Shown: positions 1 through 57,668 of the stretch, piece after piece
How the letters are laid out: every line of letters starts with the position of its first letter
Position numbering within the stretch: position 1 is the stretch's first letter
DNA from: Thermoanaerobaculia bacterium
Lineage (GTDB): Bacteria > Acidobacteriota > Thermoanaerobaculia > Gp7-AA8
DNA length: 57,668 nucleotides
Direction of reading: 5' to 3'
Assembly: GCA_017883235.1 (NCBI GenBank)
Contig: JADGNY010000025.1
Coordinates: 1 to 57,668 of the forward strand
Notes under the pieces: generated by a model
Database searches by the model: none
What the model was told of the DNA's origin: nothing
What the model saw: the letters and a program-made list of their open reading frames with translations, nothing else
Made by a program: the position numbers and the translations under genes

Positions 1-102
1 CCCATGAATGGCCTCGTGGAGCCCATGAATGGCCTTGCGGAGCCCATGAATGGCCTTGCGGAGCCCATGAATGGCCTTGCGGAGCCCATGAATGGCCTCT
101 GG
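1..102. repeat. 21-bp tandem repeat array A, cut by the window start
   Basis: About 4.7 copies of a 21-bp unit containing CCCATGAATGGCC are seen. The unit varies only at CTCGTGG versus CTTGCGG, and the last copy decays near position 98. The array begins at base 1, so it probably extends leftward. I see no gene between it and the leader of the gene at 325. Confidence 0.9.
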
Positions 103-184
103 GGTGTTCAGCGACGATTATCTGCTTGGCCCCGCAGTTCTAGTTGACGCCGGACCGACCGTTATGCCGGCTCTTTTCGCCAGC

Positions 185-198
185 GTGATCCAGATCAC
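185..198. promoter_or_regulatory. Crp/Fnr-type palindrome GTGATCCAGATCAC
   Basis: A perfect 14-bp inverted repeat with the FNR-like core TGAT-N4-ATCA lies 127 bp upstream of the DUF5666 gene start. A similar site, GTGATGCGCATCAC, lies at 8158. Binding by the Crp/Fnr protein encoded at 25201 is inference. Confidence 0.5.
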
Positions 199-274
199 AA
201 CCCAAACCTCCTCCCACCCCTACACTTCCGCAACTCAGATGCCTTAAGAAACACCCTACAGCCGCAAGTTTTCC

Positions 275-310
275 AAAGAGGGCGTACCCGGGTACGTCCT
301 CTTTTTTTTT
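275..310 (+). terminator. Terminator-like hairpin in the leader of the DUF5666 gene
   Basis: Arms 276-289 and 290-303 pair over 14 bp with one G-T wobble and are followed by a run of T (302-310). This is a textbook intrinsic terminator, but it lies only 2 bp before the ribosome binding site at 312-320. It could end transcription from the left or act as an attenuator for the gene at 325. Confidence 0.6.
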
Positions 311-324
311 CAAAGGAGGAAACG

Positions 325-1851
325 GTGAAACAGCATTCAGCTTCGTCTCTCATTCTCTCGATCATGGTGTGGCTCGCGGCATTCGCGATGGTGCCCTCGA
401 CGGCGGTGGCGCGGCAGCGCGCCGCGGCAAAATCGGAGGAGATCGTCGGAATCGTCACCCAGGTGTCGGCGACCTCGGTGACGATCCGGACCGGGACCGC
501 CGACCGTGTCGTACGCCTGACCTCCACCACGATCGTGCGCCTCGACGATCAACCGTCGACCGTTTCGGCCATCGCCGCCGGCGACAAAGCCGAAGCGCAT
601 ACCCAGACAGAGACGGACGGCACGAGCATCGCTCTGACGATCGAAGTGGAGTCGCATCCATCCACGGAGCTCGTAGGGACCGTGAAGTCGCTGACAGCGA
701 CCACGCTCACCGTCACGACATCGACCGGAGATGTCGCGATCACGCTGACGGCCGATACGCGCTTTCTCATCAATGGGCACTCCGGCGCGGCGGCCGACGT
801 TCACACCGGCGACCACGTCGAAGTCGAGGTTCGCGAGAATACCGACAAGACCCTGACCGCGCTGGTGGTGAAGGTTCAGATCAACTCTGTCGACATCCGC
901 GGCGTGATCACGGTATCGAGCGCGACGTCGATCACGGTCAAGACCTCCTCGGGGGACGTCGTCGTCGGCCTGACCACATCCACGCTCATCCGGATGCAGG
1001 GGAAGGTGGTCAACCCATCCATGCTCGTCGTCGGCAGCCGGGTGGAAGTGGAGGCGGTGCAACAGGCCGACAAGAGTCTGGTGGCGGTCAGCATCAACGT
1101 CGAGAGTCCCAATTCGCTGTCCGAGGCGGAAGGAACGGTCACCGCGGTCGGTGCCGACAACCTGACGGTCCATACGAAGTCGGGCGATGACGTCAAGTTC
1201 ACCGTGAACACCGACACGATCATCCGGGCGGAAGATCAACGGCTCGGCCTCTCGGACATCAAGGTTGGCGATCACGTCAATGTTGAGGCTCGGGTGAACA
1301 CGGATGGAACGTTCACAGCGCTGCGCATCGAGGTGCAGAGCGGGAACGGCGGAGGGAATGGCGACGGCAACGGCAACCACACCGCCGAGCTGACCGGACT
1401 CATCACGTCAGTCTCCTCGGCGTCGATCAGCGTGACCCCCACGGGCGGAAAAGCGGTGGTGGTGAACATCAGCTCGACGACGATCATCCGTCACGGCTCG
1501 ACCACGCTGCACCTCGCCGATCTGAAAGCCGGCAATCTCGTGGAAGTGCAGGGGCAGCTCAACACTGACGGCTCGATCAGCGCCACGCTCATTCAGGTTG
1601 AGGACGTCGTGAACACTCATCCCGAACCGGTGGAGGTCGACGGCACCGTGACCGCGGTTTCGTCAACCTCGCTGACCGTCAACGCCGAGGGTCATTCCGT
1701 GACGATCGGCCTGACATCGACAACGGTGGTGAAAAACGGCGACCACACCGGATCGCTGTCGGATCTGAAGACGGGGCAACGCGTCGAAGTGAACGCCAAT
1801 CGCCAGACGGATGGAACCCTGGTGGCGACGCAAGTGAGGATCGATCACTAA
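325..1851 (+). CDS. Secreted protein with six DUF5666 repeats
   Basis: This 508-residue protein starts at GTG, with AAAGGAGGA 4 bp upstream. Residues 1-30 form a Sec signal peptide ending near A-V-A-R. The rest is six repeats of about 70-75 residues, each beginning like G-T/I-V-T-x-V-S-x-T-S-(I/L)-T-V and containing a G-D-x-V-E-V-E turn, as in the DUF5666 family. A Gly/Asn-rich linker near residue 345 separates repeats four and five. The repeats are predicted small beta-barrel (OB-like) modules in the periplasm or at the cell surface; their ligand is unknown. No enzymatic motif is seen. A terminator-like hairpin and a Crp/Fnr-type palindrome precede it. The repeat assignment is firm; the role is not known. 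Confidence 0.85.
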   Translation: MKQHSASSLILSIMVWLAAFAMVPSTAVARQRAAAKSEEIVGIVTQVSATSVTIRTGTADRVVRLTSTTIVRLDDQPSTVSAIAAGDKAEAHTQTETDGTSIALTIEVESHPSTELVGTVKSLTATTLTVTTSTGDVAITLTADTRFLINGHSGAAADVHTGDHVEVEVRENTDKTLTALVVKVQINSVDIRGVITVSSATSITVKTSSGDVVVGLTTSTLIRMQGKVVNPSMLVVGSRVEVEAVQQADKSLVAVSINVESPNSLSEAEGTVTAVGADNLTVHTKSGDDVKFTVNTDTIIRAEDQRLGLSDIKVGDHVNVEARVNTDGTFTALRIEVQSGNGGGNGDGNGNHTAELTGLITSVSSASISVTPTGGKAVVVNISSTTIIRHGSTTLHLADLKAGNLVEVQGQLNTDGSISATLIQVEDVVNTHPEPVEVDGTVTAVSSTSLTVNAEGHSVTIGLTSTTVVKNGDHTGSLSDLKTGQRVEVNANRQTDGTLVATQVRIDH

Positions 1852-1863
1852 CTGAGTTACGGA

Positions 1864-1987
1864 CGGAGCGCTGGCGTCTCGCCGGCTGGCTGGGCGGCAT
1901 CTCGCCGCTGAGGCTTTACTGGGTGTGAGCTGGCGGGCGGGCGGCGGCGAAAGCCGCCCGGGCAGCCGGCGAGACGCCAGCGCTCCG
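1864..1987. repeat. Long inverted repeat with GGCGTCTCGCC core
   Basis: CGGAGCGCTGGCGTCTCGCC (1864 onward) recurs as its reverse complement ending at 1987; the arms are perfect over about 25 bp. The same motif recurs at 49231, so this is a dispersed intergenic element. It could also act as a terminator after the DUF5666 gene. Confidence 0.75.
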
Positions 1988-2031
1988 TTACTTTGCTGAT
2001 CGACGGTGACAGACTTACATCCTCGCCTACC

Positions 2032-2320
2032 GCCCCCTCATCCGCCTGTCGGCACCTTCTCCCCCAGCTGAAAAGCGCTGGGGGAGAAGGGCTCTCGATG
2101 GGAGGGCATTGCCAAGCACGAGAGAGTGGAGGACCTTCGAGCATCTAACAGCTGTAGATCTGCCTCGTCCCAAGATTCGCTACTCTCCAATCGAGAATCC
2201 TTCTTCCCCGCGTTCTTCACCGTTGATTCTTGGCAATCTCTCTAATCGAGAGTCCTTCTCCCCCAGCGCTTTTCAGCTGGGGGAGAAGGTGGCGAAGCCG
2301 GATGAGGGGGCCGTGCTCGC
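2032..2320. repeat. Two inverted copies of the CCCCCTCATCCGCC palindromic element
   Basis: Copy one spans 2032-2101 and copy two, inverted, spans 2244-2320. Each contains a hairpin with the arm CTTCTCCCCCAGC and a CTCTCGAT edge. Further copies lie at 42145, 42367, 43827 and 43979. The stretch 1852-2335 holds only repeats; I see no gene in it. Confidence 0.85.
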
Positions 2321-2335
2321 GCGATCTGAATCGCG

Positions 2336-2920
2336 TCACTCCTCGGCGAACCACGAGCTTCGCTCGTCCTGATACGCCGACATCTGCACCTCGGGCTCAC
2401 CCGGAAACACTTCCCCGACCACGCGTTTCGTTTCTTCGATCCGGTCGGGATCGTTGATCACGATCCAGGCGTGATCGAGAGTTGCCTCTCGCAGCTCCTG
2501 CACGATGACGCGCAGGGTCTGGTCGAAGCGGAGGCGGGCGTGGCCGGTGGCGAAGACGGGGAAGGCGACGCTGCGGCAGTTTGCCTCGGCGGCACGGAGA
2601 AGAGCGTTGGCGACACAGGTACGGACGATCTCGGCGGACGAGTGGTGGCGGGCGTCGCTGGCGACGCAGTGGATGATCGCTTTGGCCGGAAGATCGCCGG
2701 CAGTGGTGAGGTAGGCGGAGCCGGCCGGGAGATGCGTGTTGCCGGTCCGTCGAAACTCAGCCCCGACGATCGCTTCGCAGGCTCTCAGGATGGTAAAACC
2801 ACCGCGCGAACGCACCGAACCCCCGGTGCCCATGGCGAGCGACAACCGGGGGTTCGTCGACGTGCAGAGTGCCTCGGCGGGGACATCGCAGAGGTCACCG
2901 ACGAAGATGGTGAGTTTCAC
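2336..2920 (-). CDS. Macro-domain protein
   Basis: This 194-residue protein has the start of a macro domain (V-G-D-L-C-D-V-P-A-E-A-L, then T-N-P-x-L-S and G-T-G-G-S-V-R-S-R-G-G) and a later hydrophobic strand ending in F-P-V-F-A-T-G. Macro domains bind or hydrolyse ADP-ribose and its O-acetyl or nucleic-acid adducts. The reading frame stays open further upstream, but GTG at 2918-2920 overlaps the TGA of the preceding barrel gene by four bases (GTGA), which argues for this start and for translational coupling. No signal peptide is seen, so it is probably cytoplasmic, which is unexpected next to an outer-membrane conduit. The family call is good; the substrate is unknown. Confidence 0.75.
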   Translation of the reverse strand: MKLTIFVGDLCDVPAEALCTSTNPRLSLAMGTGGSVRSRGGFTILRACEAIVGAEFRRTGNTHLPAGSAYLTTAGDLPAKAIIHCVASDARHHSSAEIVRTCVANALLRAAEANCRSVAFPVFATGHARLRFDQTLRVIVQELREATLDHAWIVINDPDRIEETKRVVGEVFPGEPEVQMSAYQDERSSWFAEE

Positions 2921-4857
2921 GGATGCCAGCGGAAGTAGATGCCGTAACGCGTAGCCTCGAAGTTTCCGAACGACGGCGTGGCTTCGTCGTACTTGTCGCG
3001 GTTCCATTCGGCGGCGACACCGGTCTTCGACTTGAAGTCGTACGTGAGGCGAAGACTGTAGCGGTCGATGTCGAAGGGGGTCGTTCCCCCATTCGAGAAT
3101 TTGCCCAGGCTGCCGTCGAGTGAGAAAGGACCGCGCAGGAAGCTCAGGCCGCCCTCGTGCGCTCTGCCGTTCTCTTTCTGGATCGATTGATCGATGGTGA
3201 AGTTCTCCGGGTGGATGAAGCTGATGTTGCTGTCGGCACGGAACTGCGAGAGCGAGCCGCGCAGGTGCAGCCATGCCACCGGCGCGATCTCGAGGTCGCT
3301 GCTGTACTGGCGCATCCGTGCGTCGAAGCCGGTGGTGGGGACGTCGTTGCTCTGATTCGTACGCTCGGCGGTGAAGCCGGCGCGGACGAAGTTCTTCGGC
3401 GAGGTCCACGATCCGCGGATGCGGAAACGGTTGCGGTCGAGAAAGTCGGTACGGAAGATCGGGTGATCGGCGCTGTCTTTCCGGTACGCCGCGCCGAGCA
3501 TCAGGCCCGATTGCGTGAAGGTTCCGCTCAGATCGAGCGTGTGCACGCGGCGGTTGAAATCGCCCCCCTGCGAGCCGGGGACGACGATCTCGGAGAGGTC
3601 GGGCGAGACATTCACATCCTGCTTGGCCTCCCGGTACTCGCCGCGGAGAGCGAACGGTCCGAGCGCGCGGGCGGAGATGGCGGCGTTGAGGACGTCTTCA
3701 TTGCGGTTGATCGAGCCCGAGGCCTGCAGGATCGACTCGATGTCGCGCTTGTCTAAGCCGACGAAGGTGAGGGTCTGCAGGAAGACGGTATCGATGATGG
3801 CGGCGCCGTCGAGCTCGCGGTGCTCTCTCTGCGCGCCGGCGATGAAGTCGACATTGGGAGCGAGACTGACTTCGGCCCGGCCGCCGCCGCGCCAGGTGGT
3901 GTTCTTGGCCGACGACGACGCGTTCTCAGTGAGGCCGTTGAAGAACCGGCTGATGGCAAAGGAGACGAACGATCCGGCATCGGCCTCCGCCTCCGCGCCT
4001 TTCGAATCGGCGGCGAAGCGGGTGTAGTTGCCGATCAGCCGAAGCCGTTGCAGCGCCTGGCCGGTGATGTAGAAGTTCGTGAACGGGGTCTTGACGTTTG
4101 TGGTGTCGGTGCGCGAGATGCTGTCGGCACTGATCGGCTGGCCGAGGACGGGGATGGAGTTGTTTCCGGACCCGGCGCCGGGGGCGAGGGTGAGCTCGTC
4201 GTTGCCGCGGAAGTTCCGCCATCCCTCGGTCAATGAGCCCTGCACGGCGCCGAATTGGAACGAGGCACCGGCGCGAAGCTCGCGGTCGTGCTCCTTCAGA
4301 TTCTGCAACAGGCGGAACTCGTCCTGGCCGAGGTGGTAGGTCGTCTGGCCGGGACCATGATTGTCGTTCCAGGTGAAGCCGATGAACGGGACGATGGCGT
4401 GATCGGGCATCAGCTCCAGATCGAGATCGAACAACGTCCGCTTGCGCTCGTAGGTATGTTGTCCCGGCACGATTCCCTGATCGAGGAGAGGATTGGCGAA
4501 TGCCGGAAGGGCGCTGAAGGCGTTGGTCGTGCGGTAGCCGAGGCGCAGGCGATAGGCGTTCGTCCGGTCTGCCTCCAGACGGATGGAGCTGGCCGGGCCG
4601 GTGCCGAGGTCGCTGACGTCGACGCGGAAACGATCGACGAGGGATGTGTCGCCGTTGAAGTCGGAAGTGGCCATGGTGAAGCTGCGGATCAAAACGCCAC
4701 TTCGTTCGTTGATCTGCGTGCGGTACATATCCTCGTTCCCTTTGAGATCGAGCCAGCGGTATCCGATCTCGAGGTCGAAGGGGATGGTCTGCGCGTGCGC
4801 GGCGAACGAAATCGCGAGCAGCGCGGCGGAAAGGGCGGTGGTAAAGATTCTTTTCAT
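2917..4857 (-). CDS. MtrB/PioB-like outer-membrane beta-barrel
   Basis: This 646-residue protein has a Sec signal (cleaved after A-A-H-A-Q) followed by many alternating polar/hydrophobic strands rich in aromatic residues and R/D/E turns, as in large outer-membrane barrels. Its length is close to that of MtrB/PioB porins, which hold a decaheme cytochrome across the outer membrane. It lies 11 bp after a DmsE/MtrA-type decaheme gene and downstream of an OmcA/MtrC-type decaheme gene on the same strand. That order is the main support for the MtrB assignment. The N-terminal CxxC of Shewanella MtrB is not present. It ends in Y-F-R-W-H-P rather than a classical terminal Phe. The 3' end overlaps a macro-domain gene. 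Confidence 0.7.
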   Translation of the reverse strand: MKRIFTTALSAALLAISFAAHAQTIPFDLEIGYRWLDLKGNEDMYRTQINERSGVLIRSFTMATSDFNGDTSLVDRFRVDVSDLGTGPASSIRLEADRTNAYRLRLGYRTTNAFSALPAFANPLLDQGIVPGQHTYERKRTLFDLDLELMPDHAIVPFIGFTWNDNHGPGQTTYHLGQDEFRLLQNLKEHDRELRAGASFQFGAVQGSLTEGWRNFRGNDELTLAPGAGSGNNSIPVLGQPISADSISRTDTTNVKTPFTNFYITGQALQRLRLIGNYTRFAADSKGAEAEADAGSFVSFAISRFFNGLTENASSSAKNTTWRGGGRAEVSLAPNVDFIAGAQREHRELDGAAIIDTVFLQTLTFVGLDKRDIESILQASGSINRNEDVLNAAISARALGPFALRGEYREAKQDVNVSPDLSEIVVPGSQGGDFNRRVHTLDLSGTFTQSGLMLGAAYRKDSADHPIFRTDFLDRNRFRIRGSWTSPKNFVRAGFTAERTNQSNDVPTTGFDARMRQYSSDLEIAPVAWLHLRGSLSQFRADSNISFIHPENFTIDQSIQKENGRAHEGGLSFLRGPFSLDGSLGKFSNGGTTPFDIDRYSLRLTYDFKSKTGVAAEWNRDKYDEATPSFGNFEATRYGIYFRWHP

Positions 4858-4868
4858 CTCGGCCTCGC

Positions 4869-5858
4869 CTACTTCAGCAACTGCGGATCGCGGTTGGACC
4901 CGTGAACAGCCACGTGACAGGTCGTACAGTTCCGATACTGTGGGCTGTTGAGGTTATGGAACGCGGGCGGCTGCGAACCGAGGGTCGTGCCGCCGATCGG
5001 CGAATGACACTCGATGCAGAGCTGCGCGACAGTGGCACGCTTGAGCTGCTTGGGATTCGATGAGCCATGCGGCTCGTGACAGGTCATGCAGTCACCGATG
5101 GCAAACGACCCGTGCTGAAAGACGAACGGGCCGCGCTTGTCGGCGTGACAGGTGAGACAGGGGATCTCGCCGGCGCGGGTAGTGCGGAGGTTGTCTCTCC
5201 CAGGCAGTCCGTGCGGCTCGTGGCAGGACGAGCATTCCATTCCGCCGCGTCCCAGCCGGTGCGCGTACGGTTTGTTGCGGAACGACGCCACCTGGGTCAT
5301 GTGGCAGGAGTCGCAAAGCGCGAGCTGTTTTTTCGCGAGCAGATGCGGCGCGTGCGCCTCGGGGGTGTGGATGGAGTGGCAGGTGAGGCAGTTCACCGCC
5401 GGCGAGTTGGCGTGGACACCGGCGTGACGGGAAATCCTGTCGGTGGCGATGTCGTGGCAGAGCATGCAGGTCTTGTTGGCGCCGGCGACGCCGACCGGCT
5501 TGTAGATCTTCTCTTTGTCGCCGCCGCCCTCGATGTGGGCTTTGCCGTCGCCGTGGCAGGACTCACAGACGGTGTTCGGCACTTCACCTTTCTTGGCCAT
5601 GCCATGCGCGTGTGCAGTCGAGGCGATGGCCTTCATGGCGTCGTGACAGTCGGTGCAGGCCGGAAGAGCGGTTGATTCCGCGGAAGCTGGAGCGGTGGCC
5701 GGCGCGGTGGTTGCCTGAGGCGGGGTTTGTGCCGGGGCCTGCGTCGTCGTCTGTTCGGGAGCCGGCGGCTGCGTCGTCGTCTGCTGCGCGAGGGCCAGGC
5801 CCGGCGACAGAGCGAGACAGAGCATGAAGGCCATCCGGCCGGACCAATGGTGTCTCAT
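4869..5858 (-). CDS. DmsE/MtrA-type periplasmic decaheme cytochrome c
   Basis: A signal peptide is followed by a Gln/Thr/Pro/Ala-rich linker (about residues 26-65) and then ten CXXCH heme sites: CTDCH, CESCH, CMLCH, CLTCH, CDSCH, CSSCH, CLTCH, CMTCH, CIECH and CTTCH. Heme number, length and repeats such as C-H-E-P-H-G match DmsE/MtrA cytochromes, which pass electrons from the periplasm into an MtrB-type barrel. I chose ATG at 5858 because AGGAG lies six bases upstream; an in-frame GTG sits directly before it. It lies between the MtrC-like and MtrB-like genes in a tight minus-strand cluster. The low-complexity linker is unusual for MtrA and may extend the reach of the heme wire. Confidence 0.85.
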   Translation of the reverse strand: MRHHWSGRMAFMLCLALSPGLALAQQTTTQPPAPEQTTTQAPAQTPPQATTAPATAPASAESTALPACTDCHDAMKAIASTAHAHGMAKKGEVPNTVCESCHGDGKAHIEGGGDKEKIYKPVGVAGANKTCMLCHDIATDRISRHAGVHANSPAVNCLTCHSIHTPEAHAPHLLAKKQLALCDSCHMTQVASFRNKPYAHRLGRGGMECSSCHEPHGLPGRDNLRTTRAGEIPCLTCHADKRGPFVFQHGSFAIGDCMTCHEPHGSSNPKQLKRATVAQLCIECHSPIGGTTLGSQPPAFHNLNSPQYRNCTTCHVAVHGSNRDPQLLK

Positions 5859-5912
5859 CACATTCTCCTGATGCTTTGAGGGGGCCTATGCGGCCCCCTC
5901 GATTGCGCTCGA

Positions 5913-8057
5913 TTACCGGGCGTGAACCTTGTCGACTGCCCAATCCTTGCCGGCGCCGTGGCATGTCGCACACGCTTCGGAAAGAATGGTAGTGCCGGGG
6001 AATGTGACGGAGTTGAGGAACGCGTGCGCGGCGGTGTCCTTGCTGTCATGACAGCCGAGGCAAGCCGCGGTGGCCGGACCCTGCGGTGTGAAGTAGTCGC
6101 GCAGAGTGGTGACGGAAGCAATGCCGGTTTGCGTCAGTGGAAGCGTGAAGGTGCTGCCGGAATGGCACTTCGCGCAGTTGCGGGTATCGCCGGGGTAGCG
6201 AACGTCGTTGAAGTTGTTCGTGGAGCCGCCGAATCCGAAGATTGTGAAGTCCTGGGTGAGGTTCTCGCCGGTGTGAATGCGGTGGATCAGCCGCTGCAGA
6301 GAGACCGACTCGGTCGGTCCTTGATTCGCCGGACGGAACGCCTGATCGCCCTCGACCGGGTTGTGGCAGATCACGCACTCCAGGGTCGTGACGCGCTGTC
6401 CGCCGTGCAGGCTTAGGCCGCCGTCATGGCAGGTGGTGCAATTGGCCAGCGCGACGACCGTACGCCGCGGGGTGACCGGTCCGGTCACGGCGACGTTCAG
6501 AACCGGATTGACGGCCGCTTCGCGCAGCGTCATGTTGGCTTTTCCGTCGCCGCGCACCAGTGTGGCGTTGCGATAGATGTCGCCGCTGACGGTCCAGGTA
6601 CCGGTGGCATCGGTCGGCACGATCGCGGTGAACGTGTAGCTGGTGGTACCGGCGGTGGCATTGAAAACCGCCGTGGTCAAGGCACTCTCACGGTAGTACT
6701 TCGAGTAGCTCGATGTCGGTCCGGCGAGAATCGGCGCGAAGGTCGTCAACTTCGTTCCGTCGACGGCGGAGCCATCGCCGTTTGTGAGCTTGAAGACGGC
6801 GGTGGGATGCTTGCCAGGGGTCATGTTCGTCACGCTGACGACGGTGGCTTTGAGCCCCTTGAGCTGTTTCGATTTCTCCCACACCGTGTGCGCCCCTTTG
6901 ATCGAGGCGTCAAATTCCAGGCCGTCGGGCTGATGGCACGATGCGCAGGCCTTGTCGTCGGCCTGCGGGCCGGCGGGATGGTTCGCGCCGGTCACCCAGT
7001 CGACATCGTCGTGGCATGAGCCGCAGGCTGCACGGCTCGGATTGGTGTACCAGGCGGCCGACTGCGCTCCTACGTTCGTGGAGCTCGTGCCCTCGTGACA
7101 GAGAGCGCAATTGGTGATGGTCTTGCCCTGGGTCATCTGCGGCCAGACCACGGTCGAGAAGTCGGAGCTGCTGACCCCATACGGCGTGCCGGCGAGGACG
7201 CTCGGCAGACTCTTGCCCATGTGGATCTTGTGGGCCATCACCTTCATGTCGACCGTGTTACCCGTGTTGGCATCGGTGGACTGCGGTTGATGGCAGAGCG
7301 CGCAGAGCTTGATCTGCTGGCGTGAGCCGCCGTGCGCTCCCAGCGGGTCGTGACAGGTGTTGCAGGTGGTCGATTCGCGCATCTTGTCCCACTTGTCGGT
7401 CACCGTCCCGCCGTCGGGCCGGAAGTCGACCACTGCGTTTGCGAAATAGCTCTTCTGCAACGCCGGGTCGATCCCCACGACAGCGGTCAGATTCCGTGTG
7501 GAGTAGATGCCGAGCGTGGTTGTCTTGGTCTGGTCGAAGCCGGCCGGCAAGACAGTCGTCGACGTGAACTTCGCGTGACCGGTTTCCAAGTCCGTGACCG
7601 TTCCGGCGAGGCCCGTGGCCTGAGTAGCCGTCGCCCCCGGATGCGGACTGGTGGCTGACCCGGTCGCAACGCGCGTGTTGTATGAGGTGTACTGCCGCGT
7701 CGTCGGATCGTACCAGGACAGCACGAAGCTGGCCGAGACGGGACCAGGCGTCGTCTTGCCGAGGCGGTCGATCGGCTGATCGAGAGAATCGGTCATGTTG
7801 AAGTCGACAACCACCTTCCGGTCGGAGCCGATCGTGACCGAATTCACGATGATCTTCAGACCCGGCCGAATGAAGGCGAGATCACTCGCCGAGGCGAAGG
7901 CTTCCACCTGGCCGGAAGTGAAGCGCGGCTGTGTTACGGCGGCCGCGGGGGGGTTGGCGGACCTTGTCCGCCCGGCCGGTTGCGCCACGAGCGGCGAAAC
8001 GGCGAGTAGTGCGGCCGTCGACATGACGATCACGGCGCGCTTCATTCCTGTCTTCAT
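5913..8057 (-). CDS. OmcA/MtrC-family decaheme cytochrome c
   Basis: About 714 residues with a Sec signal and ten CXXCH motifs (CNTCH, CALCH, CALCH, CGSCH, CASCH, CTTCH, CVICH, CAKCH, CLGCH, CATCH). They fall in two groups of five, separated by beta-rich stretches, the domain plan of the OmcA/MtrC family. Such proteins are the cell-surface terminal reductases of porin-cytochrome conduits. I chose ATG at 8057 because GGAGGT lies just upstream; that sequence is itself part of an earlier in-frame ATG. No Cys-containing lipobox is seen at the signal cleavage site, unlike Shewanella MtrC, so its surface anchoring must differ. It heads the mtrC-mtrA-mtrB-macro cluster and faces ccmC across a region holding a Crp/Fnr-type palindrome. 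Confidence 0.85.
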   Translation of the reverse strand: MKTGMKRAVIVMSTAALLAVSPLVAQPAGRTRSANPPAAAVTQPRFTSGQVEAFASASDLAFIRPGLKIIVNSVTIGSDRKVVVDFNMTDSLDQPIDRLGKTTPGPVSASFVLSWYDPTTRQYTSYNTRVATGSATSPHPGATATQATGLAGTVTDLETGHAKFTSTTVLPAGFDQTKTTTLGIYSTRNLTAVVGIDPALQKSYFANAVVDFRPDGGTVTDKWDKMRESTTCNTCHDPLGAHGGSRQQIKLCALCHQPQSTDANTGNTVDMKVMAHKIHMGKSLPSVLAGTPYGVSSSDFSTVVWPQMTQGKTITNCALCHEGTSSTNVGAQSAAWYTNPSRAACGSCHDDVDWVTGANHPAGPQADDKACASCHQPDGLEFDASIKGAHTVWEKSKQLKGLKATVVSVTNMTPGKHPTAVFKLTNGDGSAVDGTKLTTFAPILAGPTSSYSKYYRESALTTAVFNATAGTTSYTFTAIVPTDATGTWTVSGDIYRNATLVRGDGKANMTLREAAVNPVLNVAVTGPVTPRRTVVALANCTTCHDGGLSLHGGQRVTTLECVICHNPVEGDQAFRPANQGPTESVSLQRLIHRIHTGENLTQDFTIFGFGGSTNNFNDVRYPGDTRNCAKCHSGSTFTLPLTQTGIASVTTLRDYFTPQGPATAACLGCHDSKDTAAHAFLNSVTFPGTTILSEACATCHGAGKDWAVDKVHAR

Positions 8058-8157
8058 GAGAACCTCCATTGGTCTGACTTCCTTGACTCGGTTTTAACTG
8101 GTTGCACGATAGGGCCGCGGGTGGACAGCCGCCCATGTTCATACGCACCGTTGTCGG

Positions 8158-8171
8158 GTGATGCGCATCAC
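8158..8171. promoter_or_regulatory. Crp/Fnr-type palindrome GTGATGCGCATCAC
   Basis: A perfect inverted repeat with the FNR-like core TGAT-N4-ATCA lies in the 174-bp divergent region between the MtrC-like gene (start 8057) and ccmC (start 8232). It could control both sides. Confidence 0.55.
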
Positions 8172-8231
8172 AGTAGTTCGTGCGGCCGCGTACCGAGCCG
8201 CATCCGTTCACCAACTATCTTCGCATCCCGT

Positions 8232-8927
8232 ATGAGAAAGCGAATTGTGTCCCCTATTGCACTCATCGTGTTCGGCGCGCTTTGTCTGCTCGCCGGCACG
8301 TACAACGGCCTGGCGATCGCCCCCGCGGAGCAGCATATGGGCGACGTTCAACGGATCATGTACATCCACGTGCCGACCGCATGGGCGGCGATGCTGGTCC
8401 TGACTTGGGCATTCGCCTGCGCGGTGATGTATCTCTTCTTCGCATCGTGGCGATGGGACCACCGGCTGGAAGCAGCCATCGAGATGTCGGTCGTGCTCTG
8501 CCTCCTTCTCTGTATCCAGGGCTCGATCTGGGCAAAGCCGACCTGGGGGGTGTGGTGGGACTGGGATCCGCGGCTGACGACGGTGGCCGTGCTGCTCATG
8601 GCCTTCGCCGGGATCAGCGCGCTGCGCCACTTCATCGATGACCCGGTCAAGCGGGCTACTTGGACTTCGGTGGCCACGATCATCGGCTACATCGACGTGC
8701 CGATCGTCTACTTCTCGGTCAAGTGGTGGAACTCGCTTCATCAGCAGCAGTCCGGCGTCTCGACGATCTCGCGCGAGTTCCTGATCCCGCTGCTCATCAA
8801 TTTCGCGGGTATGCTGCTGCTCCTTGCCGGCGCGATGACCATTCGTACGCGCACCGCCGCGCTGCGCCTCGAGGAAGAGATCGCACCGCCGCCGCTCCGT
8901 ATCGTTCCCGCGGAGGTGATGGCATGA
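8232..8927 (+). CDS. ccmC: Cytochrome c biogenesis heme exporter CcmC
   Basis: This 231-residue membrane protein has six hydrophobic segments and the tryptophan-rich heme-handling (WWD) motif W-G-V-W-W-D-W-D-P-R at about residue 108, with flanking His residues. CcmC places heme on CcmE for attachment to apocytochromes c. I chose ATG at 8232 because it opens directly into the first membrane helix; no clear Shine-Dalgarno is seen. The stop overlaps the next start (ATGA). Only part of a Ccm system lies here, so ccmA, ccmB, ccmE and ccmF must be elsewhere. Its position opposite the multiheme conduit fits a role in making those cytochromes. Confidence 0.9.
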   Translation: MRKRIVSPIALIVFGALCLLAGTYNGLAIAPAEQHMGDVQRIMYIHVPTAWAAMLVLTWAFACAVMYLFFASWRWDHRLEAAIEMSVVLCLLLCIQGSIWAKPTWGVWWDWDPRLTTVAVLLMAFAGISALRHFIDDPVKRATWTSVATIIGYIDVPIVYFSVKWWNSLHQQQSGVSTISREFLIPLLINFAGMLLLLAGAMTIRTRTAALRLEEEIAPPPLRIVPAEVMA

Positions 8928-9076
8928 ACGGCATCGTCAGCGGAGGGTGGGAGTTCGTCTGGGCCGCGTACGCGGCCTCGGCAGTCGTGCTGGTCGGGTA
9001 CTGCGCACACATCATCAACGGATTTTTTAAGGCCCGTGTCTCCCAGGAGCGCGGCGCGAAGGGAATGGGACTATGA
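8924..9076 (+). CDS. CcmD-like small membrane protein
   Basis: This 50-residue protein has one membrane segment (about residues 9-30, W-E-F-V-W-A-A-Y-A then hydrophobic) followed by a short basic tail. Size, topology and position directly after ccmC match CcmD, which helps release heme-loaded CcmE. It overlaps ccmC and the next gene by four bases each (ATGA at 8924 and 9073). Sequence similarity in CcmD is always weak, so context carries the call. Confidence 0.75.
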   Translation: MNGIVSGGWEFVWAAYAASAVVLVGYCAHIINGFFKARVSQERGAKGMGL

Positions 9077-9699
9077 GCACCGAAAAAACCAAATCACCCC
9101 TCTCCACAAAGAGTGCATTCGCCCTCGGCGCCGGGAGCGCGCTGGTCGTCGTGGCCCTGGCCGTGTTTGCCGTTCGTCATGACGGCCGCGCCGAAGCCGC
9201 CGTCGCGCCAGCACCAGCACCCACGCAGGTCGAGGCTTCCACCCCGGCCTCGATCCCTGCCGCCGAGCCGGCCGCGGCCGCCACGACTTCCGTACCGTCA
9301 GCGATGCCGCCCGGCCATGTCATGCCCCCGGTAGCTCCCACGGCGAGCTCGGCCAGCATTCTCTCGGGCACCATCAGGCTCGATGATTCGATCGCCAAGA
9401 GCGTCTCAGGAAAGGTGATCGTCTTCGTCATCGCCCGCAGCGGCCCCGCGGTTCCGGGAGGCAAAGGCCATCCGGTGTTCGCGAAGCGGCTCGACGTCAC
9501 CTCATTCCCTGTGTCGTTCTCGCTCAGCGCGCAGGATTCGATGATGGGACAGGCACCGCCCGATCACGTCACTCTCGAAGCGCGCATCGATCTCGACGGC
9601 GACGCCATGACGCGCGAACCGGGCGCGCCGTCGGCGAAGATCGACTCCGTCGTCGTCCCCAGCCACAATGTGGCGCTCGTTCTCAAGCCGGGCGTCTGA
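9073..9699 (+). CDS. Membrane-anchored CcmI C-terminal-domain-like protein
   Basis: This 208-residue protein has one N-terminal membrane helix (about residues 17-36), an Ala/Pro-rich linker to about residue 95, then a domain with S-G-T-I-R-L-D, V-I-V-F-V-I-A-R and F-A-K-R-L-D-V-T-S-F-P. This resembles the Ig-like C-terminal domain of CcmI/CycH, the apocytochrome chaperone of the Ccm system. The TPR domain usually found in CcmI is missing. It is translationally coupled to the ccmD-like gene. A role in handing apocytochromes to heme ligation is inferred. A strong hairpin follows the stop codon. Confidence 0.65.
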   Translation: MSTEKTKSPLSTKSAFALGAGSALVVVALAVFAVRHDGRAEAAVAPAPAPTQVEASTPASIPAAEPAAAATTSVPSAMPPGHVMPPVAPTASSASILSGTIRLDDSIAKSVSGKVIVFVIARSGPAVPGGKGHPVFAKRLDVTSFPVSFSLSAQDSMMGQAPPDHVTLEARIDLDGDAMTREPGAPSAKIDSVVVPSHNVALVLKPGV

Positions 9700-9711
9700 A
9701 CAGCGTCCCGT

Positions 9712-9744
9712 GCGCGGGATCACACGGCAACTGTGATCCCGCGC
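9712..9744. terminator. Perfect 13-bp hairpin after the ccm genes
   Basis: GCGCGGGATCACA (9712-9724) pairs perfectly with TGTGATCCCGCGC (9732-9744) across a 7-base loop. No T tract follows. It is probably a transcription end or mRNA-stabilising structure after the ccm genes. Confidence 0.55.
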
Positions 9745-9854
9745 GCACTCCGGGCGCGCATGTCCGCGTACCGTGAGCCCCGCCAAAATCGAGACCACAC
9801 TCCCCGCGGCCGTGCGAAACCGCCGTTGCGGCTTCTCGCTCGCTTCATGGGACG

Positions 9855-9867
9855 TGAGGTAACCTCA
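9855..9867. promoter_or_regulatory. Palindrome TGAGGTAACCTCA ahead of the NapC-type gene
   Basis: A 13-bp palindrome ends two bases before the GAGGAG ribosome binding site of the gene at 9876. It could be an operator or a small hairpin affecting initiation. No matching copy was noticed elsewhere. Confidence 0.35.
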
Positions 9868-9875
9868 GAGGAGCT

Positions 9876-11354
9876 ATGCCACACAACAACAAGCATCTCG
9901 GTCGAAACCCCATCAGCCTTGCCGGCGCTTTGATCGCCTTCGTCGCGCTGATGAACACGATCTTCCTGATCTACATCGATGCCCGCGCGAGCCACGCCAA
10001 TCCCTACCTCGGCATCCTGGCCTGGATCGTCGCGCCGGCCATCCTGTCCCTCGGGCTGGCCGTCTATATCGCCGGTCTGCTGATCGAGCGGAGGAGACGC
10101 CACAGACACGCCCCCGAGATGGTGAGGCCGTACCCGAGCCTCGACCTGAACGTCCGCCGGACGCGTTTCATCGTTACCGCCGTATTCGCCGGCGTGATCT
10201 GTTTCGTCACCGCCAGCGTCATCGGCAGCTATCAGGCGTTCCATTACACGGAGACGGACGCGTTCTGCGGGACGCTCTGTCACCAGATCATGATTCCCGA
10301 ATACACGGCGTACAAGCTGTCGCCTCACGCGCGCGTCGGCTGCGTCGGCTGCCACGTGGGCGCCGGCGCGACGTGGTATGTGCGCTCGAAGCTCTCGGGC
10401 TCGTATCAGGTATACGCGGCTCTGGCCAACAAATACCCCCGGCCCATCCCTTCGCCGGTCGAGAACCTGCGGCCGGCACAGCAAACCTGCGAGCAGTGCC
10501 ACTGGCCGGAGAAATTCTTCGGGGCGCAGCTGAAGGTGTTCAATCATTATCAGTACGACGAACAGAGCACGCCGCGCGAAGTGCGGTTGCTGATCAAGAC
10601 CGGCGGCGGCAGCCCGAGTTCCGGGATGACATCCGGCATTCACTGGCACATGAACATCTCCAACGAGATCACCTACGCGGCCACGGACTGGCAGCGCCAG
10701 GACATTCCGTGGATCCAGGTCAAAGACCGCAGCGGGAAAGTGACCGAGTACCGCAGCGAGGGCTCGAAGCTGACGCCCGCGCAGATCGCGGCGTTGCCTC
10801 ACAGACGTATGGATTGCGTCGATTGCCACAATCGGCCGACGCACATTTATCTCTCTCCCGACCGCTCCGTTGACCGCGCCCTGCTGGCCGGTACGATCGA
10901 TCGATCGCTGCCGTTTGCGAAACAGCAGTCGGTAACCGTCCTGTCGAAGGATTACAAATCGACACCCCAGGCGATGCAAGCCATTGCAAACGACTTCACC
11001 GCCTATTACAGAACGAATCAGCCCGCGGTATTTGCGGCGAAGAAGGCGTCGATCGACCGGTCGGTGACAACACTGAAGCAGATCTTCGGCAATACGCGCT
11101 TTCCGGAGATGAATGTCGACTGGCGCACGCACCGCGACAATGTCGGTCACCTTTACACGCTGGGATGCTTCCGCTGTCATGATGACCAGCACGTAAGCGC
11201 GGACGGCAAGCGGATCAGCAAAGAGTGCACGGTCTGCCACACGGTCCTCGGCGAGAGCGGCGCCACCGCGGAGTTCCAGCATCCGGTCGAGCTAGGCGAT
11301 CTTCGGAACTTCAATTGCGCCGATTGTCACTCCGGCGGGGTGATGTCGCAGTAA
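9876..11354 (+). CDS. NapC/NirT-type seven-heme membrane cytochrome c
   Basis: This 492-residue protein has two membrane helices (about residues 13-36 and 45-70), then a third near 92-112 leading straight into the first heme site. Heme motifs are one CX3CH (C-G-T-L-C-H-Q-I-M) and six CXXCH (CVGCH, CEQCH, CVDCH, CFRCH, CTVCH, CADCH). The first part resembles NapC/NirT quinol dehydrogenases. The C-terminal half adds extra hemes, giving a membrane-to-periplasm electron relay. GAGGAG precedes ATG at a good distance. It lies between ccm genes and a bc-type complex, so it could feed the MtrA-like cytochrome from the quinone pool. Confidence 0.8.
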   Translation: MPHNNKHLGRNPISLAGALIAFVALMNTIFLIYIDARASHANPYLGILAWIVAPAILSLGLAVYIAGLLIERRRRHRHAPEMVRPYPSLDLNVRRTRFIVTAVFAGVICFVTASVIGSYQAFHYTETDAFCGTLCHQIMIPEYTAYKLSPHARVGCVGCHVGAGATWYVRSKLSGSYQVYAALANKYPRPIPSPVENLRPAQQTCEQCHWPEKFFGAQLKVFNHYQYDEQSTPREVRLLIKTGGGSPSSGMTSGIHWHMNISNEITYAATDWQRQDIPWIQVKDRSGKVTEYRSEGSKLTPAQIAALPHRRMDCVDCHNRPTHIYLSPDRSVDRALLAGTIDRSLPFAKQQSVTVLSKDYKSTPQAMQAIANDFTAYYRTNQPAVFAAKKASIDRSVTTLKQIFGNTRFPEMNVDWRTHRDNVGHLYTLGCFRCHDDQHVSADGKRISKECTVCHTVLGESGATAEFQHPVELGDLRNFNCADCHSGGVMSQ

Positions 11355-11580
11355 AGCCCAAAAGTTTTCATCACAGAGGCACAGCGCGGGCTTCGCCCGC
11401 AACCCAACGCCACGTCACCACCCGTTCCCCCGCGCTCGCGCTACGCCGAGCGCGGGGCTGAATTGTGCGTGCGCGCCTCCGCGCGCAACCGTCCTCCATG
11501 CGATGCCATGGACGGCTTCTCGGCAACCCAAGGACGTGGAGAATTCTTCGCGTCGCGCGCAGAAACCAAGGGTTAGTAGT

Positions 11581-11620
11581 ACAGAGAACACAGAGTGGTG
11601 TTCTCTGTGTTCTCTGTGGT
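11581..11620. terminator. Hairpin between convergent cytochrome genes
   Basis: CAGAGAACAC (11582-11591) pairs with GTGTTCTCTG (11598-11607); a second TTCTCTGTG copy follows. It sits in the 287-bp convergent gap 11355-11641, which also holds a GCGGGCTTCGCCCGC palindrome. I see no gene in this gap. Confidence 0.45.
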
Positions 11621-11641
11621 TAAAGCCTTTTGAGCCAACCC

Positions 11642-13300
11642 CTACATCTGCCTCAGCTTCAGCGCCAGCGCCACCAATGCGGCCAGGATCACTCCCAGGG
11701 CGATGAAGAGTCCGCGGCGGCGGTAGGCCAGCTCGTCCAGTGAATGCTGGCCGGCAGTGAGGGCGGCCTGGGCGTGCTGGAGCGCTTCCTTACGCTTCTC
11801 AGCGAAGGCGCCGGCATTGGAGAAGGTGTGGACCAGCGTCTCGAGCTCGATCTGGTTATCGATGGCACTATCGAGCTCCGACCGGGCGGCGCGGACTTCG
11901 ACGCCGCCGCGCTGCGCGGTGAGGAGGATGCGCTCGGAGCGCGCGATCATGCTGGTCACTTCGCGCGTACCGGAGAGCAGCGCCTTCGACGTATCGTGGC
12001 CGGCAAAACCTGAGACCACGTGACAATTGCTGCATTGCCGCACGGCCTTGCTGACATCGTGGCCCGTCGCCGGATCCCGATACAGATAATGGGTCTTGCC
12101 GATGCGGAACTTATCGAACAGACGGGCGAACTCCGGCCGCAGATGCGGCTTGCCATCGTCCGCGGACATGATCCGGTGCGTGGGTAACTGCTGGGCCTGA
12201 TCGACCAGCCAGTCGAACCGCTGGTCGCCCTGAAGGTGCATCTTGGCGGCAGTCGCAAGTAAACCGTCGCGCGTCTGCACAAAATGCTCCGCTTTGTCCT
12301 TCGGCTCGGGAACGGCGGCGGCGAGCTTTCCGATCCCTTCATGGCAGAAGGCGCACGGCGTATCGGGCAGATTGCCGAGCATGGCCACAGTGGGGCGGTT
12401 GATGCCGTGGTTGCTATGGCAGACCACACAGCCGTTGAACTGCGTCAACTGTAGTGCGGCGCGCGCGTCGTCGTGACAGGCATTGCACTTCCCGTCGGGC
12501 GCGGCGGCGAGAAACTCATTGTGGTGTTCCCAGCCGGCGGCCTTGGGGCTGGCCCGGAACAACTCCATCTCCCGCACGTGGCATTGGCCGCAAACAAAGG
12601 CGATGCTGGCTACACCGGGAGGGGTGGCGCCATGATTTCCGTGGCAGTCGTTGCACGTCGGCGCGGTCAGATCGCCCTTCTGCAGCAAGGCCTTGGCGTG
12701 AACGCTCGTGCTCCAGTTCGCGTACTGGTCGATCGGCAGGGCGCGCCCATTCGCGTGCATCCTCTTCGCATCGGAATGGCAGCGGCTGCACGTTTCGGCG
12801 ACATGCGTCGGATAAACCGGCGACTCCGGATTGTTTTTTCTGCGAATGTCATGGACGGAATGACAATCGATGCAGGTAGCCACGTCCTCCACGCCCTTCT
12901 TCAGTTGCTGGCCGTGGCGGCTCGTCCAATACTCGCTGACCTCGTCGACGCGCACCGCGGGGTTGAAACGGTTCATATACGCCGCCGACGAATGGCAGCG
13001 GCCGCAGAAGTCGGGGATCGCCGTCCGCTTCGGAGCGCCGATATAGGGATTGGGCTTGAATTTGGGATCCATGGCCCCGGCGATGTCATCGCCGAGCTTT
13101 GGATCGGGATTGCCGCCGTGACAATCGTGACAGGAGAGGCCGACCTGCGAATGGACGTCGACGTTGAAATGCTTCACCTTGGCTTTGGCGGCGTCATCGA
13201 ACAGCTCACCGCCGTGGCAGTGGATGCACGACGTCTGGGCGAAGGCCACGCCCGTTGCGCAGAGGATCACGACAACAACAGCGAGCAGACGCGCTCTCAT
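11642..13300 (-). CDS. Undecaheme membrane-anchored cytochrome c of a bc-type complex
   Basis: This 552-residue protein has a Sec signal and eleven CXXCH motifs: CIHCH, CHDCH, CGRCH, CIDCH, CSRCH, CNDCH, CGQCH, CNACH, CVVCH, CAFCH and CSNCH. A helical stretch follows, and a single C-terminal membrane helix (about residues 528-547) ends in K-L-R-Q-M. The start ATG (13298-13300) overlaps the cytochrome b stop codon, so it is the third gene of a Rieske-cytb-multiheme operon. It takes the place of cytochrome c1 and would carry electrons from the b/Rieske core into the periplasm. The frame stays open further upstream, but that part lies inside cytochrome b and is spurious. Confidence 0.85.
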   Translation of the reverse strand: MRARLLAVVVVILCATGVAFAQTSCIHCHGGELFDDAAKAKVKHFNVDVHSQVGLSCHDCHGGNPDPKLGDDIAGAMDPKFKPNPYIGAPKRTAIPDFCGRCHSSAAYMNRFNPAVRVDEVSEYWTSRHGQQLKKGVEDVATCIDCHSVHDIRRKNNPESPVYPTHVAETCSRCHSDAKRMHANGRALPIDQYANWSTSVHAKALLQKGDLTAPTCNDCHGNHGATPPGVASIAFVCGQCHVREMELFRASPKAAGWEHHNEFLAAAPDGKCNACHDDARAALQLTQFNGCVVCHSNHGINRPTVAMLGNLPDTPCAFCHEGIGKLAAAVPEPKDKAEHFVQTRDGLLATAAKMHLQGDQRFDWLVDQAQQLPTHRIMSADDGKPHLRPEFARLFDKFRIGKTHYLYRDPATGHDVSKAVRQCSNCHVVSGFAGHDTSKALLSGTREVTSMIARSERILLTAQRGGVEVRAARSELDSAIDNQIELETLVHTFSNAGAFAEKRKEALQHAQAALTAGQHSLDELAYRRRGLFIALGVILAALVALALKLRQM

Positions 13301-14451
13301 CAATTCTCCGATCTCCGCCCGCCGCGCGTAATGAAGGCGAGGAGCAATAGCAGGATCCCGCTGAGAATCACCACATACAGCGGGAGCAGTGACATGTAGC
13401 CCCAGCACGTCATCCCGATGACGAACAGGAGGGCTACGGCGCCGACGATCGACCAGACTTTCCCCTTGCCCGGGGCGCTCCGATCGAGGAACGGCACCAG
13501 CATCAGCAGCAGACCGAGGGCCCCGAAGAGAAGGATGGGAATGGCCTCGTATTCGAGTCCGAAAATCTCGCCGCCGGGAACGAGCTTCAATGTCTGGAAC
13601 ATGAAGACGAAGTACCACTCCGGGCGGATGTTCTCGTAGGCAGGAGCGAAAAGGTCCGCCTTCTCGCCGAGCTCCCAGGGAAAGAGCGCCGCCAGTGCAG
13701 CGAGACAGCCGAGAGCGAAGAGCCAGCCGGAGAGATCGCGCAGTGCGAACTGCGGGAAGAACTTCATGGGCTGACGCTTGCCCGCCTCTTCTTTACAGGA
13801 CGGCGGAACGCTCATGCCCTTCAATTGCACAAGGGCGAGATGGGCGCCCAGGAACACGCAGGTAATCGCCGGCAGCACCGCCACGTGCCATCCATAGAAA
13901 CGCGAGAGCGTTCCGCCGGACACGCGGTCACCGCCGCGAAGGAAGCGAACCATCCAGTGGCCGATGAACGGCACGGCGCCGGCGATATCGGTTCCGACCT
14001 TCGTGGCGAAGAACGCCAGTTGATTCCAGGGAAGGAGATAACCGGAGAATCCGAACCCCAGGATGAGGAACAGGACGAAAACGCCGCTGACCCAGGTCAG
14101 CTCGCGCGGCGGCCGGTACGCTTTCAGGAAATAGACGCTGGCCAGATGCAGCATGGCGAAGAAGACCATGAGATTCGCCGACCACGAATGAATGGAGCGG
14201 ATCAGCCAGCCGAACGGCACGACGGTCATAATGAATTCGACCGATTCGAATGCCTCGTTCGCCGACGGCCTGTAATAGAGCATCAGCAGAACGCCGGTAC
14301 AGACCTGGACGAGGAAGAAGAAGAGCGTCATCCCCCCCAGGTAATAGAAGACGGTGTAACGATGCACGGGGACGGTCTTGTGGGAGCCGAGCTCGACGAT
14401 CGTCGAAAGACCGAGGCGGTCGTCAAGCCATTTTCCTACGCGGGCGATCAT
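13300..14451 (-). CDS. Fused cytochrome b of a bc-type quinol oxidoreductase
   Basis: This 383-residue protein has about eight to ten membrane helices. Helices B and D carry the heme b His pairs (H-S-W-S-A-N-L with M-L-H-L-A-S; G-W-H-V-A-V with G-A-H-L-A). The quinol-site motif P-E-W-Y is at about residue 275. Cytochrome b6-like and subunit IV-like parts are joined in one chain. It lies between the Rieske gene and the undecaheme cytochrome. Quinol oxidation at the P-E-W-Y site would send one electron to the Rieske protein and the multiheme subunit. The fold is certain; the electron acceptor is inferred. Confidence 0.93.
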
Positions 14452-14457
14452 GTGCGC

Positions 14458-14919
14458 CTATGCCTTCGAGACGACGATCTTCGCCGGCTCGGAGCCTTTC
14501 GCTAACAGGTTCACTTTGTACGCGGTGAGAGGCCGCGGCGGAGGTCCGGACACGTTGCGGCCGTTCAGGTCGTAAGCGCCGCCGTGACAGTTGCAGAAAA
14601 TGCGCGTACGCTCTTTCTGGTACCCGACGATGCAATCGAGATGAGTGCAGGTGGCGGAGAAGGCGCGATATTCAGTGTCCGTCACCTTGAGGAGGATGAC
14701 CGGCTCCGCGCCGAAGCGGACGATCTTGAATCCCTTGGTCATCAGCAGGGGATCCGATGTATCACCTGCTTCGACCTGATTCGTGGTGGCCTCGGGGATG
14801 AGTGGCGGACTGGCAAAGCGGATGACCGGATAAAGGAATGACACCACGACGGCGCCGAGAGAACTGCCGAGGAAATAGTTGAGAAAACGGCGACGCGGTC
14901 GAGATTCCAAAGCTTCCAT
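14458..14919 (-). CDS. Rieske [2Fe-2S] subunit of the bc-type complex
   Basis: This 153-residue protein has an N-terminal R-R-R-F-L-N-Y-F-L stretch leading into a membrane or Tat-type anchor (about residues 10-30). The Rieske domain has C-T-H-L-D-C and C-N-C-H-G-G cluster motifs. I chose ATG at 14919 because GGAG lies about nine bases upstream; the frame extends further upstream without a better start. It is first in the operon with cytochrome b (6-bp gap) and the undecaheme cytochrome. Two inverted repeats lie in its promoter region. Confidence 0.9.
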   Translation of the reverse strand: MEALESRPRRRFLNYFLGSSLGAVVVSFLYPVIRFASPPLIPEATTNQVEAGDTSDPLLMTKGFKIVRFGAEPVILLKVTDTEYRAFSATCTHLDCIVGYQKERTRIFCNCHGGAYDLNGRNVSGPPPRPLTAYKVNLLAKGSEPAKIVVSKA

Positions 14920-14962
14920 CGTTGATCCACTCCTCTGTCTGACCGTGCCAGCATACCGCGGT

Positions 14963-15004
14963 GACACATGAGCGTGTGTCCGATGATGTCACTTCCAAAA
15001 GTGA
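14963..15004. promoter_or_regulatory. Two inverted repeats in the Rieske/membrane-protein divergent region
   Basis: GACACATGAGCGTGTGTC (14963-14980, arms 6 bp, spacer 6) and TCACTTCCAAAAGTGA (14989-15004, arms 6 bp, spacer 4) lie between the Rieske start at 14919 and the gene at 15049. They look like operators, possibly for different regulators. Confidence 0.45.
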
Positions 15005-15048
15005 TCGATGACACTGGTCGAGCGGGCGCCGGCATGCTTGGGTGACGT

Positions 15049-16461
15049 ATGGACGTCGAGCAACGGATCGAGGAACTCGAGGTGCGGCTGAAACATGTCG
15101 AGCTCCGGCTGTCGCAAATGGACGCCGCTGCCGGTACCGACACCACCGTCTGGCCGCCTCCCGCCGATGATGTTGCCGCTCCCATGGTCGACCTCGCGCT
15201 CATTGGGAAATCGCTCCTGATCCTCGGCGGAGCGTTCCTGCTTCGCGCTGCGACTGACTCGGCGGCGGTGTCGAAACCGGCCGGCGTCGCCTTGGGACTG
15301 CTCTACGCGATCGCCTGGATCGCCGTGGCCATTCGTGGAGTGCGGGCCGGACGGCGCGGCGCCGGGATCTTCTACGCCACGACGGCATCGATCGTGGCGT
15401 ATCCCATCGTCTGGGAAGCGGCGACGCGTTTCGGTGTGCTCTCCGCGAACATGGCGGCCCTCGTGCTGGCCGCGCTGAGCATCGCCCTCATCGAGGCCGG
15501 ACGCCGCTATGCGTTCCCATCGCTGGCATGGATCGCCGCGACCGGCGCGACGTGCGACGCCATCCTGCTCGCGTATGCGACGAAGTCGTTGATTCCCTTC
15601 CTCATCGAGCTGACGATCATCAGTGCGGTGGCATTTGTTCTCCATGCCGAGGCGGCCGGATGGGTGCTTGCGATCGAGAGTGATCTCGTCGCGATCGTGC
15701 TGATCCTTCTGACGCTGCTCGATCAATCCAACGATGGCCGGACGATGGCCGCGGTGTGTCTGTTCGTCTTCGCGGCGATCTGGATCGCGGTGAGCCCGCG
15801 GGCGATGATTCAGAGCGCCGCGGCGTCGCTGATCGGAATCGGCGGCGGCACGGCGCTGCTCCTGGAGGCGCCGGCGCGCACGATCCTCTGGAGTGTGGCC
15901 GCGCTGGCCGCCGCGGAGATCGCGCGCCGCGGCTCCTCGCGAACGTTGACAGTCACCTTCATCGTGCAGAGCGCTGTGTGGGGAGCGTTCGCGGCGATCG
16001 GCGGCGGCCTGTTCTCATTCGCCGGCGCTGCGCTGCTGAACCACGGAGAAGCAATGGCCATCCCGCTGCCGGCGATCATCGGAGCCGCTCTCTGTCTCCT
16101 CGCCTTTCTACGGGAACGGAGTGTCGTGCTCCTCGGCATCGCCCTGTGCGGGGCGGCATCGATGGCGATGTACGCCTTGTCGCTCTCGATCGGCAACGCC
16201 GGCGAAGGAGTGCACGCCCTGGTGAATACCGGCGTGCTGGCAGCCGCGTCGGTGGCGCTGGCGTGGGCCGGACGCCTCTGGCAGGTGCGCGAGGCGTCGC
16301 AACTTGCAATCGTGTTGCTGGTGCTTACCGGTGCAAAGGTCATCGCTCAGGACCTTCGCATCGGCACCGCGGGCATGATGTTCATCGCGCTCGCCGTCTA
16401 CGGCAGCGCCATGCTGGCCATCGCAAAGATTCGGGCATCATCGAGGGCGGTGGCGACGTAG
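15049..16461 (+). CDS. Polytopic membrane protein, DUF2339-like
   Basis: This 470-residue protein has an N-terminal coiled coil (about residues 2-26, with regular Glu/Leu spacing) and a short Pro-rich link. Around twelve hydrophobic membrane segments fill the rest. The plan (coiled coil, then G-K-S-L-L-I-L-G-G-A-F-L-L-R and many helices) resembles DUF2339 membrane proteins of unknown function, though shorter than many. It is transcribed away from the bc operon. No transport signature is recognisable. Confidence 0.65.
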   Translation: MDVEQRIEELEVRLKHVELRLSQMDAAAGTDTTVWPPPADDVAAPMVDLALIGKSLLILGGAFLLRAATDSAAVSKPAGVALGLLYAIAWIAVAIRGVRAGRRGAGIFYATTASIVAYPIVWEAATRFGVLSANMAALVLAALSIALIEAGRRYAFPSLAWIAATGATCDAILLAYATKSLIPFLIELTIISAVAFVLHAEAAGWVLAIESDLVAIVLILLTLLDQSNDGRTMAAVCLFVFAAIWIAVSPRAMIQSAAASLIGIGGGTALLLEAPARTILWSVAALAAAEIARRGSSRTLTVTFIVQSAVWGAFAAIGGGLFSFAGAALLNHGEAMAIPLPAIIGAALCLLAFLRERSVVLLGIALCGAASMAMYALSLSIGNAGEGVHALVNTGVLAAASVALAWAGRLWQVREASQLAIVLLVLTGAKVIAQDLRIGTAGMMFIALAVYGSAMLAIAKIRASSRAVAT

Positions 16462-16494
16462 GTGGGGATCGCACTTGGGCGGCCGGCGCCCTCC

Positions 16495-17168
16495 GCCGGC
16501 GAAGCCGGCATGAGGACCGTAGCCTCCGGCTTTGAGCCGGGGGCCCACCGATCGCCCCAATGTCGTGAGCCCGTTGAAGCGGCTCCTGGAGATTGGACGT
16601 TACGACGCCGCGATAGCAGCAAATTCGCCGGCAAAGAGGCAGTAAGCTGCTTCACCAGAAGCAGTTGACTCGTTCCCAGAGTCATTTACTCTGTCCCGGA
16701 GGCAGTTAACGACCTCCGAGAGGCTGTTAACTGCCTCAGGGAGCGTGTTAACTGCCTCCGAGAGGCAGTTTAACTGCTTCCGGGGGCGTGTTAACTGCCT
16801 CCAAGAGCGTGTTAACTGCCTCCGAGAGGCGGTTTAACTGCCTCCGGGGGCGTGTTAACTGCCTCCAGGAGCGTGTTGACTGCCTCCAAGAGGCGGTTTA
16901 ACTGCCTCCGCGGGCGTGTTAACTGCCTCCAGGAGCGTGTTAACTGCCTCCAAGAGGCAGTTTAACTGCCTCCGGGGGCGTGTTAACTGCCTCCAGGAGC
17001 GTATTAACTGCCTCCGACAGGCAGTTTAACTGCCTCCTGTTGCCGCGCGGGCGGCAACTCGCCGGCTTCGCCGGCGATGAGCCCGCTGAAGCTGGCTCGC
17101 AATGAGGGGAAACCAAAAACCCCCGGCTGGAAGCCGGGGGCTACGGTTCTCACGCCGGCTTCGCCGGC
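16495..17168. repeat. Inverted ~49-bp elements flanking tandem array B
   Basis: The left element (16495-16543) has GCCGGCGAAGCCGGC then ACCGTAGCC and a small CCGGCTTTGAGCCGG palindrome. The right element (17119-17168) is its near-perfect reverse complement. Together they bracket the GTTAAC array. There is no transposase-like ORF, so this is a repeat composite rather than a known insertion sequence. Confidence 0.7.
16631..17038. repeat. 21/22-bp tandem repeat array B (GTTAACTGCCTCC)
   Basis: About 19 units share the core GTTAACTGCCTCC. The central part shows a higher-order repeat of about 64 bp (21+21+22) in which every third unit reads GTTTAAC and begins with GGCAG or GGCGG. The edges (16631-16700) are degenerate. 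The same repeat, inverted, lies at 57496-57668. Apart from the repeats, 16462-17234 holds nothing that I recognise as a gene. Confidence 0.9.
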
Positions 17169-17234
17169 CAAAGATGCCTTATCAGGACATGCTCGACACG
17201 GCATTCGACCGGTCGGGCACGGGGCGCATCGCGG

Positions 17235-17537
17235 TTACTTCTTCAGACTCCGCACATAGCCGATAACGGCTTTGATGTCGTCCGCGGAGAGTTTGCTGGC
17301 CGGCATTTTTCCCTTGCCGTCGGTGAGCGCTTTGGTGATCTCCGCGTCGGAGAGATTCTGGATCTCGGGGGAACGGAGATCCTTCAGCTTGAGGCTCTTG
17401 CCGACCGCGGTCTGTCCGCTTCCATCGGGGCCGTGGCAGGCCGTGCATTTCGTTTTGTAGGTGGCCGCGCCATCGGCGAATACGGCTACCGGGAGAGCAA
17501 TCACCAGGACCAGTATCAACAACAGTGTCTTCTTCAT
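17235..17537 (-). CDS. Small soluble cytochrome c (class I, one heme)
   Basis: This 100-residue protein has a signal peptide (to about residue 21, V-F-A) and one heme site C-T-A-C-H-G-P-D-G near residue 31. A distal Met ligand is likely in G-K-G-K-M-P-A-S, and the protein ends with the helix V-I-G-Y-V-R-S-L. This is the size of a periplasmic electron carrier. It lies 33 bp after the rhodanese-like gene in a BON-rhodanese-cytochrome cluster on the minus strand. Its partner could be the neighbouring bc-type complex, but that is inference. Confidence 0.9.
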   Translation of the reverse strand: MKKTLLLILVLVIALPVAVFADGAATYKTKCTACHGPDGSGQTAVGKSLKLKDLRSPEIQNLSDAEITKALTDGKGKMPASKLSADDIKAVIGYVRSLKK

Positions 17538-17570
17538 AACGTCTCCTATCTCTCTTTCATCGTATTCGAT

Positions 17571-18065
17571 TTACCGTTCGCGGCCTTCGTGGACAGGGAG
17601 ACCGGCACCTTGCCAGGAAGAGAAACCGCCGAGGAGGGCGGAGGCTTCCAGTCCGGCGCTTCGGATGATGAGCGCCGCACGGGCGCTCGACTCTTCGGCC
17701 GGTCACGTGCAGTACGTGACGATCGGCTTGCCGCGCGGAAGGTACGGGAGCTCGCCCTGAATGAAGGAGAGCGGAATGTGCATGGCGCCGGGGATATGCG
17801 CGGCGGTGTAGTCGGCGGCATCCCGCACGTCGATCACCACGATTTCGCCGCGCTCCATCCGCTTGCTGAAGTCAGCCTGCGAAATCCGCGGGACGGATTC
17901 CAGCGACTCCGCCGACGGTGCGGCCGGTGCGTTCGTGGCCGTTGTTTCGACCGGCACCGCGGCAGGCGGTGTGGCCGTCTTCGCTACGCGCGTCGCGCTC
18001 CATGCGACGACTGCTCCGGCCAGCAGGCCGGCGGCGACGTAGACGCCGAGATCGCGCGATTTCAT
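17571..18065 (-). CDS. Membrane-anchored rhodanese-like protein with in-frame UGA (candidate selenoprotein)
   Basis: ATG at 18065 overlaps the BON gene stop (ATGA). The N-terminus has one membrane helix (about residues 8-25) and an Ala/Pro/Thr linker. A rhodanese domain then begins at about residue 60, with V-V-I-D-V-R-D-A-A-D-Y and H-I-P-G-A-M-H-I-P. At the active-site loop the frame reads V-T-Y-C-T, then TGA (17703-17705), then P-A-E-E-S-S-A-R-A-A and a normal rhodanese ending L-L-G-G-F-S-S-W-Q-G-A-G-L-P-V to TAA at 17571. Relatives often have Cys at that position (Y-C-x-C-P). Perfect conservation after the TGA and a hairpin that fits bacterial SECIS rules suggest selenocysteine. A simple nonsense mutation is the alternative. 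No selA, selB or tRNA-Sec gene is seen in this window. Confidence 0.7.
17670..17688 (-). promoter_or_regulatory. SECIS-like hairpin downstream of the in-frame UGA
   Basis: On the minus strand GAGCGCC, loop CGTGC, GGCGCTC form a perfect 7-bp stem. The loop begins 21 bases after the UGA and has G as its second base. Published bacterial SECIS rules, as I remember them, ask for a loop 16-37 bases from UGA with a G among its first two bases; this hairpin meets both. Confidence 0.55.
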
Positions 18066-18748
18066 TTCACGTCTCCTGGCTTGTCCGTTCGAAGACGGAC
18101 GACGATGTGGTCTTCGACACTCGTGATTCCGGGCGCGCAGGACGCGATCTCGAGCAGTACGTCGTGCTCGACGCACGAACCGACCGTGCCGCGAACGACG
18201 ATTGTCCGGCCCGAGATCTCCGCGCAAAGGTCTGCGACCGTGAGCGCTGCGCTGCGCCGGACCGCCTCCTCGAACGCGCGCTTCGCTTCCGCATTCTTCG
18301 ACCGCGGGACGATGCGGATTCGATTGCTGACGCCGCGAATGCCGGCGATGTGGAGGAAGGCGTCTTCGACGTTCTGCTTCTGCGCCGCCGACTCGACGAT
18401 GCCGTCGAGCGTGAGCCATCCCTCCCATACCGTGACATTGGGACGTTCCGGAAGCATGGCCGGCAACGACTCGAGGATGTCGGTGGCCAGGCGAAGCAGG
18501 GTGGAGTCGGTGCGATAGTTTCCGATCGTCAGCCGCACATCGAGTGCATTCTTCACCGCCACCACGCCGCGGACACGGCGTGCAAGAGCTTCCGCACAAC
18601 GCTTCTCGGAGTAGCTGGGTACGCTGCCCGAGAGCGTGACCTCCGCATCGTCCACCGAAACGGCGACCCTACTGGCATCGAGGCGCGGATCCCACCGAAG
18701 CTCGTCAGCCACGTTGCGTTGCAGCCCGGTTTCGATGTGTTGGTTCAT
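18062..18748 (-). CDS. Protein with three BON domains
   Basis: About 228 residues from ATG 18748; an in-frame ATG at 18796 would add 16 residues and neither start has a strong ribosome site. The first BON domain has V-A-D-E-L-R-W-D-P and L-S-G-S-V-P-S-Y-S-E-K-R. The second and third follow the same pattern (L-T-L-D-G-I-V-E-S; I-V-V-R-G-T-V-G-S) at roughly 75-residue spacing. BON domains bind membranes or hydrophobic ligands. No clear signal peptide is visible. It is the first gene of a cluster with the rhodanese-like gene (4-base overlap) and cytochrome c. An operator-like palindrome lies about 85 bp upstream. Confidence 0.8.
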   Translation of the reverse strand: MNQHIETGLQRNVADELRWDPRLDASRVAVSVDDAEVTLSGSVPSYSEKRCAEALARRVRGVVAVKNALDVRLTIGNYRTDSTLLRLATDILESLPAMLPERPNVTVWEGWLTLDGIVESAAQKQNVEDAFLHIAGIRGVSNRIRIVPRSKNAEAKRAFEEAVRRSAALTVADLCAEISGRTIVVRGTVGSCVEHDVLLEIASCAPGITSVEDHIVVRLRTDKPGDVK

Positions 18749-18832
18749 ACGCGCCGGAGTGGCAGCACAGGATGAGGCAGCCACAAAGATATCCATAGCG
18801 CCACTATCACAGCGCGGCGTGAGGATGGCCGG

Positions 18833-18850
18833 GAGTGACGATCGTCACTC
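18833..18850. promoter_or_regulatory. Perfect palindrome GAGTGACGATCGTCACTC
   Basis: An 18-bp perfect palindrome with the Crp/Fnr-type form GTGA-N6-TCAC lies between the BON gene (start 18748) and the cytochrome b/molybdoenzyme operon (start 18955). It could serve either. Confidence 0.55.
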
Positions 18851-18905
18851 GGGCTGGTGATGCAGGACGGGAGGGCGCGTTGCCGTTCGAAGCCCGCACG
18901 TTCGT

Positions 18906-18919
18906 ATGACAAAAATCAT
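18906..18919. promoter_or_regulatory. Crp/Fnr-type site ATGACAAAAATCAT
   Basis: TTCGTATGAC-N4-ATCAT lies 35 bp before the first gene of the molybdoenzyme operon. The same 10-base left half, TTCGTATGAC, recurs upstream of the RIC gene at 25896-25905, so the two probably bind the same regulator. Confidence 0.6.
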
Positions 18920-18954
18920 GTGGCATCCCAAGTGTTGGGAGTAGGCTTGCTCCG

Positions 18955-20028
18955 ATGACCTTCGGACGCGTCGGCGAAGAGCGGATTGTGGCGCTGTTGT
19001 GGGGCGTGCTGTTCACGGCGATCCTGGGGGGCCTCATCGTCTTCGGATCGAGGACTCTGGCCCACTTCGATGCGGCGCTGGTCGGCTACACCTTCGCCAC
19101 GCTCTTCGCCACGTTCGCCATCACCTATCGCTACTCGATGTGGCTGCAGCGCCCGCCGACGCGCACGTACTGGGTCCGCGGCTGGCAGCTCTTCTTCAGC
19201 CGGAAGTACCTGGCCCGCAACATCCGCAACTGGTTCGCCTGGGTGATCAGCGACTTCGCCATGAACCGCTTCATCTTCCGGCGCGACCGCAAGCGCGGCC
19301 TCGCCCACGCCCTCATCATGTGGGGCTGCATCCTCGCCTTCGCCATCACCTTCCCGCTCGTCTTCGGCTGGATCCACTTCGAGACCGTCCCCGGCGACCT
19401 CACCACGTATCGCACGTACGTCTTCGGCTTCGGCACGAGCTCGTTCCCGATCCATTCGATGGCCGCGTTCCTGATCTTTCACGGCCTGGTCTGGTCGGCC
19501 TTCCTGGTCATTGGCGGGGTGATGCTGGCCATGCGCCGGCGCATGCGCGATCACGGGGCGGCGGCGGTGCAGCGCTTCGGCGAAGACATCCTGCCGCTGG
19601 TCCTCCTCTTCGCCATCAGCGTGACCGGTCTGCTGCTCACCGCCAGCAACACCTGGATGAAAGGATACGGATACGATTTCCTGGCTCTTCTCCACGCGGT
19701 CACCGTGATCTTTACGCTGCTCTGGCTCCCGTTCGGGAAGTTCTTCCACATCTTCCAGCGGCCGGCGCAGCTCGGCGTCAGCTTCTACAAAGACGTCGGT
19801 GCACTGGAAGGGATGGCCCGATGCCGCCGATGCGACACCGAGTATGCCCCGCTGATCCAGATCAATGACCTCATCGATGTGGAGCGAAAACTCGGATACC
19901 GCTACGAGACCGACGCCCCCGAAATCGAGCACTACCAGCGCATCTGCCCTGCCTGCCGGCGGTCGATGCTCGCACTCGCACAAGGCGATCTCTGGCAGGC
20001 AACGACGCAGACCACGGCAAGGACTTAG
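18955..20028 (+). CDS. Membrane cytochrome b subunit with C-terminal zinc-ribbon-like tail
   Basis: This 357-residue protein has about six membrane helices with His residues suited to b-type heme (for example in [12 protein letters not shown] and L-L-H-A-V-T-V-I). A C-terminal soluble tail holds C-R-R-C near residue 287 and C-P-A-C near residue 335. The plan recalls the quinol-linked cytochrome b subunits NarI/DsrM/HdrE. It lies 5 bp before the molybdoenzyme gene and would connect that enzyme to the quinone pool. The CxxC pair could bind zinc or an iron-sulfur cluster. It is headed by a Crp/Fnr-type site. Exact family unknown. Confidence 0.7.
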
Positions 20029-20033
20029 ACCGA

Positions 20034-22234
20034 ATGGCCACACTCCCCAAGGAACAAGACGTCCTCATCGACGCATTCGGACCGCATCTCAACCGCATGG
20101 AGGGACGGCAGCTCGATACCGGCGTGCAACCGGATAAGGTCGTCAACACGCATTGCTGCTTCTGCGGACAACAGTGCGGCATCCAGCTCAAAGTCAAAGA
20201 CAACGCCGTCATCGGCTTCGAGCCGTGGTATGCCTTCCCGTTCAACAAGGGGATGCTCTGCCCGAAAGGAGTCAAGCGCTATCTCCAGGGAAGCCATCCC
20301 GACCGGCTGATCACGGCGCTGGAGCGCGATCCATCGTCGGACACAGGATTCCGGCCGATCGCCTACGACGAGGCCATCAGGAAAGTGGCCGCCGCGATCG
20401 ACCGCATTCAGACGGCCTATGGTCCGAATGCCTTCGGCGTTCTCTCCGGGGCCAGCCTGACCACGGAGAAGGCCTACCTGATGGGCAAGTTCGCCCGGGT
20501 CTGCCTGAAGACGAAGTTCATCGACTACAACGGCCGGCTCTGCATGGTCAGCGCCGGAGCGGCGAACAAGAAAGCGTTCGGCATCGACCGCGCCGCCAAC
20601 CCGTGGTCCGACATCCTGAACGCGGATGTGGTCGTCATCGCCGGCTCGAACACCGCCGAGTGCGCTCCGATCACGACCAACTACGTCTGGCAGGCGCGCG
20701 AGAACGGCGGGAGAGTCATCGTCATCGATCCGCGCATCACGCCGATTGCGCGGACGGCGGATGTCTTTCTGCCGGTCAAGCCGGGCCGCGACGTCGCGCT
20801 CTTCAACGGCATCCTGCAGCTGATGATCGAGAACGACTGGCTCGATCACGAGTTCATCGAGAACCACACCGTCGGTTTCGAGGCGGTCGCCGAGCACGTG
20901 AAGCAATGGACGCCGAAACGGACGGCCGAAGTGACCGGCGTGGCCGAGAAGTCGATCCGCCAGGCCGCGGAGCTGTGGGGGCAGGCCAAGACGAGCTTCC
21001 TGATGCACGCCCGCGGCATCGAGCACCACTCGCACGGCGTGGAGAACTGCCTCAGCACGATCAATATCGTGCTGGCCTCGGGACGTATCGGGCGCGAGTT
21101 CTGCGCCTATGGAACCGTCGTCGGTCAAGGCAACGGTCAGGGCGGCCGCGAGCACGGGCAGAAGTGCGATCAACTCCCCGGCTGGCGGGACATCAGCAAC
21201 CCGGCGCATCGCGAGTACATCGCCGGCGTCTGGGGCGTGAAGCCGGAAGAGATCCCGGAGGCGGGCGTCGACTGCTACGAGATGATGCGCAAGATCGACG
21301 CCGGCGAGATCAAGGGGCTTCTCAATATCTGCTTCAACCCCAAAGTTTCTCTGCCCGACAACGCCTTCGTCACGCGCGCGCTCGGCAAACTCGAGTTTTT
21401 CACCGTGATCGACTTCTTCCTCAGTGAGACCGCGCAGCACGCCGACATCGTCCTGCCCGGATCGCTTCATGAAGAAGATGAAGGGGTCGTCGCGCAGGTC
21501 GAAGGGCGCGTCATCAAGATCAACAAGGCCGTCGATCCGCCCGGCGATGCGAAGGAGGACTGGCGCGTGATCCAGGACATCGCGCAGGCCCTCGGGCGCA
21601 CGCACGGGATGACCTTCAACAGTCCGCGCGAGATCTTCGACGAGCTTCGCGTGGCCTCGAAGGGGGGCGTCGCGGACTACTTCGGCATCACCTACGAAAA
21701 GATCGAGGCGAACAACGGCATCTGCTGGCCATGCCCGTCCGAGGATCATCCCGGAACACCAAGGCTGTTCGAGCCGGATTCGTGGAACCCGATCGCGAAA
21801 GGCGCGGGACCATTTTACTTCCCCGACGGCAAGGCGCGTTTCAACGTCGCCGCGTACCGTCCGCCCGCCGAGGATGTCGATGAGGAGTATCCGGTCATCC
21901 TGACGACGGGGCGGGTGGTGAGCCAGTTCCTCTCCGGAACGCAGACGCGGCGCATCGGGCCGCTGGTCGATCAATATCCCGAGCCACGGATCGAGATCCA
22001 TCCGAAGCTGGCCGCGAAGTATGGGATCGCCGACGGCGACATGGTTACGGCGGAATCGCGTCGCGGCGATATCACGCTCAAGGCCCAGGTCGTGACGACG
22101 ATCCGTCCCGACACGATCTTTATCCCGTATCACTGGCCGGGCCGCAAGTCGGCGAATCAGCTAACGATCGCGGCACAGGATCCGGTATCCAAGATCCCCG
22201 AATACAAGGTTTGCGCGGTGAGGATCAGGAAGGC

Positions 22235-22238
<4 letters not shown>
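20034..22238 (+). CDS. NasA-like molybdopterin oxidoreductase (putative nitrate reductase)
   Basis: This 734-residue protein has an N-terminal [4Fe-4S] site C41-x2-C44-x3-C48-x27-C76. The likely Mo ligand is Cys170 in [10 protein letters not shown], close to the R-L-C-M-S-S-A of assimilatory nitrate reductases; NarG has Asp and formate dehydrogenases usually have U or C followed by H. Later motifs [10 protein letters not shown] and L-P-G-W-R-D also point to the NasA branch, and a molybdopterin dinucleotide domain fills the C-terminus. There is no Tat signal, so it acts in the cytoplasm. It lies in an operon with cytochrome b, ferredoxin and Rieske genes, which suggests a membrane-linked respiratory role rather than NADH- or ferredoxin-only assimilation. 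Substrate not proven; nitrate is the best guess. Confidence 0.8.
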
Positions 22239-22878
<640 letters not shown>

Positions 22879-22882
<4 letters not shown>

Positions 22883-23427
22883 TGACCCAAACGAATCCCG
22901 ATCAGCTCTCCGTTCCGCCGGATGGCAAGCCGTATCACGAGCAGCCGCAGTGGAGAAACGACTTCCCGATCGACTGGCCGCAGGACGAGCTGGTGGCGCG
23001 CCGCGACTTCACCAAGTTCCTGGTGCTGACCAGCTTCGCCTTCGCCTTCGGACAGGTCTGGATCGCCTTCGAGAACTTCGCGCGCAAGCGGCGCGGACGT
23101 CCGCCGATCCGGATGATCGCCAGGCTCGCCGCCGTTCCCGTCGGCAGCTCCGTCACCTTCGCCTATCCCGATGCCCACGATGACTGCGTACTGGTTCGTA
23201 CGGGCACCGCTCGTTTCGTCGCCTACAGCCAGAAGTGCACGCACCTGAGCTGCGCGGTGACGCCGCAGCTCGAGAAGAATTGTCTCTATTGTCCGTGCCA
23301 CCACGGATTCTTCGATCTTGCCACCGGCATACCGACCGCCGGCCCGCCGCGGCGCCCGCTGCCGCGTATCAGCCTGGAGATCCGCGACGGCGCCATCTAC
23401 GCCACCGGCGTCGAGGTGCGTGCATGA
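22879..23427 (+). CDS. Rieske [2Fe-2S] protein in the molybdoenzyme operon
   Basis: This 182-residue protein has R-R-D-F-T-K-F-L followed by a hydrophobic segment (about residues 37-60). The cluster motifs are C-T-H-L-S-C and C-P-C-H-H-G-F-F, and G-P-P-R-R-P-L-P follows as in bc-type Rieske proteins. The ATG at 22879 overlaps the ferredoxin stop. The Rieske domain would lie outside the membrane if the first helix is an N-in anchor or Tat signal, which puts it across the membrane from the Mo subunit. Such a Rieske protein is uncommon with a NasA-like enzyme. Confidence 0.88.
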
Positions 23428-23648
23428 GGCGCGCGTTCTCCCGCCAGCAGAAGATGACCATCGTCTTCGGCATCCTCTGCATCGTTCTCATCATCGTCGT
23501 GCTGCAGCTCTGGCTTCTCACCGCCACGATGAACGCCTTCCTCGGAGGAGAAGAGGCGGTGATCATTCCGGCCGCCGTCGCCAGCATGGCCTGCCTTCTC
23601 CTCAACGCCGGCCTGCTCTGGTACGTGTATCAGATGGAGCGCGCGTGA
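23424..23648 (+). CDS. Small two-helix membrane protein (DUF6755-like)
   Basis: This 74-residue protein has two membrane helices (about residues 11-34 and 46-68). The signature [12 protein letters not shown] links to a loop G-G-E-E and ends in V-Y-Q-M-E-R-A. It overlaps both neighbours by four bases. From memory it resembles the small proteins called DUF6755 that occur beside Rieske and molybdoenzyme genes; I cannot check this. It is probably an accessory subunit of the membrane complex. Confidence 0.7.
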
Positions 23649-24682
23649 ACGGCCCGCGGATGGAGGCCATCCGGACGCTTCATCCGGCGTACTTCGCTCT
23701 GGTCATGGCCACCGGCATCGTCTCCATCGCCGCGAAGCTGATGGAGATGAGCGTAATTGCGCAGGCACTGCTCATCATCAACGTCATCGCCTTCGTGTCG
23801 CTGGTGTTGCTGACGATCATCCGCATCGCGCGATTCCCCCGCGACGTGTTCGCCGACCTCATCGATCATCAGCGCGGCGTCGGTTTCTTTACGATGGTCG
23901 CGGCCACCAGCGTGCTCGGTTCACAGATCGTCATCCTCCTGCGGAACTATCGGATCGCGCTGGCGCTCTGGTTCGTCACCCTCGCGCTCTGGCTGTTCCT
24001 CATCTACGCCGTCTTCGCCGCATTCACCGTGAAAGAGATCAAGCCGCCGCTCGATCAGGGGATCAGCGGCGGCTGGCTGGTTGCCGTCGTGGCCACGGAG
24101 TCGGTGTCGACGCTGGCGTCGCTGATCGCGTCGGCATTTCCGGCACACGCGGAGGCGTTGCTCTTCATCAGCCTCTCGTTCTGGCTGTCGGGCGGCATGC
24201 TCTACATCTGGCTGATCTCGCTCATCTTCTACCGCTACACCTTTTTTCGATTCGCGCCGTCGGACCTGATGCCGCCGTACTGGATCAACATGGGGGCGAT
24301 GGCGATCTCCACGCTGGCCGGCACGCTGCTCATCGCCAATCAGGCCGGCTCGCCTCTGTTACAGAAACTCGGTGCGTTCCTCTTCGGCTTCACGCTGTTC
24401 TTCTGGTCGACGGCCACCTGGTGGATCCCGATGCTGCTGATCCTCGGGTTCTGGCGTCACGTCTACAAACGCTTCCCCCTCTCGTACAGCCCGCTCTACT
24501 GGGGCGCCGTCTTTCCGCTCGGCATGTACACGGTCTGCACGTACCGGCTGGCGAAGGTTGCCGGACTCGATTTTCTGCTGATGATTCCGAGAGTCTTTGT
24601 CTTCCTGGCGCTGGCGGCATGGGCGGTCACGGCAATCGGTCTCGGCCGGGAGCTGGGCAGAGACGTTCTCGTTCGGAAGTGA
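23645..24682 (+). CDS. TDT-family (TehA/SLAC1-like) anion channel
   Basis: This 345-residue protein has about ten membrane helices. It opens with the family start [16 protein letters not shown]. The family covers TehA, C4-dicarboxylate carriers and plant SLAC1, which conducts nitrate and chloride. GTG at 23645 overlaps the previous stop (GTGA). In this operon a role in moving nitrate or nitrite across the inner membrane is attractive, because the Mo subunit is cytoplasmic and no NarK gene is seen. Family certain, ion inferred. Confidence 0.82.
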
Positions 24683-24685
24683 TCT

Positions 24686-25204
24686 ATGACCTCGGTGAAA
24701 GAGCTGCTCAGCCGCGATCATGACCGCCTCGATGAGTTGCTGGCGTCGATGATCCGGTCCGACGGCAGCATCAATGAGGTGAGCTACCAGACGTTTCGAG
24801 GTGGATTGTTGTGGCACATCGCCGTCGAGGAGCGCGTACTCTTTCCGGCGGTCCGCTTGCGCCGCGGCGATTCCGCGCTCACGCAACAACTGCACCGGGA
24901 CCACGCTGCACTGGCGGCGCTGCTCGTCCCGCCACCCACCGCGGCGGAGATCCAGGCGATCCGGAACATCCTCGAAGCGCACAATCCACTCGAAGATGCC
25001 CCTGGAGGTTTCTACGACGACGTCGAGCGCCTGCTTGGCGACGAGATGCCGGCAATCCTGGCGCGGGTTCGTGACTATCCGCCAGTACCACTGGCAAAAC
25101 ACGCCGATACCGAAGTGACCCGCCGCAGCATCGAAAAACTCATCAGGGAGGCGGAGGAGGCGCGCCGCGCGTTTGCGGAAGCAATCGTTCATCCGACCTC
25201 ATGA
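24686..25204 (+). CDS. Hemerythrin-domain protein
   Basis: This 172-residue four-helix protein has the pattern of hemerythrin (HHE) iron ligands: S-R-D-H near residue 12, H-I-A-V-E-E-R near 43-47, L-H-R-D-H-A near 69-73 and a later H-N-P-L-E-D. Such domains bind a di-iron site and sense or hold oxygen or nitric oxide. It starts 3 bp after the channel gene and its end overlaps the Crp/Fnr gene (ATGA). It may supply an oxygen/NO-buffering or sensing step in the operon. Confidence 0.82.
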   Translation: MTSVKELLSRDHDRLDELLASMIRSDGSINEVSYQTFRGGLLWHIAVEERVLFPAVRLRRGDSALTQQLHRDHAALAALLVPPPTAAEIQAIRNILEAHNPLEDAPGGFYDDVERLLGDEMPAILARVRDYPPVPLAKHADTEVTRRSIEKLIREAEEARRAFAEAIVHPTS

Positions 25205-25884
25205 CCATCCAGCCGCGCGTTCCATTCGATCTGATCCCGCTCCTGGCGACGCTGAAACCGGATGACCGCGCCGCCATCGAACCGCTGTGCCACATGCAGG
25301 GATACGAAAAGGGCGAGGTGATCTTCCGCGAGGGCGATCCCGCCGATCGCATTCACTTCATCTACGCGGGCCGCGTGAAGATCGTCAAGGCTGCCGGCAC
25401 GCGCGACGTCATCATCGAGATCCTCGGTCCCGGCGAGCAGGCCGGCGCCGCGGCAGCCTTCGAACGGCGACCCTTCCCCGCCACGGCCATCGCCCTCGAG
25501 CCGGCCGGCATCGTCTCGATTCCGGAACGGGAGTTCTTCGCTCTCCTCGAACGCCGCCCGCAGATGATCCGCAGCGTGCTGTACGGGCTGACGATGCGCC
25601 TGATGATGGTGAACAAGCGGCTGGCGGACATGACCGGAACCGCCGAATCGAAAGCGGCGCGGCTTTTCCTCACACTCGCCGACCGCCTCGGCGAACGCAG
25701 CGGAGAGAGCGCGTTCATTCCGCTTGCGCTGGCACGCCAGGAAGTCGCCGATCTGCTCGGGATCACGCTCGAGACCGCAATCCGCCTCATGAGCCGCTGG
25801 CAGAAGGAGGATCTCGTGCGCACTGAGAAGGACGGATTCACCATTCCCGACGTCGAGTCGCTGCGGACCATCAGCCGCGCCTGA
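25201..25884 (+). CDS. Crp/Fnr-family transcription regulator
   Basis: This 227-residue protein has an N-terminal cyclic-nucleotide-binding-type sensor domain (G-E-V-I-F-R-E-G-D-P-A-D-R at about residue 36), a long dimer helix, and a C-terminal winged helix with E-V-A-D-L-L-G-I-T-L-E-T as recognition region. There is no N-terminal Cys cluster of the FNR type, so a heme or other sensor like DNR/NnrR is possible. It is the last gene of the molybdoenzyme operon and is followed by a site of the form ATGAC-N4-GTCAT. It probably controls both this operon and the RIC gene. Confidence 0.9.
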   Translation: MTIQPRVPFDLIPLLATLKPDDRAAIEPLCHMQGYEKGEVIFREGDPADRIHFIYAGRVKIVKAAGTRDVIIEILGPGEQAGAAAAFERRPFPATAIALEPAGIVSIPEREFFALLERRPQMIRSVLYGLTMRLMMVNKRLADMTGTAESKAARLFLTLADRLGERSGESAFIPLALARQEVADLLGITLETAIRLMSRWQKEDLVRTEKDGFTIPDVESLRTISRA

Positions 25885-25899
25885 AAACCCGCCTTTCGT

Positions 25900-25913
25900 A
25901 TGACGGAAGTCAT
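25900..25913. promoter_or_regulatory. Crp/Fnr-type site ATGACGGAAGTCAT
   Basis: A perfect palindrome (TGAC-N4-GTCA core) lies 51 bp before the RIC gene. It shares TTCGTATGAC with the site at 18906 in front of the molybdoenzyme operon. Confidence 0.62.
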
Positions 25914-25964
25914 CCCCTTCGCGGATACCGGTGCCTACACTGGTCTTTAGTAAAGGAGACCAGA

Positions 25965-26720
25965 ATGCAAACACAACCGAATACGATCGCCGAGCTCGCC
26001 GTGGCCATGCCGCGCGCCATCGGAACACTGGACAAGTTTGGAATCGACTACTGCTGCAACGGCGCACAGAGCATCGCCGAGGCCTGCAATCGCGCCGGAA
26101 TCACCGCGGAGGAACTGCTGGCGATGATTCCGGCGGTCGAGACTTCCGCGGAGGTCGACTGGACGGCCGAGCCGATGTCCGCGCTGATCCGGTTCATCGT
26201 TCACACCCACCACGACTACACGCGTACGACCCTGGCAACGCTTCAACATCTGTCGACGAAAGTGCGCGAGCACCACGGGCCGAATCACAGCGAACTGTCT
26301 GAGGTGGAGAGGCTCGTACACCAGCTCGCGGCGGACCTGCTGCCGCACATGCTGAAGGAAGAACAGGTGTTGTTCCCGTACATCGCCAACGTGGAAGAGG
26401 CGGCCATGCTGGCGAAAGAGCCGCCGATGCCGTTCTTCGGAACGGCGCGCAATCCCATCCGGGCCATGATGATGGAGCACGAGGCAGCCGGCGAGATCCT
26501 CGTCCAGATCCGCGCGCTGACGGCGAACTACACGCTTCCGCCCGAGGCCTGCACGAGCTTCCATGCCCTCTACGCAAACCTGCAGGAGATCGAGACAGAC
26601 CTGCACCGCCACATCCATCTCGAGAACAACGTCCTTTTCCCGCGCGCGATCGAGACCGAGGAAGCGACGAGGACATCCGCAGTCCCGGCATTCGCCGACA
26701 ACTGCTGCGGGCACAAGTAA
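25965..26720 (+). CDS. Iron-sulfur cluster repair di-iron protein (RIC, ScdA/YtfE)
   Basis: This 251-residue protein has an N-terminal DUF542 domain (A-I-G-T-L-D-K-F-G-I-D-Y-C-C-N-G) and a hemerythrin-like domain with H-T-H-H-D-Y, H-H-G-P-N-H, H-M-L-K-E-E-Q-V-L and M-M-M-E-H-E-A. RIC proteins repair iron-sulfur clusters damaged by nitric oxide or oxidants. AAGGAGA precedes the ATG. The Crp/Fnr site upstream and the nearby nitrate-reductase-like operon fit NO-responsive control. Confidence 0.93.
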   Translation: MQTQPNTIAELAVAMPRAIGTLDKFGIDYCCNGAQSIAEACNRAGITAEELLAMIPAVETSAEVDWTAEPMSALIRFIVHTHHDYTRTTLATLQHLSTKVREHHGPNHSELSEVERLVHQLAADLLPHMLKEEQVLFPYIANVEEAAMLAKEPPMPFFGTARNPIRAMMMEHEAAGEILVQIRALTANYTLPPEACTSFHALYANLQEIETDLHRHIHLENNVLFPRAIETEEATRTSAVPAFADNCCGHK

Positions 26721-26736
26721 CGGAAAAGAACAACGG

Positions 26737-26772
26737 GATATCCGCGTTTGTCGCGGGACTTACGCGGATATC
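26737..26772. terminator. Bidirectional hairpin between convergent genes
   Basis: GATATCCGCG (26737-26746) pairs with CGCGGATATC (26763-26772) in the 58-bp gap between the RIC stop and the redoxin stop. It probably ends transcription from both sides. Confidence 0.6.
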
Positions 26773-26778
26773 TCCGTC

Positions 26779-27378
26779 TCACCGGGCCTCGTGACTCTTG
26801 CGGCCTACGGCTTCTTCCTTGAGCAGCCCGTCAATCATCGCGCGCAGAGAGTCCGCGTCCTCCAATCCAGGGTTTCCGCCCGCACCGCCGCTGGCGGCAC
26901 GAATCCTGCCCGCGCGATCGATCACGATTACTTGCGGAATGTTCAAAGTCTCTTTGCCCGTGCGGCCCAGATAGCGATCCACCTCGGATTTGGTCGCATA
27001 ACCAACCGGATACGTGAGCTTGAGATCGTTCACCAGGGCAGGGATCAGCCCCTCGGTGGTGCCGCCACCGTTGGGTGGATCGAAAACAATCCCTACGGGC
27101 TGGAAACCAAGCGCACCCAGCTCGCTGTTTAACTTATTCAGGGTCTTTGCCACGCGGCGGCAATGATCGGACTGAATGAAGAGAAACTCCATGACCACGA
27201 CTTTCCCCCTGAGGCTGGAGAGGAGGAATGTTTTCCCCGAAGGCTCAGCGATGTTGAACTCGGGCGATTTGCGCGGAACGCCGGTCGGCGGCGCCGCCAC
27301 AGCGAAGCCGGTCAGTGTGAAAACCATAATGAGGCAGATCAGCTTTCGCAAAGGGTGAATCCGTGATGACATAGACAT
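26779..27378 (-). CDS. Secreted redoxin (AhpC/TSA-TlpA type) with one Cys
   Basis: This 199-residue protein has an N-terminal signal peptide (to about residue 30, V-A-A-P) and a thioredoxin-like fold: F-L-L-S-S-L-R-G-K-V-V-V-M-E-F then F-I-Q-S-D-H-C-R-R, and later the cis-Pro region N-I-P-Q-V-I-V-I-D. The active site has a single Cys (S-D-H-C) rather than CxxC, so it is more peroxiredoxin-like than a disulfide reductase. The ATG at 27378 shares a base with the stop of the solute-binding protein gene (TGATG). It is the last gene of the copper-oxidase cluster. Confidence 0.75.
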   Translation of the reverse strand: MSMSSRIHPLRKLICLIMVFTLTGFAVAAPPTGVPRKSPEFNIAEPSGKTFLLSSLRGKVVVMEFLFIQSDHCRRVAKTLNKLNSELGALGFQPVGIVFDPPNGGGTTEGLIPALVNDLKLTYPVGYATKSEVDRYLGRTGKETLNIPQVIVIDRAGRIRAASGGAGGNPGLEDADSLRAMIDGLLKEEAVGRKSHEAR

Positions 27379-28715
27379 CAAACATCCTTCCATTTCTCGG
27401 CGATGCGCTGCACCAGGGCCGCTGCCTCGCGACTGGCGTCCTCAGGACTCTTTTCACCTTTAACGACGCTCAAGAACATGCTGGGGATGACAAACTTGTT
27501 GAACGTCTCCATGAAAACCGGGGTCGCGTATCCCGGTACGCCGAGATTGTGCGTCCAATGCAGCGCGTCTTTCAGCTCCCTGTTCTTGTCCGGGGGATCG
27601 CTCTTGGGATCATTTTCCAGCCTCACGATGAAATCGGGGAGGGTCTTCTGGTAGACGGGAAGGTTGCAGCCCTTGCTTTGCTCGTAACCGGTCTTCCCGG
27701 CGTCAACGAGATCGATCAGAAACTGCTTCGCGTCCTCCGGATTCCGCGCGAACTTCCAAATCGCGGAACAGTTGGTAATGTGAGGAGTGGCTACAATCCC
27801 GGCCCCGGCCGTCCCCAACAGTGGAGGCTGGATCAATATCTTCTTTGCGACCTCGGGATCTTTTTGCTCTGCGGCGCGCAGCAGACTGATGGCGTTGATG
27901 CTGCACGTGGTTTTGCGCGCCAGCATCGCTTTGACGTTGTCTGACGGGCCCCAACTGAGCTGATCGGGTGTTCCCGTCTCCTCGTAGAGCAGCTTGACAT
28001 ACTTGAGGGCCTCGGTCGTACGGGCACCGTCAAGCATGACTTTGCCGTGAACGTTCAAAACCGCTCCCCCGAAAGCAACCAGGATCGTATGCAAGGTGAT
28101 GTTGCCTTCAAGAGTGGGCGTCATCGCCAGGCCGCACGAGACACCAAGTTTCTCGCGGATCCTTTTCCCTCCGCTCCGCAAGCTACCGTAGTGCAGGGGG
28201 CCCATGGGCATACCAGCCTCCGCCCAGTAGTCGGCGAAATAATGGAGAGGGGCCGGAATCCAGGAATCGCAGAATGCAAAATACTTGCGCTCTTTCACAT
28301 AGTAGGTCGAGCGGTGCGCAAGTTTGTCGATGACTCCGACTTTGAGCCTCAGCGCCTGATAAATCTCATTGTGATCGATGACGTGCTGGCAGAACTCCGC
28401 AGGTGGCCATGGGAACATCATCACATCGTGGCCCCTGCCTTGTTTGACTTCCTCTGCGGCACGCCGGTGGATCTGCTCGGCCGGAATTCGATCCACGGTG
28501 ACGTGGATGTCATGCTGCCGGCCCCACTCCTTTGCCATACGCTCGAACCAGAGGTCGAACTCGGGGACGAAATGCGCCCATTTGGCGATTCGGAGCGTTC
28601 TCTGGCTGGCCAGGGCGCGAGAAGGGAAGGCGAAAAAAGGCCCTGCGGCTGCCGATACTGCCGCGAACCTGAGAAACTCCCGGCGAGAGAACCTGCTGCC
28701 CTTTACCTTAGACAT
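27378..28715 (-). CDS. Tat-exported ABC-type solute-binding protein
   Basis: This 445-residue protein has a twin-arginine signal (S-R-R-E-F-L-R-F-A-A) and the fold pattern of family-1 extracellular solute-binding proteins (for example I-T-L-H-T-I-L-V-A-F-G-G, and a Trp/Pro-rich cleft region near W-P-P-A-E-F). No permease or ATPase gene is adjacent. It may have been recruited to bind a periplasmic ligand for the neighbouring redox proteins, or work with a transporter encoded elsewhere. Confidence 0.8.
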   Translation of the reverse strand: MSKVKGSRFSRREFLRFAAVSAAAGPFFAFPSRALASQRTLRIAKWAHFVPEFDLWFERMAKEWGRQHDIHVTVDRIPAEQIHRRAAEEVKQGRGHDVMMFPWPPAEFCQHVIDHNEIYQALRLKVGVIDKLAHRSTYYVKERKYFAFCDSWIPAPLHYFADYWAEAGMPMGPLHYGSLRSGGKRIREKLGVSCGLAMTPTLEGNITLHTILVAFGGAVLNVHGKVMLDGARTTEALKYVKLLYEETGTPDQLSWGPSDNVKAMLARKTTCSINAISLLRAAEQKDPEVAKKILIQPPLLGTAGAGIVATPHITNCSAIWKFARNPEDAKQFLIDLVDAGKTGYEQSKGCNLPVYQKTLPDFIVRLENDPKSDPPDKNRELKDALHWTHNLGVPGYATPVFMETFNKFVIPSMFLSVVKGEKSPEDASREAAALVQRIAEKWKDV

Positions 28716-28746
28716 TGCTTTTCAATGCCGGTTCCAGATTAACACG

Positions 28747-28785
28747 ACCGGCCCTGGCAAGTCGAGATCGCTTGCCAAGGGCCGG
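28747..28785 (-). terminator. Hairpin between the solute-binding and orphan secreted protein genes
   Basis: ACCGGCCCTGGCAAG (28747-28761) pairs, with one bulge, with CTTGCCAAGGGCCGG (28771-28785). It lies in the 104-bp gap of an otherwise tight cluster and may lower expression of the downstream genes. Confidence 0.4.
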
Positions 28786-28819
28786 CCGGTTTTGACTTTC
28801 CTTCGGGAATGGAACGTTG

Positions 28820-30031
28820 TTAGTTGCCCGCCGCAGCCGATGTCGTTTGAGTGGTCTGCGTCGGGTTCAACGTGAGCTCGTTGCAGAACTTTCCAAATAG
28901 CTGCAGGCAGGCAAAGTTGAGATTGAACCGAAAATCGAGCGGTATGCCAAAAGGCCCGCGAACCGTGTCCAGGAAGGCATCCGATGTGATCGCTCCTGCT
29001 CTTGGGTCAGGAATTGCGGGGCAGACCAACCAAACCGATCCATTGTCCGCTCCGCCGGTGTCGAGCTGGCCTTCGTTCATGCATCCAGGGTTGGGTGGAT
29101 TGGGGAATCCTGGACCGAGCGGCTGTGCGCCAACATCGTTGCCTTCCAGGAAGTTGAGCTCATTGGCAGTAATGATGTTTGGGGTTCCATCCAGGCCGAT
29201 GCCGTGCATGAGCGCCAACTGGATCAACATGGCCGTGCATTGCGCGGTCGGGTGGATGTGCCCCGCTGGATCACCCACCGAATTCTGGTTGTACCAGAAG
29301 TAGGTGAGCACCCACATCCCTAACAGATCGTCACAGAAATAGCCGAACGGACTATCCTTCGGGGTTCCTGAGACGATACCCAGTGGATCGTTTCCATCGC
29401 TGCCGTCGATGGCGTTTCGATTCGTGGCGAAGCGCCAGTCCTGCCTCAGGGCCGGCGTGGCGACACTGGTCACCGGAAAGCAGGGAGTCCCGGCGGGCAA
29501 CGTCGAGTCCCCCATCGAGCCACAAGGTGTAGGGGCGATGACTCCACTCGGAAGCCTCTGTTTGGGCGCGGGGTAGCCCTCGAAGTTGCCGACGATGTCC
29601 TCCATCGCGATTCCCCGCGCGTTGCCCGCGCCTCCCGTCTGGTTTGCGGGATTGAAAAAACTCTGCCTGAGCGCGAACGCGATGACGGAAATGAACTCGG
29701 TCGCCGTACCCGAACCATCGTCCGGGTAACCACCTGTGGTCGCCAGGATGCGAATGTTCTTGCGAGTGGGATCGTTATTGGAGTTGTCCACGACCCAGTT
29801 AGCCTGGCTGGAACTTCGCGCCGGCGGACCAAACTGCCGGAAGAGACCGAAGCGGCCCGCCGCAGGCTGGTCCAACTGCGTCACGTTAATGCCGTTGGCC
29901 CTGTAGAAAGCGTCGTTGAAATCGAACGGCGGCACATTATCGTTCAGTTGGGCCGTCAACCTGGGAGCAGTCAGGAACACGACCGCTGCCAGCGTCAGAA
30001 AAAGTGAAATGTGTGTTCGTAAGCTCTTCAT
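28820..30031 (-). CDS. Orphan secreted protein next to SCO and multicopper oxidase
   Basis: This 403-residue protein has a Sec signal (to about residue 28, L-T-A-Q) and no membrane helix afterwards. Its Cys residues are spread (P-C-G-S-M, T-P-C-F, F-C-D-D, Q-C-T, G-C-M, V-C-P, A-C-L, F-C-N), suggesting disulfides; the end is Thr/Gln-rich. It contains H-I-H-P-T-A-Q-C, a possible metal site. I do not recognise the family. It lies 14 bp after the SCO gene, so it is probably a partner in the same pathway. Confidence 0.7.
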   Translation of the reverse strand: MKSLRTHISLFLTLAAVVFLTAPRLTAQLNDNVPPFDFNDAFYRANGINVTQLDQPAAGRFGLFRQFGPPARSSSQANWVVDNSNNDPTRKNIRILATTGGYPDDGSGTATEFISVIAFALRQSFFNPANQTGGAGNARGIAMEDIVGNFEGYPAPKQRLPSGVIAPTPCGSMGDSTLPAGTPCFPVTSVATPALRQDWRFATNRNAIDGSDGNDPLGIVSGTPKDSPFGYFCDDLLGMWVLTYFWYNQNSVGDPAGHIHPTAQCTAMLIQLALMHGIGLDGTPNIITANELNFLEGNDVGAQPLGPGFPNPPNPGCMNEGQLDTGGADNGSVWLVCPAIPDPRAGAITSDAFLDTVRGPFGIPLDFRFNLNFACLQLFGKFCNELTLNPTQTTQTTSAAAGN

Positions 30032-30045
30032 GACCTTTCCTCCGG

Positions 30046-30708
30046 TCAGGACGGCTGAATGTGACTCTGCTCTGGATGGAGCATCCAGGAGACAGAATCG
30101 GCGATGAAGTCAGCGTGGGCCATCCCTGGACACGCTGCCCACAACATTAGTGGCTCGTTGCCATAACGGATGTTCCCGATATGCTGGGTCTTGTCCTTAT
30201 CAACGACTGGATTGGGATAACTGAACCCGATGCCTTTGCGGACTTTTTCCAAATCCTCGGGCTTGCCGGTGAGAAACGTCCAGCCTGGTCTGGCCTGGTG
30301 CATTTCCCGGAACTGACGGATGGCATCGACCGTGTCCTCTTCCGGCTTCAGCGTCAATGAGTACATGAAGAGCCGCTTGTTGAGGTCCGCGGCGACCCGC
30401 TCCTGCACTCTGGAAAGATTTGCCATCACCATCGGGCAGACTTCATCGCACTTGGCAAAGAAGAAGTTCATGGTGACGATCTTGTTCTTGACGAGGTCGT
30501 CATAGAACATCACTCGTTTGCCCTCGTGCGTGTACAGAGGAACATTGGGGAAATGCATGCGCTGGATGCGCTGACGAGCCCGATCGGTCGCCGTCGCCCC
30601 GAGGCCCATACCGTCTGCTTTTCCCGTGATGCCGGCGACAGCCGTTGCCGCCGCGGCAGCGGGGGCCATTGCCGCCCAGCCCAACAGTTTTCTTCTTGAG
30701 ATGTCCAT
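30046..30708 (-). CDS. SCO1/SenC-family copper protein
   Basis: This 220-residue protein has a Tat-like N-terminus (S-R-R-K-L-L-G-W) and a thioredoxin fold with the copper motif C-D-E-V-C-P-M at about residue 90. A later His in T-Q-H-I-G-N-I completes the usual ligand set. SCO proteins deliver copper or control thiol state at copper enzymes. AGGAG precedes ATG 30708. It starts 22 bp after the multicopper oxidase stop, so it may metallate that enzyme. Confidence 0.88.
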   Translation of the reverse strand: MDISRRKLLGWAAMAPAAAAATAVAGITGKADGMGLGATATDRARQRIQRMHFPNVPLYTHEGKRVMFYDDLVKNKIVTMNFFFAKCDEVCPMVMANLSRVQERVAADLNKRLFMYSLTLKPEEDTVDAIRQFREMHQARPGWTFLTGKPEDLEKVRKGIGFSYPNPVVDKDKTQHIGNIRYGNEPLMLWAACPGMAHADFIADSVSWMLHPEQSHIQPS

Positions 30709-30730
30709 GGCTGCAGTCTCCTTTCTTCTA

Positions 30731-32677
30731 CTATGGCACTCGAATGTCGTCGCCCTGGGCCACAACATGCCAGAGCGCCATCATGGCGTGGTCCTCGTGA
30801 ACCACGTTGTGGCAATGGATGGGATACTTGCCCAGCCAGTCACGGAAGCGGAAGAAGAGCTGAACGCGCTCGTTGGGGTGCAGTTGAGTCACGTCTTTGC
30901 GTCCTTTGTCCGCCGGCAACGTTGGTGCAACCCGGTTGCGGCTCAGGATCTGGTGTTCTTCCAGATGGATGTGAATCGGATGCGTCCAGTCTCCGCTGAG
31001 ATTCATCAGCAGCCACTGCTCCACTGAGTTCTGCTGCACGGCAAAGCGGAATTGATTGCAATCCATGAACTGGCCGTTGATGGACCATTGACCATTCAGA
31101 CGATCGAACTTGAAGGTCCGGGTGATTCGCGGCTCCACGTTGGTGTTGGGCAATTGATAGAAGGTGGGATTCGTGGCCGGATCAACGCTGTGGTCGGCGA
31201 CGGCGGTTCCGCTCACCCGGAATTGCAACAGCAGGTTGCCCGCACCCGCGGGGACAATCTGAGGAACGTTCATGCCCAGATTGGCGCTGCACTCCTGCGA
31301 GGTGTTGCCGGGGCCGAAGTTGTCGACCGGGCCCTGCCCATTGAGCTGATTCAGCCGGTTCTCCAGATAGATGGTCTTGCCGGCGAAGGGCCTGAAGTCG
31401 ATGATCACTTCCACGCGCTCGGCTGGAGCGATGCGCACGCTGGTGATCTGGACAGGATTCGGAAGGAGATTGCCGTCCGTGCCGATCAGCCAGTACGGAT
31501 TGGCAATGCTCGTGTGGTTCAGGTCCGTCAGGAAGAACTCGTAGAAACGCGACGGGCCGGTATCGAGCATGCGGAAGCGGTAGCGGCGCGGCTGAACCTC
31601 GAAGAAGGGCTGGATCTTGCCGTTGACCAGGAACTTGTCGCCCAGGATGCCGTCCAGGTTGAACAGATCGAAGACCAGATCGCCGGTTTCCGGGTCATAG
31701 ACCCTATCGTTGAAAGCCAGCGGAATGTCAAACTGCGGGAAGCTGGGAAGATGGAATCCGCTGCCTTCGTTTCCGGTATCGAACTGGTTGAACAGGCAGT
31801 ACATCCCGATTAGGCCTTTGTAGGTATTCTGTGAAGTGAAATCCACGCGGTGGTCGTGATACCAGAGGGTACTCAACGATTCGTTGATATCGCCGTTGGG
31901 AGCGTGATCGGAATTGAATCCCGCCAGTACGTTCGGATAATACTGATCGCAGAAGTGTCCGGCGCCGTAGAAGTCGCAAGGATTGCCGTCACTCTCGGAA
32001 GGGTTGTGCGCGTTGTGCAGGTGCGTGGTGACGGACGGCATTCCGAAACCGGTGTTGTTCACCTGCGTTACCGGGGGGAGTGAATTGATGTTGCGCGTGA
32101 GCTGAGGCTTGCCATAAAAAGCTTGATACGTGGGTCCCGGGCTGCGAGGGCCGGTGCCGTCGTCATAGCCCCACAGGGTTTGCAGAGGGAGATCGGGCGA
32201 CTGCCTGGCCGTAAACTGCCTCTGGTTGAACTGGTAGAGCGTCCCCGGAACCACTGGAAATCTGACGGGATCGATGTGTGGGGCCTGGAACGGCGCCGCG
32301 CGCACCTCGCCTGCCCCGGTATTCGGGTTTTCTGTCGGCGTGGGAGTCAGGCTGCTCACTTTTCGGGCAAGCGGCATGACCACGAGAGGCTCGACAAACG
32401 CCCTGGTTGGCGGACTTGCCGTCTGATTGCTGGGGAGGCATAGCTGGTTCGTCCCCGGGCTGGAATTGGATCCCGAGCTCGGAGGATTCGTCTGGGCGCG
32501 AGCGCTCAACCCTCCCTGCACGACCAGCATCCCCCCTGCTGTCAGCAACCCCATCTTGAAAAGGGAGCGCCGGCTTGTCAGGCCGGCTGCGATCAGTTCG
32601 CGCCGGTTCTTCGCCGCGTTGAGCATCTCGCGGTAGCGCGCCCTGGAAACTTTCTCGCCGAATACATTGAAGTACAT
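30731..32677 (-). CDS. Multicopper oxidase, exported
   Basis: This 648-residue protein has a signal region containing S-R-R-S-L-F-K-M-G at about residue 35 (Tat-like). The copper sites are visible: T-H-L-H-N-A-H, W-Y-H-D-H, H-P-I-H-I-H-L-E-E-H and H-C-H-N-V-V-H-E-D-H-A-M-M. The His-Cys-His block with a Met four residues after the final His fits a type 1 copper with axial Met, as in CotA/bilirubin-oxidase-like enzymes. It heads a cluster with SCO. An inverted repeat lies about 90 bp upstream. Substrate unknown (metal ion or phenol). Confidence 0.92.
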   Translation of the reverse strand: MYFNVFGEKVSRARYREMLNAAKNRRELIAAGLTSRRSLFKMGLLTAGGMLVVQGGLSARAQTNPPSSGSNSSPGTNQLCLPSNQTASPPTRAFVEPLVVMPLARKVSSLTPTPTENPNTGAGEVRAAPFQAPHIDPVRFPVVPGTLYQFNQRQFTARQSPDLPLQTLWGYDDGTGPRSPGPTYQAFYGKPQLTRNINSLPPVTQVNNTGFGMPSVTTHLHNAHNPSESDGNPCDFYGAGHFCDQYYPNVLAGFNSDHAPNGDINESLSTLWYHDHRVDFTSQNTYKGLIGMYCLFNQFDTGNEGSGFHLPSFPQFDIPLAFNDRVYDPETGDLVFDLFNLDGILGDKFLVNGKIQPFFEVQPRRYRFRMLDTGPSRFYEFFLTDLNHTSIANPYWLIGTDGNLLPNPVQITSVRIAPAERVEVIIDFRPFAGKTIYLENRLNQLNGQGPVDNFGPGNTSQECSANLGMNVPQIVPAGAGNLLLQFRVSGTAVADHSVDPATNPTFYQLPNTNVEPRITRTFKFDRLNGQWSINGQFMDCNQFRFAVQQNSVEQWLLMNLSGDWTHPIHIHLEEHQILSRNRVAPTLPADKGRKDVTQLHPNERVQLFFRFRDWLGKYPIHCHNVVHEDHAMMALWHVVAQGDDIRVP

Positions 32678-32762
32678 TCCCAGCCTCCTCGTGCGTTGCG
32701 CGGAACAGCGTCCGCAAATATCTGATGCTCCAAGCCGTTCAGTTATTCGTCGTTTTGTGTGT

Positions 32763-32805
32763 TCACATCACACTTGGGCGTACGAAGCATCACAGCTTGA
32801 TGTGA
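32763..32805. promoter_or_regulatory. Inverted repeat TCACATCA...TGATGTGA upstream of the multicopper oxidase
   Basis: Arms 32763-32770 and 32798-32805 are 8 bp and perfect, 27 bases apart, with a further CATCACA between them. They lie 85-130 bp before the oxidase start. The gap 32678-33105 (428 bp) holds no other recognisable gene. Confidence 0.45.
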
Positions 32806-33105
32806 CATTGAATACACGCAATGTAGCCCCACTCTGATCGAGATCCAAGGGTTAAGAGTTAGCCGAAACGGCTATTTGTTAGCATTTAAAGCTGCCGGCG
32901 GGAAAAAATGATAACCGGCGAGCCACCGACATCGAGGAACCATCACCATGCCGGGCGAGAAGATGCCCGTGCAGAAACCGCGTGGTCGAACCTGGAGGGC
33001 CGGAAGGTGCCGCGGGAGGTCTACGGGCTGACGAGGCGCGACGAGGCGATGCCGTCGGCTGTCCTGAACGGAGGTCCAGGGAGTGTCGTGCCCCCACCGG
33101 ACGAT

Positions 33106-33456
33106 TCAGTCACCCTCATTCTGCCGCCGGTAGCTGCGAGGTCCCCGCTCAAACCGGCGCTCGAAGGCGCGTGTGAAGCTCGACGCGTGCTCATATCCGA
33201 CGGCGTTGGCGATTTCCTTGACGCTCATATCGCTGGTTGCCAGCAAGTGCGCCGCCCTCTGCATTCGTTGCTCATGGAGCACATGACCGAGGGAAGCCCC
33301 CGTGGCCTGTTTGAACAGGTGACTAAGATAGGAACAGCTGAGATGAAAAGCCCTGGCCCAGTCGTCGATGGTGCTTCGCGGGTCGTCTTCCATCTCCTGC
33401 AGAAGCCTGCGGAGACGCCCATCCTGAATCGTGGCTGGAGAATGGAAGGCATGCAT
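33106..33456 (-). CDS. Short AraC-type DNA-binding protein
   Basis: This 116-residue protein consists almost entirely of the AraC/XylS two-helix DNA-binding domain. The first helix-turn-helix is W-A-R-A-F-H-L-S-C-S-Y-L-S-H-L-F-K; the second ends S-V-K-E-I-A-N-A-V-G-Y with S-S-F-T-R-A-F-E-R-R-F. GGAGG lies five bases before ATG 33456. The frame is open further upstream but that part lacks a recognisable sensor domain and overlaps likely promoter DNA. It lies upstream of the multicopper oxidase cluster on the same strand and may regulate it. Confidence 0.75.
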   Translation of the reverse strand: MHAFHSPATIQDGRLRRLLQEMEDDPRSTIDDWARAFHLSCSYLSHLFKQATGASLGHVLHEQRMQRAAHLLATSDMSVKEIANAVGYEHASSFTRAFERRFERGPRSYRRQNEGD

Positions 33457-33946
33457 GCGAGCCTCCGAAAATGGGTCAGGGGTTAGGAATCCGAGCGGTT
33501 TGCCTGCCGCATGGATGGGATTCCGTGGTGCCAGAGCAACACATCGACATTCCACCGCGTCGCAGTTTGGCCACCCCCCCGAACGGACGAACCTGACGTA
33601 GAAGTAGAGCAGTAGCCTAGGCGGAATTACGGCGGGCGTCAAGTGAAAACTTGACAGAAAGTTGACCGTCCGTTGATCGACCGGGCAGTTCGTTGCAAAC
33701 CATTGAACGTGATCGGCTTGTCCCATTCCGTCGCCGGCGACGTTTCCGTACCGGCTCGCGGCGATCAAGTTCGCCACGGAAACGGCATTGCCGGCACCGC
33801 GTGGCGTAGTCGGCAGCAGCGAACGCCTCGGAACCGCCGAGAACGCTGTCACCAAGTCGCGACCGCCGCTCCCCCGCCGTTTTGCTATCCTCTCCCGTCT
33901 CCCTCCCCCGTCCTGGGGGTCCAAACAACCGAGAGGAACTCAATCT
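33457..33946. other. 490-bp divergent intergenic region
   Basis: It lies between the AraC-type gene and the M13 peptidase gene. It holds a perfect hairpin GTCAAGT-GAAA-ACTTGAC (33638-33655), immediately followed by TTGAC repeats that could be -35 elements. I see no gene in it; open frames here are low-quality extensions of the flanking genes. Confidence 0.5.
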
Positions 33947-36022
33947 ATGCGCTTGAAACGTTTTGGCTCCGCGGTTTCCGTGATCGTTCTTTTTCTGTTT
34001 ACCAACGTCGCACGCGCCGAAGACGCGAAGGCGACGACACCTGCTCCTTCCACCACGGCCCAGCGCTACGGCACGTGGGGAGTCGACTTGGAAGGAATGG
34101 ATCGTTCGGTCAAACCGGGCGACGACTTCTTCAAGTACGTCAACGGCAAATGGGCCGCCACGACACAGATCCCGGCCGACAAGACCGGTTACGGCGCCTT
34201 CGCCGTCCTCGGCGACCTTTCCGAGGCGCGCGTTCATGCGCTTCTCGACCGCTGGGCTGCCGACAAGAGTCTGAAGGCCGGCTCCGACGGGGCAAAGGTA
34301 GCGACGGTCTATCGCACCTACCTCGATGAGGCCACCGTGGAGAAGCTCGACGCCAAACCGATCCAGCCATATCTCGACGCCGTGAAGAAAGCGAAGACGC
34401 ATGAGGACATGGCTCGTTCGATGGGCGGCGCCGAACGCGGCTTCGGCAGCTCGTTCTTCGGCGCCGGCGTCAGCGATGACGCCAAGAATCCCGACAAGTA
34501 CACGCTTTACCTGTCGCAGGGCGGCCTCGGCCTGGCCGACCGCGAGTTCTATCTGCGCGACAACTTCAAGCCGCAGAAAGAGCGCTACCAGAAGTACGTC
34601 ACCGACATGCTGGGGCTCATCGGTTGGGCCGATCCGGAAAAGAACGCGGCGGACGTCGTCGCGCTCGAAACGAAAATCGCCGAGGCCCACTGGACGCGCG
34701 CCGAGAGCCGCGAACGCGACAAGACGTACAACCCGACCACCATCGCCGACCTGGAAAAGAACGCGCCGGGATTCCCGTGGCTCCTGGCATTCAAGGAAGC
34801 GGGACTCGGCAAGGTCGACCGCGCCGTGGTCCGCCAGAGCACCGCGCTCCCGAAGATCGCCAAGATCTTCGCCGACACGCCGGTGGCGACGCTCCAGGCA
34901 TGGCAGGCGTTCCACATCGCCGATGATGCAGCGCCTCTTCTCTCGAAGCGCTTCGTCGATACGCACTGGGAGTTCCGCTCGAAGTTCCTCAACGGCGCCA
35001 AAGAGCAGCGCTCCCGCTGGAAGCGCGCCGTCGGCGCCGCCGAGGGAACGATGGGCGAGGCCATCGGCCGGACCTACGTCGCCGAATACTTCCCGCCGGA
35101 GTCGAAGGCCAAGATGGAGCAGCTCGTCGCCGGCCTGCGCGCCGCGATGAAGGGCCGCATCGAGAACCTGCAGTGGATGGGGCCGGAGACCAAGGCCCGC
35201 GCTCTCGAGAAGCTGGCCAAGTTCAACGTGAAGATCGGCTATCCCTCGGAGTGGCGCGACTATTCGAAGCTCGTGATCCGCAAGGGTGATCTGGTCGGCA
35301 ATTCCGAGCGCGCCGCGAAGTTCGAGTGGGCGCGTGACGTTGCCCGCCTCAGCAAGCCGGTCGACAAGAAGGAATGGGGCATGACGCCCCAGACGGTCAA
35401 CGCCTACTACCAGGCGACCAAGAATGAGGTCGTCTTCCCCGCCGCCATTCTGCAGCCGCCGTTCTTCGATCCGAAGGCGGACATGGCCGTGAACTACGGC
35501 GGCATCGGCGCCGTGATCGGTCACGAGATCACGCACGGCTTCGACGATCAGGGCCGCAAGTCGGACGGCACCGGCATGCTGCGCGACTGGTGGGCTCCAG
35601 AAGATGCCGCTAAGTTCGAGGTGCAGGCCGCGAAGTACGGCGCGCAGTATGAGGCGATCAACCTCCCGCAACTCCCCGGCAGCCACATCATCGGCAAGCT
35701 GACCATGGGAGAGAACATCGGCGACCTCGGCGGCATCCTGATGGCCCTCGACGCCTACCATCTCTCGCTGCACGGCCAGCCGGCCCCGGTGATCGACGGC
35801 TTCACCGGCGATCAGCGCGTGTTCCTGGGCTGGGCTCAGGTGTGGCGCACGCTGACGCGCGACGACGCCCTCCGCCAGCTCATCGCCACCAACCCGCACT
35901 CCCCCGGCCAGGTGCGCGCCTTCGCCCCCCTCCGCAACGTCGACGCCTGGTACGAAGCGTTCGGCGTGAAAGAGGGCGACGCCGAATACGTCAAACCAGA
36001 GGACCGCGTCCGGATCTGGTAA
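33947..36022 (+). CDS. M13-family metallopeptidase (neprilysin/PepO type), exported
   Basis: This 691-residue protein has a signal peptide (to about residue 24, A-R-A-E-D) and the zinc site H-E-I-T-H at about residue 526, with the third ligand in G-E-N-I-G-D-L-G-G about 60 residues later. V-N-A-Y-Y-Q upstream is the substrate-binding motif of the family. Length is normal for the family. M13 peptidases cut oligopeptides outside the cytoplasm. GAGGAA precedes ATG 33947. The earlier ATG at 33788 would destroy the signal peptide. A strong hairpin follows the gene. Confidence 0.95.
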   Translation: MRLKRFGSAVSVIVLFLFTNVARAEDAKATTPAPSTTAQRYGTWGVDLEGMDRSVKPGDDFFKYVNGKWAATTQIPADKTGYGAFAVLGDLSEARVHALLDRWAADKSLKAGSDGAKVATVYRTYLDEATVEKLDAKPIQPYLDAVKKAKTHEDMARSMGGAERGFGSSFFGAGVSDDAKNPDKYTLYLSQGGLGLADREFYLRDNFKPQKERYQKYVTDMLGLIGWADPEKNAADVVALETKIAEAHWTRAESRERDKTYNPTTIADLEKNAPGFPWLLAFKEAGLGKVDRAVVRQSTALPKIAKIFADTPVATLQAWQAFHIADDAAPLLSKRFVDTHWEFRSKFLNGAKEQRSRWKRAVGAAEGTMGEAIGRTYVAEYFPPESKAKMEQLVAGLRAAMKGRIENLQWMGPETKARALEKLAKFNVKIGYPSEWRDYSKLVIRKGDLVGNSERAAKFEWARDVARLSKPVDKKEWGMTPQTVNAYYQATKNEVVFPAAILQPPFFDPKADMAVNYGGIGAVIGHEITHGFDDQGRKSDGTGMLRDWWAPEDAAKFEVQAAKYGAQYEAINLPQLPGSHIIGKLTMGENIGDLGGILMALDAYHLSLHGQPAPVIDGFTGDQRVFLGWAQVWRTLTRDDALRQLIATNPHSPGQVRAFAPLRNVDAWYEAFGVKEGDAEYVKPEDRVRIW

Positions 36023-36046
36023 GTGACGAACACGCGATTCAACACG

Positions 36047-36072
36047 AACGGCCACCCGCGAGGGTGGCCGTT
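36047..36072. terminator. Hairpin terminator between convergent genes
   Basis: AACGGCCACC (36047-36056) pairs with GGTGGCCGTT (36063-36072), between the peptidase and sigma factor stops. An identical stem occurs at 38064-38089, so this is a standard terminator sequence in this genome. Confidence 0.75.
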
Positions 36073-36097
36073 TCGAGCACGTCTTCCTTGATGTGGC

Positions 36098-36685
36098 TCA
36101 TGACGGTACCCGTGTGATCGACTCGAAGATGGTGCGTGCCGCCTTGCGGCAATGGTGAAGGAGTTGCCGGACGTAGAGCGGCGCGACGTCGAGCTCCGCG
36201 GCCACATCGCGCATCGACTTCCCTTCATAGTGGAAGCTGCGCAGGGCTTTGCGGCACCGCGGCCGCAGCCGGGCCAGCGTCTCCGCCACCGCCAGCCGAA
36301 TGGCGATGGTGTCGGACAGCAGCGTTTCATCGGCCGCGCTTTCGCTCTCCACATCGACATCGCAAAAGACCGTTTGCTCGCGTTGCCGCTTCCGCCAGTA
36401 TTCGAGGCACTCGTTCCTCACGGCCCCTCGAAAGTAGGGTTTGAGCTCCCCGCGCACCACGCCGGGGTTGCTGAAGTAGTGCATGAAGATGTCGTGAACG
36501 ATGGCCTCGGCGTCGGCGAATGGAACGCGGAAGTCGCGCACGGCAATCAGCCGCATCAGGCGCACATGGCTTTCGTAAACCTCGGCAAACGCCTCCTGCC
36601 CCGGCAGGGGGATCGCGAGAGGCTCGACGCAGGGAAGCGGAGGCAACGGATTCGCGCCGCCAGGCGGTGTCAGATCGGTGGGCAT
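36098..36685 (-). CDS. ECF-type RNA polymerase sigma factor
   Basis: This 195-residue protein has region 2 (V-R-D-F-R-V-P-F-A-D-A-E-A-I-V-H-D-I-F, then Y-F-R-G-A-V-R-N-E) and region 4 (L-R-P-R-C-R-K-A-L, M-R-D-V-A-A-E-L-D-V-A). An N-terminal Pro-rich tail of about 30 residues precedes them. No anti-sigma gene is adjacent. A truncated relative with the same D-A-E-A-(I/L)-V-H-D-I-F block lies at 56718. A 21-bp tandem array lies just upstream of its start. Confidence 0.85.
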   Translation of the reverse strand: MPTDLTPPGGANPLPPLPCVEPLAIPLPGQEAFAEVYESHVRLMRLIAVRDFRVPFADAEAIVHDIFMHYFSNPGVVRGELKPYFRGAVRNECLEYWRKRQREQTVFCDVDVESESAADETLLSDTIAIRLAVAETLARLRPRCRKALRSFHYEGKSMRDVAAELDVAPLYVRQLLHHCRKAARTIFESITRVPS

Positions 36686-36723
36686 GCGTTTGAGTATGAG
36701 GCGACTTACGCACGTAAAGCAAG

Positions 36724-37108
36724 AAAACCAGAATTTGTTGACCGCAATCAGACGACCGTTGCCGGCAACATCCGGTTTGTTGGCGTCAACAAAATTTTGT
36801 TGACGCCAACCCGGACCTTGTTGCCGGCAACTCCGAACTTGTTGCCGGCAAGTCCGAGCTTGTCGGCGGCAACTCCGAGCTTGTTGGCGCCAACGCAGAA
36901 TCTGTTGGCGGCAACGAAACTCATGTTGACGGCAACTCGGAACCTGTTGAGGGCAATGACCTTTACGTTGACGTCAACTCGGAACTTGTTGACAGCAGCA
37001 AACTTATGTTGACGGCAACTCGGAAGCTGTCGGTGGCAACACCGATCCTGTTGACGGCAACTCCGGTCTGTTGACGGCAACTCCGGTCTGTTGACGGCAA
37101 CTAAAGGA
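36724..37108. repeat. 21-bp tandem repeat array C (TTGTTGCCGGCAAC)
   Basis: About 18 imperfect units of 21 bp have the palindromic core GTTGCCGGCAAC or variants (GTTGACGTCAAC, GTTGGCGCCAAC). Because the unit is seven codons long, both strands carry open heptad-repeat frames (for example N-K-L-G-V-A-A on the minus strand). No ribosome site or family supports translation. It fills most of 36686-37309. Confidence 0.88.
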
Positions 37109-37133
37109 GTCTTGGCCGCAACGCGGCCAAGAC
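37109..37133. terminator. Perfect 11-bp hairpin at the end of array C
   Basis: GTCTTGGCCGC (37109-37119), loop AAC, GCGGCCAAGAC (37123-37133). It may be a boundary or terminator. A second small perfect hairpin, GTGCGTG-CC-CACGCAC (37275-37290), lies just before the ribosome site of the next gene. Confidence 0.45.
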
Positions 37134-37309
37134 CGGAAGCCGCGACCCGGCATCATTCCGTAACCTTTTGCCGGGCTGATACGTCTAAGCAAACGAACAC
37201 CAATGTATGTTCGCGGCCGCAGCGCGTCGCTGACGGCCATCATTCCGAGTCGAAGTACGGTAGTTCTAACCCATGTGCGTGCCCACGCACTATCGCTATG
37301 GAGATGATA

Positions 37310-38041
37310 ATGGACAAAAAACGAGCAGTAGACGCACCGGCTGATCCCCCGACTACGAGCGAAAGCGTCAATGACGTTGTCCCGGGCAACCTCGCGGCTG
37401 CGGGCGATCCATCGACCCCATCCACCCCACCGCCCCAGGTCACACCCGAGGATCTCGCGGCCTCGTTTATCGCCATGATCGACCAGTTCCAGGCACAGAT
37501 CCCCAACTTCCAGCACCACGATCCGAGTGATATCCGCCGCGTGGCGGCGATCGCCCGCTTCGCTCCCGACCTGATCGTGCCGACCATCGCCACGACCATG
37601 TCATTCGCTCCGGCCGCCCAGCGCAACCTCTTCGACGTCGAAGCAAACCAGATGGCCATCCGCAAGCAGAACGCATTTCAACCGGTGATCCAGCGCCTCA
37701 CCGCGCTGACCGACGGACTGCAGTTCACCGTCAACAACGGTCTGGCCGAGGCGGGGGCGCAGGCTCTCGACGTCTACACGTGGGCCAAGGCCTACGCCAG
37801 GCGTCCCGATGCCACCGCTCTCCATCCGTATGTCGCCGCGCTGTCGCGCGTGGTGAAGAAGGTCATCAATCACCGCAAGCCGAAATCACTGGCGACACCG
37901 GCTCCGTCACCCACCCCCGCTCCGTTGCCACAAGGTGGCCAGGGATTTCTCGCTCCGACCTTCGTCCCTCCCGATCGTGCCGGCGAAGATGAGTTTCCCG
38001 ATCACGTCAACAAAGCGTTGGACAGGGCTATGGAGGATTAG
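37310..38041 (+). CDS. Hypothetical protein, Pro/Ala-rich ends
   Basis: This 243-residue protein has a disordered N-terminus rich in Pro/Thr/Ser, a helical middle (about residues 50-190, for example A-A-S-F-I-A-M-I-D-Q-F-Q and V-A-A-I-A-R-F-A-P-D) and a Pro-rich tail. It has no signal peptide, membrane helix or Cys. ATG 37310 has GGAG six bases upstream, which decides among three closely spaced ATG codons. I do not recognise the family. A terminator follows. Confidence 0.75.
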   Translation: MDKKRAVDAPADPPTTSESVNDVVPGNLAAAGDPSTPSTPPPQVTPEDLAASFIAMIDQFQAQIPNFQHHDPSDIRRVAAIARFAPDLIVPTIATTMSFAPAAQRNLFDVEANQMAIRKQNAFQPVIQRLTALTDGLQFTVNNGLAEAGAQALDVYTWAKAYARRPDATALHPYVAALSRVVKKVINHRKPKSLATPAPSPTPAPLPQGGQGFLAPTFVPPDRAGEDEFPDHVNKALDRAMED

Positions 38042-38063
38042 TCGTTCGCTTTCCTTTTGTATG

Positions 38064-38089
38064 AACGGCCACCCGCGAGGGTGGCCGTT
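38064..38089. terminator. Hairpin terminator
   Basis: AACGGCCACC (38064-38073) pairs with GGTGGCCGTT (38080-38089) followed by TT. It has the same stem as 36047-36072 and separates convergent genes. Confidence 0.75.
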
Positions 38090-38105
38090 TTGGTTTCCCC
38101 ATCGG

Positions 38106-38528
38106 TCAGGGTGCGTCGGGGTCGAAGAGAATCAGTCTGCACCTTGAAGTGATGTCCAGCGCCCGCTCGATTTGTGCGGCTTTCTGAAGCACCGGATCTG
38201 CGGCGTTGACCGGCCATCCGACGATGTTTGCATGCAACGGCGGTGGTTCTTCGGCAACGACGTCGAGCTTCGCCGAGCGAACCGCGGCAGCCTTGCAGAT
38301 TGCGGCGCCGTGAACGGTAACATCCGGCCTTCGATCACGAGCGATCTGAATCAAGTTCGCGCCCGGCTCGGCATCGTGGCGGAAGACCGACGTTGTCATC
38401 TGCGCCTTCCGATTCGGCAGAAAGGCCGCCGGTTTCACCGTCGTGGCATTGAAGTACGACGACGATGTAAGAAAGCGCGCCAGCGCCTCCCCGTCGGCGA
38501 CGATCTCAGGCAACCCGGACGGAAGCAT
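38106..38528 (-). CDS. Hypothetical protein of the TIGR04255 cassette (third gene)
   Basis: This 140-residue protein opens V-A-D-G-E-A-L-A-R-F-L-T-S-S-S-Y-F-N and has S-V-F-R-H-D-A-E-P and a tail with L-D-V-V-A-E-E-P-P-P-L-H-A-N. No signal or membrane segment is seen. I do not recognise a named domain. It overlaps the gene at 38506 by about 23 bp if it starts at ATG 38528, and it follows a TIGR04255 gene. The three appear to be one transcription unit. Confidence 0.65.
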   Translation of the reverse strand: MLPSGLPEIVADGEALARFLTSSSYFNATTVKPAAFLPNRKAQMTTSVFRHDAEPGANLIQIARDRRPDVTVHGAAICKAAAVRSAKLDVVAEEPPPLHANIVGWPVNAADPVLQKAAQIERALDITSRCRLILFDPDAP

Positions 38529-39024
38529 GGCCCATCGTCTCGCGAATCCTCTCGAGAATGAGTGGCGGAATCCTCTCGCCGTCGAACCGCGCCACAGCGT
38601 GGCCCTGATCAGTCCCATCCAGCCAGGCGAATGCCAGCCGGTCGCTCACGCCGATGCTGATCGAAAGGACGCGGCTGCGAGAGTGAACCCAGTCGAGGGA
38701 AATCGACCCGTCTGGTTCCGGTGCCACTTCCGGTACAGGCACGCTGCCCGGCAATGCTTGGATGAAAGCGATCGCTCGTTCAGTAGCAAAAACGGATACC
38801 GGCTCGGCTCCTTCACCGTCCCAGTCGGATTGGCCGTGTTTCGCTGCAACAGCAAGGACCTCGGAAACGGCTTCTGTCCTCGGTCCGAACAACGCGATCG
38901 ATTGCTGCATCGACTCCATCGCTGCCGAAACCGATCTGCGAATGGTGTCCGCCTCCTGCGAAACCGCGGTTCCGTCGCCAGCCGCGACATTCATAGTCGC
39001 GTACACATCCGGGAGGCGTGTCAT
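38506..39024 (-). CDS. Hypothetical protein of the TIGR04255 cassette (second gene)
   Basis: This 172-residue soluble protein has an N-terminal helical part and a middle with W-D-G-E-G-A-E-P-V-S, a pattern often seen in small proteins placed beside TIGR04255 genes. D-W-V-H-S-R-S-R-V-L-S-I-S-I-G-V-S follows. ATG 39024 overlaps the TIGR04255 stop (ATGA), which I prefer to the ATG six codons upstream. Function unknown. Confidence 0.7.
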   Translation of the reverse strand: MTRLPDVYATMNVAAGDGTAVSQEADTIRRSVSAAMESMQQSIALFGPRTEAVSEVLAVAAKHGQSDWDGEGAEPVSVFATERAIAFIQALPGSVPVPEVAPEPDGSISLDWVHSRSRVLSISIGVSDRLAFAWLDGTDQGHAVARFDGERIPPLILERIRETMGHASVRVA

Positions 39025-39788
39025 CGAAACAGGTTCAGGCATCGTTCAGTCAGACTGCTCCGGAAAATCGCATTCGCCATGCGACGCAAAGCAAAGATCG
39101 TCGACTCGATATTCTCCCATATCTGAGGATCGTATGACTCGCGATGACTGCCAGCGATGTCGAAGATGACCGGCAGTGGTTGATTCTCCCGCAACCACGG
39201 AAGTGTCTCCCGCTCATCAATGACCATTCGAACTTTGACCTCGTGGCCTGTGACATCCTCGATCGCCGAGTATTCGTTCAAAACAGAGGTGAATTTAAGG
39301 GCGATCTCCTCCGGGAGTTTTGAATCCAGGCACAAATATTCGTCGAGGTTGACGATGCCCTCACCCGACGGAAGAAGGATGCGATTGATGTACCGCAGTC
39401 CGATTCGCCGGATCGTCACAGGCGAGACCAGATCAACGAAGATCCGCCATGTCCGCTCGATCTCGGGGAGATACTCGTCAAGGTCTGTATACGGTGCGAA
39501 ACGATTGAATGAAAAACCGTCCCGTCTGAGCTGCACGAGCTGCGGTTCTTCACCGAGTAACTGAAAGGCGGCGGTTGCTTCCCCGATATTGAGCGGCTGG
39601 TGTGAATCTCCGGATCGGGGCGGCTGGCGGAGGCGCCGGCGAAAACCGGGGTAGCGATCCAAGTAACGTTCCCTGGCGCGCCCTTCCAGATCTGCGAACT
39701 TGATATCCGCCGGCAGATCGCAATCGATGTCTACCACCATCTCGACGATCGGCGGATGTGTGAGCCGCGGCGAGCTGGCGACGGTCAT
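39021..39788 (-). CDS. TIGR04255-family protein
   Basis: This 255-residue protein has the family's opening P-P-I-V-E-M-V-V-D-I, a middle R-F-A-P-Y-T-D-L-D-E-Y and the strand I-R-R-I-G-L-R-Y-I-N-R-I, all typical of TIGR04255, a sporadically distributed family of unknown function. ATG 39788 was chosen because the residues upstream do not fit the family. It is first in a three-gene minus-strand unit between a terminator and a divergent gene. Confidence 0.75.
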   Translation of the reverse strand: MTVASSPRLTHPPIVEMVVDIDCDLPADIKFADLEGRARERYLDRYPGFRRRLRQPPRSGDSHQPLNIGEATAAFQLLGEEPQLVQLRRDGFSFNRFAPYTDLDEYLPEIERTWRIFVDLVSPVTIRRIGLRYINRILLPSGEGIVNLDEYLCLDSKLPEEIALKFTSVLNEYSAIEDVTGHEVKVRMVIDERETLPWLRENQPLPVIFDIAGSHRESYDPQIWENIESTIFALRRMANAIFRSSLTERCLNLFR

Positions 39789-39899
39789 CGAATACCAAAC
39801 CTCATGGAATCGACATGATAAGTGACAAGCGAAGGCTGGCAGCAAATCGTGACCCCGCGCACGTTATCCTCCCCGTTCGAGGCACACAATAACTTCCTC

Positions 39900-42053
39900 A
39901 TGAAAAGCCTCCTGCTGGCCGCGGTCCTTTCGAATCCGATTCTTTTCGTCACCCAGGTGCCGGTGCTCGGTGACTTCACTACCGTCGCCTCCACCTTCGG
40001 CAATCAGATCCCCACCGTTCAGCAGGCACCGCGCGGCGGCGACCTCTGGATCCGTTATCCCGACGGCACGACCAAGAACCTCACCCGCGCGGCCGGCTTC
40101 GGGACGAGCGGGATGCAGGGGGCGAACGCCATCGCGGTGCGCGAGCCGTCCGTCCACTGGAGCGGCACCAAGGCGCTGTTCAGCATGGTCGTCGGCGCGC
40201 CGAAGCAGCAGTACGTGTGGAAGGACTACGTCTGGCAGATCTACGAGATCACCGGCCTTGGCGAGTCCGACACGCCGGTCATTCGCAAGGTCGCCAACCA
40301 ACCGGCGGCCTACAACAACGTCAGCCCGTTCTACGGCACCGACGATCGCATCCTCTTCACTTCGGATCGGCCGCGCAGCGGTGAGCCGCACCTCTATCCT
40401 CAGCTCGATGAGTACGAGGAGGCGCCGACAGTCACGGGACTCTGGAGTCTCGACCCGAACGTTGATTCTATGCACGGCGATCTGCGCATGCTCAATCACA
40501 CGCCGTCCGGCCTCTTCTCACCATCGATCGACAGCTTCGGCCGGGTGATCTTCACGCGCTGGGATCACCTGCAACGCGATCAGCAGGCCGACACCGATGC
40601 CACCGAGGGGGGGACGTACGGGACATTCGACTATGCCGACGAGACCGCGGGCGCGGCGCGCGGCGCGGGGGTCGAAGTCTTCCCCGAGCCTCGCAGCGCG
40701 CGCACCGATCTTCTGGCCGGCACGAACCTGCAGGGCAACAGCATCAACCACTTCTTTCCGTGGGAGATCAACGAAGACGGCACGTCGGAAGAGACGATGA
40801 ATCACGTCGGCCGGCACGAGCTGCATAGCTATTTCGACAAAAGCATGAACGGTGACAGCGGCGTGCAGGAATTCATCGCCGCGTCGAGCGGCCGGGCCAA
40901 TCCGAACGAGGTCGAGAACCTCCTGCAATTGCATGAGGACCCGGCGCATCCCGGCGTCTACTTCGCCGTCGACGCGCCGGAGTTCCAGACGCACGGCTCC
41001 GGACAAATCGTCCGCTTCGGCGCGGAGCCGGGGCTGCCGGCCGACAAGATCGTCGTCACCTACATCACGCCCCATTCGACGCGCGACGTCATCGACGGCT
41101 CACCGCCCGCGGATGCGTCGGGACACTATCGCGATCCTCTCCCCCTCGCGGACGGCACGCTGCTGGCCGCGCATACGAGCGAGCTTCGAGGGGACAGCAA
41201 CGACGGGACGCGCCCCGCTCCGACGTCGCGCTACGCGTTCCGCCTGCGGACGATGGTGTTGCAGAACGGCGTCTACGTACCGGGCGATCTGCTGACGTCC
41301 GGCATTCAGGTCAGCGTTTCGTACTGGGATCCCGACGAGCTGGTGACGTGGTCGGGCCCGATGTGGGAGCTGAATCCGGTGGAGGTCCGCGCGCGTCCGC
41401 GTCCCGCACTCCGCACGACGCCCCTCGAGGAGCCGGAGGCGAAGATCTTCCGCGACGAAGGCGTCGATCCGGCCGCGTTCCGCGCCAACCTCGCGTCACG
41501 CGGTCTTGCGCTGATCGTCAGCCGCAATGTCACCTCGCGCGATGCCGCCGACAAGCAGCAGCCGTACAACCTCCACGTCGCCGGGAGCAGCACGCAGAAG
41601 ATGACCGGCAGCGGCAAGGTCTACGACATCGCCCATCTCCAGCTTTTCCAGGCCGACCAGCTCCGCGGCCTCGGCGGCACCACATCGCCGAGAGCCGGAC
41701 GCCGCGTGCTCGCCCGCACGATGCACGACGCCGCGGTGAAGAATCCGCCGACGACGGGGCCGGCCGGCAGCGTCCAGATCGCCGCCGACGGCTCGATGGC
41801 CGCCCTCGTCCCCGCCCGCCGCGCCATGAGCTGGCAACTGACCGACGGCACCGGCACACCCGTCGTCCGCGAACGCTACTGGCTGACCTTCCAGCCCGGC
41901 GAAGTACGCGTCTGCAGCGCCTGCCACGGCGTCAACTCGCACGATCAACTGGGCGCCGTTGCTCCGCAGAATTCTCCCGAGGCGTTGAGGGCGATGCTGC
42001 GGTTCTGGAAGTCGTCGTCGACGAGCGGGAGGCGGCGGGCGGCGGGGAAGTAG
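39900..42053 (+). CDS. HzsA-like secreted protein with one heme-binding motif
   Basis: This 717-residue protein has a signal-like N-terminus and beta-propeller (PD40-type) repeats such as R-I-L-F-T-S-D-R-P-R and V-I-F-T-R-W-D-H-L-Q. A middle region resembles the domain named after the hydrazine synthase alpha subunit (for example N-H-F-F-P-W-E-I-N-E-D-G). A single C-S-A-C-H-G-V-N site lies near the C-terminus. Many bacteria that do not make hydrazine carry such relatives, so hydrazine synthesis is not implied. The partner subunits of hydrazine synthase are not present. A periplasmic c-type heme protein is likely. Confidence 0.7.
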   Translation: MKSLLLAAVLSNPILFVTQVPVLGDFTTVASTFGNQIPTVQQAPRGGDLWIRYPDGTTKNLTRAAGFGTSGMQGANAIAVREPSVHWSGTKALFSMVVGAPKQQYVWKDYVWQIYEITGLGESDTPVIRKVANQPAAYNNVSPFYGTDDRILFTSDRPRSGEPHLYPQLDEYEEAPTVTGLWSLDPNVDSMHGDLRMLNHTPSGLFSPSIDSFGRVIFTRWDHLQRDQQADTDATEGGTYGTFDYADETAGAARGAGVEVFPEPRSARTDLLAGTNLQGNSINHFFPWEINEDGTSEETMNHVGRHELHSYFDKSMNGDSGVQEFIAASSGRANPNEVENLLQLHEDPAHPGVYFAVDAPEFQTHGSGQIVRFGAEPGLPADKIVVTYITPHSTRDVIDGSPPADASGHYRDPLPLADGTLLAAHTSELRGDSNDGTRPAPTSRYAFRLRTMVLQNGVYVPGDLLTSGIQVSVSYWDPDELVTWSGPMWELNPVEVRARPRPALRTTPLEEPEAKIFRDEGVDPAAFRANLASRGLALIVSRNVTSRDAADKQQPYNLHVAGSSTQKMTGSGKVYDIAHLQLFQADQLRGLGGTTSPRAGRRVLARTMHDAAVKNPPTTGPAGSVQIAADGSMAALVPARRAMSWQLTDGTGTPVVRERYWLTFQPGEVRVCSACHGVNSHDQLGAVAPQNSPEALRAMLRFWKSSSTSGRRRAAGK

Positions 42054-42130
42054 CGACGCGGGCGCTTTAACGCTAGACACAAAAAACACAGCCCGGCGAA
42101 ACCGCAACAAAACGCGGTATCCAGGCAAAG

Positions 42131-42449
42131 GCATGGCAAGCACCGCCCCCTCATCCGCCTTCGGCACCTTCTCCCCCAGCTGAAAAGCGCTGGGGGAGAA
42201 GGGCTCTCGATGTTAGGAAGGCGCGAGCTCTTTTGGGGGCGAGTGCATGTTTTGCGAAATATTCGCGTCACGCGCAGAAACAAGGGTTAGTAGCACCGAA
42301 GCTCTCTTTCTCTATGCCCTCTGGATTACTGGCCGGTGGTTTCTGCGCGCGACAAGAGGATTTAACATCGAGAGCCTTCTCCCCCAGCGTTTTTCAGCTG
42401 GGGGAGAAGGTGCCGAAGGCGGATGAGGGGGCCGTACTTGCCATGCCCT
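42131..42449. repeat. Inverted pair of CCCCCTCATCCGCC elements before rtcB
   Basis: Copies at 42145-42213 and (inverted) 42367-42436 share CTTCTCCCCCAGC hairpins. Outside them GGCATGGCAAG is also mirrored (42131 and to 42449), giving a roughly 80-bp inverted repeat. No gene is recognisable in 42054-42554. Confidence 0.85.
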
Positions 42450-42554
42450 TGCCTGCATCCACGTTTGGTTGCGGCTTCGGCGAACTTGTCATCTATCGTG
42501 AACGCTTTCGAGCTAACGACGGGCGATTTGACACAGCGGGTTCAGGATTCTCTA

Positions 42555-43787
42555 ATGGCCAACGATCATTCGTACGAAGTCTTCTCCCCGGAGCACGGCG
42601 TCCCGATCAAAGCGTGGACTCGCGGCGTTCCGGTGGAGGATGCGGCGAAGCAGCAGCTCCTCAACATCGCCACGCTTCCCTTCATCTACCGCTGGATCGC
42701 GGTCATGCCCGACGTTCACCTCGGCAAAGGGGCGACGGTCGGAAGCGTGATCCCGACCAGAAAGGCGATCATCCCCGCCGCCGTCGGCGTCGACATCGGC
42801 TGCGGCATGATGGCCGTGCGCACGTCGCTCAACGCGCGCGATCTGCCGGACGACCTGCATACTCTGCGCTCAACGATCGAATCGGCCGTTCCGCACGGAC
42901 GCACCGACAACGGCGGCCGGAACGACCGCGGCGCCTGGAGCCAGCCGCCGCAGCGCAACGCGGAAGCGTGGGCCACCCTGGCGCCGAAATATGGCGAGAT
43001 CGTGGAGAAGCATCCGCGTCTCGGACGAGGCAACGATGCCAATCACCTCGGGACACTCGGTACCGGCAACCATTTCATCGAGGTCTGCCTCGATGAAGCG
43101 GAGAACGTCTGGATCGTGCTGCACAGCGGCTCCCGAGGCGTCGGCAACCGCATCGGCCAGTTCTTCATCGAGCTCGCCAAGCAGGACATGCGCCGATGGA
43201 TGATCAACCTTCCGGACCAGGACCTCGCCTACCTGCCGGAAGGCACCGATCACTTCAACGAATACGTGAAGGCGGTCCATTGGGCGCAGTCGTACGCGAT
43301 GACGAACCGCGAGCTGATGATGGCCGCGACCATCGATGCCATTCGCGCCGCGGACCTGCTGCCGCCGTTCACGGCCGACGCAGAGGTGGTGAACTGTCAC
43401 CACAACTACGTCGCGGTCGAGGAGCACTACGGTGAGCGCGTCTTCGTGACGCGCAAAGGAGCGGTGCGCGCCGGGATCAACGACCTCGGCATCATCCCGG
43501 GAAGCATGGGAGCAAAGTCGTTTATCGTGCGCGGAAAAGGGAACCCGGAGAGTTTCGAGAGCTGCAGCCACGGTGCGGGACGGGCCATGTCGCGCAACGA
43601 GGCCAAACGCCGCTTCACCATCGGGGATCATGTTCGGGCAACGGAGGGAGTCGAGTGCCGCAAGGATGCGGACGTGATCGACGAGACGCCGGCCGCGTAC
43701 AAATCGATCGACGCGGTGATGCAGGCACAGAGCGATCTCGTCGACATCGTGCATACGCTGAAACAGATCGTCTGCGTCAAAGGATGA
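42555..43787 (+). CDS. rtcB: RNA-splicing ligase RtcB
   Basis: This 410-residue protein has M-P-D-V-H-L-G-K-G-A-T-V-G, the metal/active site V-D-I-G-C-G-M, G-T-L-G-T-G-N-H-F-I-E, H-S-G-S-R-G, C-H-H-N-Y and the guanylylated-His motif S-H-G-A-G-R. RtcB joins 2',3'-cyclic phosphate and 5'-OH RNA ends using GTP. Length is that of the E. coli type. The archease partner is not seen. It is flanked on both sides by CCCCCTCATCCGCC repeats. The frame stays open upstream but ATG 42555 matches the family start. Confidence 0.96.
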   Translation: MANDHSYEVFSPEHGVPIKAWTRGVPVEDAAKQQLLNIATLPFIYRWIAVMPDVHLGKGATVGSVIPTRKAIIPAAVGVDIGCGMMAVRTSLNARDLPDDLHTLRSTIESAVPHGRTDNGGRNDRGAWSQPPQRNAEAWATLAPKYGEIVEKHPRLGRGNDANHLGTLGTGNHFIEVCLDEAENVWIVLHSGSRGVGNRIGQFFIELAKQDMRRWMINLPDQDLAYLPEGTDHFNEYVKAVHWAQSYAMTNRELMMAATIDAIRAADLLPPFTADAEVVNCHHNYVAVEEHYGERVFVTRKGAVRAGINDLGIIPGSMGAKSFIVRGKGNPESFESCSHGAGRAMSRNEAKRRFTIGDHVRATEGVECRKDADVIDETPAAYKSIDAVMQAQSDLVDIVHTLKQIVCVKG

Positions 43788-43826
43788 ATGGGTGAAGGGT
43801 ATCGCCCACGTACCACTTCTCTTTGT

Positions 43827-44015
43827 CGAGAGTCCTTCTCCCCCCGCGGTTTTTTTGCGGGGGGAGAAGGTGCCGAAGGCGGATGGGGGGGGCGTTTCAC
43901 GCAGACGTCATTCGCACGCGACTCGTGCTTTCAAGCAGCCTTGGGCCAGTGCCGCAAGATCGTTCATGTCGCGTATGCGCCCCCTCATCCGCCTGTCGGC
44001 ACCTTCTCGACGAGG
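43827..44015. repeat. Two further CCCCCTCATCCGCC elements after rtcB
   Basis: The copy at 43827-43893 has a diverged hairpin with a run of seven T in its loop. The copy at 43979-44015 is truncated after GGCACCTTCTC. The gap 43788-44119 contains no gene that I recognise. Confidence 0.8.
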
Positions 44016-44119
44016 TAAAGGGTGCCGACGATTCCGCTGAGCCCGCGTGTGCGCGCAATCACACCTCCACATGACGCCGGACATCCATCCGCGCAAACGC
44101 CCGTTCATACAGTAGCCGC

Positions 44120-45163
44120 ATGAGTGAAACCTCCGATCCACGAGTGACGCCGTGGCAGATCGACGTGTCGGAATTCGAGGAGATCGAATCGATGCACGAC
44201 CAGATGCAGTTTCTTCTGCGTTTCGCCGTGCTGGCGCCGTCGAGCCGCAATACGCAGCCGTGGATGTTTCGCATCATGCCCGACGGGGTCGACGTCTACG
44301 CGGACTACTCGCGCCGGCTCACGACCATCGATCCCGACGACCGCGAGCTGCTCATGAGCGTCGGCGCCGCCATCACCAACTTCCGCATCGCCGCGGCGCA
44401 TTTCGGGTTCACGGCCAGCGTCCGCTACCACGCTCAGCCGGAACACGATCTCGTTGCCTCCGTCACGGTCTGCGAGACGTGCCTCCCCGATCCTCACCTC
44501 TCCTCGCTCTTCGCCGCGATTCCGAAACGGCACACGAACCGCTTGATCTTCGATCACAAGCCGATCGATCCTCAAGCATGGTCGCGCGTGTGCGATGTTC
44601 TCGAGCGATTTCCGGAGACGTTCAACGTCGTTCTTCCTGACGAGAAGCATCAGGCCGCGGAGTTGATCGATTACGCCGAACGGGTTCAGATGACGCGCCC
44701 CGCATTGCGCGCCGAGATGGCTGATTGGATTCGGCCGGATGACGGTCTGCATACCGACGGCATCCCCGCCGAAGTCTTCGGCGTCCCTCGGTTCCTGGCA
44801 TCCGGCGCCTCTTGGTTCGTGCGTCAATTCGAAGTAGGCGCCTGGCATGGACCCCGTGACCGGCGCCTCGCGGACAGCGCATCGCAGCTCTTGATCGTCT
44901 GTGCGGATGACGATCGTGTATCGCTGCTCCAGGCCGGTGAAGCGCTCGAGCATCTGTTGCTGACCATCACGGATGCCGGCCTTCAGTACTCATTTCTCAA
45001 TCAGGCAATCGAAGTAAAGAGCTTGCGCGAGCGCGTGAAGATGCTTGCGGACTCGAAGACCCCGGCGCAATTGCTCATTCGGATCGGAACGGCTCTGCCT
45101 GTCGATCAAATGACGCCGCGCCGGACGGTCAACTCGGTCATCGCCCCAACGGACCACTCATGA
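44120..45163 (+). CDS. Acg-family nitroreductase-like FMN-binding protein
   Basis: This 347-residue protein has two nitroreductase-type halves. L-R-F-A-V-L-A-P-S-S-R-N-T-Q-P-W is the FMN-binding start, and R-H-T-N-R near residue 140 is typical of Acg (Rv2032-like) proteins. Acg proteins bind FMN but often lack reductase activity and may store the cofactor. It overlaps the next gene by four bases (ATGA) and so forms an operon with an ATP-grasp ligase and a small protein. Confidence 0.8.
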   Translation: MSETSDPRVTPWQIDVSEFEEIESMHDQMQFLLRFAVLAPSSRNTQPWMFRIMPDGVDVYADYSRRLTTIDPDDRELLMSVGAAITNFRIAAAHFGFTASVRYHAQPEHDLVASVTVCETCLPDPHLSSLFAAIPKRHTNRLIFDHKPIDPQAWSRVCDVLERFPETFNVVLPDEKHQAAELIDYAERVQMTRPALRAEMADWIRPDDGLHTDGIPAEVFGVPRFLASGASWFVRQFEVGAWHGPRDRRLADSASQLLIVCADDDRVSLLQAGEALEHLLLTITDAGLQYSFLNQAIEVKSLRERVKMLADSKTPAQLLIRIGTALPVDQMTPRRTVNSVIAPTDHS

Positions 45164-46701
45164 CGGCTTGCCCCAAGGCCACGATCCCCTCCAGCAGTGA
45201 AGAAATCGAGATCGAGGCCTTTGAGCGTCTCAAACCGCGCCTTGGCGCGCTGTGGGACACCGTCTTTCCGGGCGACGAGGAGCCATACACCTCGGTCATC
45301 GTGCCGTCGCTCACGCTCGATCGGGCAGAGATGGCCAAGATCCCCGCCATCCACTGGTACGAGGAGCGGCTGCTGTTTCTCCTCATGCGCCTGAGGAATC
45401 CGCATGCGCGCGTCGTGTACGTCACCTCACAGCCGCTTCACCCGGTCGTTCTCGACTACTACCTGAACCTTCTCGCGGGGATCCCGGCCAGTCATGCGCG
45501 CGCGCGGCTGACGCTGCTCTGCGTCTACGACAGCTCGCCCCGCTCCCTGACGGAAAAGATTCTCGAGCGTCCTCGGGTCATCGAACGCATCCGCGCAAGC
45601 ATTCCTGATTCGCGGCTCGCCTACCTCACCGTCTACAACTCCACTCCTCTGGAGAGGAAACTGGCCGTCAGGCTCGACATCCCTTTGAATGCGCCGGATC
45701 CACGGCTGATCGGCTACGGGTCGAAGTCGGGCGCGCGGGAGCTTTTCGCCGATATCGGAGTCGATCGGCCATACGGCCGCGAGGACCTTCACACGGTCGA
45801 TGACATCGTCAGCGCGCTCGTTGCCATCCGCGCCGCCCGGCCCGAGGCTCGCCGCGCGCTGCTCAAACTGAATGAGGGATTCTCCGGCGAAGGAATCGCG
45901 CGCTTCGAATACCCGCCTGTCGTCGACGCTGTTTCCATCCGCCAGGCACTGAATCACCTGCGGTTCTCCATCGAATCCGAATCGGTTGTCACGTTCCTGT
46001 CGAAATTCGCCGCCGGCGGCGGAGTGGCCGAGGAGATGATCGAAGCGCTCGAAGTCCGCTCTCCGAGCGTACAGCTTCGTATCAATCCGCGGCAGGACGT
46101 GATCCTCGCATCCACCCACGAGCAGATTCTTGGCGGACCTTGCAAGCAGGTCTTCCTCGGCTGTGTGTTTCCGGCCGACGATGAGTACCGCATCGAGCTG
46201 CAGCGGCAGGCTCTGATCATCGGGCAGGCACTGGCCGCACGCGGCGTGATCGGCCGGCTCTCCGTCGATTTCCTCGCCACCAGAAATGAGGCGATGGAGC
46301 CGTGGCGATTGTCGGCAATCGAGATCAATCTTCGGATGGGAGGAACGACTCATCCCACCCTGGCGCTTCGCTTCCTCACCGGAGGAGAGGTGGACTTCGA
46401 CTCCGGCCTGCTGCGCGGTCTCGATGGGCAGCCGAAGTTCTACCGCGCATCCGACAACGTGCAGTCGGAGGCGTATCGAGGACTGCTTCCGGAAGATCTC
46501 ATCGAGATCGTCACCATGAACAGGCTCGACTTCAACCACCGGACCACGACCGGCGTCGTCTTTCACATGATCGGGGCGGTCTCGGAGTTCGGGAAATTCG
46601 GGATGACCGCCATCGCCAACAGCCGCGAGGAAGCAGAGCGTCTCTTCACGCGCACGATTGAAGTGCTCGATCGGGAAACCCGAGGAGGTCAGGATGCATG
46701 A
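45160..46701 (+). CDS. PGM1-related ATP-grasp peptide ligase
   Basis: This 513-residue protein has a variable N-terminal half and an ATP-grasp region: A-L-L-K-L-N-E-G-F-S-G-E-G-I-A for nucleotide contacts and A-I-E-I-N-L-R-M-G-G-T-T-H-P for metal ligands. This matches the PGM1 family, named after an enzyme that adds amino acids in peptide antibiotic synthesis. It is coupled to the Acg gene (ATGA) and overlaps the following small gene. The substrate is unknown; no known natural-product genes lie around it. Confidence 0.8.
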   Translation: MTACPKATIPSSSEEIEIEAFERLKPRLGALWDTVFPGDEEPYTSVIVPSLTLDRAEMAKIPAIHWYEERLLFLLMRLRNPHARVVYVTSQPLHPVVLDYYLNLLAGIPASHARARLTLLCVYDSSPRSLTEKILERPRVIERIRASIPDSRLAYLTVYNSTPLERKLAVRLDIPLNAPDPRLIGYGSKSGARELFADIGVDRPYGREDLHTVDDIVSALVAIRAARPEARRALLKLNEGFSGEGIARFEYPPVVDAVSIRQALNHLRFSIESESVVTFLSKFAAGGGVAEEMIEALEVRSPSVQLRINPRQDVILASTHEQILGGPCKQVFLGCVFPADDEYRIELQRQALIIGQALAARGVIGRLSVDFLATRNEAMEPWRLSAIEINLRMGGTTHPTLALRFLTGGEVDFDSGLLRGLDGQPKFYRASDNVQSEAYRGLLPEDLIEIVTMNRLDFNHRTTTGVVFHMIGAVSEFGKFGMTAIANSREEAERLFTRTIEVLDRETRGGQDA

Positions 46702-47158
46702 AACCATCGTCACACGCGATCCGGCGGTGGCGCGCCTGCACTGGAACAGGATGAATGAAACGATCGTCACGCGCGAAACCGCCGTGGCGCGCCTGCGCCG
46801 GAAGCTGATCGCAATGCAGGAAGAGGGGAAATCCGTTTGCCGGATCGCGGCGGAGAAAGGCCTCTTTTGCCGCGGCTTCCGCCGGTACGGGGACGACGAG
46901 CTCCGTTTCCGCTACGCGGCAACCATCGAGAACGCCTCGCAGCTCACGCGCGCCGAGTTGGAGGAACGCGCCAACGCCTGGCAGCTCCAGCGGCAGAAGC
47001 AGGAAGGGACGCTGCTCTGTTGCGACGTGCAGTTCATGACCTACGAGACCTGCCACGCCTGGGATGATTTCTCCAACGAGGAACTGTCGCGGTTCTGCGC
47101 CGAGATGCTCGGCGAGAAGGTGCACGTAACGGGGAAGATCTCGCCGGCAGTTCTGTGA
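46694..47158 (+). CDS. Small Cys-containing protein with duplicated N-terminus
   Basis: This 154-residue protein starts with ATG 46694 (GGAGG five bases upstream), overlapping the ligase stop. Its first 19 residues (M-H-E-T-I-V-T-R-D-P-A-V-A-R-L) are repeated as residues 20-38 (M-N-E-T-I-V-T-R-E-T-A-V-A-R-L). The 57-bp DNA copies at 46694-46750 and 46751-46807 show a recent tandem duplication, so the original start was probably 46751. The rest has Cys pairs (V-C-R...L-F-C-R; L-L-C-C-D; E-T-C-H-A-W). I do not recognise the family. Confidence 0.75.
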   Translation: MHETIVTRDPAVARLHWNRMNETIVTRETAVARLRRKLIAMQEEGKSVCRIAAEKGLFCRGFRRYGDDELRFRYAATIENASQLTRAELEERANAWQLQRQKQEGTLLCCDVQFMTYETCHAWDDFSNEELSRFCAEMLGEKVHVTGKISPAVL

Positions 47159-47231
47159 GACCAGGTGTTCCTCCAGCAACCTTGCAACCCAGTAACCCCG
47201 CTGGAACTAATTCTGCAACCTGATCCTTTGC

Positions 47232-48152
47232 ATGAGACACAAATACACGAGCACGCTTGTCCTGGCCGCTTTCGCGCTGATGTCCTGGAGTTGCAGTCAT
47301 GGACAGATTCCTCTGCCGGCGCCGCCGCCCGGCGCGTCCGGCGACTCCGTCCGCGGCGAATACATCGTCCGCAACGTGGCCGCCTGCGGCGGATGCCACG
47401 CCGCCTCGGAACGTGATCCCGACGGCCCGCTCAGCGGCGGAAGGGAGTTTCACGATTGGCGGATCGGCACCGCGCGCGCGTCGAATCTCACGCCCGACAA
47501 TGAGACCGGGCTGGGGACGTGGAGCGAAGCGGAGATCGTGCGCGCCTTGCGCAACGGCCAGCGCAGGGATGGACGGCTGCTCGCGCCGGTCATGCCGTAC
47601 GAATGGCTTCACGAAATGTCGGACGACGATGCCTTTGCCGTCGCTCGGTACTTGAAGAGTCTTCCCCCGGTCCGCAATCAGGTGACGCAGAGTCCGAGCA
47701 TCTGGTTCAAGCTGGGCAAACTGTTCCTGGGTCCAAAACCGGCGCAATCAGTCACGGCCCCGGCGCGAGCTGCGACGGCGGAGTACGGCGGGTACCTCTC
47801 ACAGCACGTCGGACTTTGCGCCGAATGTCATACACCGCGCGGCGGCATTCGATCGACGCCCGACAAGAGCCGCCTGTTCGCGGGAGTGAGCAATCCGCCG
47901 AAAGGCTTTCCGGCCAATCCATCCAATCTGACTCCGGATCCGACCGGCATCGCCAAATGGAGCGAGGATGATTTCCTCAAGACGATCCATACCGGAGTCG
48001 ATCCGTCCGGCAATCATCTTCACCCGTTCATGCCGTGGAAAGAGAACCAGCGCATGACGGATGACGACCTGCGCGCGATCGATCGCTTTCTCCGGACCGT
48101 GCCGCCGATTCACAACGACGTGCCGCGCAAGCCGGCGGCCCCCGCGCCCTGA
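47232..48152 (+). CDS. Diheme cytochrome c, probable lipoprotein
   Basis: This 306-residue protein has a signal with a possible lipobox Cys (M-S-W-S-C, residue 21) and two heme sites, C-G-G-C-H (about residue 52) and C-A-E-C-H (about residue 197). Each is followed by G-G-R-E-F or G-G-I-R-S and an N-L-T-P-D segment. This is the plan of the cytochrome c subunits of membrane alcohol and sugar dehydrogenases. No dehydrogenase gene is adjacent. It would move electrons to a terminal oxidase or bc-type complex. Confidence 0.88.
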   Translation: MRHKYTSTLVLAAFALMSWSCSHGQIPLPAPPPGASGDSVRGEYIVRNVAACGGCHAASERDPDGPLSGGREFHDWRIGTARASNLTPDNETGLGTWSEAEIVRALRNGQRRDGRLLAPVMPYEWLHEMSDDDAFAVARYLKSLPPVRNQVTQSPSIWFKLGKLFLGPKPAQSVTAPARAATAEYGGYLSQHVGLCAECHTPRGGIRSTPDKSRLFAGVSNPPKGFPANPSNLTPDPTGIAKWSEDDFLKTIHTGVDPSGNHLHPFMPWKENQRMTDDDLRAIDRFLRTVPPIHNDVPRKPAAPAP

Positions 48153-48201
48153 GGATTCGTGAGTCAGTTCACACCTCTGCTCGAAACTTCGTTCCTCTGC
48201 T

Positions 48202-48660
48202 TCAGCGCCGCTCGATGATGGCTGCATCGACCGACCATCGGCCGGCCCCGGCGATGAGCAGGAACACGAGCCCCAGGAGCATGGAGATGTCGGTGCGCGC
48301 CTCGTGCAGCATCGTTCCCCAGCCAAACGGTTTTGTGGTTGGATCGGCGAAGCCCCAGAAACCGTGACCGAGCAGGATGGGGAGCTTGGTGGTGACGATC
48401 GCCACGGCGATGTCGATGAGAAGAGGCACGCTTGCCAGCCGCGTGAAGAGCCCCACCAGGATCAACGCGCCGCAGATGATCTCCACCCACCCGACGAACG
48501 AGGCCAGGAGACCTGGTGAGACGAAGCCGATCTTCGCAAACCGGCCGATCCCGAGCGCCTCGGGCCGTGTGAACTTGAGGATGCCTTCCGCCAGGAACAC
48601 CCACCCGACCAGCAGACGAATGACAAAGATGGAGCGCGGGTCGACTTCGATCTTTCGCAT
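48202..48660 (-). CDS. DoxX-family membrane protein
   Basis: This 152-residue protein has four membrane helices. R-L-L-V-G-W-V-F-L-A-E-G-I-L-K-F opens the family, with G-W-V-E-I-I-C-G-A-L-I-L-V-G-L in the second helix. DoxX proteins are linked to thiosulfate oxidation or stress in some organisms, but most have no known role. It is divergent from the cupredoxin gene. Confidence 0.85.
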   Translation of the reverse strand: MRKIEVDPRSIFVIRLLVGWVFLAEGILKFTRPEALGIGRFAKIGFVSPGLLASFVGWVEIICGALILVGLFTRLASVPLLIDIAVAIVTTKLPILLGHGFWGFADPTTKPFGWGTMLHEARTDISMLLGLVFLLIAGAGRWSVDAAIIERR

Positions 48661-48692
48661 GAACTCACCTCATGACCGGGCCCGGTAATCAA

Positions 48693-48735
48693 TTGTCACA
48701 CGACACCTTCGACATCGCCTCACCCTTTGTCACAC
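48693..48735. promoter_or_regulatory. Direct repeats TTGTCACAC between DoxX and cupredoxin genes
   Basis: Two copies (48693-48701 and 48727-48735) lie 34 bp apart, about three helix turns, in the 85-bp divergent region. They may be operator half-sites. Confidence 0.45.
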
Positions 48736-48745
48736 TATTCACGAC

Positions 48746-49174
48746 ATGAAACGTCTACTTGTCATTTCGGCCCTGCTTCTCGCCTGTCACGCCCCTCGGC
48801 AGCACGGCGTCGCCATCGCCCGCGCCGGCAAGGCCAGCGCGCGCGTGCTGGTGACAACGGTCGGCGTGGCCATCAAGGAAACCGGCCCGGCGGAAACGGT
48901 CAAGCAGTTCGGAGAGGTCTACGCCTTCTCCCCCGAGGTCTTCGCCGTCCGCCGCGACCAACCGACGCAGATCACCTTCTGGAACCTCCAGCCCGACGAC
49001 GAGCACGACTTCATGCTCACCGACCCGCAAAACCACGTCCTCCTGCAGACGAAGTTCGCCCCGCTGTCGAAGACGACCTTCGTCATGACCTTCCACGACG
49101 AAGGCGTCTACCCCTTCTACTGCACGATGCACCAGCCCGCCATGTCAGGCCAGATCATCGTGACGGAGCCATAA
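48746..49174 (+). CDS. Cupredoxin-domain lipoprotein
   Basis: This 142-residue protein has a lipobox (L-L-L-A-C, Cys 14) and a cupredoxin fold with the copper ligands H in D-D-E-H-D-F and C, H, M in F-Y-C-T-M-H-Q-P-A-M. These match plastocyanin-like or oxidase subunit II-like type 1 or mixed-valence copper sites. It probably sits on the periplasmic face of a membrane as an electron carrier. Confidence 0.87.
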   Translation: MKRLLVISALLLACHAPRQHGVAIARAGKASARVLVTTVGVAIKETGPAETVKQFGEVYAFSPEVFAVRRDQPTQITFWNLQPDDEHDFMLTDPQNHVLLQTKFAPLSKTTFVMTFHDEGVYPFYCTMHQPAMSGQIIVTEP

Positions 49175-49230
49175 GCGCACTGGCGCCGTAAGCGCACTGG
49201 CGCCGCAGGCGCGCAAACCGCCGCAGGCGA

Positions 49231-49438
49231 CGGAGCGCTGGCGTCTCGCCGGCTGGCCCGGGGGCGTCTCGCCCCCGTTCGGGGAGCTTGCGATACATTC
49301 GTTATCAGCCCGCATTTCTCACACGCTGAGTAGCCCTCTCCCCCACTGGCCTCCCTGGGACCGCGGGCGTCTCGCCCGCGCGGTTCGGCACGATCCTGCC
49401 AAGAAACGCGGGCGAGACGCCCGCGGTCCCAGGGAGGC
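49231..49438. repeat. GGCGTCTCGCC palindromes, including a perfect 32-bp inverted repeat
   Basis: CGGAGCGCTGGCGTCTCGCC (from about 49231) is the same element as at 1864. A second element has perfect 32-bp arms 49349-49380 and 49407-49438, with core GCGGGCGTCTCGCCCGC and a 26-base loop. The gap 49175-49725 otherwise holds only a P450 fragment. Confidence 0.85.
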
Positions 49439-49494
49439 AAGACGCCAGCCCTCCGTTGCGCGCAGCGGAAGTCGATAATGGCGCCAACGCAACC

Positions 49495-49599
49495 ATGCCC
49501 GACATCACCAGCCCCACCTTCAAAGCCGACCCCTTCCCCTACCACGCGCAGCTCCGGCGCCAGTCGCCGGTGCACGAGGTCACTCCGAGCGCCGATTGC
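49495..49599 (+). pseudogene. Cytochrome P450 N-terminal fragment
   Basis: ATG 49495 begins M-P-D-I-T-S-P-T-F-K-A-D-P-F-P-Y, then H-A-Q-L-R-R-Q-S-P-V-H, the usual opening of bacterial P450s. After about 34 codons the similarity ends at a T-rich tract (49607-49613). The matching C-terminal fragment lies at 53471-53863. Everything between is unrelated, so this is a broken gene. Confidence 0.7.
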
Positions 49600-49725
49600 G
49601 GTTTTTTTGGTCACTTGACTTTTCAGTCCGCAAGCGCAATCGTTCAATCATTCCGCTACTGATGCGCAGACCCGTAGCGCCAGCCGGCGGCGTGGGATCC
49701 ATCATCAATGACAGGGAGGCTCCTC

Positions 49726-50760
49726 ATGACGCGCTATCGTACAGTCGGACTCGTCTTTTCCCTCGCATGTCTCCTCGGAACCCCATTCGCGTTCGCGGAT
49801 AAGAACAAGGGCTCGGGAGGAGATTCGGCAAAATCGTCGCCACCACCGCAACACAGCGCACCGCAGCATTCGTCGAGCTCGCACGACAGCGGAACCGGAC
49901 AGCACGGATCGAACCATGGTTCGGCAGGATCGGGATCGTCGACCCAATCGTCCCCCTCCTCCACTCATTCGTCCTCGAGCTCCGGAAGCGGCTACCGCTC
50001 GAACGATCATTCCGGCGACCATCACGCCAAGACCAGTCAGAGCTCGACGTCCGGCGAATCGCATGTCAATTCACGTTCCGGTCACGGGAACAACAGCAGC
50101 GATGTCCTTCATCGCGGCTCGTCGCCATCCGAGAGGACGACCCACGGCCAATCGTCGAGGAGCGCGTCCTCGTATCACGGCACGCGTGATTGGCATGGAC
50201 ACGTCACCGTCGATCACGCACGGTTGAACGAACGGCTCCACGCGCAGTCGAGCACGGTCGAGCGCCAGCATGCGTTCGAGCATTCCCGCGTCGAGCGCGC
50301 CCGATTCACGCGTTATGTAGCCCCCATTCACTTCGCGCCCGCGCACAGAGCCGTGCTGATGAACCTCACGATCGTTCCCACCACGTACCACTACCGGCGC
50401 ACCGCCTTTTACGACACCTACGACTGGCAGCCGCCGGCCTACGTGTTCGGCCTCTATCCGCGCTACGGCCTTTGGGATGCAACGTTCCTCGCCTTCGCCC
50501 TCGACCACGTCTACGAGGAACAGTACGCGCTGATGTTCTACAACCATCAGAACGACGGCGACATGCAGCAGTGGATGGAGGATACGAGCCGCCTCGCCGC
50601 GGACAATGACGACCTGCGCGCGAAGCTGGATACGATGAAGACGCAGATGGCGTCGCTCGACCAGTCCGGACGCAAGACCGATCCGTCGTACGTCCCGCCT
50701 GACGCCCAGGACGTGGCGCTCTCCCCGGAAGTCATCACGCAGTTGACAGCGACGAAGTAG
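49726..50760 (+). CDS. Secreted Ser/His-rich protein with C-terminal coiled coil
   Basis: This 344-residue protein has a signal peptide (to A-F-A-D) and a long low-complexity Ser/His/Gly region (about residues 25-165). A compact part follows with Tyr/Trp-rich motifs (Y-D-W-Q-P-P-A-Y-V-F-G-L-Y-P), and the end is helical with R-L-A-A-D-N-D-D-L-R-A-K-L. GGGAGG precedes ATG 49726. I do not recognise the family. It sits 33 bp before a kinase gene and may be its extracytoplasmic partner. Confidence 0.75.
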   Translation: MTRYRTVGLVFSLACLLGTPFAFADKNKGSGGDSAKSSPPPQHSAPQHSSSSHDSGTGQHGSNHGSAGSGSSTQSSPSSTHSSSSSGSGYRSNDHSGDHHAKTSQSSTSGESHVNSRSGHGNNSSDVLHRGSSPSERTTHGQSSRSASSYHGTRDWHGHVTVDHARLNERLHAQSSTVERQHAFEHSRVERARFTRYVAPIHFAPAHRAVLMNLTIVPTTYHYRRTAFYDTYDWQPPAYVFGLYPRYGLWDATFLAFALDHVYEEQYALMFYNHQNDGDMQQWMEDTSRLAADNDDLRAKLDTMKTQMASLDQSGRKTDPSYVPPDAQDVALSPEVITQLTATK

Positions 50761-50793
50761 TCAGGCGCGATCGCCTGGGTCCTCGATGATCTT

Positions 50794-52587
50794 ATGACCA
50801 CGCTCCCATCCGAGATCCAGGCGAATTACGAAGTACTCCAGACGATGGGCGGCGGGATGGGCACCGTTTACAAGGTCCGCCACCGCCACTTCGGCGAAAC
50901 ACGAATCATCAAGGTGATGCAGGCATCGCTCGCGGAGAATCAGGAGCTGAAGGACCGCTTTTTCGCCGAAGCGAAACGGGGAAAACAGCTCGAGCATCCC
51001 AACATCGCCAGGGTCCTCGATTTCCAGATCGGCAGCAACGGCAACCCGTATCTGGTCATGGAGTACGTCGACGGCGTCAACCTCCGCGACGAGTTCACGC
51101 GCCGGGGAGGACCACTGGATCCGCCTACCGTGGTCAATATCGGGATTCAGACCCTTTCCGCTCTCGGCTACCTGCACAGCCGGAATCTGATCCATCGCGA
51201 CATTTCGCCGGACAATCTGATGATCGCCCGCGCCCCCGACGGCTCTCCGTTGATCAAGCTGATCGACCTCGGAATTGCCAAGTCGCTCGAAGACAACTCC
51301 ATCCTCACCCAGACCGGTAATTTCATGGGGAAGATCAGCTACGCCTCACCCGAACAGTTCGGCGGCACCGTGGACGCGCGAAGCGACTTCTATTCGCTCG
51401 GCGTCGTCCTGTACGAGTTGCTGACGGCGGCGAAGCCGATCACCGGCGCCAATACGGCGGCCTGCATCCTGGCGCATTGCCAGAAGCCGCCCCGCCCGTT
51501 TTCGGAGACGGATCCGGAGGGTCACGTGCCGGAAGCGCTGCGCGGCGTGGTGCTGAAGGCGCTCGAAAAGAGGCCCGAAGACCGATATCAGACCGCGGCC
51601 GAATTCGCCGAAGCACTGCGAATGGCCATGCCGGGCACCGAGGCCATGCCCATCACGATCACGCCACCGGTGAATCCGGCCACCGTGACCCTCGTCAGCG
51701 CGCCGGCCGCGCCCGTACCGAGCACGCTGGCCGGCCAGATGCGGCCGCGGGCAGCAGACACCGAGATCGTCAAGGCGCAGCCGTATCGCAAATCGCAGAC
51801 GATCTGGTTGCTGGTCGCCGCGGCCATCGTGCTCGTGGGAGTCGTCTTCGCCGCGGCAGCGCTGTTCGATAAAGTACGCGGCCGGCTGGACGAGCCGGTG
51901 AAGGCATCGCCGTCAACGCGAACGACGCCCGCGGGCGGACAGGCCGCCGGCGCATCGATCGGCATCGAGGCGCCGAAGCCGTTTCCCGCTCCTCCTCCAC
52001 CGGAGGACCAGCCCGTTTCGAGCACTGCCGTGGTCCTCGAAAAACCGGTGACATCCATCCCTCGGGTGAAGCCGGTGAGAACCCCGACGCAAGCCCTCCC
52101 CGATCATCCAGCGCCGAGGATTACGCAGCCGGCTCCGGTCGAATCCGCCGACCCCTCGGCACCGAGTGAGAGCACGAAGCGTTTCCGCGCCGACCTCGCC
52201 GACGGCGACCGCCGGCGAAAGGAGGCGCTCGCCTTCAGCAACGCCCACCAGTGGTCGAGCGCCGTGACCGCCTGGCGGCAGTTCATCCGCGATTACTACG
52301 GGGTCAGTGCCGCGGTCGACCACGCCGCCTATTACAACCTCGGCGTGGCCTACGAGGCGCAGGAGCAGTGGCACGAGGCCGCCGACGCCTTCGAGCACGC
52401 CGCGCTCGCCGACAGGAATCTTCACGATACGACCAACCTCCTCCGCCTCGGCCGCTCCTACAGCAAGATAGGCCGTTGGTCCGACGCGGTGACGACCTAC
52501 AGACGGGTCCTCCGGATCGACCCCGCCAATGAAGTGGCCAGACGCAGCCTGACCTGGGCCGAGAAACAGGGAACAGCCTCGCGATGA
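50794..52587 (+). CDS. Membrane Ser/Thr protein kinase with extracytoplasmic TPR region
   Basis: This 597-residue protein has a kinase domain at about residues 10-275: the glycine loop M-G-G-G-M-G-T-V-Y, the catalytic loop H-R-D-I-S-P-D-N-L, the metal-binding D-L-G in place of D-F-G, and S-P-E-Q-F. A membrane helix lies near residues 333-355. A Pro-rich stretch and a TPR-like C-terminus (Y-Y-N-L-G-V-A-Y-E-A-Q and later L-G-R-S-Y-S-K-I-G) follow. It is of the PknB/Hanks type. The next gene repeats the TPR part, suggesting paralogous modules. Confidence 0.93.
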   Translation: MTTLPSEIQANYEVLQTMGGGMGTVYKVRHRHFGETRIIKVMQASLAENQELKDRFFAEAKRGKQLEHPNIARVLDFQIGSNGNPYLVMEYVDGVNLRDEFTRRGGPLDPPTVVNIGIQTLSALGYLHSRNLIHRDISPDNLMIARAPDGSPLIKLIDLGIAKSLEDNSILTQTGNFMGKISYASPEQFGGTVDARSDFYSLGVVLYELLTAAKPITGANTAACILAHCQKPPRPFSETDPEGHVPEALRGVVLKALEKRPEDRYQTAAEFAEALRMAMPGTEAMPITITPPVNPATVTLVSAPAAPVPSTLAGQMRPRAADTEIVKAQPYRKSQTIWLLVAAAIVLVGVVFAAAALFDKVRGRLDEPVKASPSTRTTPAGGQAAGASIGIEAPKPFPAPPPPEDQPVSSTAVVLEKPVTSIPRVKPVRTPTQALPDHPAPRITQPAPVESADPSAPSESTKRFRADLADGDRRRKEALAFSNAHQWSSAVTAWRQFIRDYYGVSAAVDHAAYYNLGVAYEAQEQWHEAADAFEHAALADRNLHDTTNLLRLGRSYSKIGRWSDAVTTYRRVLRIDPANEVARRSLTWAEKQGTASR

Positions 52588-52614
52588 ATCTTCCGGCTCG
52601 GGTGAGTGGGTGCC

Positions 52615-53457
52615 ATGTCACTCAATGAGAAGCTGCAGATAGCCGTACTGGTGGTGGCGATCGTCGGCGCCATCGCCGCGCTTCTCCAACCAAGCATCAG
52701 ACGCATAAACCGCGTTCTGGCCACCTTGGTTCTGGTTGGGGTGGTGGTCTGGCTCGTGATCACCATCGCCGGCTCCAACGGAGTGTCGCGCACAGTGACG
52801 GAAGGCACTGGCACGCCAGACTCCTTCCCCACGCCTACAACGGTCAGGACGATCACCTATCCCGCTCCTCCCGAACCCGTTCCCGGCACCAGCGCCACCA
52901 CCGGCACGACATCGACAATGACGGCGATTACTACACCCCAACCCGCTCCGCAGCCAGCGATCACTGCAACGATCCCCCATCCGCAGCCGGTAGTGGAACC
53001 GGCACCTTTCACACCGCAGCCCGTCATACCCCAGCCGCAGCCTGTCGCACCGCAACAGCAGCCTGTTCCCGATCCTCGTGTGGCCCTCGAGCAGGAGTGG
53101 AATCGCGCCATCGCTCTCAGCGACAGCCAGCAGTGGCGGGAAGCAGCCAGCGCCTGGGAACGTCTCCTCCGCGATCACTCCGGCCGCAATCGCGCCTTCG
53201 ACTCCGGCGTCTGGCACCGCCTAGGCATCGCCTACGAGGCCCTGAGCGAGTGGAGCAAAGCCGCCACGGCGTTCCAACAAGCCAACCTCAACGACGACCG
53301 CAACAACGCCACCTCAGACCTCCGTCACATGGGCCACTGCTACATCAGTCTCGGCAGGCGAAGCGAGGCCATGGACATCTATAGAAGGTTGCTCGCAATT
53401 GACCCTGGGGATAAGGCATCGAGGGACCTGCTGAGCGTGCTGAGCAGGCAGAGGTGA
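52615..53457 (+). CDS. Membrane-anchored TPR protein
   Basis: This 280-residue protein has two hydrophobic segments near the N-terminus (about residues 9-22 and 32-50), a long Pro/Gln/Thr-rich linker and a C-terminal TPR region (W-R-E-A-A-S-A-W-E-R-L-L, L-G-I-A-Y-E-A-L-S-E-W-S-K-A-A). The TPR half is clearly related to the C-terminus of the kinase encoded just upstream, so one arose from the other. It has no catalytic motif. Confidence 0.85.
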   Translation: MSLNEKLQIAVLVVAIVGAIAALLQPSIRRINRVLATLVLVGVVVWLVITIAGSNGVSRTVTEGTGTPDSFPTPTTVRTITYPAPPEPVPGTSATTGTTSTMTAITTPQPAPQPAITATIPHPQPVVEPAPFTPQPVIPQPQPVAPQQQPVPDPRVALEQEWNRAIALSDSQQWREAASAWERLLRDHSGRNRAFDSGVWHRLGIAYEALSEWSKAATAFQQANLNDDRNNATSDLRHMGHCYISLGRRSEAMDIYRRLLAIDPGDKASRDLLSVLSRQR

Positions 53458-53470
53458 GCAAAGCTCTAAT

Positions 53471-53863
53471 CTGATCAACGACGCTCCCGCCGTCGAATAG
53501 CTCCTCCGTTTCGGCAGCCCTCTCGAAACCGCGACCGAGCGCTACGCCCGCGAGCCGATCACCTTCGCCGGCACCCCCCTCCCCGCCGGCGCCCTCGTCT
53601 ACGCCGTCCTCGCCTCCGCCAACCGCGACGAGACGGTCTTCGACGATCCCGACCACCTCAACCTCCTCCGCGACCCCAACCGCCACCTCTCCTTCGGCCT
53701 CGGCATCCACTACTGCCTCGGCGCGCCGCTGGCCCGGATGGAAGGCCAGATCGCGATCCGTGCGCTGCTGCGCGCGTTTCCACATCTGCGGTTGATGAAC
53801 GAACCGCTGCGTTGGCGACGGGGGTTGGTGCTGCGAGGGTTGGAGGGGTTGGGGGTGGAGTGA
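53471..53863 (+). pseudogene. Cytochrome P450 C-terminal fragment
   Basis: The frame reads L-I-N-D-A-P-A-V-E, TAG (53498-53500, where P450s have E), then L-L-R-F-G-S-P and A-N-R-D-E. The heme-binding loop follows, F-G-L-G-I-H-Y-C-L-G-A-P-L-A-R, to TGA 53863. It lacks a start codon, the first 60-65 percent of the protein, and has the internal stop. The N-terminal piece lies 3.9 kb upstream. Confidence 0.85.
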
Positions 53864-54010
53864 CCGCTTCAGCGCTAGCCCGACGGAACGCTGCCGGCTC
53901 GGCGGCTGGCCAAGGTGTTGTATCCGTTTTCGATTGTAATGAAGGAAGTATTTGCTGGATTCTGGTAAAAACGACCTGACGTCCCTCTATATTAGCTGGA
54001 GGGATGCGTC

Positions 54011-56518
54011 ATGTCGAACAGTCCTGTCCGAGCACTGGTCCCGCTTCTTTTTCTTTTCACCTGTGCTGCAGCGGCCCCGCCGAAAGAGCTGACAATTACC
54101 ATCACTCTCGATAATACTGGCGTTGCTGATCCACGGTATCTCAACCGTGCCAACCCGCCACACATCGACGAACAAGGCGTTGTGCAGTTCTCCAACCGAA
54201 CGGTCGACCAGACGATGGAGGTGAGATTCCCCGTTGTCTTCCCCCTCGAAGCTGGCGGCAACGATGCAATCTCACTACGAGCGCAGATTCTGGAATTGGA
54301 GAAGCGGGTTGACCAGCTTGCGGAGCGAGGAAAGTTGCCCACGGAGATCGACGAGATCCGTAAAGAGCTGGCGAAGGTACACGGTCGCCTCGACGCGCTC
54401 GGACCTGCGACGACACCGGAAGAGGCTGACGTGCGCCGCCAGTACGAGAACCAACTGACGAATTGTCATACGAAGAGCGAGGGGACAGATTGCACGGCCA
54501 CCTTTCGTGTCGACCGCAACGCTCGTGTTGTGATTCCGAACTCTCTCCTGAAGCTAACACCAAAAGACGAGATTGAACTGACCGTGCGCTTCTTTTCCAG
54601 TACGGACGTGCCGGCGAACCCGACGGCGTACGTCCGTAAGAGCCATAAGCAGATTCTGTCGATCCAGCCCGGCCCGCAATTCAGAGATCCAGAGGCAATC
54701 CTCCCATCGGGACGCACCTTCCCGAGGCACGATGTGCTGCAATTCGAGAACACCTCGAAGGAGAACGTGACACTCGCGATCCCGATCCACTTCAAACCAA
54801 CGATCAGATCGCAGGTCCGGGCGGTGAGAAGCTTGACTGGAGCCCCCAGGAGAGCATCCGTGAGGGAGTTGCAGAACAGGCTCGCGGAAATGCTTGGTTG
54901 CCCTGCCGTCGACGGATGCCCGTTCTATTACCACCTAACCGTTCCAAGTGGAATGACGACGACACTGTCCGACGACGTCATTGAACTCGCATTCCCGCCA
55001 GGAAAGATGCCGTCGTCTGGCATGCGTGAGGTTGTCGCGACAATCGTTTCCGGTAAGTCAGGCGTGCCGTCCCAAGATGTGAAGAAAGGCCAAAGGGTTA
55101 AGCTCGTTGCCACCAGGGAGGAGGCTGAGGACAAGCGGGAAATCAGGACTTTGGCGTCACTCGGTGGATCGATCGCTCCCGCCCTCGATCGCGTCGATGC
55201 GTCGAAAGCAGACTCTGATTCGATCATCTCGATCGAGCCCGATCACCGTCTCATGGGCGATACCCGCGCCACCGCGAGCGGATCGGGTACGTTGCAGATC
55301 GTATGGGGTGTCGGGAACGTCGCCGATGGGAGCGTAAGCCTCGGGTACAAGAAAGGCGAGTTCGGCGTGAGCTCAACCTCAAACGTCTCCGCGGCTCAAT
55401 ACCAGGTGAACTACCACACGTTTGGCGGCGCTCGCCTGCAGTTTGGGAAGTTCAGCTTCGCCGAGCCTTCAAGCAAGATCGCCGTGTCAGAGGAGGGAGA
55501 GGGTATACGCATCTCCACCCCTTTGACCGTCTTTGATTCCGAGAAGGAGCCGAGGGCGCTCGTTTTGAATATGTCTCATATTTTCAAACGGCAGTCGCTG
55601 TTACCGCTGCGTAGTCAGATCGATGATCACGACAGCTATGTGACCATCGCAGAGTTGAGCAACGTTCCCATCGACCCGCTGCTCGATTGGCTCGAAGCGG
55701 AGAACGGTATCCGCGTGCGCGGCCTCAACCTCATTGGTCTTGTTGGCCGTGACGAGAAGAAAGAACACCCGCATCGCTATACGACTATGGGCGGCGAAGT
55801 GAGCGCAGGCCGGGAGAGCATCTGGCAACCTGGGCCATCGAAGCAAGTGAATCTCACCGGCACGCTGTCGTATTACGCAAGCCGCAACGATACGATCGCA
55901 CACTTCCCGCCGGTTGACACGAGTCCGCCACATGGGCGCGGGAGCGTCGGGATGACTACGTGGACGCTATCTCAGACTACGCGCGAGAACACTGATCCCG
56001 ACCCGAACGGCGATTGGCTGGCGACCATTCTTTATGGAAGGGGCTCGGCAGATGATCTGAAGACGACGTCCGTTGACGAAGGCTATGTCGGAGAGACGGC
56101 CGCGTTCGCGCCTGACCTCATCTTCCTCAATTCGCTCCAGCCCGCGATGACCGTTGGCAAAGTGCCAGGCATCGCTCCCTCGCTCTCCAACAAACAATAC
56201 CTGGGCTTGCGCTACACAACCAGCAACCCGAGCGCTTCTCTGCTGCGCTCAGCTCTCGTGCACCTATTCAGAATGGATCCTGAAAACGACATCGCATCCA
56301 CATCTACCAGTCTCTCCGTACATAGTTATCGTTTCCGGCGCAAAGTCTTCGACAGCAACGACGCAGGGAAGGAGGTCGACATTGAATTTCTCGTGAAGGC
56401 GCCGCGCGGTGTGACGGTTGCTGTTTCGCTTGGCTATTTCAACCGCGGCGACGCTTTACGCCCAATCGTCACCCGGAAACCATGGACGGCAGGCTTCGCC
56501 ATTTCTTTTGAGCCGTGA
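54011..56518 (+). CDS. Large secreted orphan protein
   Basis: This 835-residue protein has a signal peptide (to about residue 22, A-A-A-A-P), an early beta-rich domain, a coiled-coil stretch (about residues 89-130, with A-Q-I-L-E-L-E-K-R-V-D-Q-L) and a long beta-rich C-terminal half with G-Y/F-x-x-G strands that could form a barrel. Cys pairs at C-H-T-K and D-C-T, and G-C-P-A and G-C-P-F, suggest disulfides. GGAGG precedes the ATG. I do not recognise the family. Its bases seem less GC-rich than its neighbours', hinting at acquisition. Confidence 0.75.
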   Translation: MSNSPVRALVPLLFLFTCAAAAPPKELTITITLDNTGVADPRYLNRANPPHIDEQGVVQFSNRTVDQTMEVRFPVVFPLEAGGNDAISLRAQILELEKRVDQLAERGKLPTEIDEIRKELAKVHGRLDALGPATTPEEADVRRQYENQLTNCHTKSEGTDCTATFRVDRNARVVIPNSLLKLTPKDEIELTVRFFSSTDVPANPTAYVRKSHKQILSIQPGPQFRDPEAILPSGRTFPRHDVLQFENTSKENVTLAIPIHFKPTIRSQVRAVRSLTGAPRRASVRELQNRLAEMLGCPAVDGCPFYYHLTVPSGMTTTLSDDVIELAFPPGKMPSSGMREVVATIVSGKSGVPSQDVKKGQRVKLVATREEAEDKREIRTLASLGGSIAPALDRVDASKADSDSIISIEPDHRLMGDTRATASGSGTLQIVWGVGNVADGSVSLGYKKGEFGVSSTSNVSAAQYQVNYHTFGGARLQFGKFSFAEPSSKIAVSEEGEGIRISTPLTVFDSEKEPRALVLNMSHIFKRQSLLPLRSQIDDHDSYVTIAELSNVPIDPLLDWLEAENGIRVRGLNLIGLVGRDEKKEHPHRYTTMGGEVSAGRESIWQPGPSKQVNLTGTLSYYASRNDTIAHFPPVDTSPPHGRGSVGMTTWTLSQTTRENTDPDPNGDWLATILYGRGSADDLKTTSVDEGYVGETAAFAPDLIFLNSLQPAMTVGKVPGIAPSLSNKQYLGLRYTTSNPSASLLRSALVHLFRMDPENDIASTSTSLSVHSYRFRRKVFDSNDAGKEVDIEFLVKAPRGVTVAVSLGYFNRGDALRPIVTRKPWTAGFAISFEP

Positions 56519-56717
56519 TCGGAAATGAAGGCGAGGAACTCGTGGAGGGGGACGCGCCTTCCGGTCGACGAGCCAGAAGCTGGGTCGCGCGAGGTGACAA
56601 ACGCCCCGAGTGAAACTTATTGGGGCCCACACCTTCGTTTTTCGGCCGCTCGTAACCCATAGACAAACCAAGCACTTGCGACGCGAGAATCTGAGAACCG
56701 CAACGGTCGCTGCGTTA

Positions 56718-56972
56718 TTAGCATTCACGACACTCGACGAAACGAAGCTCTGGCCCTACGCACATCCCGATAGCGCCGATCAGCCATCCTTTGAGCTCGC
56801 GCACCTGCTCGCGGCGCTGGAGGTAGGCGGTAAAGATGTCGTGGACCAGGGCCTCGGCGTCGTCGGGGGGGACGTTGTAACGGCGGATGGCGATCGCGCG
56901 AAGGAGCACGCCGTACTCGATGTAGAGCGCCTCGAATTCGCCGGCGTTCGTCGGAGGGGATGGATCGGTCAC
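56718..56972 (-). pseudogene. Truncated ECF sigma factor (region 2 only)
   Basis: The sequence E-F-E-A-L-Y-I-E-Y-G-V-L-L-R then R-R-Y-N-V-P-P-D-D-A-E-A-L-V-H-D-I-F matches region 2 of the ECF sigma factor at 36098. After K-G-W-L-I-G-A-I the similarity is lost and the frame stops; region 4 is absent. GTG at 56972 is a possible start. In 56519-56717 I see no continuation. It is probably a broken gene; a functional short form is less likely. Confidence 0.6.
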
Positions 56973-57130
56973 GCTTCTCACCGTACTCCGGAGGCCACCG
57001 GAAGTCCCTCGGCGAGAGGATACCGGAACAGGCTCCGGCCGCGGCCAGGAACGTTCCCACGGAAACCCAACAGCCCGAGGGGTGGCCGGCTGCAGGACGA
57101 AGAGGTCGGTGGCCTGGACGAGCATGCCGG

Positions 57131-57334
57131 TCATCGAGCGAATGGCGGCCACGATGATGTAAATCTTTCTGCTGTTGCAGTTACGTGGCCCTTGCGCAGG
57201 CTCAGAAAGTGCTGCCTGCTGATCGATTCCACGCCCTCCTGGGCGGCGATCCGATTGGCCTCACCGACGATCTCGAGCACCTTCAGCCCCAGTTCCTCGA
57301 TAAACCTCTGCAGCCGGGTCTGCCGTCGTTCCAT
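57131..57334 (-). CDS. Small hypothetical protein
   Basis: This 67-residue protein is mostly helical (R-L-Q-R-F-I-E-E-L-G-L-K-V-L-E-I-V-G-E-A-N) with no Cys or membrane segment. A GGGAGA sequence lies about 10 bases before ATG 57334, and a structured leader precedes it. No family is recognised and it could be a chance frame. Confidence 0.4.
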   Translation of the reverse strand: MERRQTRLQRFIEELGLKVLEIVGEANRIAAQEGVESISRQHFLSLRKGHVTATAERFTSSWPPFAR

Positions 57335-57352
57335 GCGCAGAGTTCTCCCTTC

Positions 57353-57395
57353 AAAGAGGAGTGTCGCGACAGAGGTACATCCGTACCCCCTCTTT
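57353..57395. promoter_or_regulatory. Structured leader with nested palindromes
   Basis: AAAGAGG (57353-57359) pairs with CCTCTTT (57389-57395). Inside lie TGTCGCGACA (57362-57371) and GGTAC-ATCC-GTACC (57374-57387). Its outer arms and GTAC core resemble the hairpin at 275-310. It is 5' of the small minus-strand gene. Confidence 0.5.
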
Positions 57396-57495
57396 ACTTA
57401 GACCGTATAGGGTGCTGACGGTTACAGGCTGCACGGAACGGAAAACCAGGTGGCCGTTGCTGCGGAAGGCGGTCCGGCGACGAGCTCACGGACAT

Positions 57496-57668
57496 CCGGA
57501 GGCAGTTAACACGCTCCCGGAGTCAGTTAAACTGCCTCTCGGAGGCAGTTAATACGCTCCCGGAGGCAATTAACACGCTCCCGGAGGCAGTTGAACCGCC
57601 TCTCGGAGGCAGTTAATACGCTCCTGGAGGCAGTTAATACGCCCTTGGAGGCAGTTAACACGCTCCTG
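57496..57668. repeat. 21-bp tandem repeat array D (inverse of array B), cut by the window end
   Basis: About eight units contain GGAGGCAGTTAACACGCTC or close variants (GTTAATACG, GTTAAACTG). This is the reverse complement of the unit in array B at 16631-17038. The array runs off the window end. Confidence 0.9.

Follow-up and report, generated by a model that had tools for sequence, protein, structure and literature searches.

A predicted membrane-anchored rhodanese with a Cys-x-Sec motif in an acidobacterial genome

The question raised by the locus described here is whether a UGA codon in the active-site loop of a rhodanese-like gene ends the protein or encodes selenocysteine (Sec). The gene lies on the minus strand at positions 17571..18065 of the window, by which we mean the whole analysed stretch of 57,668 nucleotides from a Thermoanaerobaculia bacterium. 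A first-pass annotation had proposed that the UGA at 17703..17705 (minus strand) is a Sec codon rather than a random stop, and the coordinates, reading frame and surrounding peptide were found exactly as it had described them. With the UGA translated as Sec, the product has 164 aa (starting with MKSRDLG, passing through YCTUPAEESSARAA and ending in GRER), and the only in-frame UGA is at residue 121, in the context KPIVTYCT-U-PAEESSARAAL. The complete rhodanese domain that had been claimed for the read-through product is present, since residues 63-153 match the Pfam family Rhodanese PF00581 (E 1.5e-16; 61.1 bits against a gathering score of 22.2), to which the protein belongs by profile as well as by fold.

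A Sec insertion machinery is encoded in the genome to which the window belongs. Family searches detected selA (483 bits), selB (353 bits) and selD (366 bits), and a tRNA-Sec with anticodon UCA was recognised both by Rfam (68.5 bits) and by ARAGORN as a SeC call. The genome therefore holds SelA, SelB, SelD and tRNA-Sec together, which is the genomic criterion for bacterial selenoproteins and had been suggested as a check on the proposal. Its selD carries an in-frame TGA of its own (GGUACK), and a selB-family match above the cut-off occurs in 57 of 61 relatives. Within the window itself, an Rfam scan at gathering score gave no match and ARAGORN found no tRNA.

Relatives of the gene were sought by tblastn in the 61 related genomes and by scanning 396 genomes of the phylum with a profile, and many of those recovered carry exactly one TGA. 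Among the sequences fetched, the active-site column of the UGA holds TGA in 49 genes and Cys in 8, and neither TAA nor TAG was found there in the aligned set. The claim that the UGA falls where relatives have Cys thus stood insofar as Cys does occur at the same column, but Cys is the minority state and UGA is far commoner. At least five switches between Sec and Cys are needed on the whole tree, and both states are found in the clade of the window protein (13 sequences, support 99/97; ten TGA, three Cys). Identity to the window protein is 55-65% after the UGA, as compared to 43-67% before it; by this measure, the protein sequence is as well kept beyond the UGA as ahead of it. Alignment of the UGA with Cys in homologues and an intact frame beyond it, which serve as a criterion for selenoprotein genes, are both found here; an alignment of orthologues had been suggested as a check for the alternation. 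One rhodanese relative (G293:C20:119638-120051) has TGA, TAG and TAA inside the match and is apparently a decayed copy.

The hairpin that had been noted downstream of the UGA also exists. It occupies 17670..17688 (minus strand) and consists of a 7-bp stem GAGCGCC/GGCGCTC (arms 17682-17688 and 17670-17676) and a 5-nt loop CGUGC (17677-17681) with G in second position; the UGA-to-loop spacing is 21 nt and the minimum free energy (MFE) is -13.9 kcal/mol. The bacterial SECIS model asks for a loop of 3-9 nt, a stem of 4-16 bp, a spacing of 16-37 nt, an MFE of at most -7.5 and a G as first or second loop base, in most cases with G or U next (PMC13188914). The window hairpin lies within all these limits (5 nt, 7 bp, 21 nt, -13.9 and CGU, respectively), so that the SECIS-compatible distance claimed earlier was confirmed along with the remaining features of the element.

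Comparison with relatives indicates that the UGA and its hairpin are not a coincidence. Genes with TGA have a hairpin stronger than that of synonymous-codon shuffles (mean z -1.95, n=26), and those with Cys do not (mean z -0.07, n=6), with the reservation that the sequences are related by descent and the z values overstate their independence. Among 48 distinct TGA sequences, the core GCC-NGU-NNG-G hardly varies, even at its silent third positions: C24 is found in 48 of 48 (16.4 expected), U27 in 45 of 48 (5.4 expected) and G30 in 48 of 48 (19.1 expected). The G-U of the loop is also read by SelB in the fdhF element of E. coli. In the Cys versions, either the hairpin or its loop U is gone, as illustrated by a Cys relative (L098) that retained the stem and in which the loop U is replaced by C. 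As a DNA motif, the core has exactly three matches in the 6.9-Mb genome, all at its TGA rhodaneses, while a reversed control motif has no match in the same genome; over the 61 genomes there are about 52 matches against 5 for the control, and about six of the former are not rhodanese-like by eye. Base-pair covariation was considered as the main argument for the SECIS element and was judged too weak for this, since the coding sequence restricts change; the conservation of synonymous sites took its place. There are 15 double-changed cells in the stem, and 83% of cells are paired, as compared to 30-51% when the partner is slid. Taken alone, this is modest support, since variation is absent from the inner pairs and the outer ones are loose.

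Other readings of the UGA can be judged against these observations. An ordinary stop would make the gene a pseudogene or leave a truncated protein of 120 residues, and the standard table 11 reading does end at 17703. Such a stop would leave the rhodanese fold without the part beyond strand beta4, and it would have to recur as the same stop codon in the same alignment position of 49 genes from many families, ahead of a downstream half that is conserved as protein and of invariant synonymous sites in the SECIS element, which makes this reading very improbable. Even less credence can be given to an assembly or sequencing error by which TGC or TGT became TGA. The assembly is a draft in 246 contigs, but two congeneric species and many other families have the same TGA, in every case accompanied by the SECIS core, and two more rhodanese genes of the same genome carry it. 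Thus, recurrence of TGA across related genes renders a random stop, a pseudogene and a sequencing error very unlikely, and its presence in independent genomes disposes of the error that had been named as a possible refutation. Nothing was found in favour of a UGA reassigned or suppressed to another residue such as Trp, without selenium, and this is hardly conceivable in view of the tRNA-Sec(UCA), SelA, SelB and SelD, the alternation with Cys and the SECIS element. The preference for Sec over a random stop, for which the machinery, the Cys/TGA alternation and the intact downstream half speak, was therefore well placed, and we consider it highly probable from the sequence evidence that this is a genuine selenoprotein gene in which the UGA encodes Sec121.

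In an AlphaFold2 model, the rhodanese domain has a pLDDT of about 97 (whole-chain mean 84), and the best solved match is 3tp9 (Z 18.6, rmsd 1.2 over 106 residues). Strand beta4 (115-118) ends at Tyr118 and is followed by Cys119 (17709..17711, minus strand), which is invariant in the family alignment and forms the C-x-U partner of Sec121. A MAFFT alignment with 11 rhodaneses and the strand end in the model place Cys119 at the canonical catalytic Cys, whereas pairwise BLASTP to GlpE pairs Sec121 with that residue. Cys119 likely occupies the canonical rhodanese active-site position, with Sec121 two residues further on, in an active-site loop that is two residues longer than in ordinary rhodaneses. 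GlpE, an ordinary single-domain rhodanese (1gmx, Z 15.9), shares the fold and, according to the alignment and the strand end, the position of the first active-site Cys; it has one catalytic Cys where the window protein has C-x-U in the longer loop.

The nearest curated family is NCBIfam NF041203 (rhodanese_LYCAU), described as 'rhodanese-like domain-containing protein form 3'; it has a CxU motif and is listed among the predicted selenoprotein families of bacteria (PMC13188914, PMC9312934). The window protein has both a rhodanese domain and the C-x-Sec motif after Tyr (YCTU) in common with this family. However, it scores 66.0 bits against a cut-off of 115, the three Sec-rhodaneses of the genome range from 59 to 80 bits, and the cut-off is passed in only one of 297 genomes of the phylum. 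It further differs from NF041203 in having an N-terminal anchor and a Pro/Ala-rich linker, in the BON and cytochrome c neighbours found in the genus, and in falling into its own well-supported clade among acidobacterial CxU rhodaneses. Because of the score, the protein is best classified by sequence as a membrane-anchored clade of its own within the known CxU selenorhodaneses rather than as a member of NF041203. TsoB, a rhodanese/DsbD fusion-like selenoprotein (NF045694), is likewise a membrane-linked rhodanese selenoprotein, but it has a UxxxxU double Sec and a DsbD-like fusion as compared to one UGA in 164 aa here, and the window protein, at 17.6 bits, falls far below the cut-off of 805. Rhodanese-like selenoproteins, likewise predicted, were reported from marine metagenomes under COG2897, COG0607 or cd01449 with no motif listed (PMC1088965, PMC2398784), and the first-pass annotation was right in mentioning such reports. 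In the literature searched, NF041203 was not named beyond a 2026 review and no Sec-rhodaneses in Acidobacteriota were found. What is new is a branch of a recognised kind of predicted selenoprotein, the CxU selenorhodaneses as such being known; recognition of the protein as a CxU form with a membrane anchor, encoded in an operon and accompanied by two Sec paralogues in the genome, goes beyond the first-pass annotation.

The hydrophobic N-terminal anchor spans residues 6-24 (17994..18050, minus strand; mean hydropathy 1.83 over 19 residues) and is followed by a Pro/Ala/Thr-rich linker up to about residue 55, a layout shared by the orthologues. An SD-like AGGAG lies a short way 5' of the ATG. Upstream, a BON-domain protein of 244 aa is encoded at 18062..18796 (minus strand), and translational coupling of the two genes is likely because its stop overlaps the rhodanese start (ATGA). 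A small c-type cytochrome of 100 aa (17235..17537, minus strand) begins 33 nt 3' of the rhodanese stop and is probably in the same operon. The order BON - rhodanese - cytochrome recurs in two further species of the genus; it was not seen at the other loci examined, and neighbours outside the genus are unrelated, so the operon is weak evidence of function and was given low weight. Two orthologues are flanked by a cysteine-desulfurase-like gene and archease-RtcB.

The two further TGA-containing CxU selenorhodaneses of the genome, which bring the number to three, differ in architecture. One is a secreted protein (G000:C6:17121-17573; ITYCAUQSEHTSARA). Its gene has SorA/SorB-like sulfite dehydrogenase genes as neighbours, and after it come tmk, a DNA polymerase III delta-prime-like gene and, three genes away, selB; the pairing with SorAB recurs in two more genomes (L076, L080). 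In the other (G000:C24:131541-133803), the TGA-containing selD directly adjoins a gene that joins a VTT/DedA-like membrane protein and a CxU rhodanese (LYCTUPNEASAARVA) in one fusion, where the VTT/DedA-like domain was named from sequence and not by profile search; this gene has TGA and the same SECIS core as the window gene. The SorAB and cysteine-desulfurase-like neighbours point loosely to sulfane-sulfur or sulfite (sulfur-oxyanion) metabolism. Elsewhere, the secreted rhodanese occurs as a tandem of one Sec and one Cys copy, about 100-150 bp apart (L077:5300-6232 on G012:C2 and L037:925-1932 on G006:C285), and these are possibly selenium-replete and selenium-poor isoforms.

Sequence analysis supports the Sec machinery, the conserved UGA column, the SECIS element, the rhodanese fold and the clade; the following mechanism can be envisaged on that basis. 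The hairpin after the UGA, with its N-G-U-N-N loop, most probably recruits SelB with Sec-tRNA(Sec), so that the UGA is read as Sec121. The anchor and flexible linker would tether the rhodanese domain to the membrane, most likely on the periplasmic side, although the charges around the anchor do not settle the side. In the active-site loop, a Cys119-Thr-Sec121 pair takes the place of the single Cys of ordinary rhodaneses; its selenolate may attack the sulfane sulfur of a persulfide, polysulfide or thiosulfate, or a disulfide, after which Cys119 may resolve the intermediate through a selenenyl-sulfide. In the genus, the adjacent c-type cytochrome may help to pass on electrons or sulfur. We infer the substrate, the redox cycle and the roles of the BON and cytochrome partners, and the proposed function is periplasmic persulfide or sulfane-sulfur transfer by the Cys-x-Sec pair, a mechanism in which we place about even confidence.

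A serious rival for the function, albeit not for the Sec identity, is that the selenoprotein is a redox enzyme, i.e. a thioredoxin-like disulfide or selenenylsulfide reductase or a peroxide-reducing enzyme on a rhodanese fold. The C-x-U/C-x-C pair in place of the usual C-x-x-G-x-R loop, the two additional loop residues and the cytochrome partner in the genus agree with such a role, whereas the SorAB-type sulfite dehydrogenase next to the paralogue and the cysteine-desulfurase-like gene next to two orthologues suggest sulfane-sulfur chemistry; we consider the redox role plausible, if somewhat less probable than sulfur transfer. A more far-reaching scheme, in which the parallel anchored, secreted and VTT/DedA-fused Sec-rhodaneses constitute, throughout the phylum, a selenium-dependent sulfane-sulfur relay across the acidobacterial envelope and the anchored form passes sulfur or electrons via Cys-x-Sec to a dedicated c-type cytochrome, is speculative and rather unlikely. 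We know of no characterised rhodanese that passes sulfur or electrons to a dedicated c-type cytochrome.

Since one genome has three Sec-rhodaneses and many more occur across the phylum, selenium may shape acidobacterial sulfur chemistry far beyond what annotations indicate, standard gene finding cutting such genes short at the UGA. The strict core GCC-NGU-NNG-G provides a specific DNA signature for finding Sec-rhodaneses, and the phylum-wide set with this tight signature is more useful than a single gene. The natural Sec and Cys versions, sometimes in tandem, offer a direct test of what selenium contributes to a rhodanese. A different arrangement, similar to the UxxS rhodanese form, was found in two Syntrophorhabdus MAGs (L013:3638-3961, L014:5001-5279), in which the in-frame TGA of the rhodanese is located elsewhere (YCRGYG-U-APS). 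In the window, a divergent cluster at 18955-24682 (plus strand) encodes a cytochrome-b-like membrane protein, a NasC/Fdh-like molybdopterin oxidoreductase, a ferredoxin subunit, a Rieske-like protein and a SLAC1/TehA channel, and at 11642-14451 (minus strand) there is a multihaem c-type cytochrome (DmsE/decahaem-like) together with a cytochrome b6-like gene, the closest named matches of which are cytochrome b6 and ExtP.
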